45,217 nt of DNA, from positions 1 to 45,217 of the forward strand of contig JAJTXZ010000037.1 of the NCBI GenBank assembly GCA_021463195.1, given 5' to 3'. This stretch comes from Anaerolineae bacterium. Its GTDB lineage: Bacteria; Chloroflexota; Anaerolineae; UBA4142; SHND01. A model generated the notes under the pieces. That model worked only from the letters and a program-made list of their open reading frames with translations. It searched no databases and was not told the origin of the DNA. Of the stretch, positions 1 to 45,217 are shown one piece after another. How positions within the stretch are numbered: the first letter of the stretch is position 1; every line of letters begins with the position of its first letter. The position numbers and the translations under genes are program-made.

Positions 1-128
1 TTTGCTCACGCTGCTGCCGCCATTCCACGTCGTGTATTCGTAGAGATTGCCGACGTAGTAGGTCGTGACACCATTCGCCACTTTTTTCACGCGCGCGCCG
101 TCGTTGTAAGCAAAGTTTGTAGTGACAC
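1..128 (-). pseudogene. Partial RHS/YD-repeat core, runs off the left edge
   Basis: On the minus strand this stretch reads as an RHS core piece (NFAYNDGARVKK, then NGVTTYYVG, then EYTTWNGGSSVSK). It closely matches the core of the RHS gene further right: bases 1-42 are identical to 2505-2546, and similarity fades out near base 128. No start codon or upstream RHS sequence precedes it. It begins only about 35 bases after the stop of the beta-propeller gene, so within this window it is a headless fragment. It may continue to the left with its own C-terminal tip. Such orphan RHS or CDI tips next to a full gene are known in polymorphic toxin loci; that reading is inference. Confidence 0.75.
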
Positions 129-163
129 CTACGACAGCCCTGAAAGTCAGGCGATTCTCGCTT

Positions 164-1342
164 CTAGCAAAAGGCAAACAGCTGTTTGTCCCCGAAGGTT
201 GCGTACAAGCAAACACTATCTGTATACATCCCAACTTGCTTGTTAAAATAGTTGACCCGATTTGGGCGAGTGTCAATTCGCCCTACTTCCGCACCGTTTT
301 CCATGTTAAAGCCTACAATAGAGCCATCCTGTCCCATGAGGTATGCGATATTTTCAAGAATGACAATCGGCGCGACTGCTTGAGTCGAAATTTTCTTTTC
401 CCAAATCACCTCTCCAGTTGCCGTTTCAAGTGCAGCCAGCGTGCAACAATTAGTAAAGACGATAACTCGATCGCCTCCGATAGTATAAAATGACGGTTCG
501 CGATTGTACCGCCATAGTACTCTGCCTGTTTGAGTATCCTTCGCGATGAATGCACTCTCATACCACATGTAGGCAATGTGGTTTTTCACAGATACGGTCG
601 TGCCACTACCAACAAAGTTTGGCAATTCCCTTAGCAGCCTTCCATTATTTGCATCGTAAACATAGAGGCCACTTCCAAGAAATGCGTAAAGTAGATCCTC
701 CTCAAGACTCAGCGGATGGATGATGTCTGCTGTTGCTTTTGGGATTGGAATCCAATTTACCACTCCGGTCTCCAAGGAAAAGCCCCGGAGCGGTTGGAAA
801 GAACGACCTACACCAACGAACGCAGTTGATGAATTGGTCGCAAGAGAAGTTATTGAGTCTGGTACGCCAGACATTTCGACAGACCAATATGGTTGTCCTG
901 TTGCTAAATTCATGGCGTTCAAGTTCTTGTCGTTGAAGGATGTATAAACAAGTTTGTCCGCCTCGGATGATAGATAGACATTTATCTGTTTTACCGCGCC
1001 TGCCGGTACCTCCCAAACCATTTGTCCACGATTGGCATCAATGCCAATAAGAGAATTGAACGTTCTGATTACAACGCGATTGGAATCTGCGAATGGTGTG
1101 TAGACGAGTGTATTATCAGAATTGAAGGTCCACTTATGTTTGAGCGGCAGGGTAGAACTTGTAATTTTCCGCTCGGGCGCAAAAAAATTATCGAGGTGCG
1201 GCAATGGAAAATATGCGCTCAAGTAGAAAATATAAAAGAATACAGAGGCAAATAGAGCAACGGCTATCGCTACTCCCACGACTGTGCCCCGATGCGTACC
1301 CCGCATGGGAAATTGGCTCTCTGCATTACTGTGGCGGTTCAT
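164..1342 (-). CDS. Membrane-anchored PQQ-like beta-propeller protein
   Basis: A 392-residue protein with one N-terminal membrane segment (about residues 20-45, VVGVAIAVALFASVFFY) and a long outer part made of repeated propeller blades. Typical PQQ-repeat phrases are GIDANRGQMVWEV, NLATGQPYWSV, SLETGVVNWI, DTQTGRVLWRY and ETATGEVIWEKK. The fold suggests a binding scaffold outside the membrane; no enzyme residues were recognised. Its start overlaps the end of the RHS gene by 17 bases, so the two are probably translationally coupled. A second start at codon 13 is possible. The gene sits where an RHS locus normally carries its immunity gene, but a propeller of this size is not a usual immunity protein. 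Codon use is poorer in CGCG than in the housekeeping genes, which hints at transfer together with the RHS gene. Confidence 0.8.
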   Translation of the reverse strand: MNRHSNAESQFPMRGTHRGTVVGVAIAVALFASVFFYIFYLSAYFPLPHLDNFFAPERKITSSTLPLKHKWTFNSDNTLVYTPFADSNRVVIRTFNSLIGIDANRGQMVWEVPAGAVKQINVYLSSEADKLVYTSFNDKNLNAMNLATGQPYWSVEMSGVPDSITSLATNSSTAFVGVGRSFQPLRGFSLETGVVNWIPIPKATADIIHPLSLEEDLLYAFLGSGLYVYDANNGRLLRELPNFVGSGTTVSVKNHIAYMWYESAFIAKDTQTGRVLWRYNREPSFYTIGGDRVIVFTNCCTLAALETATGEVIWEKKISTQAVAPIVILENIAYLMGQDGSIVGFNMENGAEVGRIDTRPNRVNYFNKQVGMYTDSVCLYATFGDKQLFAFC

Positions 1343-3761
1343 AAGTCACCAAATAAGCATAAAGCCCAAAGTACCCGCCGAGTGACGCGTTATCCGTCGT
1401 AAGCGATACAATCGTCTGTGTCGCAAAAGACATTGCTTGGTCGTTATTCCCATAACTCCCTACGAGTACGTAGTCGCTGTAACTTAAGCCTAGATGTCGG
1501 TCAACACTGGGCGACCCGCCAAGCACACTGAAAGTGAGTGAAACTACGTTATCAGGGTCGAATCCTCCGTTTACGGTATCCCCTGAGACCGCTCCGTCCA
1601 AGCCCAATCCCCACATTGCTGGAGTGATTCCTGATGCTCCTCCGTAGCCGGAAATTCCTTTGAATTTATCAATGCTTGTACAATGATTACCGCACCAAGC
1701 AATTCCAATTTGAAAGCCAGCAGAGACCCCCGGAAATGTTGGAAGGAACGACCTTCCCAAGCCTGCACCAAATCCACTCAGTCCTCCAAAGAGCCCGATT
1801 TGGTTGTGCTTGAAATCAAAGACATATTGCAGGAAGATAGACCCGGAATTGATAAAACCGCTTGCGTTTAAACTGATTCCGAGCGTGAGGGTATTTGGTC
1901 TATTGTCCCATGCTGTGTCCATTGCGGCTGCTAACAAAAGCGGTATTAGCCTTAGCGGATTGGCCCGAGCAACAATTGCAAGACCACCCTCTTCCCCCAA
2001 CACCTCCTTCAAAATATCCTCATCCTGAAACTCCGGTTGACACTGCTTTGTCCAATCCTGCTTGGCATCCGACCAGCAGTAGCCATGTGCCTCATACCAG
2101 CGGTTCTCCCAGCACCAGTTATCCTCTGGTGCGCAGTCTTCATGTCCTGTCGGGTCAATCCGGTTCACCGGATTATTCCGCACGTAGGCGTAGCGATTCA
2201 ACGATTGCGGGTCGAGTGGGTTCGGCACAATCGTATCGGGTTGAATGAAACGCGCCAGCGCGGGGTCGTAATAGCGCGCGCCGTAATACATCAGATTCGC
2301 GCTCGCGTCGCGTTTCTGTCCTGTATAGTCATAGTCCGTTGGCGGTGTGCCGCTGGATGTTTTAATTGCGCCATACGGATAATACGTTTGTGTGCTGCTG
2401 CTTGCCCCTGTCGTCTTGCTCGTGCTGCCCAAGTGGTCGCCGTGAATGTAGGAAATGTTGATGTCTTGTTTCACTGCAACGCGTTGTCCGCCGAAATAGT
2501 AGTATTTGCTCACGCTGCTGCCGCCATTCCACGTCGTGTATTCGTACAGAGTGCCAACATAGTACGTGGTCACGCCGTTCGCCGTCTTTTTCACTCTTGC
2601 GCCATCGCCGTTATAAAAATAGTTTGTCGTCGTTGCGCCCACGGTGATGCTGGTCAACCAATTCTCCACATCATAACTCAGTGTATCGCCATTGGTGCAA
2701 CTGGAACTTGTGGCATTGCGCCGCGTCATATTGCCGTTCTGGTCGTAGCAAAAATAATTCGCGCCTGCTTGCGTAACGGCATGTTTGTGCGCGGTATCGT
2801 TATACGAGTAATTCTTGACGTTCCCGCCATCGGTAAAAGTCAGGATATTCCCAATTGGGTTGTAACTCCACGCTTGCGCATACACGCCCGCAATGCTCGC
2901 GTCCTTCAAGCGATTCAAGTCGTCGTAATTGAATTGAGAGATTTGGGACAACAAATTGTCGGTGATGGTCTTGACGTTCCCAACATTATCATAGGTGTAA
3001 GACAGGTCTTGATTCGAGCCGCTGGTTTGCAGCGTCATCAAACGCAAGTTCTGCGCATCGTAACCATAGGTCGTTTGCAGACCATTGCCGAACGTCATGG
3101 AGGTGAGTTGCCCCGCCGCATTGTAAATCTGGCGCACACTCCCAAGTCCATCCGCGCCGAAATACTGCATCGCATTGTCGTATTGCGCGACTCTGCCAAC
3201 ACCGTAGAGATAACTGTTCGTTCCGTCCGCAAGAACTTGGGTCAAGCCCGAGTTCAAATCCAACGCGTAGTTTGTTGTTACGCCATCAACCGTCTGTCGC
3301 AGTCTATCCCCCAGCCCGTTATACGCAAAACTGATCACTGATGACTGATTGCTGGTGATTGACACCAAACGGTTCGCCTGGTCATACACGTAGGTGTTGA
3401 CACCATCGTTCAACAAATTTCCGTTGTTGTCCCATGTGTAGGTTTGTCCGTTGACGCTGGTCAACCGATTTGCATTATCGTACAAATAATTTGTTGTGAT
3501 GCCATCAATCGTTTGCGTCAGCCGATTTCCCACCGCATCATACGAATACGTGAACCTGGATGTATATGCGCCTGTGTAGTTTGCGGTGGTAAGGCGATAG
3601 AGCGAGTCGTAAGTGTACTCAATCGTCGTGCGATACTCGCTCGGCACGGCTTGGGTCGGTGTGGGGGGGAGTCTGTGCCGTTCAGAAAGCGTGCGGTATA
3701 AATAATATCCTGGTCCGTGGCGAGTGAAGAATACGAACGCATAAAGCCGAGTTGCCCGCAC
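1326..3761 (-). CDS. RHS/YD-repeat protein, main frame (5' part in another frame)
   Basis: This open frame holds about fifteen YD repeats (YTYDSLYRL, YSYDAVGNRL, YLYDNANRL, YVYDQANRL, YTYDNVGNV and others). They are followed by the conserved RHS core end (YYDPALARFIQPD, then NRYAYVRNNP, then DPTGH) at about residue 500-540 and a variable 270-residue C-terminus. The tip has paired cysteines and Gly-rich, strand-like stretches; I recognise no toxin family in it. The first ~33 residues of this frame are not RHS-like. The natural 5' part lies in the frame of the neighbouring entry (3518-4273), and the two frames join at a run of seven G at 3663-3669. Rejoined, the protein would be about 980 residues. 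It is cotranscribed with the propeller gene, which starts inside its last codons. Confidence 0.85.
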   Translation of the reverse strand: MRATRLYAFVFFTRHGPGYYLYRTLSERHRLPPTPTQAVPSEYRTTIEYTYDSLYRLTTANYTGAYTSRFTYSYDAVGNRLTQTIDGITTNYLYDNANRLTSVNGQTYTWDNNGNLLNDGVNTYVYDQANRLVSITSNQSSVISFAYNGLGDRLRQTVDGVTTNYALDLNSGLTQVLADGTNSYLYGVGRVAQYDNAMQYFGADGLGSVRQIYNAAGQLTSMTFGNGLQTTYGYDAQNLRLMTLQTSGSNQDLSYTYDNVGNVKTITDNLLSQISQFNYDDLNRLKDASIAGVYAQAWSYNPIGNILTFTDGGNVKNYSYNDTAHKHAVTQAGANYFCYDQNGNMTRRNATSSSCTNGDTLSYDVENWLTSITVGATTTNYFYNGDGARVKKTANGVTTYYVGTLYEYTTWNGGSSVSKYYYFGGQRVAVKQDINISYIHGDHLGSTSKTTGASSSTQTYYPYGAIKTSSGTPPTDYDYTGQKRDASANLMYYGARYYDPALARFIQPDTIVPNPLDPQSLNRYAYVRNNPVNRIDPTGHEDCAPEDNWCWENRWYEAHGYCWSDAKQDWTKQCQPEFQDEDILKEVLGEEGGLAIVARANPLRLIPLLLAAAMDTAWDNRPNTLTLGISLNASGFINSGSIFLQYVFDFKHNQIGLFGGLSGFGAGLGRSFLPTFPGVSAGFQIGIAWCGNHCTSIDKFKGISGYGGASGITPAMWGLGLDGAVSGDTVNGGFDPDNVVSLTFSVLGGSPSVDRHLGLSYSDYVLVGSYGNNDQAMSFATQTIVSLTTDNASLGGYFGLYAYLVTYEPPQ

Positions 3762-4273
3762 GCGCCGGGAAAAGACAAATCGGTGACGGTGTGACTTTCG
3801 CCGCCGGTGCGAGTATTGATCGAACGGGCGCGGTTGTCAGTGGCGCCGGGCGTGTTCATGCCGCAGTCACCTTTTTGGGAGTGTTCCTGACCAAGGGGTC
3901 TGGGCTTGAGCGTCAAGTCAAAGGCGGGACTGGCAGGATTACTGCTGCTCCCCGCGCCGCCACGAACCAAGACATTCTCGGCGCCAAGTGACGCCGGAAT
4001 TCTTTGGGCGAGCCGTCGAGAGATGACGGACTGTGGCGCGACCTTCAACGCGCCGGGTTGCAGAGATTCGCTAAACGATAAAGAAATATTGTCGCTGTGC
4101 GGAGCGCGCGCCGGTGAAACAGGTGAGCGGAGAGTTTCTGCGTGGATGACGGTAAAAGAGCCAACCGCAGGCAGAACGAGTTCCAGGAGCAATGAACTAA
4201 TGACGGCGCAAACGAGTAAAGCATAAAACCGTTTCCAGTTCGAGCCCTGTCGCGAAGCATGAGAGAGATGCAT
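3518..4273 (-). pseudogene. N-terminal part of the RHS protein, frameshifted
   Basis: This frame starts with a good ribosome site (GGAGG, complement of 4279-4283, five bases before the ATG). It encodes an N-terminal signal anchor (about residues 15-40, FYALLVCAVISSLLLELVLP). Around residues 155-200 it reaches the usual RHS entry motif (HTVTDLSFPGACG, then RSYSSLATDQD). After NGTDSPP the frame leaves RHS-like sequence and runs on as nonsense to 3518, while the main frame takes over at the same place with TPTQAVPSEYRTTIEYTYD. The switch falls on seven G (3663-3669), so one base is lost or gained there. It may be a true mutation, a slippage switch, or a sequencing error. The join also seems to lack the long N-terminal YD region of larger RHS proteins. 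Confidence 0.8.
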
Positions 4274-4603
4274 GGAGACCTCCGATGAAGGAATGGGATG
4301 TTGGGTAACGCATCGAACCTAACTCAACGTGCGCGATACGAGGGATACAACAAGTTGTACTATGCAAAATGACGCGGCGAAAAAAAATACGAGCGGCTGC
4401 GTCGTTTCACTCGTGCAGGATTTTTGATTCTGCTTTACAAATTGGCGGTGTAGGGGGATTTCTCCGCCGCGCTGACCGTCGGGATTATAGCGTAATCGAA
4501 ATTTTGCGCAAGGGGGGATTGAAAAATCCGTCGCGTTTGCTAAAATCAACCGCGCCGCAAACGCACATCAACTCAAAATCACGAATAAAAGGACTGCAAG
4601 CCG
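4274..4603. other. Divergent intergenic region between RHS and aminotransferase genes
   Basis: This 330-base stretch has no convincing gene. It must hold the promoters for the RHS gene (leftward) and the aminotransferase (rightward). A short inverted repeat, TACAAC-AA-GTTGTA, lies at 4346-4359 and could be an operator, but the arms are only six bases. A run of six G occurs near 4512. The base mix is less CGCG-rich than the genes to the right. Confidence 0.4.
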
Positions 4604-5740
4604 ATGAACCTTTCCCCCTTCAAACTCGAACGCTATTTCGCCCAATACGAATTCAACGTCCAATACACGCTCTGTTCGTCCGATTGCGAATCCGTGACGA
4701 TTCACGATTTGCTGGAACTCGAACCCGACGCGCGCGAACGCTTTGAACAGCATTGGCTCGGGTACACCGAATCGCTCGGCGCGCCGACATTGCGCGCGGA
4801 AATCGCGCGCGTGTATGAAACAGCGCAGCCCGAACACATTCTCGTTCACACGGGCGCGGAAGAAGCGATATTTCTATTCATGCACGCGGCGCTGCAAGCG
4901 GGCGATCATCTGATTGTCCACGCGCCCTGTTATCAATCGCTTGCAGAGGTCGCGCGCAGCATCGGATGTGAGGTGTCGCAATGGCGCGCGCGCGCGGAAA
5001 ACCAGTGGGCGTTGGACGTGGACGAATTGCGCGCGTTGCTAAAATCCAACACCCGCGTCGTTGTCGTCAACACGCCGCACAATCCGACGGGCTATCTGAT
5101 GTCGCGCGCAGATTATTTACGCGTGAACGAAATCGCCCGCGCGCACAATCTCATTTTGTTTTCGGATGAAGTGTATCGTGAGTCCGAATATAACGCGGCA
5201 ATGCGTTTACCGCCGGCGTGCGATGTGAGTGATCGCGCGGTATCGCTCGGCGTCCTGTCGAAAACCTACGGTTTGCCCGGCTTGCGCATCGGCTGGATTG
5301 CGACGCGCAACGCGCAAATTTACGAACGCATGGCGGCGTTAAAAGATTACACGACGATTTGCAACAGCGCGCCGAGTGAATTTTTGGCGGAACTCGCGCT
5401 GCGGCATCGCGCCAAACTGGCGCGGCGCAATCTCGATATTATCGAGCGCAATTTACGTCTGATGGATGAATTTTTCGCGGAACAGGCGGAGCGATTCGCG
5501 TGGGTCCGTCCGCAGGCGGGGTCCATCGCGTTTCCAAAACTGCGGCAGGGCGACGCGTCTGATTTCTGTCACGCGCTCGTGACGCGGCAGGGCGTTTTGT
5601 TATTGCCGGGGCGATTGTTTGACGACGACGCGCAGCCGATGCATTTGGAGAATCATTTTCGCATTGGGTTCGGGAGAAAAAATATGCCAGAGGCGTTGGC
5701 GCAGTTGAAAGAATTTTTGGACGCGGATAAACGCGGATAA
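4604..5740 (+). CDS. PLP-dependent aminotransferase, class I/II
   Basis: A 378-residue fold-type I PLP enzyme that probably transfers amino groups between an amino acid and a 2-oxo acid; the substrate cannot be read from sequence. Family marks in order are HTGAEEAIF (cofactor phosphate region), NTPHNPTG with the conserved Asn, SDEVYRE with the Asp that pairs with the PLP ring, and SKTYGLPGLRIGW with the Schiff-base lysine at about residue 220. Close to the C-terminus HFRIGFGR carries the Arg that binds the substrate carboxylate. Length is normal for the family. The gene stands alone, facing away from the RHS locus, and ends in a short tandem repeat. Valine-pyruvate or capreomycidine-synthase-like members look similar, so no symbol is given. 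Confidence 0.9.
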   Translation: MNLSPFKLERYFAQYEFNVQYTLCSSDCESVTIHDLLELEPDARERFEQHWLGYTESLGAPTLRAEIARVYETAQPEHILVHTGAEEAIFLFMHAALQAGDHLIVHAPCYQSLAEVARSIGCEVSQWRARAENQWALDVDELRALLKSNTRVVVVNTPHNPTGYLMSRADYLRVNEIARAHNLILFSDEVYRESEYNAAMRLPPACDVSDRAVSLGVLSKTYGLPGLRIGWIATRNAQIYERMAALKDYTTICNSAPSEFLAELALRHRAKLARRNLDIIERNLRLMDEFFAEQAERFAWVRPQAGSIAFPKLRQGDASDFCHALVTRQGVLLLPGRLFDDDAQPMHLENHFRIGFGRKNMPEALAQLKEFLDADKRG

Positions 5741-5750
5741 ACGCGGACAG
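5723..5750. repeat. Short tandem repeat across the aminotransferase stop codon
   Basis: The ten-base unit CGCGGATAAA occurs twice in a row, followed by a third partial unit. The copies span the stop codon of the aminotransferase, so the second unit lies outside the gene. Slippage here could shift the protein end slightly. Confidence 0.5.
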
Positions 5751-5787
5751 TTCTTTGCGACTTTGTGTGAGCGCAAGTGAAACAGGA

Positions 5788-5820
5788 GGTGTCATATCGA
5801 GCGGAGCGAGATATGACACC
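5788..5820. repeat. Hairpin of a dispersed repeat between convergent genes
   Basis: Perfect 11-base arms (GGTGTCATATC at 5788-5798 and its complement at 5810-5820) enclose an 11-base loop. The aminotransferase and RNase Z genes converge on it, so it may end transcription from both sides, although it lacks a T run. Its centre (TCGAGCGGAGCGAGA) resembles the hairpin at the right edge of the window (TCGAGCGGAGGCGAGA, 45153-45168), so it seems to be a family repeat and not a unique terminator. Confidence 0.65.
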
Positions 5821-5828
5821 CAAGCGCC

Positions 5829-6752
5829 CTACTTTTCACGTTTCACGGTATATCGGTCGAGGTCGTTGCACACGATGGTGTTGGGAAAAATCGCGCGCGC
5901 TTCGGCGTAGACAACGCTGCCGCTATAGCGCCGCGAAATATGCGTGAGGAATAATTGTTTCACATTCGCTTCGCGCGCGCATTGCGCCGCTTCGGCGGCG
6001 GTGATGTGTCCGTGTTTGCGCGCAATGTCGCGGTCGGCGGCGAGATATGTGGCTTCCATAACCAAACCGTCCGCGTCGCGCGCCGGCTCGATCACTTCGT
6101 CAATGCGCGCTAAATCGCCCACGTGGACGAATTTTGTGCCTGGCACGAGTTCGCCCAAAACATCTTCGGGCTGAATCACGCGTCCGTCGGCGAGCGTGAT
6201 GCTTTCGCCCGCTACGAGGCGTTTGCGTTCGGGACCAATCGGCACGCCTAACGCTTGCGCGCGTTCGACCAAGAACGGACGCTTGGCTTGTTCCTCGAAC
6301 ACAAAACCAAAATTGCCCGTGCCGCGATGCAAAACATTGAACGCGCTTACGGTCAGATTCTTTTCGCGCACGAGCGTGCCGGGCTTGATTTCGACAAAGG
6401 CGATTTCGATTTCCACCTCTTTGCCGCGCATGACGACCTTCATCAAATCGCGCACGCGGTCCAACGCCCACCGTCCGCCGAATATTTCGAGTTTCGAAAT
6501 ACTTGACACATCCCATTGTCCCAGCGTCGAGGCGAGTCCGCCGATGCCGAGAATGTGATCGAGGTGTCCGTGCGTCAAAAAGATGCGGCGCAGGTCTTTG
6601 AACCCGACGCCGCTGCGCAGAATCTGCCGCTGGGTGCCTTCGGCGCAATCGAGCATAAAGCGTGTGCCTTCATGAATTAACAGCGTCGAAGTGAGATTGC
6701 GTTCCGCGCTTGGCGCGGACGCCGAGGTCCCGAGAAAGACAAGTTCAAACAT
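5829..6752 (-). CDS. rnz: Ribonuclease Z (tRNA 3' processing endonuclease)
   Basis: A 307-residue metallo-beta-lactamase-fold nuclease that cuts the 3' trailer from tRNA precursors. It is the zinc-binding short form of RNase Z. The signature HxHxDH reads THGHLDHILG (residues 61-66). Further metal and active-site motifs are VLHRGTGNFGF, VHVGDLA, EATYLA, KHGHITAAEAA and LTHISRRY, in the order expected. The N-terminus FLGTSASAPSAERN is typical. Both tRNA genes in this window lack an encoded CCA, which fits a need for this enzyme. The gene is preceded by a terminator-like hairpin 48 bases upstream, so it may be expressed from its own promoter or behind a leader. Confidence 0.93.
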   Translation of the reverse strand: MFELVFLGTSASAPSAERNLTSTLLIHEGTRFMLDCAEGTQRQILRSGVGFKDLRRIFLTHGHLDHILGIGGLASTLGQWDVSSISKLEIFGGRWALDRVRDLMKVVMRGKEVEIEIAFVEIKPGTLVREKNLTVSAFNVLHRGTGNFGFVFEEQAKRPFLVERAQALGVPIGPERKRLVAGESITLADGRVIQPEDVLGELVPGTKFVHVGDLARIDEVIEPARDADGLVMEATYLAADRDIARKHGHITAAEAAQCAREANVKQLFLTHISRRYSGSVVYAEARAIFPNTIVCNDLDRYTVKREK

Positions 6753-6789
6753 AATGTCGTCGAAACATTATAGCGAGAAACGCGGTCAA

Positions 6790-6849
6790 ATGAAAATAAA
6801 AAGGCGGAGCGTCGCGCTGCTTTGGCAAGCATATGCTGACTCCGCCTTA
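6790..6849 (-). terminator. Intrinsic terminator or attenuator upstream of rnz
   Basis: Read leftward, arms of nine bases (AAGGCGGAG at its 5' side, CTCCGCCTT at its 3' side; 6840-6848 with 6801-6809) enclose a 30-base loop. TTTTTATTTTCATTT follows. The loop contains the small palindrome AGCATATGCT. It lies 48 bases before the rnz start on the same strand. It could end an unseen RNA made from 6850-7070, or work as an attenuator in the rnz leader. Confidence 0.6.
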
Positions 6850-7073
6850 TCGCAAAAGCGTTCTAGGGACGAGTGAATTGCCGACTCGACATTGAGCGTC
6901 AACGCGGGACATCGTGGTCCTACGGCGAGGAAAGGGGAACAAGTGCGGTTGGATGGGCGCTGAAACAAAGCGCTCACCAAACATGCCGTTCGGATTTGCC
7001 CGAGACCTGTCCGTGACGTTTTGCGATTGTAAAAATCAGACCGCCAAATTAGCGGGCTGATTCATTACCACAA
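6850..7073 (-). other. Gene-free region, possible small RNA or rnz leader
   Basis: About 220 bases without a convincing protein gene lie between the terminator of the CNB gene and the hairpin before rnz. The stretch contains a small imperfect stem (TCAGACCGC with GCGGGCTGA, 7037-7061). I tried to see SRP RNA, tmRNA, RNase P, 6S RNA or T-box marks and found none. The position, framed by two terminators on one strand, would suit an independent RNA, but there is no direct proof. Confidence 0.3.
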
Positions 7074-7114
7074 GAAAAAAAGAGCAAGCGCCGTGACGCA
7101 AATCACGGCGCTTG
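7074..7114 (-). terminator. Intrinsic terminator of the CNB-domain gene
   Basis: Perfect 12-base arms (CAAGCGCCGTGA at 7085-7096 and its complement at 7103-7114) have a six-base loop. Read leftward a run rich in T follows (A run on the plus strand at 7074-7081). It begins two bases after the stop codon. The flank ACCACAAGAAAAAAAGAG recurs at 45087-45104. Confidence 0.85.
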
Positions 7115-7116
7115 GT

Positions 7117-9954
7117 TTAGGGCATGGTAACTCGTTGAAAGGTCAAACGATAATTGACATGGCGTTTCATGGGCATAATCATCCCGCGTGCCACATCGCT
7201 GGGAAGGGCATCATCTACGCGCGCGCGATAACTAGCGCCATACATGGGCCAGTTGTAATTACAGTTGCAGTAATCGCCTTTCGGTTTTTGGTCGGCGAGC
7301 GAGAGACGTTGAATTTCAACCGCGCCGCTTTCGTCCCATGAAATTTCGACGACTTTATCATTGACGCGCGCGCCATTTTCATCAAGCAATTTGATATAGA
7401 TGGTGTGGTCGTTGCCTGATTCAACTCCGGCGTCTTGAAAGACCATATCCACCAGACGCCAATATTGCTGACCCGAAGGCACAGCGGCTTCCGTTACGCT
7501 AACATCTTGCAAGAGAGGCAAACCGCCGGGACCTAGACGCGAATCCCATGTGCGCGGCGGGAGGGGCGGCGCGGGCGGTCCGGCAGCGATTGCCACCGTA
7601 TCTTGAGCTTGAGCTGCGATTTCAGGAGTCGGCTCTACTTTGGGTGCGACGCGTACGACCGGTTTTTTGGTCGGCACAGGTGTCGGTGGAATTTCTGTTG
7701 GCGGGAGTGGCGTGGGCGTTGGGGTATTTATTTTTGCCGCGATTTTTTGATTGAATATGTCGGGACGAAATCCGCCCAATACAGATGGCAAACTATCGTT
7801 CGAGTTATTGTTATTGCCGTTGCTAAAATCAGAGGTCAAGACGGCGTAAACCATCCATAACGGCAGCATCACCACAATCCACAGCGCAAACAGACAGACG
7901 AGAATAGTCGCGATTTTATTGCCGGGACTTTGGCGCGTAAACCAGGTGACGAGGCCCGGACGACCATTTTTGACCGCCATACCCATATGCGCGGCGCCGA
8001 CGACGCGCCGCACTGGGCGCGCGGTCGCGGCGGGCATTGGGCGCATGACGTTGCCGGCGCGTTCCCACGGTTTGGCGGGCGCAGAGCGTACGCCAACATG
8101 GTTGCCTGGCAGAGGCGCGACTTGGGCGCGCGCGGTTTGCGGCGCATAGGGCGCTTGGGGTGGACGCGCTGTGTGACTGGCGCCGCCGTTATTGCCATGA
8201 CCGCCATTGCCGACATTTTGCGCGGGCGCATACGCGCGCGCAGGTTGGGGCTGCGCATAGGGCTGCGGCGCGGGCGCGCGCATTGGCGGCGCGCTCGTTA
8301 CGCGCGGCGAACGCGTGCGCGCGCGTTCCAATTCTTCCGCCATGCGGCGCGTGACGCTCAACGCCAGCGCGGGATAACGCGCCAGCATACGGTCAAAATC
8401 GCCTTTGGTGATTGCCCACAATTCGATATCGCCAACCGCTTGCACCGTCATTGCGTAGGCGCCGTTTTGGACAACGGCTTGTTCGCCAAACGATTCTTGC
8501 GGCCCAAGCAAATCGAGGACAATCGTCTGTCCATTTGGACCTTGGGCAATCTCGCGCGCTTCGCCGCCTTCGATGATATACACAAATTGCGCGGGCTGTC
8601 CGGCGAAACAAATTGTTTCCCCGGCGCGAAAGCGCAGGGGCTGCACATATTGCGCCACCTGACGCAATTCAGCTTGCGCGAGACCCGCGAAAAGATTTAG
8701 TTGTCGCAAATGTCGTTCCACAACATCGCCTTCTGCATTGCCGAGTTTGGAGCTCAGGGCGCGCGACAATGCGAGTGATAACGCCGGATGCTGAACGATA
8801 AGGTCATCGTATTCGGATTTGTACAACACCCACAGCGTGCTGTCGTCAATCGCTTTGGCTGCTTCGGCGCGAGTGCGTCCGGTCAGCAGCGCCATTTCGC
8901 CGAATGATTGTCCCGGCAGAATACGGTCGCGTAATTCTGTTTCAGTCGCGGCATCGGACACGAGCTTGACGCGGCCGGTTTCGCACAAGTACATCGCGTC
9001 GCCCGGCGAGCCCTCGGCGTAAATCAATTCGCCGGCGGGATAATGTCGCATCACGAGCCGTTCCGCGATCGCTTGCAGCGCGCTGCGGTCCGCATCGGTA
9101 AACAGCGGCAATGCTTGCAAGCGTTCAACGGCTTGACCTTGTTCGCTTACGCTCAGTGGTTCCGCTAACGCGCGCGCGAACGCGAGTTTCAAGGTTGGTT
9201 GTTCGGAGATTAAATAAAGATAATCGTTGCGCGCCAAGAGCCATGCCGTCACATCGGTTACGGCAAACGCGGTGGCGGATTGTGGCTTGCCTGTAATTAA
9301 CGCAGTCTGCCCGATAAGCTCGCCTTCTTGCAGTTCCTGATAATGTTCGCCATCGCGCGCGCCGGTAATAACGCGCACGATTCCGGATTCAATGAGATAC
9401 GCGGCTTCAGTCGTCTCGCCGCCCTCAAACAACGTATCGCCGCGCTCGTACGCGCGAAATTGCAAACGATTCGCGAGCGCGTGCGCTTCGGAATCGGTTA
9501 GCGCGCTGAGCATGGGATTGGTCGAGAGCCGCTGCGTAACGAGATAATCGCCAAGATAGGCGACGCGTGTGCCGAGCGCGGCGCTAAATTTTAAACCGAT
9601 GGAGGGGTATTGCAAAAAAAGATCGTGCAAATCATTACGCGTCAAGACCAACAAACTGCAAGTGGTTGCCGCGCGCGCAGAGGTGGAAAAGGGGCGATTG
9701 AGCAGCAAGTCTACTTCGCCGAGCAAACTGCCTGCGCCGAGATTCGCCAGCGCAATAGGACCTTGCGGCGTATCACTCTCCAGTTTAATCCAACCCTGAA
9801 TAATGACCGCCATGAATTCAGCGGGTTTGCTGGCTGCAAAGATAAGGGTGTTTGTATTGTATTCTTGATGTCTAAGTCGGCTGCTAAGTAGTTCGCGTTC
9901 GTCCTCAGATAGGCGCGCAAACAACGGAACTTGGTCTAACGGTTGCGGTATCAC
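7117..9954 (-). CDS. Transmembrane protein with four cyclic-nucleotide-binding-like domains
   Basis: A 945-residue protein with a GTG start. Four CNB domains in tandem (about 8-127, 148-262, 280-400 and 418-538) form the cytoplasmic half. A long Pro/Ala-rich linker, one membrane span (about 677-705, ILVCLFALWIVVMLPLWMV), a PTPTPLPPTE-type linker and an extracytoplasmic beta domain (about 800-945) follow. Only the third CNB keeps a good phosphate-binding cassette (FGEMALLTGRTRAEAA, with Glu and Arg). The first has LGEVDLLL, the second IGQTALIT and the fourth FGEQAVVQ, so those probably serve structure or protein contacts. The C-terminal domain (YWRL, LDENGARV, RLTFQR) resembles the end of the next protein upstream, so the two may act together. 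Sensing of cAMP or c-di-GMP inside with an effect outside is inference. Confidence 0.85.
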   Translation of the reverse strand: MIPQPLDQVPLFARLSEDERELLSSRLRHQEYNTNTLIFAASKPAEFMAVIIQGWIKLESDTPQGPIALANLGAGSLLGEVDLLLNRPFSTSARAATTCSLLVLTRNDLHDLFLQYPSIGLKFSAALGTRVAYLGDYLVTQRLSTNPMLSALTDSEAHALANRLQFRAYERGDTLFEGGETTEAAYLIESGIVRVITGARDGEHYQELQEGELIGQTALITGKPQSATAFAVTDVTAWLLARNDYLYLISEQPTLKLAFARALAEPLSVSEQGQAVERLQALPLFTDADRSALQAIAERLVMRHYPAGELIYAEGSPGDAMYLCETGRVKLVSDAATETELRDRILPGQSFGEMALLTGRTRAEAAKAIDDSTLWVLYKSEYDDLIVQHPALSLALSRALSSKLGNAEGDVVERHLRQLNLFAGLAQAELRQVAQYVQPLRFRAGETICFAGQPAQFVYIIEGGEAREIAQGPNGQTIVLDLLGPQESFGEQAVVQNGAYAMTVQAVGDIELWAITKGDFDRMLARYPALALSVTRRMAEELERARTRSPRVTSAPPMRAPAPQPYAQPQPARAYAPAQNVGNGGHGNNGGASHTARPPQAPYAPQTARAQVAPLPGNHVGVRSAPAKPWERAGNVMRPMPAATARPVRRVVGAAHMGMAVKNGRPGLVTWFTRQSPGNKIATILVCLFALWIVVMLPLWMVYAVLTSDFSNGNNNNSNDSLPSVLGGFRPDIFNQKIAAKINTPTPTPLPPTEIPPTPVPTKKPVVRVAPKVEPTPEIAAQAQDTVAIAAGPPAPPLPPRTWDSRLGPGGLPLLQDVSVTEAAVPSGQQYWRLVDMVFQDAGVESGNDHTIYIKLLDENGARVNDKVVEISWDESGAVEIQRLSLADQKPKGDYCNCNYNWPMYGASYRARVDDALPSDVARGMIMPMKRHVNYRLTFQRVTMP

Positions 9955-10073
9955 GTGCTTGTCATTTCCTTAAGGCGTCTCCGTGACGAATTCTCAAAAT
10001 ATAAAATTCGCCTCTCGCCATTGAGTGGAGACCTCCTCGAACCTGATTAGGCGAACGCCTCGGCGTAAATCGG

Positions 10074-10985
10074 TCACGGCGTCTGTTGAAAAACCAGTCG
10101 CCAGCCCTGTATCGCTGTCAAGTCGCTGTCACATTCTACAACATTAGCGTCTATGCGCAAATCCCCAAAAATGTCGCTATTGGCGTTTTCAATCAAATGC
10201 ACGGCGTAAGTTCCGGGTAAAACGGCGACATCGCCAAAACCGGCGCCGCGCTCGGGCTTTAAACCTGTATAAAATTGCTCATTACCGCGCGCGGAATTGA
10301 TTTCGACGAGAATGCCGGGCAAGCCGCGCCCATTGGCGTCGCGCACCTCGACCTGAATACTCGCGTCGCCGCCGACGCTGACGCAATTTAGCGCGCGCCG
10401 GTCAATTAACTCAAAGCGCGGCGCGTTCGGGTTTGGCTCGGAGGTTGGTGGAATGGGTGTGGGCAAAGCGGTTGGCGGGACGGCTGTCGGCAAGACGGCG
10501 GTCGGTTCGAGGACAATGACGGTTATGCGCGGTAGTGGCGTCAAATTGCGCGTGGGGCGCGGCGTGGACGTGGCGCGTTTCAGCGCAGCGGATGGCGCAT
10601 CCATTCCCAACCGTAGTTTGACCAGCGCTTGCTGCGTGAGCGGATTTGTTTCCATGCGCGCGAGCGCGGTCAAGCGCGCGGCAGCGTCCGGCAGTTGCAA
10701 ATAATAAAGCCGTTGCGCGGCGAGCGCGTAATTATTGTCGAGCGCGTACGACGCGGCGATCATTTTGATATAATCGTCCTTGTCCGGAGCGGTTAAATCA
10801 TACGGCTGCGCGTTACTATAACTCACGGGAAAAATGTACCAGGCGAGAAACAAACCCACACCGATACCCGCGCCCAACGCGAGCAACCAACTGACAATCA
10901 AGGGCCGGAAATTAGAGTCCAACAATCTTGCCGCTTGAACGCGCTCGTGTGGGAATACGAACGCGCTAAAACGTTTCCGCGTCAT
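10074..10985 (-). CDS. Single-pass membrane protein with extracytoplasmic beta domain
   Basis: About 303 residues from the chosen ATG; an upstream ATG at 11039 is also in frame. A membrane span near the N-terminus (PLIVSWLLALGAGIGVGLF) is followed by a helical stretch that looks like a degenerate TPR (MIAASYALDNNYALAAQRL). Next come a Thr/Pro linker (VLPTAVPPTALPTPIPP) and a C-terminal beta domain with VEVRDANGRGLPGI and a final GWRLVFQQ. That last domain is similar in layout to the end of the four-CNB protein encoded directly downstream on the same strand, 119 bases away. The pair probably forms one transcription unit and may be partners at the cell surface. No catalytic motif was seen. Confidence 0.75.
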   Translation of the reverse strand: MTRKRFSAFVFPHERVQAARLLDSNFRPLIVSWLLALGAGIGVGLFLAWYIFPVSYSNAQPYDLTAPDKDDYIKMIAASYALDNNYALAAQRLYYLQLPDAAARLTALARMETNPLTQQALVKLRLGMDAPSAALKRATSTPRPTRNLTPLPRITVIVLEPTAVLPTAVPPTALPTPIPPTSEPNPNAPRFELIDRRALNCVSVGGDASIQVEVRDANGRGLPGILVEINSARGNEQFYTGLKPERGAGFGDVAVLPGTYAVHLIENANSDIFGDLRIDANVVECDSDLTAIQGWRLVFQQTP

Positions 10986-11142
10986 TCTTTCGATTCGCCC
11001 CCGAGAATGGGCAGAATGACGCACGGCGTCTGCAGCCAACGTTGTGGGATAACGTCGGCATGCCGCATCATCCGTGAGATGATGTTTGGTCTTGTGAACG
11101 CGATGTTTTGCGCTACGCGACCTTGCTACTATAATCGTTCTA

Positions 11143-11227
11143 TGCCGAAGGGGGGAGTCGAACCCCCAAGAGGGTGCACCTCACACGATTTTGAGTCGTG
11201 CGCGTCTGCCAGTTCCGCCACTTCGGC
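11143..11227 (-). tRNA. tRNA-Leu (anticodon CAA)
   Basis: On the minus strand the acceptor stem GCCGAAG pairs with CTTCGGC. The anticodon stem CACGA/TCGTG holds the loop CTCAAAA, giving anticodon CAA. A long variable arm follows, then a T arm GGGGG-TTCGACT-CCCCC. The long variable arm is proper for a class II tRNA-Leu. The discriminator is A and CCA is not encoded. Confidence 0.95.
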
Positions 11228-11291
11228 GTTGACGCGTCTACTATAGACGCGAAAAAAACAAATGTCAACTCTAGCGCGCATCCTAAAAACT

Positions 11292-11326
11292 TTGGAATGG
11301 TCGGCGCTTTGCGCGCGCCATTCCAA
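11292..11326. repeat. Hairpin between tRNA-Leu and the sigma factor gene
   Basis: Nine-base perfect arms (TTGGAATGG at 11292-11300, CCATTCCAA at 11318-11326) flank a GC-rich centre. The hairpin ends 44 bases before the sigma factor start. It could be an operator or part of the leader; it has no T run. Confidence 0.45.
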
Positions 11327-11370
11327 GTTCGCATTCCGCGTTTGCGCTCCGAATTTCCGATTTGCACGGT

Positions 11371-12024
11371 ATGAATGAACAGGCAATGATTGCGGCGGCA
11401 CAACGCGGTGATGTGCCGTCTTTTAATCAACTGGTACGCGCGTATCAATCGCTCGTTTATCACACCGCCTATCGCGTGCTGGGCGATGGCGACGCCGCGT
11501 CCGATGCCACGCAAGATGCCTTTATCAGCGCGTACAAAAATATCAAATCCTTTCGCGGTGGTTCATTCAAAGCGTGGTTATTGCGTATCGTGACGAACGC
11601 GTGTTACGACCAGTTGCGCGCCAAACAGCGCAAGCCCACCGCGTCGTTGGACGCGTTGTTGGTGGACCCCGACAATCCCGCGCCTGGTTTGGGCGAAGCC
11701 CGCGAAGAATCGCCTCACGATTTCGCCGAACGGCAAGAACTCGCGCGTTGGATTCAACAAGGTTTGCAGGCGCTGCCGTATGACCAACGCGTCACGCTGG
11801 TCTTGTCCGATGTGGACGGTTTCGCCTATGAAGAAATCGCGACGGCTACCAATACCAACGTCGGCACGGTTAAATCGCGTCTTTCCCGCGCGCGCGCGCA
11901 GATGCGCGATTTCCTCATGCAGCAAAAGGAACTTTTGCCCGACGCGTATCGTCTAAAGAATAGAAAATCAGAGAACCAAGTTCTTGAGATGGAAAATGTT
12001 CAAGCCCAAGAATCAAATTTATGA
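11371..12024 (+). CDS. ECF RNA polymerase sigma factor (sigma-70 family)
   Basis: A 217-residue group 4 sigma factor. Region 2 spans about residues 10-80 (SFNQLVRAYQSLVYHTAYRV, then DATQDAFISAYKNIKSF and FKAWLLRIVTNACYDQLR). Region 4 spans about 130-185 (LPYDQRVTLVLSDVDGFAYEE, IATATNTNVGTVKSRLSRAR) and holds the helix-turn-helix that reads the -35 element. A TTG nine bases upstream could also start the frame; the ATG is preferred. The reading frame runs into the start of the anti-sigma gene, so sigma and its inhibitor are made together. The C-terminal tail of about 30 residues past region 4 (LKNRKSENQVLEMENVQ) is a little longer than usual. Confidence 0.92.
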   Translation: MNEQAMIAAAQRGDVPSFNQLVRAYQSLVYHTAYRVLGDGDAASDATQDAFISAYKNIKSFRGGSFKAWLLRIVTNACYDQLRAKQRKPTASLDALLVDPDNPAPGLGEAREESPHDFAERQELARWIQQGLQALPYDQRVTLVLSDVDGFAYEEIATATNTNVGTVKSRLSRARAQMRDFLMQQKELLPDAYRLKNRKSENQVLEMENVQAQESNL

Positions 12025-13210
12025 CATGGACGCATGGGTGGAGGAACGGCTGTCCGATTATTTAGATGGCACGCTTTCACCGCAAGAGCGCGCGATGGTC
12101 GAAGCTCATTTGCAAACCAGCGAACGCGAAAGCGCCTCGCTGGAATCTTTGCGTTGGACAATGAACTTGCTCAAGCAAACGCCCGCGCCTACGCTGCCGC
12201 GTCAATTCACTTTGCCGGTGCCGCAACGCGCGCCCGCGCGCAGCGCGCCAAGGTGGATGCTTTGGAGTTTGCGCGGCGTCGCCGTTGGCGCAACCGCCGC
12301 GTTTGCGCTTTTATTAGTTGGAACGTTGTTGCGTCAACCGTCAGCCGGGAATATAGCCATGATGCCGCAAGCCGCGCCAATCGCGCCGACTGTAATGATT
12401 GCGCTCGCGCCCACCGCGGTTCCGCCAACGCAGCCGCCCGCGCCGATGCCCGCGCAAAACGATGCCGCCACTTCCAATACCGCGCCAACGCCCATCATGG
12501 TTACGGTGCAAGCGCCCGTCGCAGCGAGCGAGGCGATACCGCAAACGCCTGTCGCGCCGACTAATGCCAATTCGCCTGCGCTGCCACAATCCACTCAAGC
12601 GCCGAGTCAAGTTCGCAAAGCAGCGTCGTCTTCGCCAACTGCGCGCGCGGCTCAAGCGTTGCCAACTCAAGCGTCAGTTCAAGCGCCGCCGACAATATTA
12701 GCGGCGCCGACAGATGTTGCCGCTGCAGGCGCGAGTGGCGCTGCGCCCGAGCTTGCCACTGCGCCAGCGACTGCATTTGGCTCGACACCCGTCTCTGCGA
12801 CGCAAGATACGTCCATGCCGCGCGGCTTGGAGGCGTCGAATATTAATGGCACGGTGATGGCGCTGCGATTGCGCGTGCGCAGCGGGCCCGGAATGCAATT
12901 TCCTGTTGTCGCGGTGTTGAAACAGTCTGACGTGGTGCAGCTTGTCGGACAGAGTGAAACGCCCGGTTGGTTCGCGATTCAGTTCGAGCGCGACGAGAAC
13001 CTTATCGAAGGTTGGGTTGCGGCGCGATTTATCGAACTGGACGGACCTATCGAAACGCTTCCGATTGTCACGCCAACGCGAATGGCGACACCCGAAATCG
13101 TGCCAGTCACGCCCGAAGAGACCGCGACCGAAACGCCGACGGATGCGCCAACTGAAATCCCGGAACTGGAACAAACGCCTGGCACAGTTGAGCCAACGCC
13201 CGAAGGATAG
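11996..13210 (+). CDS. Membrane anti-sigma factor with SH3 sensor domain
   Basis: About 404 residues from the ATG at 11996; an ATG at 12026 is an alternative. The cytoplasmic N-terminus (EERLSDYLDGTLSPQERAMV) is an anti-sigma helical domain. The zinc motif HxxxCxxC of the usual family is replaced by HLQTSERES, so it probably binds its sigma without zinc. A membrane span follows (about 95-118, VAVGATAAFALLLVGTLL). Then comes a long Ala/Pro/Thr-rich outer linker and a bacterial SH3 domain (about residues 285-350, LRLRVRSGPGMQFPVVAVL to GWVAARFIEL), with a Pro/Thr/Glu tail. The SH3 domain may sense the cell wall. The gene overlaps the sigma factor gene and ends at a strong terminator, so this is a two-gene unit. 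Confidence 0.85.
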   Translation: MFKPKNQIYDMDAWVEERLSDYLDGTLSPQERAMVEAHLQTSERESASLESLRWTMNLLKQTPAPTLPRQFTLPVPQRAPARSAPRWMLWSLRGVAVGATAAFALLLVGTLLRQPSAGNIAMMPQAAPIAPTVMIALAPTAVPPTQPPAPMPAQNDAATSNTAPTPIMVTVQAPVAASEAIPQTPVAPTNANSPALPQSTQAPSQVRKAASSSPTARAAQALPTQASVQAPPTILAAPTDVAAAGASGAAPELATAPATAFGSTPVSATQDTSMPRGLEASNINGTVMALRLRVRSGPGMQFPVVAVLKQSDVVQLVGQSETPGWFAIQFERDENLIEGWVAARFIELDGPIETLPIVTPTRMATPEIVPVTPEETATETPTDAPTEIPELEQTPGTVEPTPEG

Positions 13211-13240
13211 ATTGTTTCGTTCACGTTGAAAAATCAATGA

Positions 13241-13273
13241 CCCGTCTCGCGCGAGACGGGTTTCTGTTTTTTT
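13241..13273 (+). terminator. Intrinsic terminator of the sigma/anti-sigma unit
   Basis: A perfect inverted repeat (CCCGTCTCGC with GCGAGACGGG, 13241-13260) is followed directly by TTTCTGTTTTTTT. Confidence 0.92.
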
Positions 13274-13284
13274 GACGCGCTGCG

Positions 13285-13290
13285 TATAAT
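13285..13290 (+). promoter_or_regulatory. -10 box close to the dus start
   Basis: A perfect TATAAT lies nine bases before the ATG of the dihydrouridine synthase gene, right after the terminator. No good -35 box is seen at the usual spacing. Transcription from it would start within a few bases of the ATG, giving a leaderless message. Confidence 0.45.
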
Positions 13291-13299
13291 TCATTTGTT

Positions 13300-14355
13300 A
13301 TGTTGACGTATTCGAATATTTCCACGATGCAATTTGAACCGCGCAAAACGCGTCCGACGCGCGCGACCTTTTTCGTGCGCGATGTGCCGGTGTATGGCGA
13401 CGCGATTCTCGCGCCGATGGACGGTTATTCCGATTTGCCGTATCGTTTGATTTGTTACGAACTCGGTTCTGCCATGTCATACACCGAATTCACCAACGCG
13501 GATGGCATTTTGCAAAAACGCTGGGGCGACAGCATCGCGCAAAAATTGAAATTCGACGCGACCGAAAAGCCGATGACGATTCAGATTTACGGACATGACC
13601 CTGATCGTTTGGTGGACGCGGCGAAACGAGTGGAAGCGCTCGAACCTGATATTGTAGACCTTAATATGGGCTGCTATGTCAAAGATATTGCCGAACGCGG
13701 CGCTGGGTCGGGGATGCTGCGCTTTCCCGAGCGCATCGCGAATTATTTTGCGCGCGTGTCGCGCGAGCTGCGCGTGCCGGTGACGGGCAAAATTCGTTTG
13801 GGCTGGGATGACGCGTCGCGCAATTATTTGACGGTCGCGAAAATTCTAGAGGACAATGGCGCGAGTCTGATTGCCGTTCACGCGCGCACCAAAGCGCAGG
13901 CGTATCACGGCAGCGCGGATTGGGACGCGTTGGCGGAAATCAAACAGACAGTAAAAATTCCGGTGGTGGGCAATGGAGATGTGAAAATGGTCGCGGACAT
14001 CGCGCGTATGAAAAATTATACGGGCTGCGATGCGGTGATGATTGGACGCGGCGCGATTGGCAATCCCTGGATTTTTTCGGGGCGCGACCGCGACCAAGTT
14101 CCACTGTCGGAACGCGTCGCGTTATTGCGACAGCATCTCGCGTTGAATTTGGAGTTTTACGGGCAGCGCGGCGGATTAATTCTATTTCGCAAACACGCGG
14201 CGCGCTATATCGCGGGTTTGTACGGCGCGGCGCATTTGCGCGTGCCGCTGCTCACCGCCGAATCGGTCCAAGAGTTTGATGATTTGTTGGGACAATATCA
14301 AACCGACGCGCGCGAATTTGTACATCATGAACGCGCTGTCAGCTTGGCCGTCTGA
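13300..14355 (+). CDS. dus: tRNA-dihydrouridine synthase
   Basis: A 351-residue FMN-dependent TIM-barrel enzyme that reduces specific uridines of tRNA to dihydrouridine. Marks include LAPMDGYSDLPYR (FMN entry), QIYGHDPD, the catalytic cysteine in DLNMGCYVKDI (about residue 125; most family members have Pro after the Cys), GKIRLGWD, VHARTKAQAYHG with the FMN-binding His, GNGDV, and IGRGAIGNPWIF. Length and order fit the DusB-like group. No ribosome site is visible before this ATG, and a -10 box lies just upstream, so it may be translated as a leaderless message. A second ATG at 13327 is possible. A terminator follows the gene. Confidence 0.92.
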   Translation: MLTYSNISTMQFEPRKTRPTRATFFVRDVPVYGDAILAPMDGYSDLPYRLICYELGSAMSYTEFTNADGILQKRWGDSIAQKLKFDATEKPMTIQIYGHDPDRLVDAAKRVEALEPDIVDLNMGCYVKDIAERGAGSGMLRFPERIANYFARVSRELRVPVTGKIRLGWDDASRNYLTVAKILEDNGASLIAVHARTKAQAYHGSADWDALAEIKQTVKIPVVGNGDVKMVADIARMKNYTGCDAVMIGRGAIGNPWIFSGRDRDQVPLSERVALLRQHLALNLEFYGQRGGLILFRKHAARYIAGLYGAAHLRVPLLTAESVQEFDDLLGQYQTDAREFVHHERAVSLAV

Positions 14356-14389
14356 ACGCGCGGCGCGGCGTCTATCGAAATTGATCCAA

Positions 14390-14419
14390 ATCGGCGGCAG
14401 TGTGCCACCGATTTTTTTT
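14390..14419 (+). terminator. Intrinsic terminator of dus
   Basis: Ten-base arms with one mismatch (ATCGGCGGCA at 14390-14399, TGCCACCGAT at 14403-14412) and a three-base loop are followed by eight T. The T run touches the end of the convergent hydrolase gene. Confidence 0.85.
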
Positions 14420-15206
14420 ATGGTTTGAAAAATTCGCGCACGATGTGGACGAATGAAAGCGGATCTTCCAACTGCGGCATGTGTCCCGCGTTTTTAATCA
14501 GCGCCAACTGCGCGTGCGGAATTTCGGCGGCGAGTTCGCGCGCGCGCGCGACGGGCGATAAATGATCGCGTTCGCCCCAAACTAATAACGTCGGCTGCGG
14601 CGGAATGGTCCGCGCGGGCAATTCGCCTGCCGCGACTTGGCGCAGCAGCGCGATAAAACCGCGCGATGCGTCTTGGCCCGCGCGGATCATTTCGGGTGTC
14701 ACGCGCGCGGGTTCGGCAAAGGCGCGGCGAATGCTATGTTCTGAAAAGGTTTGGCGGCGCAGCAATTCCCAGAACGGTTCGGTAAATGATTTGCGCGCCA
14801 GCGCACGCGCGAATTTTGGCAAACGCGTCGCGTGCCCGCCGTCCGCCAAAATCAAGCGCGTCACGCGCGCAGGTTCCGCGGCGGCATAAAAACGCGCCAG
14901 CGCGCCGCCGAACGAATTGCCGACGAGCGCCGCGTCGGACATGCCAATCAATGTTTGCACGCGCGCGAGCCACTCAACCAATTCGATCCACGACAGTTCG
15001 GGCAGTTCCACTGTGCCGCCAAAGCGCGGCAAATCGGGCGCGACGACGCGAAATGTTGCGGCGAGCGCGTCCCACACGGGATGCCAATGCCATTGCGCGT
15101 CGCCTAAACCGCCATGCAACAAAATAAGATTTGGCCCCGCGCCGCCCTGCCACACGCGCACTTGGCGCGCGGCGATGCGGATTAACTCTGGTTTAATCTG
15201 CGTCAT
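14418..15206 (-). CDS. Alpha/beta hydrolase
   Basis: A 262-residue single-domain serine hydrolase. The oxyanion strand LILLHGGLGD, the nucleophile elbow GNSFGG (Ser at about 98), the acid in WGERDHLSP and the His in NAGHMPQLEDP (about 242) give a complete catalytic triad. A cap region of helices (about 125-195) lies between them. The substrate is unknown; members of this group cleave esters, C-C bonds (MhpC/BphD type) or halides. The gene is convergent with dus and is separated from the divergent msrPQ operon by a dispersed inverted-repeat element. Confidence 0.9.
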   Translation of the reverse strand: MTQIKPELIRIAARQVRVWQGGAGPNLILLHGGLGDAQWHWHPVWDALAATFRVVAPDLPRFGGTVELPELSWIELVEWLARVQTLIGMSDAALVGNSFGGALARFYAAAEPARVTRLILADGGHATRLPKFARALARKSFTEPFWELLRRQTFSEHSIRRAFAEPARVTPEMIRAGQDASRGFIALLRQVAAGELPARTIPPQPTLLVWGERDHLSPVARARELAAEIPHAQLALIKNAGHMPQLEDPLSFVHIVREFFKP

Positions 15207-15258
15207 GTAAAATCAAAATCGCTCTGCCGTAATCCAAAACCCGAGCCAAAAATATATA

Positions 15259-15355
15259 TTAGCGCGAATTCCTGTTTGGTCTCGAATCCGAGATCTTTCG
15301 GGTTTCCGGAAACCTGAAAGATCTGTCCTTTTCATCAAATCGAAATTTGCTCTAG
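15259..15355. repeat. MITE-like element, copy 1
   Basis: A 97-base element. The left end is TTAGCGCGAATTCCTG and the right end, read inward, is CTAGAGCAAATTTCGA. These imperfect terminal inverted repeats enclose a central hairpin (ATCTTTCGGGTTTCC with GGAAACCTGAAAGAT). It matches the copies at 31962, 32053, 41435 and 44372 in ends, centre and length. It lies between two divergent genes, so it may also affect their promoters. It encodes nothing. Confidence 0.8.
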
Positions 15356-15460
15356 CGCGCGGGTCAAAGCGAACGCGGCGGCGCGCGTAACATCGTTTGC
15401 CGCAGCGACACTATATTACAGTTGACGCAAAAAATGCCGCCAATGAATAGGAGTAAAAAA

Positions 15461-16453
15461 ATGGTCAAATCGAACGCGCGACAAATTGATGGAATGATCT
15501 TTACGATGAATCGTCGTCAGTTTTTGGTGCAAGCGCTTCCCGCCGCGGCGGGCGCTGTTCTCCTCGCGGCGTGCGCGCCCGGTGGAATGTCGCCCGCGCT
15601 GCCCACCACCGCGCCGAGCGCGACGGCGGATATCGCGAATTTGCCCGCGGCGTTGGCGCACGCTAATCCATACGCCAGCGTCAACACCGATGAGCGCGGC
15701 GACGCGTTGAATACGTTCGACCAAATCACAAATTATAACAACTATTACGAATTTTCCACCGACAAAGAGGGGCCCGCGCAGCTCGCGCAAAATTTTACTA
15801 CATCCCCTTGGTCGGTGCAGGTGACAGGTCTGGTCAAACAGCCGCGCGCGTTTTCGCTCGCCGAATTGTACAGCTTGTTCAAACAGACCGAGTACGTTTA
15901 TCGTTTACGCTGTGTCGAAGCGTGGTCCGAAGTTATCCCTTGGGTCGGCTTTCATTTGGGTGAATTGTTGAAAATGGTCGAACCAAAGCCGGAAGCGAAA
16001 TTCGTCAAATTCACTAGCGTATTTCGCAAAGAGCAGATGCCGAATCAAAATTATCCGATTCTGTCCTGGCCCTATGTCGAAGGATTGCGCGTGGACGAGG
16101 CGTTAAATGATTTGACGATTTTGGCGACAGGGATGTACGGCAAACCGCTGACGAATCAACAAGGCGCGCCAATTCGTTTGGTCGTGCCGTGGAAATATGG
16201 ATTCAAGAGCATCAAGGCGATTGTGAAAATCGAATTGACCGACCAGATGCCGGTGTCGGCGTGGACGGATGCCGCGTCGGACGAATACGGTTTTTACGCG
16301 AACGTGAATCCGAGCGTGGACCATCCGCGTTGGTCGCAAGCGACGGAACGGCGTATCGGACAAATCGGACGTCGTCCCTCTTTATTGTTTAACGGGTACG
16401 ACCAGCAGGTGGCGAATTTGTACGACGGTTTGGATTTGCGCGCGAATTATTGA
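15461..16453 (+). CDS. msrP: Methionine-sulfoxide reductase, molybdopterin catalytic subunit
   Basis: About 330 residues. The MsrP (YedY) protein repairs oxidised methionines in exported proteins, using a molybdenum cofactor. The start at 15461 has a strong ribosome site (AGGAG, seven bases before); longer in-frame starts lack one. The N-terminus has a twin-arginine motif (NRRQFL) followed by a hydrophobic stretch and a lipobox-like LLAACAPG, so export folded through Tat and lipid anchoring are likely. The molybdenum-ligand cysteine lies in LRCVEAWS (about 151), a hallmark of the family. Other marks are PWVGFHLGELL and VPWKYGFKSIK. The heme partner gene follows after 27 bases. Confidence 0.94.
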   Translation: MVKSNARQIDGMIFTMNRRQFLVQALPAAAGAVLLAACAPGGMSPALPTTAPSATADIANLPAALAHANPYASVNTDERGDALNTFDQITNYNNYYEFSTDKEGPAQLAQNFTTSPWSVQVTGLVKQPRAFSLAELYSLFKQTEYVYRLRCVEAWSEVIPWVGFHLGELLKMVEPKPEAKFVKFTSVFRKEQMPNQNYPILSWPYVEGLRVDEALNDLTILATGMYGKPLTNQQGAPIRLVVPWKYGFKSIKAIVKIELTDQMPVSAWTDAASDEYGFYANVNPSVDHPRWSQATERRIGQIGRRPSLLFNGYDQQVANLYDGLDLRANY

Positions 16454-16480
16454 ATCTCGTCCAATCCCTTTTTTACAACA

Positions 16481-17203
16481 ATGCCAAGTTTACTGTCAAA
16501 GCAAAAGTCAGCGCGGAATTGGCTGCGCGAAAATTGGCTGCGTGTGATCGTACACATTGGCGCGTGGTTGCCGCTGGTGTGGTTGAGCTGGCGCGCCTTT
16601 GACAATGCGCTGGGGGTTGACCCCGTGACGACAATCAATAATGTCACGGGCAGAACGGCGATGCTTTTGCTGTTGTTCTGTTTGTCCGCGACGCCGTTGT
16701 ATATCGTGTTGGGCTTGCGCGCGGGTTTGACCGTGCGACGCGCGTTGGGGCTGTATGCGTTCTTGTACGCCGCGCTGCATTTTCTCAATTTTGTCGCGTT
16801 GGACTATGCGTTCGATTTGCGGTTTATTCTCGCCGACGGTATTCAGACCAAACCTTATATTTTGGTAGGATTCGCCGCGCTCTTGATTCTCATCGCGTTG
16901 GCGCTCACTTCGACGCGCGGTTGGATGAAGCGGCTCAAGCGTAATTGGACGCGTCTGCATTGGCTGATTTATCCCGCCGGTCTCTTGGTGATACTGCATT
17001 TTTTCTGGCAAGCCAAAGCGGCGGAAAAATGGGAGCCGCTAATTTACGCCGCGGCGCTAGCGTTGTTGCTCGGGACGCGCGCGCCGCCGATTCGTAGAGC
17101 GTTCGTGAATTGGCGCCAACGCCGGCGGCGCGCCGATGCTAGCCGCGCAGTCGAAACGCTAACGCCACATGCGCCTGCCGCGGCGCCGCAGACGTTTGAA
17201 TAA
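16481..17203 (+). CDS. msrQ: Heme-binding membrane subunit of the MsrPQ system
   Basis: A 240-residue protein with about six membrane spans of the ferric-reductase-like family. MsrQ (YedZ) takes electrons from the quinone pool and hands them to MsrP. Likely heme-ligand histidines sit in VIVHIGAW, AALHFLNF, RLHWLIYP and VILHFFW. NNVTGRTAMLLLL and ATPLYIVLG are typical of the family. The C-terminal tail (about residues 205-240) is Arg- and then Ala/Pro-rich and probably cytoplasmic. It forms an operon with msrP and ends at a shared terminator. Confidence 0.93.
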   Translation: MPSLLSKQKSARNWLRENWLRVIVHIGAWLPLVWLSWRAFDNALGVDPVTTINNVTGRTAMLLLLFCLSATPLYIVLGLRAGLTVRRALGLYAFLYAALHFLNFVALDYAFDLRFILADGIQTKPYILVGFAALLILIALALTSTRGWMKRLKRNWTRLHWLIYPAGLLVILHFFWQAKAAEKWEPLIYAAALALLLGTRAPPIRRAFVNWRQRRRRADASRAVETLTPHAPAAAPQTFE

Positions 17204-17204
17204 A

Positions 17205-17238
17205 AAAAAGCGAGACGATTCATTTCGTCTCGCTTTTT
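17205..17238. terminator. Bidirectional intrinsic terminator
   Basis: Perfect 14-base arms (AAAAAGCGAGACGA and its complement) surround a six-base loop, with A and T runs on the two sides. It serves msrQ from the left and the desulfhydrase gene from the right. The stop codon of the latter (17237-17239) overlaps the outer edge of the arm. Confidence 0.92.
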
Positions 17239-18223
17239 ATTTGCCCAGAACATCGCGCGGATAGCCAAATAAACCCGGCGCGCCGCCCGTATGCCAAAAT
17301 ACAATCGTCGCGTTTCGGCGCAGCGTTCCGCGCTGGATCAAGTCAAACAGCCCCGCCATTGTTTTCGCGGTGTATACGGGGTCGAGAAAAATGCCTTCGA
17401 GCTGCGCGGTTTCATAAATAGCGCTGCGCGCTTGGGGCGTGATTTTCGCGTACGCTTCGCCAATGTACGCGTCATGCACGATAATGTCCGCGTCGGCGCA
17501 TGGCAGCGCGTGTTCGATGAATTGCGCGGTCTCGTCGAGCAGACGCGCGATGCGGGCGCGGCATTCGTCTGCCGGGCGGCTGACAGTGATGCCATGCACG
17601 GGCGTAGACATGCCAAAAAAGCGCGCGCCCGCCAGAATGCCGGCGTGCGTGCCGCATGAACCTGTCGTAACCACAATCGCGTCGGGCTGGATATTTTGCG
17701 CGCGCAGCTGTGTTTGCAATTCCTGAACCGCGAGCATGTACGCTACGCAGCCGCGTGCAGTCGAGCCGCCGACGGGAATCAAATAGGGTCGGCGTCCTTG
17801 CGCGCGCAAATCGTCGCACGCTTGTTCAATCGCGCGTTCGGTTTCGTTTTTATCCGCGTGCGCGTAAATCAAGCGCGCGCCGAGAATTTTATCCAATAAT
17901 AAATTGCCGTTTATTTCGCCGTCCGGCGAGGAAAAAAAGACGCCTACCGCGCCGAGACCCGCTTTGCGCGCGGCTGCCGCGGTCATGCGAATGTGATTTG
18001 ATTGGACGCCGCCGCCCGTCACCACGATATCGGCATTTTGCGTCAATGCGTCGGCGATAAGAAATTCTAACTTGCGGGCTTTGTTGCCGCCCAAAGCAAA
18101 GCCGGTTAAATCATCACGTTTCATCAGAACGCGCGCGCCCAATGTTTGCGACAAGCGCGGCAGCTCGTCCAACGGTGTTGGCAGCGTCGCGAGGGGAAAG
18201 CGGGGAAGGGAATGGAGGTCCAT
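17237..18223 (-). CDS. D-cysteine desulfhydrase / ACC deaminase family enzyme
   Basis: A 328-residue fold-type II PLP enzyme. The Schiff-base lysine lies in LGGNKARKLEF (about 48), preceded by MKRDDLTG. GGGVQSNHIRMTAA, PVGGSTARGC, TTGSCGTHAG and LDPVYTAKTMAGL are family marks. Members degrade D-cysteine to pyruvate, ammonia and sulfide, or open 1-aminocyclopropane-1-carboxylate; the sequence alone does not decide. The open frame extends upstream to 18580, but that part overlaps the glycosyltransferase gene and is Arg-rich nonsense, so the start at 18223 was chosen. The gene follows the glycosyltransferase gene by 26 bases and is probably cotranscribed with it. Confidence 0.9.
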   Translation of the reverse strand: MDLHSLPRFPLATLPTPLDELPRLSQTLGARVLMKRDDLTGFALGGNKARKLEFLIADALTQNADIVVTGGGVQSNHIRMTAAAARKAGLGAVGVFFSSPDGEINGNLLLDKILGARLIYAHADKNETERAIEQACDDLRAQGRRPYLIPVGGSTARGCVAYMLAVQELQTQLRAQNIQPDAIVVTTGSCGTHAGILAGARFFGMSTPVHGITVSRPADECRARIARLLDETAQFIEHALPCADADIIVHDAYIGEAYAKITPQARSAIYETAQLEGIFLDPVYTAKTMAGLFDLIQRGTLRRNATIVFWHTGGAPGLFGYPRDVLGK

Positions 18224-18249
18224 TAGCGTCTGGCGAATGGCGCGTTGAT

Positions 18250-18999
18250 TTATGATTTTTGATTTTCGATTTCTAAATCTCTGGCTTCCAAGCGCCAATC
18301 GTTTGCGATCAATGGTTCCGCTTTGTCGAGCATCCCAAAACGTTTTTTGAATAGGAACATGAGATTGGCGAAACCATCGCGCCAGATATTGAGTTTGCTT
18401 TCGCCGTGACGCTCTTTGTAATAAATCACAAGTTCGCGCGCATGTAAGCCGGGCAGCGTAAACGCTTCGAGTTTGATTTCTTCCGAGAATGCCATTGTGT
18501 CGCTCGTGAGATTCATCCGCGCGAGCAGTTCGCGTTTGAACACCCACATGCCCGATTGGGAATCGTGAATGCGGAACCAATAAATCAACCAGATGAATAG
18601 ATTGAGAATATCATTGCCCAAGATGCGTAGAAAACTGCTTGGGCGATCCTTGTGTCCGGTGCGATCGCACGAGATAAAATCAATTTCTTCTTCGAGCATC
18701 ACGTCGAGCAGAATGGGGATGAAATTGCGCGGATAGGTGCCGTCGCCGTCCATCGTGACGATAATGTCGCTCGTCGCATTGGCGAGACCCGTTTTGTACG
18801 CGCGCCCGTACCCGCGCCGCGTTTCGGGAATCACGGTCCAGCCAAAGGAACGCGCGACGGCGGCGGTGTTGTCGGTAGAGTTATTGTCCACCACGATAAC
18901 TTGATCAATCCACGCGGGAAGGTCGCGCGCGATTTGGGGCAGCCCTTTTTCTTCATTGAGACAGGGCATGACGAGGGAGATTTTTTTGTTGCGATACAT
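18250..18999 (-). CDS. Glycosyltransferase family 2, dolichyl-phosphate-mannose-synthase-like
   Basis: About 249 residues, GT-A fold. ISLVMPCLNEEKGL is the nucleotide-sugar entry, VVDNNSTDNT follows, and MDGDGTYP contains the metal-binding DxD-type motif. TRRGYGRAYKTGL is typical of the dolichol/polyprenyl-phosphate sugar transferases. There is no C-terminal membrane pair, so it acts at the membrane face and probably loads a sugar on a polyprenyl phosphate carrier. The longer frame to 19131 is not needed; MYRNKK at 18999 fits the family start. The desulfhydrase gene follows closely, with no obvious functional link. Confidence 0.9.
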   Translation of the reverse strand: MYRNKKISLVMPCLNEEKGLPQIARDLPAWIDQVIVVDNNSTDNTAAVARSFGWTVIPETRRGYGRAYKTGLANATSDIIVTMDGDGTYPRNFIPILLDVMLEEEIDFISCDRTGHKDRPSSFLRILGNDILNLFIWLIYWFRIHDSQSGMWVFKRELLARMNLTSDTMAFSEEIKLEAFTLPGLHARELVIYYKERHGESKLNIWRDGFANLMFLFKKRFGMLDKAEPLIANDWRLEARDLEIENQKS

Positions 19000-19090
19000 G
19001 TGCGCGAGACAGTATAACTGAAAATGGATAGACAAGGAAAAAGAGCCGAGCCGCTTTTTATCATTCCGCCGCGCGCGTTTGTCGCAAATG

Positions 19091-19133
19091 ATAAAAAAAT
19101 CAAAATGGTCGCGGAATTTCTCCGCGACCATTT
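19091..19133 (-). terminator. Intrinsic terminator of the Ddn-like gene
   Basis: Perfect 13-base arms (AAATGGTCGCGGA at 19103-19115, complement at 19121-19133) are followed on the minus strand by TGATTTTTTTAT. It lies 18 bases after the stop codon. Confidence 0.88.
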
Positions 19134-19151
19134 ATTTTCGTCGAAAGGATA

Positions 19152-19559
19152 TTATTTTATCGGCGTCAGCGCGACGACCGGAATCGTCCGCGTGGTGCGG
19201 TCGCGATATTCCGCGAAACTTGGCATTGCGTGCGCGATTTTATCATAGACGCGCGTTCGCTCCGGTTCGGAAAGGATGCTTGCTTGCGCCTGAAGCGTCT
19301 CCGCGCCGATCTCTACCGTGACGCGCGGATTGGCTTGAATGTTGTAATACCAATCGGGATTGGTCGGCGCGCCGCCTTTGGAGGCGATGATGAGCCAGCG
19401 TTCGCCGTCCGGTATATAAACTACCGGGTTGACGTGTTCTTTGCCGCTCTTGGCGCCTTGCGTGTGCAAAAGCAAGAGCGAACCGAACCAAGCAATCTTG
19501 CCGTTGTTCGCGCGGAATTCATCAATGACTTTACGATTTCTCAAGTTCCATTCGTTCAT
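19152..19559 (-). CDS. Nitroreductase-family deazaflavin (F420)-dependent protein
   Basis: A 135-residue split-barrel protein of the Ddn / DUF385 family. Marks are LLLLHTQGAKSGKEHVNPVV, IPDGERWLIIASKGGAPTNP, WYYNIQANPRVTVEIG and a C-terminal RTIPVVAL. In mycobacteria relatives use reduced cofactor F420 to reduce quinones or nitro compounds; use of F420 here is inference. It is a single gene with its own terminator. A degenerate dispersed element lies upstream. Confidence 0.88.
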   Translation of the reverse strand: MNEWNLRNRKVIDEFRANNGKIAWFGSLLLLHTQGAKSGKEHVNPVVYIPDGERWLIIASKGGAPTNPDWYYNIQANPRVTVEIGAETLQAQASILSEPERTRVYDKIAHAMPSFAEYRDRTTRTIPVVALTPIK

Positions 19560-19627
19560 TGTATTTCCCTCGATTCATCAAGTTTATTTCGTCCATGCTC
19601 TTGGTGGCGACGGCAGAGAATGTCTTA

Positions 19628-19723
19628 CTGGAGCGGATTTCTAATTCGTATATGGGCGCGAGATTGCGCGGGTTTCCAGAAATCCGAATGGTCTGCGCGC
19701 CAATTAAGTGGAAACTATCCTAG
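19628..19723. repeat. MITE-like element, degenerate copy 2
   Basis: A 96-base stretch starting CTGGAGCGGATTTCTAATTC and ending, read inward, CTAGGATAGTTTCCACTTAA. Its central hairpin is CGGGTTTCC with a mismatched partner AGAAATCCG. Length, ends and centre match the family, but it has diverged more than other copies. Another CTAG at 19747-19750 forms the stop codon of the radical SAM gene just beyond it. Confidence 0.55.
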
Positions 19724-19746
19724 ACATTCAGGCGCAGCGGCGTTCG

Positions 19747-20946
19747 CTAGAGCTCAATGCGATAACTCTCCACCGGACGCGGCGCTTTTTGCATAATGTC
19801 GGGCGAGAGATTGTGTTTCAGCTGCGCCCATTTCAGCCCTGCCCACTCGCGCAGAATGACGGGATACATCATCGGATTGAATAAAATGTTGATGGTCATG
19901 AAACATTCATAGGTGCAGTAACACTTGGTGTCGCTAATCCATTTTCGCACTTCGTCGGCTTTTTGCGATTGCCAGATTTTTTTGAAATCGTAATCGTAAT
20001 CGCGCACGTTGCCGAGAATTTTTTCGTCGAGCAATTCGCACGCCAACACCGAACCGTCCGCGTACATCGCGCCGCCGAGCGAACCGGCGTAACATGGAAT
20101 TTGATAACGGCGCTCTTTGGTCATTTTGTGATTCAGTTTCGGACGGATGATGCGCTTGGCGTTGATGAAATCGCCAAAGGGCAATTTGTAATAGCCCGTC
20201 AATTCGCGCGAACGATTATCATGTTCGAGTCGTTTATGGAAATTGAGATAATTGTCCACGTCGAATTGATTCGCCTTGGGGTCAATCGGCGGCGTGTATT
20301 TCGCGCCGGGGTCTTTGGGCCCGCCGCGCAATAACAAAGTAAATACCGTATTCACGCCGACGTACGTCCGCAAGTAATCGTAAATCTCATCCAACTTGTC
20401 GTGATTGTACGCGCTGACCGCGATTTGAATGCAGGTCGAAAAATTGGGATAGTATTTTTCGAGAATGCGGAGTTCGCGATAGGTGCGAATCGCGCGATCG
20501 AACAATCCTTTAAAGCCGCGAAATTTATCGTGGTCGTCTTCGACGCCGTCAATGGAAATATCAATATGCAAATCCACATCAGGACAATCGTCCAGAATTT
20601 CGCGCGCGCCGTCCACGACGCGGCTGGTGAGCGAGCCATTCGTCGGAATGCCGACGTTCAACGCTTTCGCGTTCTTGTGAAACATCTTGACGATTTCGGG
20701 AATGTCTTTGCGTAAAAACGGCTCGCCGCCGGTGGGCGTGAAAAAAATCATCGGGTCCATGGACGCGCTGACCTTTTCGATTTCGTCAATCGTCAATTCG
20801 CCCGTGTGCCGCTCGTGCGAACCAAGCAGACAGTGTCCGCAGCGCGCGTTGCAATTTTTAGTAATGAACAAGACAAAGTACAGCGGCGACGCGCCTTTTT
20901 TCCACAACACGCGTTTGGCAAAGGGGAGATAGTTGAGTTTGCTCAT
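19747..20946 (-). CDS. Radical SAM enzyme with SPASM-like C-terminus
   Basis: A 399-residue protein. The cluster motif is CNARCGHC (Cys 32, 36, 39), binding the iron-sulfur centre that cleaves S-adenosylmethionine. TPTGGEPFLRKDI holds the GGE motif, and IDISIDGVEDDHDKFRG is the strand 4-5 region. The C-terminal part has CYAGSLGGAMYADGSVLACELL and later CYCTYECF, a SPASM-like set of Cys that may bind extra clusters. It resembles enzymes that modify peptides or act on lipids and sugars; the substrate is unknown. The start has a good ribosome site (GGAG). It is the last gene of a minus-strand run that includes the Cys-rich chimera, which makes a peptide-type substrate conceivable. Confidence 0.88.
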   Translation of the reverse strand: MSKLNYLPFAKRVLWKKGASPLYFVLFITKNCNARCGHCLLGSHERHTGELTIDEIEKVSASMDPMIFFTPTGGEPFLRKDIPEIVKMFHKNAKALNVGIPTNGSLTSRVVDGAREILDDCPDVDLHIDISIDGVEDDHDKFRGFKGLFDRAIRTYRELRILEKYYPNFSTCIQIAVSAYNHDKLDEIYDYLRTYVGVNTVFTLLLRGGPKDPGAKYTPPIDPKANQFDVDNYLNFHKRLEHDNRSRELTGYYKLPFGDFINAKRIIRPKLNHKMTKERRYQIPCYAGSLGGAMYADGSVLACELLDEKILGNVRDYDYDFKKIWQSQKADEVRKWISDTKCYCTYECFMTINILFNPMMYPVILREWAGLKWAQLKHNLSPDIMQKAPRPVESYRIEL

Positions 20947-20972
20947 TTCGACTCCATTCGTTCAGATTGCAT

Positions 20973-22361
20973 TTACTTTTTTGGATTCTCGATAATCCAT
21001 GCCTGGTCCATGGTGCGTAAGGCGAGTTTGCTCCCGTCAGGCGACCACAAGAACTGGACAATGTCCAAGCCGTTGGTGAGCTGTTGTCGCCAACGGCCAT
21101 CAGGCGATATGAGGTAGGTGTTTCCATCATCGCCCCAGTACGCGACAAGACTTCCATCGGGCGACCATGCGGGACGACCAAGCTGCCAATACCGCAGTGT
21201 CTTGTCAGGATTCTCTTCTTGCTTGTACCCGGCAGGTCCCAGCATTGTTATTTTGTTGGTCGCCAAGTCAAGCACGCCCAGTTCCAATGAGGTGACGCCC
21301 GCAGATTGATTCACATTCAGTCCGTTGACTTTGGCATAAACCCATGGAGAATCCTTTTGTTGAAGAAAGGCAATTTGGGTTCCATCGAAGGATAGAGCAG
21401 CGGCGGCAACACCATCGAGTAACTTGGTAAACGTATTTGTGTCAATATCCCAAAGCCGCAGTGTGACATCGGAACTGAGCAGTCCGAGATCAGGATCACC
21501 ATTTTCCCATTCCGTGTAGAGGAAACGATTGTTATCTGGCATCCAGGCTTGGAAGGATTGGCGCAGAGGGAACGGGGCATCTGTAATCCATTTGCGCGAA
21601 TCAGGTTGTTCTCTCGCAACAATTGCAATCTGTCCACCAAATCCCGTCTGAATTGCAATAACCTGATGGTTAGGAGAAAAATAGTAATTTCCCCCAATAG
21701 CTTGTGGGCTCGGTACATTCTCCTGCACACCAATCAATGTTTTAATCTCGTCAGTTACTACATTGACTGTGTTTAAGGTCTGAACCTCATTCCCACGCCA
21801 GACATAAAATGTAACTGTTTGGCTATCTAGCCATTGGTTCACGTACATCAAACGTAAGCCAAGTTTCATCGAGGCCGTGAGATTTTTGAGTTCGGCTCCA
21901 TCAATGCGGCTACTCCAGATGAAATTTTGTGGCGACGTTTGACCATCAACGGCTTGATTTCCATAAAAGGCAATTTGGTTTCCATCAGGCGAATAGTAAA
22001 CTTCGCCCAATTGCGCGTTATCAACAGTAGCCAGGCGCCTTGAGACCAGACTTGCTGTTTCCAACAGCCATATGCTGTCACGCCAGCTGTAAGCAAGAGT
22101 TCTTCCATCTGGTGACCAACCTATAGGGTGGTATCCCTGATAGTCGCCGTAGCGTCCCGGTGGTATTGTGATTGAGATATTCGAGAGTATATTCAGTTCT
22201 GCGGACAGACCCGAATTTGGACTCTGCTCTGTTGGCCAGGTTGTCGCCATCTGCGGAGTGTTAACTTGAACCGAATTTAGTTCCGTTCCGCTTGAACAGC
22301 CGGCGCTCGCAAGCAGAATAATTCCCAGACCGAGTTGGAGAACAAGTTCTCTTGAGCGCAT
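20973..22361 (-). CDS. TolB-like beta-propeller lipoprotein
   Basis: About 462 residues. The N-terminus is a lipoprotein signal (LGLGIILLASAGCSSG, with the lipidated Cys). The rest is a WD40/TolB-type propeller with blades carrying GWSPDGRTLAYSW, YSPDGNQIAFYG, SFDGTQIAFLQQ, AWSPDGSLVAYWG and LWSPDGSKLALRT. Such domains bind partners outside the membrane. An ATG at 22397 would add 12 residues before the signal. It lies 26 bases before the radical SAM gene and 140 bases after the Cys-rich chimera gene. CGCG words are rare here compared with the housekeeping genes, which suggests a different origin. Confidence 0.85.
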   Translation of the reverse strand: MRSRELVLQLGLGIILLASAGCSSGTELNSVQVNTPQMATTWPTEQSPNSGLSAELNILSNISITIPPGRYGDYQGYHPIGWSPDGRTLAYSWRDSIWLLETASLVSRRLATVDNAQLGEVYYSPDGNQIAFYGNQAVDGQTSPQNFIWSSRIDGAELKNLTASMKLGLRLMYVNQWLDSQTVTFYVWRGNEVQTLNTVNVVTDEIKTLIGVQENVPSPQAIGGNYYFSPNHQVIAIQTGFGGQIAIVAREQPDSRKWITDAPFPLRQSFQAWMPDNNRFLYTEWENGDPDLGLLSSDVTLRLWDIDTNTFTKLLDGVAAAALSFDGTQIAFLQQKDSPWVYAKVNGLNVNQSAGVTSLELGVLDLATNKITMLGPAGYKQEENPDKTLRYWQLGRPAWSPDGSLVAYWGDDGNTYLISPDGRWRQQLTNGLDIVQFLWSPDGSKLALRTMDQAWIIENPKK

Positions 22362-22539
22362 GAATTTATGGTCTGACTCACCTTGCGTATCTAGCATGCT
22401 GAAATTCTTTGTTGCAAGAACCGCCCCTCAGAATGAAGACACGTACGGTGAGTTGTATAAACATTGTCGAGCATTAGCCATTCATCAAACTTGGTATCTC
22501 GATAAATGGGCGTATCTTCGAACGGGGTGCAATTGCGTA

Positions 22540-24375
22540 TTACAGAATCCTCCAAAAACAGTTTTCGTAGATTCCCCCATTAAAGCAGGGCTTAGTTGGA
22601 TCACCCCTGTAACAGTCGCAGGCCACGTTGGGATGGCAATCAAGGCAGGCTTTGGTTCCCCCTGAACCATTTGGATCAGCCGCATATATCCACGCAGGTC
22701 CACTCGCAAAAGCTCCGCTGGCAGTCTGCTCAGTACAAGTACCGTTGCACTGTCCATCAAACGGTACAACTTCTCCATGAAAACATGCTTGTACTACAGG
22801 ATCAGGGACTTGACCTTTCCATACATTATCTGCTACTTGACGAGATGTAGGAGTCGCAAGACGTGCTTGACTGAACTGACCAGGTGCATCACAGATTGCT
22901 TTGTATTTTACCGCGCGTTTGGCGGATTGTTCGCGTGCCCCCCATCTCCCATTGGGGCTGCCATAGCCTCCACAATCAGTCGAAACAGAATAGGCTCTGA
23001 AAACGCGAGTACGCACAGCCCAAGCAACAGCACGTTGAGCTCCGATTGATTCGCTTTCCGCTTCGCTTGCTACTACCTTCGCCAGTTTTTCTTTAGCTAC
23101 GGTCACCTGTCCTTCCGTACCAGCTTCTGGCTCATCTACGGCGTTTGTGGTCAAGTAGGAATCTCCTTCAAAAAACAATCCTGTTTGAGGTACACTGTCC
23201 TTGATGCGATAACGCGCAGGCGCTGGAAACGAACGGCTCATCTCATTGAACCTGACATATGCTTGGCTTGCCCGGTTTGCTTTGCCAAGACGTTCCAACG
23301 CAACTCCTTTGAGAAAATGCGCGTAGAGCAAATCAACTTTGTCATTGACAAGTTTGACGACAGCGTCGTCTTGCCCGCGGTCGAGCAGCCATTCCGCGTA
23401 GTATGCCAAAGCGTCCGAGATGCCTTGAGGTTCAACCGCCATCGCTTTTCGAAACCACTTTTCCGCTCGAGGGTCGTCAAGTAGCTGCAACCCTCTCGCA
23501 TAGTGCAGATTAGCCAGGTATTCGCGGTTGCCCTTGGCGAGCGCGACCTCAAAGTATCGGTCGAGCGCGGCAGCATCTTGCAGCGCGCCCAAGGTCATTG
23601 CAACTTCATACGTGTAATGGACTCTACCAAATTGGATACCGATTTCATCGGCAGTTAGAAATTCTTGCGCGGCAGCCCGCAAATCTTCTAGTAACTGCTC
23701 TCTGCCATGGCGCTGCCACAGAGCCGCGCCAAGACCTGCGTGCGTATGACGACTCTCTGGATTCTTTGCTACTGCTGCTGCCAGCAGCTCAACTGCCTCA
23801 TCTATTTGCCCCGCCTGCAAAAAGGTATCTCCAGCCAAGAACGCGCGCAACGCGTCAACCCTTTCATTTGGATCCGGGTATTCGGCGGCATGTCCCAGAT
23901 AATTACTGGCAATGAATTCTCGAACCCCCGGTTGAAGGTCATCCGTGGGGGGATTGCCTTGCGGCGGCAACGCCGCGGGGGCAGGACTATGCAAACCCGG
24001 AATACCGAGCAAAGCAAATCCGGCGAGTGCTTTTCCGCTGTACGAAAAGAACGCGCGACGAGACAATTCAAACCCGGTGATGGAAACGCCAAAGCCACGC
24101 ACCACGCTTGCGACACGATACGCGCGCTGCGGTCCTAAAACAGCTAGCAGACGAACGCGCATCGCAATTCCAGTAAACGCCGACACATGACCATCGTGGA
24201 CCTGGAGCAGCGTCGGTTCATGTTTCCAGTCAGGGCGCGCTTGCGAAAGTAAACTTTGCATTTCTTGATCGCGTAGCGATTTGGCGGTCAAAAGCCCATC
24301 GCTCTCGCGCTCAACCGCTTGCGCCAATCCAGTGCAAAGTGAACAGCCCGAATCGAACAAGAGAAAGTGCTTCAT
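22540..24375 (-). CDS. Chimera: FDSGCxxC redox domain, Tat-like segment, TPRs, Cys-rich SleB-like domain
   Basis: A 611-residue protein starting with a good ribosome site (AAGGAG). Residues 1-100 are a DCC/thioredoxin-like domain (LLFDSGCSLCTG; ARPDWKHEPTLLQV) shared with the redoxin at 25055. Residues 105-126 hold SRRAFF followed by a hydrophobic stretch (ALAGFALLGIPG) and an Ala/Pro-rich exit, like an internal twin-arginine signal. Residues 155-400 look like TPRs (LAGDTFLQAGQIDEAVELLA, LANLHYARGLQLL). The end (about 430-611) has ASEAESESIGAQRAVAWAV, ICDAPGQFSQARL and KGQVPDPVVQACF, much like the SleB/CwlJ cell-wall hydrolase domain, with about twelve extra cysteines. The role is unknown. 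A redox-controlled, exported wall enzyme or a Cys-rich product is inference. Its 3' half is CGCG-poor. Confidence 0.8.
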   Translation of the reverse strand: MKHFLLFDSGCSLCTGLAQAVERESDGLLTAKSLRDQEMQSLLSQARPDWKHEPTLLQVHDGHVSAFTGIAMRVRLLAVLGPQRAYRVASVVRGFGVSITGFELSRRAFFSYSGKALAGFALLGIPGLHSPAPAALPPQGNPPTDDLQPGVREFIASNYLGHAAEYPDPNERVDALRAFLAGDTFLQAGQIDEAVELLAAAVAKNPESRHTHAGLGAALWQRHGREQLLEDLRAAAQEFLTADEIGIQFGRVHYTYEVAMTLGALQDAAALDRYFEVALAKGNREYLANLHYARGLQLLDDPRAEKWFRKAMAVEPQGISDALAYYAEWLLDRGQDDAVVKLVNDKVDLLYAHFLKGVALERLGKANRASQAYVRFNEMSRSFPAPARYRIKDSVPQTGLFFEGDSYLTTNAVDEPEAGTEGQVTVAKEKLAKVVASEAESESIGAQRAVAWAVRTRVFRAYSVSTDCGGYGSPNGRWGAREQSAKRAVKYKAICDAPGQFSQARLATPTSRQVADNVWKGQVPDPVVQACFHGEVVPFDGQCNGTCTEQTASGAFASGPAWIYAADPNGSGGTKACLDCHPNVACDCYRGDPTKPCFNGGIYENCFWRIL

Positions 24376-24465
24376 TGTTGAGCTCCTTGAGGTTAGAGCA
24401 TTGAAATTTCTTCTTGCGATAGTTGTTCTCGGGATTCAGGTTCAGCGTGTTTAGCGTATAGGGAT

Positions 24466-24482
24466 GCACCTCCTTTCTGCTG
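24466..24482 (-). promoter_or_regulatory. Very strong Shine-Dalgarno without a start codon
   Basis: The minus strand reads AGAAAGGAGGTGCATCC, nearly fully complementary to the 3' tail of 16S rRNA. No ATG, GTG or TTG in usable frame follows at normal spacing. It lies about 95 bases before the start of the 611-residue gene, so it would be in its leader. In Bacillus such start-less sites (STAB-SD) protect messages from decay; that role here is inference. Confidence 0.4.
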
Positions 24483-24492
24483 GACGGTCCAA

Positions 24493-24732
24493 CTAGCCCG
24501 CGAGAGTCAGCACACGTTCAATTTCTTTTGGCACGGCAATCATCACAAAGCGCGAATTGTGATACAGATAATCCTCGCCCGATTCATCAACAATCCGAAT
24601 AAAATCATCTCGCGCGGCAGATTCATCGGGGAGGACTTTGTAGAGTTTGAACAAAACCAAGTCATCTTCCCCTTCGCTGCGAATACACAACGCAAAGCGG
24701 TTCGTTGCGGATTGTTTTACACGAGTGGTCAG
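24493..24732 (-). CDS. Small conserved hypothetical protein, second of a pair
   Basis: About 79 residues: RFALCIRSEGEDDLVLFKLY, then VLPDESAARDDFIRIVDESG, then EDYLYHNSRFVMIAVPKEIE. I recall similar short proteins in cyanobacteria and Chloroflexota, with no known function. No ATG, GTG or TTG lies near the natural start. A CTG at 24732 overlaps the TGA of the upstream gene (CTGA), which would suit coupled translation. An ATG at 24858 gives a longer frame, but its extra residues overlap the neighbour gene and look like noise. The protein is small, soluble and mixed alpha/beta by eye. Confidence 0.65.
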   Translation of the reverse strand: MTTRVKQSATNRFALCIRSEGEDDLVLFKLYKVLPDESAARDDFIRIVDESGEDYLYHNSRFVMIAVPKEIERVLTLAG

Positions 24733-24962
24733 TCCAAAAAGCGGCTGACTTTGATTTTTCTTTTGCCGATGCCGTGCGCTTCGTACCACTGAATTTCGGC
24801 TTTGCGAACGCGTCCGTTCGGCAACAGGACGAGGGTCGCGCCTTTGAGTTTTCTCCATCTGCCACTTCCATATTTTCGGCGGAGCTGTCGAATCTCTCGA
24901 ATGGATTGATTGACAGCAATTCGCTCGATGTTGGTGATATCGCTGATGATTTCAAAATCCAT
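24729..24962 (-). CDS. Small conserved hypothetical protein, first of a pair
   Basis: 77 residues: IREIRQLRRKYGSGRWRKLK, then GATLVLLPNGRVRKAEIQWY, then EAHGIGKRKIKVSRFLD. The basic stretch and the WYEAHGIG motif belong to a widespread small family of unknown function that I recall mostly from cyanobacteria and Chloroflexota. A nucleic-acid or protein contact is possible given the charge. It overlaps the next small gene by four bases and so forms a tight pair with it. It lies 92 bases after the redoxin gene on the same strand. Confidence 0.75.
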   Translation of the reverse strand: MDFEIISDITNIERIAVNQSIREIRQLRRKYGSGRWRKLKGATLVLLPNGRVRKAEIQWYEAHGIGKRKIKVSRFLD

Positions 24963-25054
24963 TGTCGCAGTCCTTTGACAGCGAAAGCTTCGATGAGCCC
25001 CAAAGAATCTCTAGTCAAAGATAATTGTACCGTGTACACTTGGCTTGTCGAATC

Positions 25055-25951
25055 CTACGAAACAACCACCTTATCTTCTTTCCGCGTTGCCAGCGCCTGT
25101 TTCAACGTCTCGACGCTCACGTAAAATGTATTGGCGAGCGAGTCGAGATGCCAGTTATTATTGACAATGCCTTTGCCGCGAATTATCCCCGTCGCGTCGA
25201 GCGCGAAACCATATGGCACGCCGACCACGCCAAAGGCGGAACGCGTTTCAGGCGAAATCACCAGCGGAATTTTGCCAAGTTTGAATTCTTTGACAAAGGC
25301 GCGCAATTTGTCCGCCTCGACCACGCTAAAAACCAGCGTCAAATTTTCCGGCGATTCCGCCGCGAATTCTTTTAGATACGGCGCGATTTTGCGACAAAAA
25401 CCGCAGCCCGTGGAAAGAAACAATAAAATGGTATTGTCATTCGCGCCATCGCGCAAATGAATCGTTTTGCCTTTGGTCGTCGTCAACATCGCGACCGGCG
25501 TGAACGCGCCCAATTCTGGACCGTCTTTGGTATAGCTGAATCCGTCGGGCAATTCGGACGTGAGCGCTGGCACGTCGCCGCCGGCATGCGCGTCCGCCGC
25601 GGCGTTTTCGGATGGCTGCGGCTCGTGCATCTCGAACGCGCCGAACAGCGGAACGCCTGCCTTTTGCGCGACGCGCGCGATTTTCAATAGTTGCAGCGGA
25701 TTGAGAAACGTCACCATGTGCGTTCGCATCGCCAAGCCGGTGTAGGCGCGCACCGTTTCGCCGTCCACTTGAACTAGCGTCGGCTCGAATTTCCAACCGG
25801 GGCGCGCGCGGTCGAGCAGCTCTTTCGCTTCGGGCGCGTACAAACTCAAGCCGCGTAAATTATTGCCGCTCGCTTTTTCGATTTCCGCCGCGACATCCGC
25901 GCATTGCGCGCAGCCGGAATCAAAAAGAATGTAATGCTTAACTTTACGCAT
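25055..25951 (-). CDS. Two-domain redoxin: FDSGCxxC domain plus CGFC thioredoxin
   Basis: 298 residues from the ATG at 25951; the longer frame to 26041 overlaps the methyltransferase gene. The first ~105 residues (ILFDSGCAQCADV; ARPGWKFEPTLVQVDGE) are the same DCC-like domain as in the 611-residue chimera. The second (about 140-298) is a TlpA/redoxin domain with the CGFC active site at about 183-186 (LLFLSTGCGFCRKIAPYL) and the cis-Pro region VVGVPYGFALD. The two thiol pairs could pass electrons from one domain to the other. No signal peptide is seen, so it is probably cytoplasmic or held at the membrane by partners. It follows the methyltransferase gene. Confidence 0.85.
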   Translation of the reverse strand: MRKVKHYILFDSGCAQCADVAAEIEKASGNNLRGLSLYAPEAKELLDRARPGWKFEPTLVQVDGETVRAYTGLAMRTHMVTFLNPLQLLKIARVAQKAGVPLFGAFEMHEPQPSENAAADAHAGGDVPALTSELPDGFSYTKDGPELGAFTPVAMLTTTKGKTIHLRDGANDNTILLFLSTGCGFCRKIAPYLKEFAAESPENLTLVFSVVEADKLRAFVKEFKLGKIPLVISPETRSAFGVVGVPYGFALDATGIIRGKGIVNNNWHLDSLANTFYVSVETLKQALATRKEDKVVVS

Positions 25952-26019
25952 AGTAGGGCATCTGATTGTACTTGATTCAGCGACTTTGTCGAATAAAATG
26001 CGGCGTAAATATAAAAAAT

Positions 26020-26739
26020 TTATTTGCGCGCGACGAGCCACACTTGGAGATGCGTATGCGCCAGCGCGAAATAATAGCCCAAATCATATAACGCGGTTTT
26101 GAGCGCCGCGAACGGCGAAGGCATAAACGCCCGATACGTCGGCACAAAATGGCGGATGTCATGAAAGCCGCTTTGCGCCAAGATTTTTTTCAACGCGCGT
26201 GGGTCAAAACCGCGCTCGGTCACGCCCAATTTTTCTGTCACAGCCACCGCGCGCTGCCCGTGCAAAAAGCCGGGTTCCGCAATCAAAATTTTTCCGCCCG
26301 GTTTCAGCGCGCGAAAACAATTTCGCAAAACCAAATCTTCGCGCTGAACATGATGCAAGGTGTCATACACCACCACCGCGTCAAATTCCGGCGGAAAATC
26401 AAAGGTCTCGCTGTCGGCGACAACAAACTCGCATTGCGCGCCAACGCCTTCGCGCGCGGCGCGCCGTTCGGCGAGCGTCACCATGTCCGGCGCAAGATCA
26501 AAGCCGGTGACGCGATAACCCATGCGCGCGAAAAAGGCGCTCGTCCAGCCGGGCCCGCAACCCGCGTCCAATACGCGCGCGCCTTCGGCCAAGTTCAACA
26601 GTTCGATGATCGCAGCAAAGTCGCGCAAGAGCCGCGCCGATTCGGACGGATTGCCACCGCGAAAAGGTTTCTCATTCAACCAGACGCGCGTCAAGCCGCC
26701 CGTATTTTTCACATAATCAATTTCGTCTTGTTTGCTCAT
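26020..26739 (-). CDS. SAM-dependent methyltransferase (class I)
   Basis: 239 residues. The SAM-binding motif is VLDAGCGPGWTSAFFA, followed by the acidic end of strand 2 (VTGFDLAPDM) and motif IV-like VVVYDTLHHV, then LKPGGKILIAEPG. The fold is that of the UbiE/small-molecule group. The substrate is unknown. The N-terminal part (NEKPFRGGNPSESARLL) and a Tyr-rich C-terminus (LYDLGYYFALAHTHLQVW) may form the lid. It lies between the second glycosyltransferase and the redoxin, all on one strand, so a role in sugar or lipid modification is possible but unproven. Confidence 0.9.
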   Translation of the reverse strand: MSKQDEIDYVKNTGGLTRVWLNEKPFRGGNPSESARLLRDFAAIIELLNLAEGARVLDAGCGPGWTSAFFARMGYRVTGFDLAPDMVTLAERRAAREGVGAQCEFVVADSETFDFPPEFDAVVVYDTLHHVQREDLVLRNCFRALKPGGKILIAEPGFLHGQRAVAVTEKLGVTERGFDPRALKKILAQSGFHDIRHFVPTYRAFMPSPFAALKTALYDLGYYFALAHTHLQVWLVARK

Positions 26740-26784
26740 AGCGATTAGAGATTGGAGATTAGAGTTTAGAGCAATCTGCGCCGG

Positions 26785-27777
26785 TCAATAACGTTTGCCG
26801 CGCGCAAAATCAAAAAACGCGCGCAGCATACCGAGACCGACGACCAAAACATCGAGGGGCAAGAATAACGCGGCGCGCAGCGCAAACCGCAAGCCGCGTT
26901 TTTGCGCGAGAAAATTAAAGAGCGCAAAATTGAGCGCCCAGAATGCGCCCAAACCGACGAACGCGGCGATGCCGAGCGTGAAATTTCGCAAAACGAGCGC
27001 GGCGAACCCAAGGATGCCCGTGAGATAAATCGTTGGCACGGCGAGCTGATAAAAGCTTGGCACGCTCGTGAAAAACGGTTCGCCGCGTTTACGTAACCGC
27101 ATCAAGGTCAGCGCGCGCGCGCGTTTAAAATCTTCGCGCAAAACATTCGCGAGGGTGTACTGTTTGAGATGCACGACGCGCAATTTGGGTTCGAGGATGA
27201 TGTTGATTCCCGCGCCCCACGCGCGCTGCCCAAATTCAGTGTCTTCGGCGATGCTGGCGCCGCGATAATTTTCGTCAAAACCGCCAAGCTGCAAAAATAA
27301 ATCGCGCCGAATCGCGGCGACGCTCGTGTAAAACAAGCCGATGCGCTCCGCGCCGACAAAACGCGCGTAGGTGAAATTCATCCACAAATTTTTATATTGA
27401 CTCGCCCAATTCGCGTGCGGAATATTTTCGTCGAGCAAGCCGACGACACCATCCGTTGACGCGTCGCGCAGCGCGTTTTGAATCAACGCGATGGCGTCGG
27501 GCGGCGCCGCAATGTCGGCGTCGGTGAAAAATAAAATCGCGCCGCGCGCGATTGCCGCGCCGCGATTTTTTGCCGCCGCGGCGCCGATATTTTTTTCGAG
27601 GCGCACGACGCGCGCGCCGCCCTCCGCCGCGACGCGCGCCGTTTCATCCGTCGAACCGTCATCAACCACAATAATTTCAAGGGGGGGGGGAATTGCCGCG
27701 CGCAGCGCCGCGAGCGTTTGCGGCAGCGTGCGCGCGGCATTGTACGCGGGAATGATAACGGAAACCGTTTCAGGCAT
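26785..27777 (-). CDS. Membrane glycosyltransferase family 2 with a C10 coding tract
   Basis: 330 residues. GT-A domain: VSVIIPAYNAARTLPQTL, VVDDGSTDETA, NRGAAIARG, and FFTDADIAAPPDA with the metal-binding acids. GGFDENYRGASIAEDTEFGQ gives the catalytic region. Two to three membrane spans at the C-terminus (about 240-310) anchor it in the membrane, so it probably adds a sugar to an envelope glycan. The codons for AIPPPLE contain ten C in a row (27681-27690), an unusual length in such DNA and a likely slippage site. At the length seen the frame is intact. Confidence 0.9.
   Translation of the reverse strand: MPETVSVIIPAYNAARTLPQTLAALRAAIPPPLEIIVVDDGSTDETARVAAEGGARVVRLEKNIGAAAAKNRGAAIARGAILFFTDADIAAPPDAIALIQNALRDASTDGVVGLLDENIPHANWASQYKNLWMNFTYARFVGAERIGLFYTSVAAIRRDLFLQLGGFDENYRGASIAEDTEFGQRAWGAGINIILEPKLRVVHLKQYTLANVLREDFKRARALTLMRLRKRGEPFFTSVPSFYQLAVPTIYLTGILGFAALVLRNFTLGIAAFVGLGAFWALNFALFNFLAQKRGLRFALRAALFLPLDVLVVGLGMLRAFFDFARGKRY
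27681..27690. repeat. Run of ten G within the glycosyltransferase gene
   Basis: Ten G on the plus strand (ten C in the coding strand), at about codon 30-33 of the glycosyltransferase. It is the longest G/C homopolymer I noticed in the window. Change by one base would stop the protein early. Confidence 0.85.
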
Positions 27778-27782
27778 GGATA

Positions 27783-27812
27783 AAAAGAACCGCCGCTGGC
27801 GGGCGGCGGCTC
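27783..27812 (-). terminator. Intrinsic terminator-like hairpin
   Basis: Arms CCGCCGC (27790-27796) and GCGGCGG (27803-27809) with a six-base loop are followed on the minus strand by TTCTTTTTATCC. It lies between the secreted-protein gene and the glycosyltransferase start and probably separates the two units. Confidence 0.65.
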
Positions 27813-27818
27813 GGGATT

Positions 27819-28802
27819 TTATTTTGGCGCTTCCACGCCGGCTTGAATGTACGCGCGTTCCACCGCTTCGGGCGAATGGTCAAGGTCAAGCTCGCCCAAC
27901 GCGTTTGCGCTCCGCAGGTCAAAATGTCCGCAGTGTTTGACTCCGCTGCTCATACCCGTGAAAATCAAATGATAATGAAAATCGGGCGTCCAAGAGCTGG
28001 TGTTCACCGCCAATGAAATATAGCCGGAGGAATTGGCCTTTAACGTTTTGGTCTCAACCAACTGTCCGTGATCCAAAAGCACGCGCTCGTATTTGATTTT
28101 TTCGTTCGGCGTGTACCATAAGGCAATATTATGAATGGTTGAGCCGACAAGATATCCCACCCATTTCTTTTCGTCCAGTTTGCAGTCAAAGCGCCACAGT
28201 TGATTAGGATTGTCGTTCAAATACGCGGCGGGCCCCGAATAATTGGCGATTTGCGGCGGTGGATTGCCCGAGGGCACGGGCGTCGCGGTGGGTTGGCCCG
28301 GCACGGGCGTCGGCGTTTTGGTGGGCGATGGATTCGTGCTGTTGATTTTGAACCACGTATATTTTGACCACGCGCAAAGGTCTTGGGTGGTGCAGGCGCG
28401 CACGCGCCAGTAATACGTATAGCCGCGCGCCAAGTTGCTCGCGGTTAAGCGATTCTTTTTCTTGCCGGCGGTCCAAACGGTTGGCCCGTTTACGCCGCCG
28501 CGCTTGACGACGACGCGATAGCGTTTGTTGCATTCCACTTTGGTCCATCGAAAGGTCATGCTGGTGGAATTGGTGACGGTACCCGCTTTGGGCGCGATGA
28601 TTTTGGGTTTGGGTGGCGTCAGATAGCAAGGGTCGCCGGTTAGCGTTGCCGTTGCCGTTGCGGTTGGAGACTCGTTGGGCAAATAGTTCGGCTGTGGATC
28701 GGCTTGGACGGTGCCGAATGAAATCAATAATACGCTGAGAATCAGAATGGCGACGCCAAACGAAAGAAATGGTTTCACGCAAACTCCTGCGATGCGAATC
28801 AT
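27819..28802 (-). CDS. Secreted protein with fibronectin-III-like domain
   Basis: About 327 residues from the ATG at 28802; a start 13 codons earlier is possible. The N-terminus has a signal segment (FLSFGVAILILSVLLISFGT) with a likely cut after VQA. A Thr/Ala stretch is followed by a fibronectin type III-like domain (about 70-155: PKIIAPKAGTVTNSTSMTFRW, YYWRVRACTTQDLCAWSKYT) and a Pro/Thr linker (SPTKTPTPVPGQPTATP). A C-terminal domain of about 130 residues follows (LWRFDCKLDEKKWVGYLVGS to HLIFTGMSSGVKHCGHFDLR) that I do not recognise. It is probably a surface or extracellular protein. Confidence 0.75.
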   Translation of the reverse strand: MIRIAGVCVKPFLSFGVAILILSVLLISFGTVQADPQPNYLPNESPTATATATLTGDPCYLTPPKPKIIAPKAGTVTNSTSMTFRWTKVECNKRYRVVVKRGGVNGPTVWTAGKKKNRLTASNLARGYTYYWRVRACTTQDLCAWSKYTWFKINSTNPSPTKTPTPVPGQPTATPVPSGNPPPQIANYSGPAAYLNDNPNQLWRFDCKLDEKKWVGYLVGSTIHNIALWYTPNEKIKYERVLLDHGQLVETKTLKANSSGYISLAVNTSSWTPDFHYHLIFTGMSSGVKHCGHFDLRSANALGELDLDHSPEAVERAYIQAGVEAPK

Positions 28803-28933
28803 TGCGCGGGGTAGGGCTGCGGATACGCGCAACGCGGACAACTATAAACGATACCGCGCGAAATCGCCAAATTAGCGCGGCGACGCGATGGCAAAAAAAA
28901 TCGCCGCGAACGATTGGGCGCGACGATTAGGCA

Positions 28934-29006
28934 AGCCACCTCAGAGACTTGAACTCTGGACCCATGCTTTACGAAAGCATTGCTCTACCGACTGAGCTAA
29001 GGTGGC
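28934..29006 (-). tRNA. tRNA-Thr (anticodon CGU)
   Basis: On the minus strand the acceptor stem GCCACCT pairs with AGGTGGC. The D arm GCTCAGTCGGTAGAGC is standard, and the anticodon stem ATGCT/AGCAT holds the loop TTCGTAA (anticodon CGT). The T arm CAGAG-TTCAAGT-CTCTG is complete. CCA is not encoded. Confidence 0.95.
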
Positions 29007-29175
29007 ATCTGATATTTTGAATAAACCGATTATAATTGAAATTGAAAATTCGCAAAATTTAGCCGCCGCGTTCAGCCGCGCGCCGAATTTTCGGCGTTAG
29101 GCGCGTCCGCCGACACAGTATACAATTCGCATTCTCGATTTTCCAAAAATCAATTTCCTGAACAAGGAGGTTCAC

Positions 29176-31623
29176 ATGAAAAAAAAGATTTTGCGGGTCC
29201 TCGGAATTTTGGGCGGGATTATTATTTTGCTGGTCGTTCTCGGCGCGTGCGGAGGTTATTGGTTTATCACCAAATCGCAGGCGCAAGCGTCCGGCGCCTT
29301 GCAGTTATCCGGCCTTGACCATGCCGTCACCATTGTCCGCGACGCGAATGGCGCGCCGCATGTTTACGCCGATACGGCGCACGATTTATTCATGGGGCAA
29401 GGGTACGCCCACGCCCAAGACCGTTTGTGGCAGATGGAATTTAATCGCCATGTCGGGCACGCGCAGCTCGCGGAACTGTTCGGCGAAGATTTGGTGGATG
29501 AAGATACATTTCTGCGCACGCTCGGCGTCGCGCGCGCGGCGCAGCGCGATTTGGAAAATATTTCGCCGCAAACGCTCGCGTATCTTGAAGCGTATGCGCA
29601 AGGCGTGAATGGTTATATCGCGGCGCATCAGGATAACTTGCCGCTTGAATTTACGCTCATCAGTCACAAGCCCGCCGAGTGGAGTCCGCTCGATACGTTG
29701 GTGTGGGCAAAGGTGATGGCGTACGATTTGGGCGGTAATTATGATCAAGAGCTCTTGCGCGCGGCATTGCAAAAAGAATTGGGCGCCGACGCGTTAAAGC
29801 TATTGATGCCGCCGTATCCCGCGAGCGGTCCGTTCATTATTCCGGAAGAGGTCAAAAAATTTCCGCCCGCCGTCATCGCGCCATCGCGCATGACAAATCA
29901 GATTGATCTCGGCGCGCCGAAATTTAGCAAACTGATTGCGTTGAATCAAATGTTTGGCGTGCTGGATGAAGGCACTGGCTCGAATAACTGGGTGGTGGAT
30001 GGAACGAAAACGACAACCGGCAAACCGTTATTGGCGAATGATCCGCATCTCGGCATTCAAATGCCTTCTGTGTGGTATATGAACGCGCTGCACTGTAACG
30101 CCATTTCGGACGCGTGTCCTTTTAGTGTCGCCGGCTTTACCTTTCCCGGCGTGCCGGGCGTGGTGCTGGGACACAATGACCGCATCGCGTGGGGCGTGAC
30201 GAATACCGGGCCCGATGTGCAGGATTTGTATATCGAAAAAATCAATCCCGCGAATCCGAATCAATATGAATACATGGGCAAGTGGGAGGACATGGAACTG
30301 CGCGATGAAGTGATTCATGTCAAAGGCGCGCCGGATGTCAAACTCCAAGTCAAGGTCACGCGGCATGGCCCGATTATGACGGATGTGTTTGAAGGCGTGA
30401 CGGAACCGCTCGCGCTGCAATGGACGGCGACGCGCGAAGTGAGTCATTTGATTGACGCGGTGGTGCAGCTCAATGCCGCGCGCGACTGGGACGAATTTCG
30501 CGCCGCGCTCAAAAGTTGGGATGTGCCGTCGCAAAATTTCGTGTATGCGGATGTGGACGGCAATATCGGATATCAGGCGCCGGGCAATATTCCGATTCGC
30601 GCGCAAGGCGATGGAGCGGCGCCAGCGCCGGGGTGGACGGGCGAATACGAATGGACCGGTTATATTCCGTATGACGCATTGCCGATGGTGTTTAACCCGT
30701 CCAGCCATTATATTGTGACCGCCAACAATCAAGTCGCGCCCGATTCCTATCCGTATTTGCTGACGACCGATTGGGCGGCGCCGTATCGCGCCATGCGAAT
30801 CGAAGAACTGGTGCGCGCCAAAGATAAATTGACGCCCGACGATTTCGCGACGATTCAAGCCGATGTGTATTCGATTCCGCTGGTCAAGTTGCAGAGCTTT
30901 ATCAAACCGCTGGCGTTCGATGAACTTTTGCCGCGCCGCGCGATGGATTATGCGAGCGCGTGGGATGGACGAATGGCGCGCGACGCGCAAGGCGCGACGA
31001 TTCTCGAAGTCACGTACAATATGTTGGTGCAGGAAATTTTTTCCAAGCGAATGTCGGCAGAGACGTATAAAATGTACCAAGCCGACGGCAACATAACGCG
31101 GCAAGCGATTGATTTGTTATTGGACCAACCGCAGAATGAATGGTGGGATGACCCGACGACGCCCGCGCGCGAAACGCGCGACGAACGCTTGAAAGTGGCG
31201 TATCAAAAGGGAGTGGACTGGTTGGCGAAATTGTACGGCGATGCGCCGGCTGAATGGAAATGGGGCCGCCTGCATACCGCGACCTTTGAACATCCTTTTG
31301 GCGCCATCAAGCCGCTTGACCGTTTGCTCAATGTGGGGCCCCTGTCAACCGATGGACATGGTTTCACCATCACCAACGCGGGCTATCGCATTGTGGACGA
31401 TGCGTATAAACAGCGCACTGTTTCTTCGATGCGGCACATCTTTGATTTGACCGATTGGGACGCGGTGCGTTGGATTCACACCACCGGACAATCGGGACAG
31501 GTCTGGAGTCCGCATTACAGCGACCTCACCGAAAAATGGCGCGATGCGAAATATGTGATTTTGCCCTTTACGCGCGCCGCGGTGGAACGCGCCCAAGCGA
31601 GTGTGTTGACCTTGAATCCCTAG
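29176..31623 (+). CDS. Penicillin acylase family N-terminal nucleophile hydrolase
   Basis: 815 residues. The family makes one chain that cuts itself to free the catalytic N-terminal serine, here in LDEGTGSNNWVVDG (Ser at about 269). The alpha chain before it has VTIVRDANGAPHVYADTAHD and QGYAHAQDRLWQME; the beta chain has GKPLLANDPHLGIQMPSVWY, FPGVPGVVLGHNDRIAWGVT and VTANNQVAP. An N-terminal membrane anchor or signal (residues 8-25) is followed by GACGG, a possible lipobox. It cleaves amide bonds such as acyl-homoserine lactones, penicillins or other N-acyl compounds; the substrate is not readable. A perfect ribosome site (AAGGAGG) precedes the ATG. A terminator-like hairpin follows. Confidence 0.93.
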   Translation: MKKKILRVLGILGGIIILLVVLGACGGYWFITKSQAQASGALQLSGLDHAVTIVRDANGAPHVYADTAHDLFMGQGYAHAQDRLWQMEFNRHVGHAQLAELFGEDLVDEDTFLRTLGVARAAQRDLENISPQTLAYLEAYAQGVNGYIAAHQDNLPLEFTLISHKPAEWSPLDTLVWAKVMAYDLGGNYDQELLRAALQKELGADALKLLMPPYPASGPFIIPEEVKKFPPAVIAPSRMTNQIDLGAPKFSKLIALNQMFGVLDEGTGSNNWVVDGTKTTTGKPLLANDPHLGIQMPSVWYMNALHCNAISDACPFSVAGFTFPGVPGVVLGHNDRIAWGVTNTGPDVQDLYIEKINPANPNQYEYMGKWEDMELRDEVIHVKGAPDVKLQVKVTRHGPIMTDVFEGVTEPLALQWTATREVSHLIDAVVQLNAARDWDEFRAALKSWDVPSQNFVYADVDGNIGYQAPGNIPIRAQGDGAAPAPGWTGEYEWTGYIPYDALPMVFNPSSHYIVTANNQVAPDSYPYLLTTDWAAPYRAMRIEELVRAKDKLTPDDFATIQADVYSIPLVKLQSFIKPLAFDELLPRRAMDYASAWDGRMARDAQGATILEVTYNMLVQEIFSKRMSAETYKMYQADGNITRQAIDLLLDQPQNEWWDDPTTPARETRDERLKVAYQKGVDWLAKLYGDAPAEWKWGRLHTATFEHPFGAIKPLDRLLNVGPLSTDGHGFTITNAGYRIVDDAYKQRTVSSMRHIFDLTDWDAVRWIHTTGQSGQVWSPHYSDLTEKWRDAKYVILPFTRAAVERAQASVLTLNP

Positions 31624-31647
31624 TCGAAATTCCGATAGCGTCAAATG

Positions 31648-31689
31648 AAAGGATGAATGCGCCGGCGTCGCGCTTGCCATTCGTCCTTT
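31648..31689 (+). terminator. Probable terminator of the acylase gene
   Basis: Twelve-base arms (AAAGGATGAATG with CATTCGTCCTTT, one mismatch) enclose an 18-base GC-rich loop. They start about 25 bases after the stop. The T run after it is weak (AACTTTATT). Confidence 0.5.
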
Positions 31690-31705
31690 AACTTTATTAA
31701 CTGAT

Positions 31706-31777
31706 GTTACGCCGCAGTAGGGCAAATTTGAAATTTGCCGTACGTTTGCGCGCTATTTTTTAGCGAATATGCGTAAC
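31706..31777. repeat. Second hairpin repeat family, copy A
   Basis: Outer arms GTTACGC and GCGTAAC enclose a near palindrome (GGCAAATTTGAAATTTGCC) followed by GTACG. It shares this order with copy B at 34285. About 72 bases, non-coding. Confidence 0.55.
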
Positions 31778-31785
31778 GCGAGTTA

Positions 31786-31893
31786 TTAAAAGCCCGCGCG
31801 CACGCGCCCCAACGCGATCAAAAACATGCAGCCGAAAATCAGCACGTTCATAAAGAGCAAGACGGAAACCACAAACCAGTGGCGAAAAGTCAT
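31786..31893 (-). CDS. Small single-pass membrane protein (35 residues)
   Basis: A short frame too small for usual gene lists: MTFRHWFVVSVLLFMNVLIF, then GCMFLIALGRVRAGF. It is one hydrophobic helix of about 23 residues with basic residues at both ends, the pattern of small membrane proteins that associate with larger complexes. A G-rich, SD-like stretch (AAGGGGG) stands seven bases before the ATG. It lies alone between the acylase gene and the repeat cluster downstream of birA. No homologue is known to me, so reality rests on the amphipathic pattern and the ribosome site. Confidence 0.5.
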   Translation of the reverse strand: MTFRHWFVVSVLLFMNVLIFGCMFLIALGRVRAGF

Positions 31894-31961
31894 CGCGCCC
31901 CCTTGTTTTGAAATAGGACGGTGAGTCGGAATCGTCGCCGTCAGTTAAAGTAAATTCCGAT

Positions 31962-32056
31962 TTAGAGCGAATTCCTATTCGATGGAAGGGATAAAACCTT
32001 TCGGGTTTCGGAAATGCGAAAGGACTGTCCCTTTAAACGAATCGGAATTCGTCTAG
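31962..32056. repeat. MITE-like element, copy 3
   Basis: A 95-base element. Ends TTAGAGCGAATTCCTATTCG and, read inward, CTAGACGAATTCCGATTCG are nearly identical, the best-matched terminal repeats in the family. The centre has ACCTTTCGGGTTTCGG. Its right CTAG is also the left CTAG of the next copy. Confidence 0.8.
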
Positions 32057-32149
32057 ACCAGTTTCTGATTTGATTTAGGAGCCAGACCCTTTGGGTTTCC
32101 GAAAACCCAAAGGGTCTTTTACCCTAGACCAAACAGGAATCTGCTCTAG
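32053..32149. repeat. MITE-like element, copy 4, nested to copy 3
   Basis: A 97-base element from CTAG to CTAG. Left end CTAGACCAGTTTCTGATTTG; right end read inward CTAGAGCAGATTCCTGTTTG. The central hairpin CCCTTTGGGTTT/AAACCCAAAGGG is perfect. It shares four bases with copy 3 on the left. Its right CTAG supplies the stop codon of birA (32146-32148, minus strand). Confidence 0.85.
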
Positions 32150-32913
32150 TTCGCTATTTTCAGCGGTTCCTTGAGAACAGTGACATCGCCAGCATACACG
32201 CGAGTCGTTAACGCGTCTGCCGCGATGACCAACGCGCCATCGTCGGTCACTCCTTGCGCCGTTCCGCGCAAAATACCATTGACCGTTGCGACTTGGATTG
32301 GCTTGCCCAACATGCCAAGCCGCGCGCGATACTTGTCCAACAAATCATCGCCGTATAATAAATCGCGATAAAGGCGATTCAATTCGGCGAGCAGCGCATT
32401 CTCCAAGCCGCTGCGGTCAATTTCATGTCCGACCACATCCTGCAAAGTTGTCGCGTGCGGCGCCAGTTCAGGATACACGCGCATCGTATAATTTACATTC
32501 AACCCGATGCCCAGAATGACATATTCCAGCGTGTCGCCGCGAACGCCGCTCTCGATGAGAATGCCCGCGCATTTGCGGCCGTCCAACAGCACATCGTTGG
32601 GCCATTTCAACGTCGGCGCGAGGTGTAAATAATTTACCAGCGTCTCGTGCGTTGCCAACGCCGCCATTCGAATCACGCGCGATGCCGCCAAAGGCGCGAG
32701 GGGAGGACGCAGCAGCACGGAAATTTGCAGCGACGTTCCGCGCGGCACAATCCATTTGCGCCCAAAGCGCCCGCGTCCCGCCAACTGTTCTTCCGCTGTG
32801 ACGACCAAGCCCTCCGGCTCGCCGCGCAGCGCGGCGGCGCGCGCCAAATCATTGGTGGATTCAACCACCATGTGCCGCTCGACGCGCCAACCAATAAACG
32901 GAAGTGTATTCAT
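32146..32913 (-). CDS. birA: Biotin-[acetyl-CoA-carboxylase] ligase
   Basis: 255 residues, the catalytic form without a DNA-binding N-terminus. It activates biotin with ATP and attaches it to the carrier protein of biotin enzymes. Marks are VVESTNDLARA, the adenylate loop GRGRFGRKW (about 46-54), LKWPNDVLLDGRKCAGILIE, and LGIGLNVN. A small C-terminal SH3-like domain follows (about 205-255, RLGMLGKPIQVAT). Lack of the winged helix means it is not the E. coli-type repressor. It sits 32 bases after asnS and is probably cotranscribed. The stop codon lies within the terminal CTAG of a dispersed element. Confidence 0.93.
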   Translation of the reverse strand: MNTLPFIGWRVERHMVVESTNDLARAAALRGEPEGLVVTAEEQLAGRGRFGRKWIVPRGTSLQISVLLRPPLAPLAASRVIRMAALATHETLVNYLHLAPTLKWPNDVLLDGRKCAGILIESGVRGDTLEYVILGIGLNVNYTMRVYPELAPHATTLQDVVGHEIDRSGLENALLAELNRLYRDLLYGDDLLDKYRARLGMLGKPIQVATVNGILRGTAQGVTDDGALVIAADALTTRVYAGDVTVLKEPLKIAN

Positions 32914-32945
32914 CTTTATAAACCAATCTACGGTTCAGCGCGCGT

Positions 32946-34247
32946 TTATGGATACATCTTGTCCATCATGCGCGGAAACGAAATAGTTTCGCGCACGTGG
33001 TCCAATTTGCAAAGCCACGCGACAGTGCGTTCGACGCCGAGACCGAAACCGCAGTGCGGAACGCTGCCATATTTTCGCAAATCGAGGTACCATTCATACG
33101 GCGCGCGCGGCAAGTGATGTTTTTCCAACTGCGCTTCGAGATATTCCAAATTGTCGCTGCGCTGTCCGCCGCCAATCACTTCGCCGTAACCTTCGGGCGC
33201 GAGCAAATCCGCGCTCAAACATACTTCGGGACGCTGCGGGTCCGGCGCCATGTAAAACGCCTTCATCGCGGTTGGATAATGATGCACAAAGACCGGTCGG
33301 TCGAATTGCTCGCTGATGAGCGTTTCATCGGGCGCGCCAAAATCATCGCCCCATTTGAAATTCGCGTCGCCTTTGGCGCGAATGATTTCCACCGCTTCGT
33401 CGTACGAAATACGCGGGAATGGCGCGACAATTTTTTCCAAACAAGTCGTGTCGCGTTCCAGAACCGCGAGCTCCGCCGCGCGCTCTTTTAACACGGTTTG
33501 CGCCACATGCGAAACCATTTGTTCGGCGACGTTCATGTAATCGTCCAGCGTGCCGAACGCCCATTCCGGCTCGACCATCCAAAATTCCGAAAGATGCCGC
33601 CGCGTTTTCGATTTTTCCGCGCGGAAGGTCGGGCCGAAACAATACACTTTGCCGAATGCCATCGCGTTCGCTTCGTTGTACAGTTGTCCGCTTTGCGTGA
33701 GGAATGCGGGCTCGCCATAAAAGTCAGTTTCAAATAAGGTTGTCGTGCCTTCGACCGCGGCGGGCGTCAGAATCGGCGTATCCACCAAGAGAAAACCGTT
33801 CGTATCCAACCAATGTCGAGTCGCCTGAATGATGGTGGCGCGAATCCGTAAAATCGCGTGTTGGCGCGACGAGCGCAGCCACAAGTGCCGATGCGCCATC
33901 AAAAATTCAATGCCATGTTCTTTGGGCGTAATCGGATATTCATCCCGCGCGGCTTGGACGATTTCAAATTCGGTCACGGACAGTTCATAACCGCCCGGCG
34001 CGCGCGGTTCCGCGCGCACTTGGCCCGTCACGCGTACGGACGATTCTTGCGGCGCATGTTTCGCCGCTTCAAACGCTTCGGGTGAAACGCTTTTGTGAAA
34101 CAGGGTTGCCTGAATGACGCCTGTGCCATCGCGCACGCGTAAAAATTGCAACTTGCCTTTGTCCGTTTTATCGGCGAGCCAACCTTGCACTGTCACCGTC
34201 TGTTCTTGAGATTGCCCGAGCGCCTCAATGCGAACGATTTTTGCCAT
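32946..34247 (-). CDS. asnS: Asparaginyl-tRNA synthetase
   Basis: 433 residues. A class IIb synthetase charging tRNA-Asn. The N-terminal OB-fold domain (about 1-105: [32 protein letters not shown]) binds the anticodon. The catalytic domain has motif 2 ([20 protein letters not shown]) and motif 3 ([14 protein letters not shown]); [16 protein letters not shown] is another family mark. The start at 34247 fits the family; the longer frame to 34304 adds residues with no family look. It is followed closely by birA, so the two form an operon. A hairpin repeat (copy B) lies just upstream. Confidence 0.95.
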
Positions 34248-34284
34248 AAACGACTCCGTTAAAATTTTTGATTTAAATTCCGCT

Positions 34285-34354
34285 GTTGCGCGCGGACGAG
34301 CCAAATTTTATATTTGTCGTACGCCCGCGCGCGGTTATCAAACTGCCGCGTAAC
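34285..34354. repeat. Second hairpin repeat family, copy B
   Basis: Outer ends GTTGCGCGCGG and CCGCGTAAC pair imperfectly. The middle CCAAATTTTATATTTGTC is followed by GTACG and a GC run, as in copy A (31706). It lies between the transglutaminase gene end and the asnS start, so it may end one unit or lie in the asnS promoter region. Confidence 0.5.
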
Positions 34355-34378
34355 GCGATGTATTCATGCGCCAACCTT

Positions 34379-36736
34379 TTACGATCGGCGCTTTATAAAT
34401 TGTTCGCTTGAATTATGGATGGCTTGGCGCGCCGCCGCGAGTTTGGCGCCGATAAAACGCTTGTAAATCGTACGCCACATTTGATTTTGCACGCGCAGCG
34501 CCTGCGCGCGCGCGTCGGCGGCTTCAGCCGTCGAAAGGTCAACGCCGCCGTAACGTTCGCGGACATACAATGTATTCACTTGCTCAATCTCTGCGCGCGT
34601 TTCAGGCATCCGCGTCGCCAACGTTTGCGCGCGTTCGTCCGAGGTCGCGCCCGCGTGTTCCGTCAAATTGATGAACCGCGCAAAGCGGTACATTTCTTGC
34701 GTCGCTTGCGCGCCCGGCGTCAATGGGCGCAAATGTTTTTGCCAACGCCATTGTATGATAAACAGCGTCGCCGCGATAAATAGCAAACTGCCTATGAACG
34801 TGACGGGCGCCACAAAATTTGAACTCAGCTCGCGCCACAGCAAAGCGCCGAATGCGTTCGTTTTCGTTTCGGGCTGGAGACTGCCTGTACGCTTGTCGCC
34901 AAAACCGCGTTCGCGTAAATCTTCATCCGAATCGCTGTCCGATGTATTCGCGTTCGCGTTAATTTCCGGTTTCGGCTGCGGACGGACGATTTCGCTGCGC
35001 GCCGCCGTAGGTTCAAATTCCACCCAACCCAAATCCGCGAAATATAATTCGGGCCAGGTGTGCGCGTTGCTCTCATTGATGTGAATCAAACCGTCGTCGC
35101 TCACTTCGCCCATCGCATATCCCGACGCCACGCGCGCGGGAATGCCCACGAGGCGCGCCATCAACGCCATCGCTGACGCGTAATAATTGCAGTATCCTTC
35201 GGGCCGCTCGAACAACAAATAGTCCACGCCGTCCACGTCGGGCGGAATCGGGTCAACATCCGTATTGTAAACGATATGTTCGCGCAAATATTTCTCGAGC
35301 GCGCGCGCCTTGTCGTAATTATTGGTCGCCTGCGCTGTGATTTGTTGCGTTAACGCGCGCACGCGCGCGGGCAGTGTCGCAGGCACATCTAGATAGGTGC
35401 GGCGAATGAATAATGGATACTCGTTCGGCGCGTTTCGCAAAGTTGACTCATCCGCCGCCGAAAGCGACGAGCGCGCGATATATTTATCGCCGAGCTCTAA
35501 ACCTGCGCGCAGCCGCAAGGATTGCATGTCCAAAAAAGTTTGTCCGCTATCCGTGCGCCCGATAAAAAATTTTGCGTCTACGGGCTGATTCACTTGCAAG
35601 GGCTGCGAAGCCGCAATGACCAAACTGTCGGTTGGTAAACGCACCTCAACCGTTTGCGTCACGACGCGCCGTTTGTTCATCGGCATCGCGGTCCAACGCG
35701 GGTCGGCGGCTTGCAGCTCCGCCGAATGGTCAGCCGTGCCGGTCCAGCCGTCACCCGTGTATGTGTCAAACACTACCGCGCGCCAATATTGGCCCGCCGC
35801 TGCTTGCACTTGAAACACTTCGCGGTTGCCGAGCCGCACCGGTCCACCCATCGCGGCGCTATTGCCAAAATAGGTTGTTGGCGCGGCGTTATTGGTCCCG
35901 CGCAAAGTCGAGAACGAACGCGTTACCGTGTCTTGAAAATCTTGCCAGGGGGCGCGCGCGCGGTCGGTGATAAAACTGAACCACGCAGGGCCCGGCATTG
36001 TTGGCGGAATTAGCCATGCGAGCAAAATAATCAACGCCGAAAAAATGACGCCGTATACTAAAAAATCAAGTCCAATGTCATTGGCAAAACGAATCGCGGA
36101 GGTTGCCCAAGTCGCCTGTCGTTTTAATAACGTTGTTCGCACTAGTAGCAAGAGTGATGCCAATAAAAAGAGCATCAAGAACAAGCCCGATTGCGGCGGC
36201 GCGTAAAATGTATTGACGAGCAATGCCGCGCCGGCGGGCAAAATCGCGCCCCAGGGCTGATGATGCCGAAAGACAAACCACGCGCCGAAATAACCGATGA
36301 ACCATGATAGCGCGCCCATGAGGCACAAAAACGCGAACGCGTCGGCGCCCAGTCCGCCCGCGAGCACACGCAGCAGCCATTGGTCAAGGCGGTCTTGAAT
36401 CAAGACCACGTACTCGTTCCAGTTGGCGTCCGGCGGCGCATTCACGAACTCGCGCACTAGCCACATCACGTATGCCGCGCCGACAATGCTCGCGAGCGCG
36501 AACCCGACAAAACCATTCACGCGCACGCGCGCGATCAGAATGCCAAACAGCATTCCGCCCAAGGCCGCCCACGTCGTTTGCCATAATCCATCGGTCCAAT
36601 TCGCGCTCGCCACCGATGCGGTTACAGTGATAAAGATGATGGCGAGCAGCGCGCCGGCCAACCAACCTTCATGCAAATTCAACGGCAGCGCGTGCCGCGC
36701 GCGCGCGGCAGGACGAAATTCTTGAACTCGAGCCAT
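34379..36736 (-). CDS. TgpA-type membrane transglutaminase-like protein
   Basis: 785 residues. N-terminal six or more membrane spans (about 20-270; DUF3488/TgpA_N-like). A long periplasmic or outer part carries a transglutaminase-like cysteine domain (about 430-600): RPEGYCNYYASAMALMARLV with the Cys at about 516, SNAHTWPELYF with the His, and GWVEFEPTAA with the Asp. A further membrane span (VTFIGSLLFIAATLFI) is followed by a cytoplasmic DUF4129-like end. Relatives often pair with a MoxR ATPase and a DUF58 protein; neither is seen here. The substrate is unknown; a role in envelope protein processing is inferred. A start seven codons earlier (36757) would run into the palindrome. Confidence 0.88.
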   Translation of the reverse strand: MARVQEFRPAARARHALPLNLHEGWLAGALLAIIFITVTASVASANWTDGLWQTTWAALGGMLFGILIARVRVNGFVGFALASIVGAAYVMWLVREFVNAPPDANWNEYVVLIQDRLDQWLLRVLAGGLGADAFAFLCLMGALSWFIGYFGAWFVFRHHQPWGAILPAGAALLVNTFYAPPQSGLFLMLFLLASLLLLVRTTLLKRQATWATSAIRFANDIGLDFLVYGVIFSALIILLAWLIPPTMPGPAWFSFITDRARAPWQDFQDTVTRSFSTLRGTNNAAPTTYFGNSAAMGGPVRLGNREVFQVQAAAGQYWRAVVFDTYTGDGWTGTADHSAELQAADPRWTAMPMNKRRVVTQTVEVRLPTDSLVIAASQPLQVNQPVDAKFFIGRTDSGQTFLDMQSLRLRAGLELGDKYIARSSLSAADESTLRNAPNEYPLFIRRTYLDVPATLPARVRALTQQITAQATNNYDKARALEKYLREHIVYNTDVDPIPPDVDGVDYLLFERPEGYCNYYASAMALMARLVGIPARVASGYAMGEVSDDGLIHINESNAHTWPELYFADLGWVEFEPTAARSEIVRPQPKPEINANANTSDSDSDEDLRERGFGDKRTGSLQPETKTNAFGALLWRELSSNFVAPVTFIGSLLFIAATLFIIQWRWQKHLRPLTPGAQATQEMYRFARFINLTEHAGATSDERAQTLATRMPETRAEIEQVNTLYVRERYGGVDLSTAEAADARAQALRVQNQMWRTIYKRFIGAKLAAARQAIHNSSEQFIKRRS

Positions 36737-36747
36737 ATTTTTGAAGG

Positions 36748-36776
36748 GGCATGACAAATTTCAAATTTGTCATGCC
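36748..36776. repeat. Perfect palindromic hairpin upstream of the transglutaminase gene
   Basis: Fourteen-base perfect arms (GGCATGACAAATTT and its complement) around one base. The ACAAATTT/AAATTTGT core resembles that of the hairpin repeats at 31706 and 34285. It may be an operator for the gene, starting 12 bases before the ATG, or a member of the repeat family. Confidence 0.6.
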
Positions 36777-37441
36777 GATTGCCCATTTTCATTGGCTGTG
36801 GATGAACCGACGGCGCATGGGCAACTCTTTTGAAAACGCGGAACGACAATAGTTTAATGGGGAGAATGGGGATTGTCAAAGCGCGCGCGAAGGAGGGGCG
36901 TATTTCACCTTGGGGGTCAGTTTGCGGGCGAATCCAATTCGCGTCAACCAAAACACGAAACGCGCCTTTGCGCGTACCAGTCTGCGTTCGCGAATCTTTT
37001 CGATTCGCCGCAGACCTTTGCGACCTTGTTGGCGCGATTTCTAATCGCTTTTGAATAGCGCTTTCAAAATGAGATGCACCCCCAGTCTGGCTTTTGCGCG
37101 CGTGCGGCTAGCGCGGCAAAATCACGCGATATGCGGGAACTTGTATGCTCTGCCTTTCGTCTACCTATTAGACTGTTACGCGCAAGCATGGCTTGCGTCT
37201 GTCCGCGCGTGCGCCGCGTCGCGCGTATTCACGAGATTGGATTCGTTCGCGCGGCTTGTTTCGCTCGACCATTCCGCGTCGAATCGCGCCGAGACTGGCG
37301 TTCGCGTTGGTCCAAATCTATCTGAATACGGCTTCAAAACACAGTGGGCTCTGGCGCGCCCACTTGCTTTGTAGCTCATTTCATTTAAAATACTTTGCGG
37401 TATGTTTAGTTATTTCGTTAGGCGCCGCGCGCCCCAATAGC
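36777..37441. other. Long gene-free region with several hairpins
   Basis: About 660 bases between divergent genes hold no convincing protein gene on either strand. Seen hairpins are GCCCAT/ATGGGC (36780-36822), a two-step stem at 36980-37015 (GTCTGCG/CGCAGAC outside, GCGAATC/GATTCGC inside), CGCAAGC-ATG-GCTTGCG near 37181-37197 and AGTGGGC/GCCCACT near 37341-37362. A decayed gene or a non-coding RNA could be here; I cannot tell which. Confidence 0.4.
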
Positions 37442-37457
37442 TCAAAGGAGCAAATTC

Positions 37458-39467
37458 ATGAAACGCCATTTATTTTCACTCATTCTTTTGCCGTTACTCT
37501 TGTTGGCGGCGTGCCAGCAGGCGCAACCGACTGCGACCCAATCCGCGCAGGCGAGCCGACCCAATGTAGTCATTGTCGCGCCCGCGAGCAATGCTGTGTT
37601 CCAAGTCGGCGCCCAAGTCCAAGTCCAATCCACCTCCGCCGACGCGCAAGGTATCGTGCTGGTCGAGTTATTGGTGGACGGCCAAACGGTGCAAAACAGT
37701 CCGACGCCAAATGGACAGCCCCAAGCGCAATTTTCGGTCATTCAAACTTGGACGCCGAACGCGCCGGGCAGTCATGTCCTGACCGTCAAAGCTACAAACG
37801 CGCAACTTGCCTCGGGCGAAGCGTCAATTACCGTCAATGCCGAAGCCGCGTCGTCCGTGCCGACCGCGACGTTGGTGGTGCAAACCCAAGTCATTCCCAC
37901 TGCCACGCGTCTTGTGCCGACCGCGGTCCCGCCGGCTTCGGCGACATCCGCCGCGCCGCCTTCCACCTGCACCTTGGCTTCGACATTTGTTTCTGATGTG
38001 ACTATTCCCGACGGCACAACCATCGCCCCCGGCGGCTCGTTCGTCAAAACGTGGGCGCTCCAAAATTCCGGCACTTGTTCGTGGGACGGCGGATTTAACG
38101 CATTGTTTGTGGATGGCAATCCATTAAGCGCAAGTTCGCCGCAATCCATTTCCGCCGCGAATCCCGGCGACACAATCAATATTTCGATTAATATGACCGC
38201 GCCAACCGCGCCGGGTTCGTACACTAGCGTTTGGCAGCTGCAAGCGTCAAACGGCGTGCCGTTTGGCGCGCGCTTTGATGCCGTGATAACGGTTCCCGGC
38301 GCGCCGCCGCCGCCGCCACCGCCACCGCCAGCAACGAATCCGCCGCCAACCAATCCCGCGCCGATTGGCTGCAATGGCACACCACAATTTTCCAGTTTCA
38401 TCGCCAACCCGTTGACCATTTCGCCCGGACAAACTTCAACGTTGAGTTGGGGCCTCGTCTCGAACGCCAATTCAGTCTTTATACAATCGCCGAGCGGCAC
38501 ACAGCCCGTTGGCACACCCGGCGCTCTTCAGGTGCAGCCGTCGCAAACGACCACTTATACTTTGCTCGCCTATTGCAACAATACGTCGGCGCAGCTGCAA
38601 ATTACCGTTGCCGTGCAAGGCGGCGGCGGCGGATGCAGCGGCATACCGATTATTAACGGCTTTTTTGCCAATCCGCAAAATATTAGCGCGGGACAGCAGA
38701 CCGTTTTGAATTGGGGTCTCGTGCAAAATGCGTCGTCCGTCTTTTTGCAACTGCCCAACAAATCCGAAGGAGTCGCTTCGCCCGGTTCGCGCAGCGTCAA
38801 GCCCGCTTCAACGACAACTTATACGTTGGTCGCGTACTGCGGCAATAACAAAGTTTCCGCTTCAACAACAGTAACGGTGCAAGGCGGTTGCAGCGGCAGT
38901 CCCAAATTTAACGGCTTTACCGCGAATCCCGCGACCATCCAAAAAGGACAATTCTCGACGTTGAGTTGGGGTTTGGTCGCTAATGCCACTTCGGTTGTAT
39001 TGCAAACGCCCGATGGCAACAGCGGCGTGGCGACACCGGGCAAAATTGTGGTTTCGCCCGCCACCACGACAACGTACACTCTCATCGCCAAGTGCAACAA
39101 TAACAGCAGCCAGCTAAACGTGACGGTCAAAGTGAACACGCCCGCGCCGACGCCGACGCCGACGCCGACGCAAAAAACCGAGATTCGAAATGTTTCGGTG
39201 GAGCGATTGGACCGCGGCAAATGGCGCGTGACGGTCCAATATTTTTGGAATGGCGAATCGCGCCCCGCGCGCATTGACTCGGTTGGCTCTGGCGATACCA
39301 AGCAAATTACCACCAATACCGCATCCACCGACATTATCGCCGGACACGTCAAATTTGTTACCCAAACTTTGACGGCGGTAGGCAATGGCAGAACCATAAA
39401 AATTACCGCGTGCATTATCGGCAGAGGCGATACTGAACTTGTCTGTCGCACAGCGAATGCGCCGTAA
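37458..39467 (+). CDS. Surface lipoprotein with Ig-like and NBR1-type domains
   Basis: 669 residues. Lipoprotein signal (LILLPLLLLAACQQ) with a strong ribosome site (AAAGGAG) before the ATG. Domain order: an Ig-like fold (about 36-128), a Pro/Thr linker, an NBR1-type domain (about 170-282: VTIPDGTTIAPGGSFVKTW, SGTCSWDGGFNALFVDG, APTAPGSYTSVWQLQ), a poly-Pro linker, then three tandem repeats of about 85 residues (NPLTISPGQTSTLSWGLVSN, NPQNISAGQQTVLNWGLVQN, NPATIQKGQFSTLSWGLVAN, each ending TTTYTL.A.C). A PTPTPT linker and a last beta domain follow. It is probably a cell-surface binding protein. No enzyme motif is visible. It has its own terminator. Confidence 0.88.
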   Translation: MKRHLFSLILLPLLLLAACQQAQPTATQSAQASRPNVVIVAPASNAVFQVGAQVQVQSTSADAQGIVLVELLVDGQTVQNSPTPNGQPQAQFSVIQTWTPNAPGSHVLTVKATNAQLASGEASITVNAEAASSVPTATLVVQTQVIPTATRLVPTAVPPASATSAAPPSTCTLASTFVSDVTIPDGTTIAPGGSFVKTWALQNSGTCSWDGGFNALFVDGNPLSASSPQSISAANPGDTINISINMTAPTAPGSYTSVWQLQASNGVPFGARFDAVITVPGAPPPPPPPPPATNPPPTNPAPIGCNGTPQFSSFIANPLTISPGQTSTLSWGLVSNANSVFIQSPSGTQPVGTPGALQVQPSQTTTYTLLAYCNNTSAQLQITVAVQGGGGGCSGIPIINGFFANPQNISAGQQTVLNWGLVQNASSVFLQLPNKSEGVASPGSRSVKPASTTTYTLVAYCGNNKVSASTTVTVQGGCSGSPKFNGFTANPATIQKGQFSTLSWGLVANATSVVLQTPDGNSGVATPGKIVVSPATTTTYTLIAKCNNNSSQLNVTVKVNTPAPTPTPTPTQKTEIRNVSVERLDRGKWRVTVQYFWNGESRPARIDSVGSGDTKQITTNTASTDIIAGHVKFVTQTLTAVGNGRTIKITACIIGRGDTELVCRTANAP

Positions 39468-39475
39468 GCGAATTT

Positions 39476-39509
39476 ATCTGACAGGTCACACCGACCTGTC
39501 AGATTTTTT
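39476..39509 (+). terminator. Intrinsic terminator of the Ig-repeat lipoprotein gene
   Basis: Perfect 12-base arms (ATCTGACAGGTC at 39476-39487 with its complement at 39493-39504) have a five-base loop and are followed by six T. The alr start lies nine bases further on. Confidence 0.93.
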
Positions 39510-39517
39510 ATCACAGC

Positions 39518-40678
39518 ATGCAAGCGTTTCCCCTTCGCCCTTCGTGGGTTGAAATCAACACACGCGCGCTGGAAAATAACGCGCGTCGTCTCAAAACGCT
39601 CATCGGCGCCAAAGTTGAACTGATGGCGATGGTCAAAGCCAATGCGTATGGTCATGGCGCAGTCGAAGCGGCGCGCGCGGCATTGCGCGGCGGCGCAACC
39701 TGGCTCGGCGTGTATGCGGTGGGCGAGGGCATTGAATTGCGCGCCGCCGGCATCATCGCGCCGATTTTGGTGTTGGGTCCGGCGTTGCCCGATGCCATGC
39801 CCGCCGCGTTGACAAATGATTTGACGTTCACGCTGCCATCAACCGAATATATCGCGCCGCTGATCGCGCACGCGCGCGCGCTCGAGCGGCGCGCGCGCTT
39901 GCATGTCAAAATTGATACGGGTATGACGCGCTTGGGCTTGGATGCGGACCGCGCGGTTTCCGAAATCCTCGCGTTCGCGCGCAATGAACATTTGCAAATC
40001 GAGGGCTTGTTGACGCATCTTGCCGTCGCCGACGACCCGAACGCGCGCGACACGCCACAATGGGGCATCCAATTTACGCGGCGTCAAATCGAGACGTTGC
40101 TTGCTATCGCGGATGAATTGGCGCGCGCGGGCGTCACGTTTTCTTATCTGCACGCGGACAATAGCCCCGGCGCGGTGTCTTATCAGCATCCGCGTTTGAA
40201 TCTCGCGCGCAGCGGTATTTTGTTTTATGGTTTGCATCCGTCCGCAGACGCGCCGCGTCCCGATGGCTTTGAACCGGCGTTGGCTTTCAAGACGCGCGTC
40301 GCGTTGGTGCGCGAGGTGCCCGCCGGGCGCTTTGTGAGTTATGGCGCGACTTTTGAAACCGCGCGCCCGTCGCGCATCGCGGTCTTGATGGTGGGTTATG
40401 CCGACGGCTTTCGGCGCAAGCCGAACAATTATGGCGCGGCGCTAGTGCGCGGACAGCGCGCGCCGATTATTGGACGTGTATGTATGGACCAAACGATGCT
40501 TGATGTGACCGATATTCCGCAAGCGCGAATGGGCGATGAAGTGGTATTGCTCGGAAAACAGGGCGCGCAAGAAATTAGCGCGGAAGAGGTTGGCGCTAAA
40601 TTGGGGACGAATAATTACGAAACCGTGACGACGATTTCGGCGCGCGTGCCGCGAGTGTATGTGACGGACGCGGTTTAG
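39518..40678 (+). CDS. alr: Alanine racemase
   Basis: 386 residues. A PLP enzyme making D-alanine for the cell wall. The N-terminal TIM barrel has the PLP lysine in MVKANAYGHG (Lys 40), and the C-terminal beta domain has the second catalytic residue in SYGATFE (Tyr at about 275). Other family marks are VKIDTGMTRLG, HADNSPGAV and GRVCMDQTMLDVT. No ribosome site is seen, and the ATG lies just after a terminator, so the promoter may lie within the upstream hairpin region or the message may be leaderless. Its TAG stop overlaps the TAA stop of the convergent TMEM175-like gene by two bases. Confidence 0.95.
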   Translation: MQAFPLRPSWVEINTRALENNARRLKTLIGAKVELMAMVKANAYGHGAVEAARAALRGGATWLGVYAVGEGIELRAAGIIAPILVLGPALPDAMPAALTNDLTFTLPSTEYIAPLIAHARALERRARLHVKIDTGMTRLGLDADRAVSEILAFARNEHLQIEGLLTHLAVADDPNARDTPQWGIQFTRRQIETLLAIADELARAGVTFSYLHADNSPGAVSYQHPRLNLARSGILFYGLHPSADAPRPDGFEPALAFKTRVALVREVPAGRFVSYGATFETARPSRIAVLMVGYADGFRRKPNNYGAALVRGQRAPIIGRVCMDQTMLDVTDIPQARMGDEVVLLGKQGAQEISAEEVGAKLGTNNYETVTTISARVPRVYVTDAV

Positions 40679-41310
40679 AAGTTTGTCGAATCGCGACGTT
40701 CAAGCACGCGGCGAAAAATTAAAATCGAAAACCAGCCGAAACTTGCCAGCCCGCCGATTAGGAAACTCAATGTCAGAACCACCAGCGCCGCCAACGGCGT
40801 CGTCAACGTGCGCAATTCCAGCGCGCGAATAAGGTCGGGGGCGAGCGCCGCATCTACCAAATGATGTCGCGTTGCCGCGTGGCGCCACAACCACGCGTCG
40901 CTCAAACCGAGCAGCAACATATTCACCGCATACAACCAAATGCCGCCCGCGCTGTCGCCGTATTCGCCCAAGACAGAGGACGTAAACGGAATGAGCGCGA
41001 TGAAAAAGAGAATCAAAAAATTCAGCGTAATCAAGCGATAGTCGTATCGTTTGATGTAGCGAAAATAGCGGTGATGGGCAATCCAAAAGAGAGCGATAAT
41101 CCAAAAACTGAGCGCAAACGCCAAAAAGCGGGGCCATTCCGCCAATAGCGCGCGATACAAGCCGGCAGTGTCTTCTTGCGCCAATTCCGGGACTCGCAGT
41201 TCAATGGCGAGCAGCGTAAGCGCGATCGCGTACACCGCGTCGCTGAAAAAGACGATGCGCTCCAATTCAAAACTGCGTTCGGCGGAAGCTTTTGTTTCGG
41301 ACGGCGGCAT
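40675..41310 (-). CDS. TMEM175-like (DUF1211) potassium channel protein
   Basis: 211 residues from the ATG at 41310; a longer frame to 41379 is possible. About six membrane spans. The family mark at the first helix is RIVFFSDAVYAIALTLLAIE, with the FSDA motif that forms the pore wall in bacterial TMEM175 channels. Further helices include FLAFALSFWIIALFWIAHH and LITLNFLILFFIALIPF. Family members conduct potassium without the classic selectivity filter. It converges with alr, ends overlapping by a few bases, and is separated from the HEAT gene by a dispersed element. Confidence 0.87.
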   Translation of the reverse strand: MPPSETKASAERSFELERIVFFSDAVYAIALTLLAIELRVPELAQEDTAGLYRALLAEWPRFLAFALSFWIIALFWIAHHRYFRYIKRYDYRLITLNFLILFFIALIPFTSSVLGEYGDSAGGIWLYAVNMLLLGLSDAWLWRHAATRHHLVDAALAPDLIRALELRTLTTPLAALVVLTLSFLIGGLASFGWFSILIFRRVLERRDSTNF

Positions 41311-41434
41311 TGCAAAAAACAAGACGCGTAATTTTTCATCAAAAATCACGCGTCCTATAAATGATTCGCGTTGGCGCAAGCGTTCGAACGAGATAAAATT
41401 GCGCGGCGCGTATTCTTTATGGCGGCGCTCGAAA

Positions 41435-41530
41435 ACGCCTTGTTGTGATTTAGGGGTAGGGGACAGGCCCTTGGGGTTTTCGGAAACCCCAAGGGCCTTT
41501 TACTCTAGACCAAACAGGAATTCGCGCTAG
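41435..41530. repeat. MITE-like element, copy 5 (left end decayed)
   Basis: The right half is intact: central hairpin CCCTTGGGGTTTTC/GAAACCCCAAGGG, then TTTTACTCTAGACCAAACAG and the end GAATTCGCGCTAG. The left end keeps TGATTTAGG but has lost its CTAG. The terminal CTAG (41527-41530) supplies the stop codon of the HEAT-repeat gene on the minus strand. The hairpin and T-rich flank could also serve as a terminator. Confidence 0.75.
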
Positions 41531-42468
41531 TTCAAAGAGAATGTGCCAAGCACATTGTCCCACATGTTACGCGTATAGCTATTTAGCGTGGGACTGTCCG
41601 TTTCGAGAAAAAGGTCGCCATCTTGGTCCAAATCGAGATGTTCCGCCATTGAGGACATGAGCCATTCTTCGGCGGCTTCGCGCGCCGCCTCGCGGACCTC
41701 GCGGTCGCGCGCATGGCACAATTCTTCAAGCACCGGATAGGCGCGGTCGTCGCCCGCTTCGCCGAGCGAAAGAATCGCGCGCAAACGCAGCGCCTTGTCC
41801 ACGCCGCGCCCGCGCACAAGCCGTATCAAGAGCTCGGTCGCTTCTTGCAACCCCAATTCGCCGGACGCGCGGACGGCTTCGTACTGCACTTCGCGGTTCG
41901 CGCTGTGTAATTCCGCCAGCACCAAATCACTCCAGCGCAAATTGCCGCTGCGCCCCATTGCGAACAACGCGCTCGCGCGATAACGCGGATCGCTTTGCGC
42001 GTACGCCCAATCAATCATTTCGTCCACTTCGGGGTCATCCAAAAACGCGAGCGCTTCAATCGCGTAACGTCGTTCGTCTACGCTCAAGGTTGAATTTTGC
42101 GCGGTCTCGAAAAGAAAATCCACGACGCGTTGAATATCGCCATCACTCAACGCGCGCTCTTCATTTTCCAAATCATTAAAGAGTTCGATTTCAGCGTCCA
42201 CGATGTAATGTCCGAGCGTAGAAAGCGCGCGCGTGCGGACATCCAAATCGGGATCGCGCTGCGCTTTGGTCAACAATTCTTCAATCCACATCGGGTCGGC
42301 CGTGTGCCACAAACACGACACGGCTTCGGCACGTACCATCGCGTCGGGGTCGTCCAACAAGCGCAAGACGATTTTGGACGCGCGCGCGTCGAGCGGACGC
42401 AAGCCGTCGGCAATGTCCGCCAACCAATTCAATTTGTCTTTTTTTGACATCCGGTGATTTCGGTTCAT
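41527..42468 (-). CDS. HEAT-repeat protein
   Basis: 313 residues built of repeated pairs of helices: KIVLRLLDDPDAMVRAEAVS, AQRDPDLDVRTRALSTLGHY, DERRYAIEALAFLDDPEVDE, SANREVQYEAVRASGELGLQ and HARDREVREAAREAAEEW. Such solenoids bind proteins; no enzyme part is seen. The end (about 275-313) is acidic and unlike a HEAT repeat. The ATG at 42468 has a GAGGA site six to seven bases before it. The stop codon lies in the end of a dispersed element, so insertion may have set the C-terminus. The partner is unknown. Confidence 0.87.
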   Translation of the reverse strand: MNRNHRMSKKDKLNWLADIADGLRPLDARASKIVLRLLDDPDAMVRAEAVSCLWHTADPMWIEELLTKAQRDPDLDVRTRALSTLGHYIVDAEIELFNDLENEERALSDGDIQRVVDFLFETAQNSTLSVDERRYAIEALAFLDDPEVDEMIDWAYAQSDPRYRASALFAMGRSGNLRWSDLVLAELHSANREVQYEAVRASGELGLQEATELLIRLVRGRGVDKALRLRAILSLGEAGDDRAYPVLEELCHARDREVREAAREAAEEWLMSSMAEHLDLDQDGDLFLETDSPTLNSYTRNMWDNVLGTFSLN

Positions 42469-42726
42469 TTCAAATCCTCGCGTCGAACTCGATGGGATAT
42501 TCTACGCCTCGAAATTGTACGCGAATAAAAAGATAAATCAAGCGCGGCTTGCGAAATATTTGGAGCGGCTCAGCGAGGAGATCGCGCCAAATACGTTTTG
42601 CCGCGCCGCGCGCGCCGTTCGCGCATATAATTTTGCGCGGACAAGTTGGCGCGCCATCAAGCGCGCTTTTATACTTTTGCAGGTCGCGGTGTTTGCAAAA
42701 GTCGCGCGCGCGCTGGATTTGTCGCG

Positions 42727-44355
<1,629 letters not shown>

Positions 44356-44371
44356 TTAAAGGAATGTTTGG

Positions 44372-44468
44372 CTAGACCAGTTTCCGATTTAATTTAGGGG
44401 ACAGATCCTTTGAGCTTCCGAAAACCCAAAGGGCCTTGTCTCATAGATCAAACAGGAATTCGCTCTAG
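44372..44468. repeat. MITE-like element, copy 6
   Basis: A 97-base element from CTAG to CTAG. Left end CTAGACCAGTTTCCGATTTA; right end read inward CTAGAGCGAATTCCTGTTTG. The central stem is CTTTGAGCTTCC with an imperfect partner GAAAACCCAAAG. It lies between the Roadblock gene terminator and the pyrG start, only 19 bases from the latter. Confidence 0.85.
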
Positions 44469-44513
44469 TCTGTCAAAGCGCGCGCCGACGCGTATTATGC
44501 GCGCGCAAACAAT

Positions 44514-44545
44514 AAAAACACGGAGGTCAAACGCTCCGTGTTTTT
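44514..44545. terminator. Intrinsic terminator downstream of the Roadblock gene
   Basis: Perfect 12-base arms (AAAAACACGGAG and CTCCGTGTTTTT) with an eight-base loop give T runs on both strands. It lies about 100 bases after the stop of the Roadblock gene. A weaker stem, CCGATTG/CAATCGG, lies at 44562-44583. Confidence 0.85.
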
Positions 44546-44645
44546 GAGAGACAATTATTATCCGATTGAGCTTGAGCAATCGGTTCGTGAAATTTGGGCG
44601 AGGCAATTCGCAAACTTGGCGTTTACGCGCTTTCACGTTACCGCA

Positions 44646-45023
44646 TTATACCATAGCTGCCAAATCGGCGGCGGCGCGTTTGGTGTCCAAAAAGACTAAA
44701 CCCAATTTGGCGTCGCGACGCGCTAACACGGTCAACACCGCTTCTTCGCCGACGGCATTCAATAAAACATAGCCGTTATCGCCGCGCACATACACCTGGT
44801 CCAAGCCGCCGCGGCCGAGTTCCGAAGCGATACGTTCGCCGAGTGACAACATCGCGGCGGACATGGCGGATACGCGGTCCTCTTCGGTGGTGGCGGGCAA
44901 ATCGGATGCAATCGTCAATCCGTCTACGCTTACGACCGCGGATGCTTCAATGTCCGGACTGGAGGAACGCATATTGCGCAAGCGTTCGATGATTTGTTGC
45001 GTGCGCGACTTTTGGTCTGCCAT
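44646..45023 (-). CDS. Roadblock/LC7 domain protein
   Basis: 125 residues from the ATG at 45023; the longer frame to 45143 runs through a T-rich promoter region and is unlikely. The fold is read from EASAVVSVDGLTIASDLP, EDRVSAMSAAMLSLGERIAS, DQVYVRGDNGYVLLNAVG and AVLTVLARRDAKLGLVFLD. Such small proteins (MglB and others) regulate small GTPases in bacteria; no GTPase gene is seen nearby. The upstream flank has AAGGAG about ten bases before the start. It is a single-gene unit ended by a terminator. Confidence 0.9.
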   Translation of the reverse strand: MADQKSRTQQIIERLRNMRSSSPDIEASAVVSVDGLTIASDLPATTEEDRVSAMSAAMLSLGERIASELGRGGLDQVYVRGDNGYVLLNAVGEEAVLTVLARRDAKLGLVFLDTKRAAADLAAMV

Positions 45024-45147
45024 AACCTTCTGTCTCCTTGAATGAATGCTTTGGCTGTTTCTTGTTTCGGAACGTGTATAAGAGTACCACAAGAAAAAAA
45101 GAGTGTCAATCGCGGCGCTTAGGGCTGGCACAAAGTCGCGCAAACTG

Positions 45148-45217
45148 TCATTTCGAGCGGAGGCGAGAAATCTCGACCTTGCGCGTCAAACGAGATTTCT
45201 CATTGCATTCGAAATGA
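45148..45217. repeat. Long hairpin of a dispersed repeat at the right edge
   Basis: Outer arms TCATTTCGA (45148-45156) and TCGAAATGA (45209-45217) and inner arms GAGAAATCTCG (45165-45175) and CGAGATTTCTC (45191-45201) are perfect. The element may continue past the window. The TCGAGCGGAGGCGAGA centre resembles the hairpin at 5788. Confidence 0.7.

Follow-up and report, generated by a model that had tools for sequence, protein, structure and literature searches.

The window (the whole stretch of DNA analysed, 45,217 nucleotides) carries a gene for a 611-residue chimera that we read, with a probability of roughly 60%, as a cell wall hydrolase of the SleB/CwlJ type exported by the Tat pathway, whose Sec signal would have been replaced by a leader module combining a thiol-redox domain and a Tat signal. 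A literature search found no paper describing this front module, which itself appears undescribed. The locus is organized as follows.

22540..24375, minus strand: chimera gene, 611 amino acids plus stop (open reading frame, full-length relative at 64% identity, low pN throughout)
24383..24388, minus strand: AAGGAG ribosome-binding site upstream of the start ATG at 24375 (read directly from the sequence)
24076..24375, minus strand: residues 1-100, predicted thioredoxin-like, DCC1-related domain (AF2, fold matches, HHalign)
24334..24345, minus strand: CxxC, Cys11 and Cys14 (sequence)
23971..24063, minus strand: residues 105-135, SRRAFF twin arginine and weakly hydrophobic segment, putative internal Tat-like signal (RR conservation, KD15, TIGR01409 in relatives)
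23107..23970, minus strand: residues 136-423, linker and TPR repeats (weak Pfam TPR matches; conserved in L004, L005, L006 and L032)
22543..23106, minus strand: residues 424-611, predicted SleB/CwlJ-type (Hydrolase_2) catalytic domain with 11 cysteines (HHalign)
23062..23064, minus strand: Glu438, position of the SleB catalytic glutamate (HHalign alignment; invariant in five homologues)
22558..22974, minus strand: cysteine cluster, residues 468-606 (sequence)
20973..22397, minus strand: PD40 beta-propeller lipoprotein, conserved partner gene (PD40 E 2.5e-13)
25055..25951, minus strand: neighbour in which a domain like the N-domain of the chimera is joined to a MauD-like thioredoxin and the RR segment is lacking (TIGR02661, identity)

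The minus strand is the coding strand of a 611-codon open reading frame whose boundaries are exactly 22540-24375, and the plus strand of this interval, read directly, has many stops. A Chloroflexota MAG of the same genus (G005, JAKOPZ010000109.1) encodes a full-length relative (64% identity, E 4.7e-263) with identical domain order, upholding the order proposed in the initial annotation. Comparison of the two genes gave pN values of 0.17 for the redox domain, 0.15 for the RR segment, 0.29 for the TPR region and 0.19 for the SleB part, with pS between 0.69 and 0.85, synonymous sites being near saturation. Because pN is low in every part and a full-length relative exists, an artefactual fusion (by assembly or frameshift) was excluded and the chimera is, as judged from these substitution patterns, an established protein under purifying selection in every part. 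Searching the whole of its own genome (4.72 Mb, 143 contigs) showed just two other matches to the chimera, both confined to the N-terminal part: one on contig C66 with 43% identity over residues 1-130 and one in the neighbouring gene.

We looked at the nature of the C-terminal domain by profile comparison. HHalign aligned the family of residues 424-611 with SleB over the whole length of the domain (probability 97.5%, E 5.9e-12), as the initial annotation had proposed from short motifs, with a maximum of 4.5% for 100 column shuffles and 0.1% for the reversed family. Leaving out the Chloroflexota member L061 gave 96.0%, and a query reduced to the two chimera rows, against the set lacking L061, gave 61%. 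At the PF07486 gathering score (27 bits) the chimera has no match; its homologues gave two weak matches (best E 0.019), and Hydrolase_2 is the sole Pfam family found among homologues of the C-terminal domain. Searches with PF07486 found none in 60 relatives and two in 201 phylum genomes, and the C-terminal alignment found no match in a profile search of the PDB. An AF2 model of residues 424-611 built from three sequences reached a pLDDT of 33, so that the assignment of the domain to the SleB/CwlJ type is a profile-based one.

Glu438 aligns with the glutamate of the EARGE motif of SleB, and the equivalent glutamate was reported as essential in that enzyme (PMC12331253). The predicted hydrolase is probably a lytic transglycosylase using Glu438, its action on the wall being deduced from homology. 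With the SleB/CwlJ spore cortex-lytic enzymes (PF07486; PDB 4f55, 4fet) the domain has in common whole-domain homology, the conserved glutamate, a QF motif and a final W...(H/C)xFYR-like motif, its last residues being NCFWRIL at the place of H-x-F-Y/C-K in SleB. It differs from them by long Cys-rich insertions, a sub-cut-off Pfam score and the lack of a spore context. Moreover, TPRs, whose Pfam matches in the chimera are weak and under the gathering scores, replace the peptidoglycan-binding domain. Neither this domain nor the front module found relatives in the viral contigs searched.

The 13 cysteines of the chimera are unevenly distributed: two form the CxxC, residues 15-467 are free of them and the other 11 lie in residues 468-606; at an assumed background of 0.9%, the chance of at least 11 per 188 residues is about 1e-6. 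The clustering noticed in the initial annotation therefore stands, but the "about twelve" cysteines that it placed in the last 130 residues are in fact 10. Homologues have totals of 11, 13, 9 and 13. Relative to the chimera, L005 is missing just two cysteines, C580 and C588, and L032 carries just two more, a paired gain and loss that fits disulfides and hints at them, although odd totals leave one cysteine over. The putative hydrolase could be switched by redox state, as the initial annotation proposed. We also considered whether a CxxCH sequence at residues 577-581, present in 3 of 5 homologues, binds haem c or a metal, making the C-terminal domain a redox or metal protein and not a hydrolase. 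This is very improbable, as L005 and L006 have lost the CxxCH, in contrast to an invariant SleB motif with its Glu438, and the joint loss of C580 and C588 in L005 is what a disulfide would predict.

At the other end of the protein, the AF2 model of the N-domain has a pLDDT of about 90 across most of residues 1-100 and the order beta-alpha-beta-alpha-beta-beta-alpha-alpha. Its leading fold matches were all thioredoxin, glutaredoxin or GST-like, and with modest Z scores (up to 5.3) they indicate fold class only. Together with FDSGCSLC at residues 7-14, the model and these matches describe residues 1-100 as a thioredoxin-like fold with a CxxC. The module family also aligned with DCC1-like proteins of related genomes (HHalign probability 88, shuffled maximum 5.5), and the DCC1-like model PF04134 gave 15.8 bits (E 0.035) on the chimera, under its gathering score of 27.8 bits. 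The domain therefore resembles DCC1-like thiol-disulfide oxidoreductases in its N-terminal CxxC and by HHalign, but differs from them in scoring below the cut-off and in being joined to a Tat-like segment.

A similar domain is found next door. The MauD-like neighbour is 42% identical to chimera residues 1-106, and its N-domain is joined to a domain resembling MauD and TlpA-like thioredoxins, but it scores below the TIGR02661 cut-off (E 7.5e-20) and lacks the RR segment. Copies of the module fused to MauD in this way have no exported tail and no RR segment, and the neighbour is kept in genus genomes without the chimera. On a local copying of the module from this gene, a tree gave no resolution. 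Two small ORFs of about 77 and 75 aa (24493-24960, minus strand) separate the MauD-like gene from the chimera, and the corresponding gap in the G005 locus is only about 137 bp.

Residues 105-135 (SRRAFFSYSGKALAGFALLGIPG and following) start with SRRAFF at 105-110, the twin arginine being at 106-107. The arrangement of module followed by RR segment recurs in 19 proteins with differing tails and 21-33% identity to the chimera, in which R106 is invariant and R107 is present in at least 90%. Both orthologues have low KD15 hydrophobicity peaks (1.4 and 1.7), similar to those of other module proteins (1.6-1.9) and well below the 2.6-2.9 of the Sec-type signals found on TPR-SleB homologues. This near-invariant RR and low hydrophobicity support the internal Tat-like segment suggested in the initial annotation. 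The Tat models TIGR01409 and PF10518 did not report the chimera itself; TIGR01409 matched 6 of the 19 module proteins at E up to 1, and in several module proteins it scored above or near its cut-off. TatC is encoded in the genome (E 3.6e-34); its gene (G000:C88, 15413-16294) matches PF00902 as two pieces within one 408-aa frame, suggesting an insertion.

The same segment could alternatively be an ordinary signal anchor inserted by Sec/YidC. The chimera would then be a type II membrane protein whose redox domain faces the cytoplasm and whose hydrolase lies outside, with the RR serving merely as a positive-inside flank. Such an anchor would agree with the Sec-type export of the mature-domain homologues L005, L006 and L032, and no clear signal-peptidase site is common to both orthologues. 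We nonetheless consider it unlikely, considering that RR and the following F/L-rich positions are nearly invariant across 19 diverged proteins, that the segment is far less hydrophobic than Sec-type signals on equivalent cargo and that several module proteins approach or pass the TIGR01409 cut-off. A precedent for a Tat signal inside the chain is provided by actinobacterial Rieske proteins (QcrA), in which the third transmembrane segment acts as an internal Tat signal that is not cleaved, the C-terminal part crosses the membrane in folded form and an RR-to-KK variant failed to restore function (PMC4383559). In QcrA the N-terminal part consists of two Sec-inserted helices, whereas in the chimera it is a soluble redox domain.

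We also searched for the TPR-SleB part on its own. Three homologues (L005, L006 and L032, 48-51% identity) carry Sec-type signals in place of the front module. Of the homologues surveyed, the relative from the same genus thus has both features expected by the initial annotation, the first domain and the twin arginine, but these three lack the first domain. TPR-SleB is rare, as a C-terminal profile run against 400 phylum genomes matched the chimera's own genome alone. A Cys-rich domain persists in the module-free Sec-type homologues, so its cysteines do not depend on the module, and by these comparisons the two halves of the chimera have separate histories.

A propeller or lipoprotein gene follows TPR-SleB in 5 of 5 loci, those with Sec-type signals each having a propeller gene of the PD40 type beside them, and the L032 partner and the window's lipoprotein are homologues (35%, E 3e-40). 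In the window and in G005 the chimera and the PD40 gene lie between a MauD-like and a radical SAM gene; in three other genus genomes (G001, G003 and G004) the MauD-like gene is followed by the radical SAM gene and the chimera site is empty. Because two genus genomes carry both genes and three have an empty site, the chimera and the PD40 gene are a two-gene cassette and the radical SAM gene is its flank. This radical SAM/SPASM gene (19747-20946, minus strand) is 93-96% identical across the genus against 55-80% for its neighbours, which points to unusual conservation or recent exchange.

The most economical account of the chimera is the replacement of the original Sec signal, a direction of change that we infer, by a ready-made 135-residue redox/Tat leader made of a thioredoxin-like CxxC domain and an internal Tat signal. 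The leader domain would fold in the cytoplasm and the twin-arginine segment would present the folded TPR and hydrolase part to Tat. The redox domain would remain in the cytoplasm, either as part of a membrane anchor or removed by signal peptidase. Outside the cell, the TPRs might dock the partner beta-propeller lipoprotein and disulfides might hold the Cys-rich hydrolase domain. Since Tat exports folded proteins, the cysteines of a disulfide-rich Tat cargo must be dealt with either before export or while it is under way. Ahead of export, the redox domain may maintain or adjust the cargo thiols, a role that fits its link with Cys-rich tails.

This link emerged from the distribution of the module. 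Its profile matched 13 of 400 phylum genomes, one of which holds ten copies, and many tails of module proteins are Cys-rich, with 10-23 cysteines. Beyond the phylum sample, tblastn on plasmids revealed a module-type front part in proteins of Thermomicrobium, Rubrobacter and Streptomyces, several plasmid module proteins being annotated as bacteriocin fulvocin C-related. The tail of a module protein in G436 corresponds to the fulvocin C-related domain NF033852 (E 9e-31), and this NCBIfam model spans just the C-terminal 150 residues, that is, the tail and not the module. Like the chimera, the fulvocin C-related proteins L045, L072 and L075 start with a thioredoxin-like FD/NxxCxxC domain, continue with a hydrophobic segment containing RR or R and end in an exported Cys-rich tail; in the chimera, by contrast, the tail is TPR plus SleB. 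Module, RR segment and Cys-rich exported tail thus form a recurrent architecture, which revises the statement in the initial annotation that no described protein with this order was known to it. By sequence comparison, each part of the chimera has known relatives, and annotated fulvocin C-related proteins have the same front-module order.

These findings raise a reading of the chimera as a bacteriocin-like killing enzyme, a bacteriolysin, whose leader is that of fulvocin C-type precursors and whose beta-propeller lipoprotein is an immunity or anchoring partner. The leader does precede fulvocin C-related domains in G436 and in Streptomyces plasmid proteins, and a two-gene cassette with empty sites within the genus would suit such a role. 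On the contrary, the fulvocin domain (NF033852, 35 bits) is absent from the NCBIfam matches of the chimera, and leaderless TPR-SleB proteins with an equivalent partner gene exist, which is a better fit with housekeeping wall remodelling; we regard a killing enzyme as quite improbable. A genome search for fulvocin gave no match, its controls being silent as well.

Returning to an exported wall hydrolase with a redox/Tat leader, the recurrence of the module before Cys-rich secreted proteins suggests an undescribed export device for such proteins. More tentatively, and here we are doubtful, the module could be a general cis-acting redox leader that guards or sets the thiols of Cys-rich cargo and whose internal Tat signal releases correctly folded cargo, attached to bacteriocins, Cys-rich proteins and a wall hydrolase in several phyla, and perhaps escorting signal-less Cys-rich hydrolase-like proteins in trans. 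Redox chemistry cannot be common to all modules, because in at least one module protein, L011 (GCKETS), the second cysteine and with it the full CxxC has been lost. A redox domain covalently joined to the front of an internal Tat signal, and reused in several phyla before Cys-rich products, would let the exported proteins solve the cargo-cysteine problem by themselves. The TPR-SleB cargo carries a Sec signal in certain lineages and the module in one other, a natural comparison that makes the question directly testable. The module is also a sequence handle for spotting unrecognised bacteriocin-like precursors.

The possible action in trans concerns module proteins of type A, whose tail is nearly cysteine-free, a point against our main reading. 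Four operons, including one on C66 in the chimera's own genome, continue with a gene for a Cys-rich protein that lacks a signal and has YGH...GxHxHxE motifs, after which a propeller or lipoprotein gene is found nearby. HHalign of these Cys-rich proteins against M23 gave 31.5% (shuffled maximum 0.8), and they had no Pfam match and no M23 match in the PDB. The comparison is suggestive of M23-like proteins, which would place the module again beside a wall hydrolase. The propeller lipoprotein beside the type-A gene of the chimera's own genome showed no clear kinship with the partner of the chimera, and the Halocin C8 family, with weak matches only (E 0.057-0.71), was not adopted. Near the module/Cys-rich/PD40 operon on C66, a SpoIID-PA14 protein adjoins a PD40 protein (L076, 8512-11618), another possible pair of wall enzyme and propeller.

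Other arrangements were also noticed. About ten module genes are clustered in G029 (L080, L082, L083 and L084), several with internal stops, and at least one remnant of the module, at L082 (3876-4685), is joined to a metalloprotease of the matrixin type (M10; E 7e-9). On the Thermomicrobium and Rubrobacter plasmids (L073 and L074), genes for S8 serine peptidases, possibly processing proteases, are found close to those for module proteins with a Cys-rich tail.
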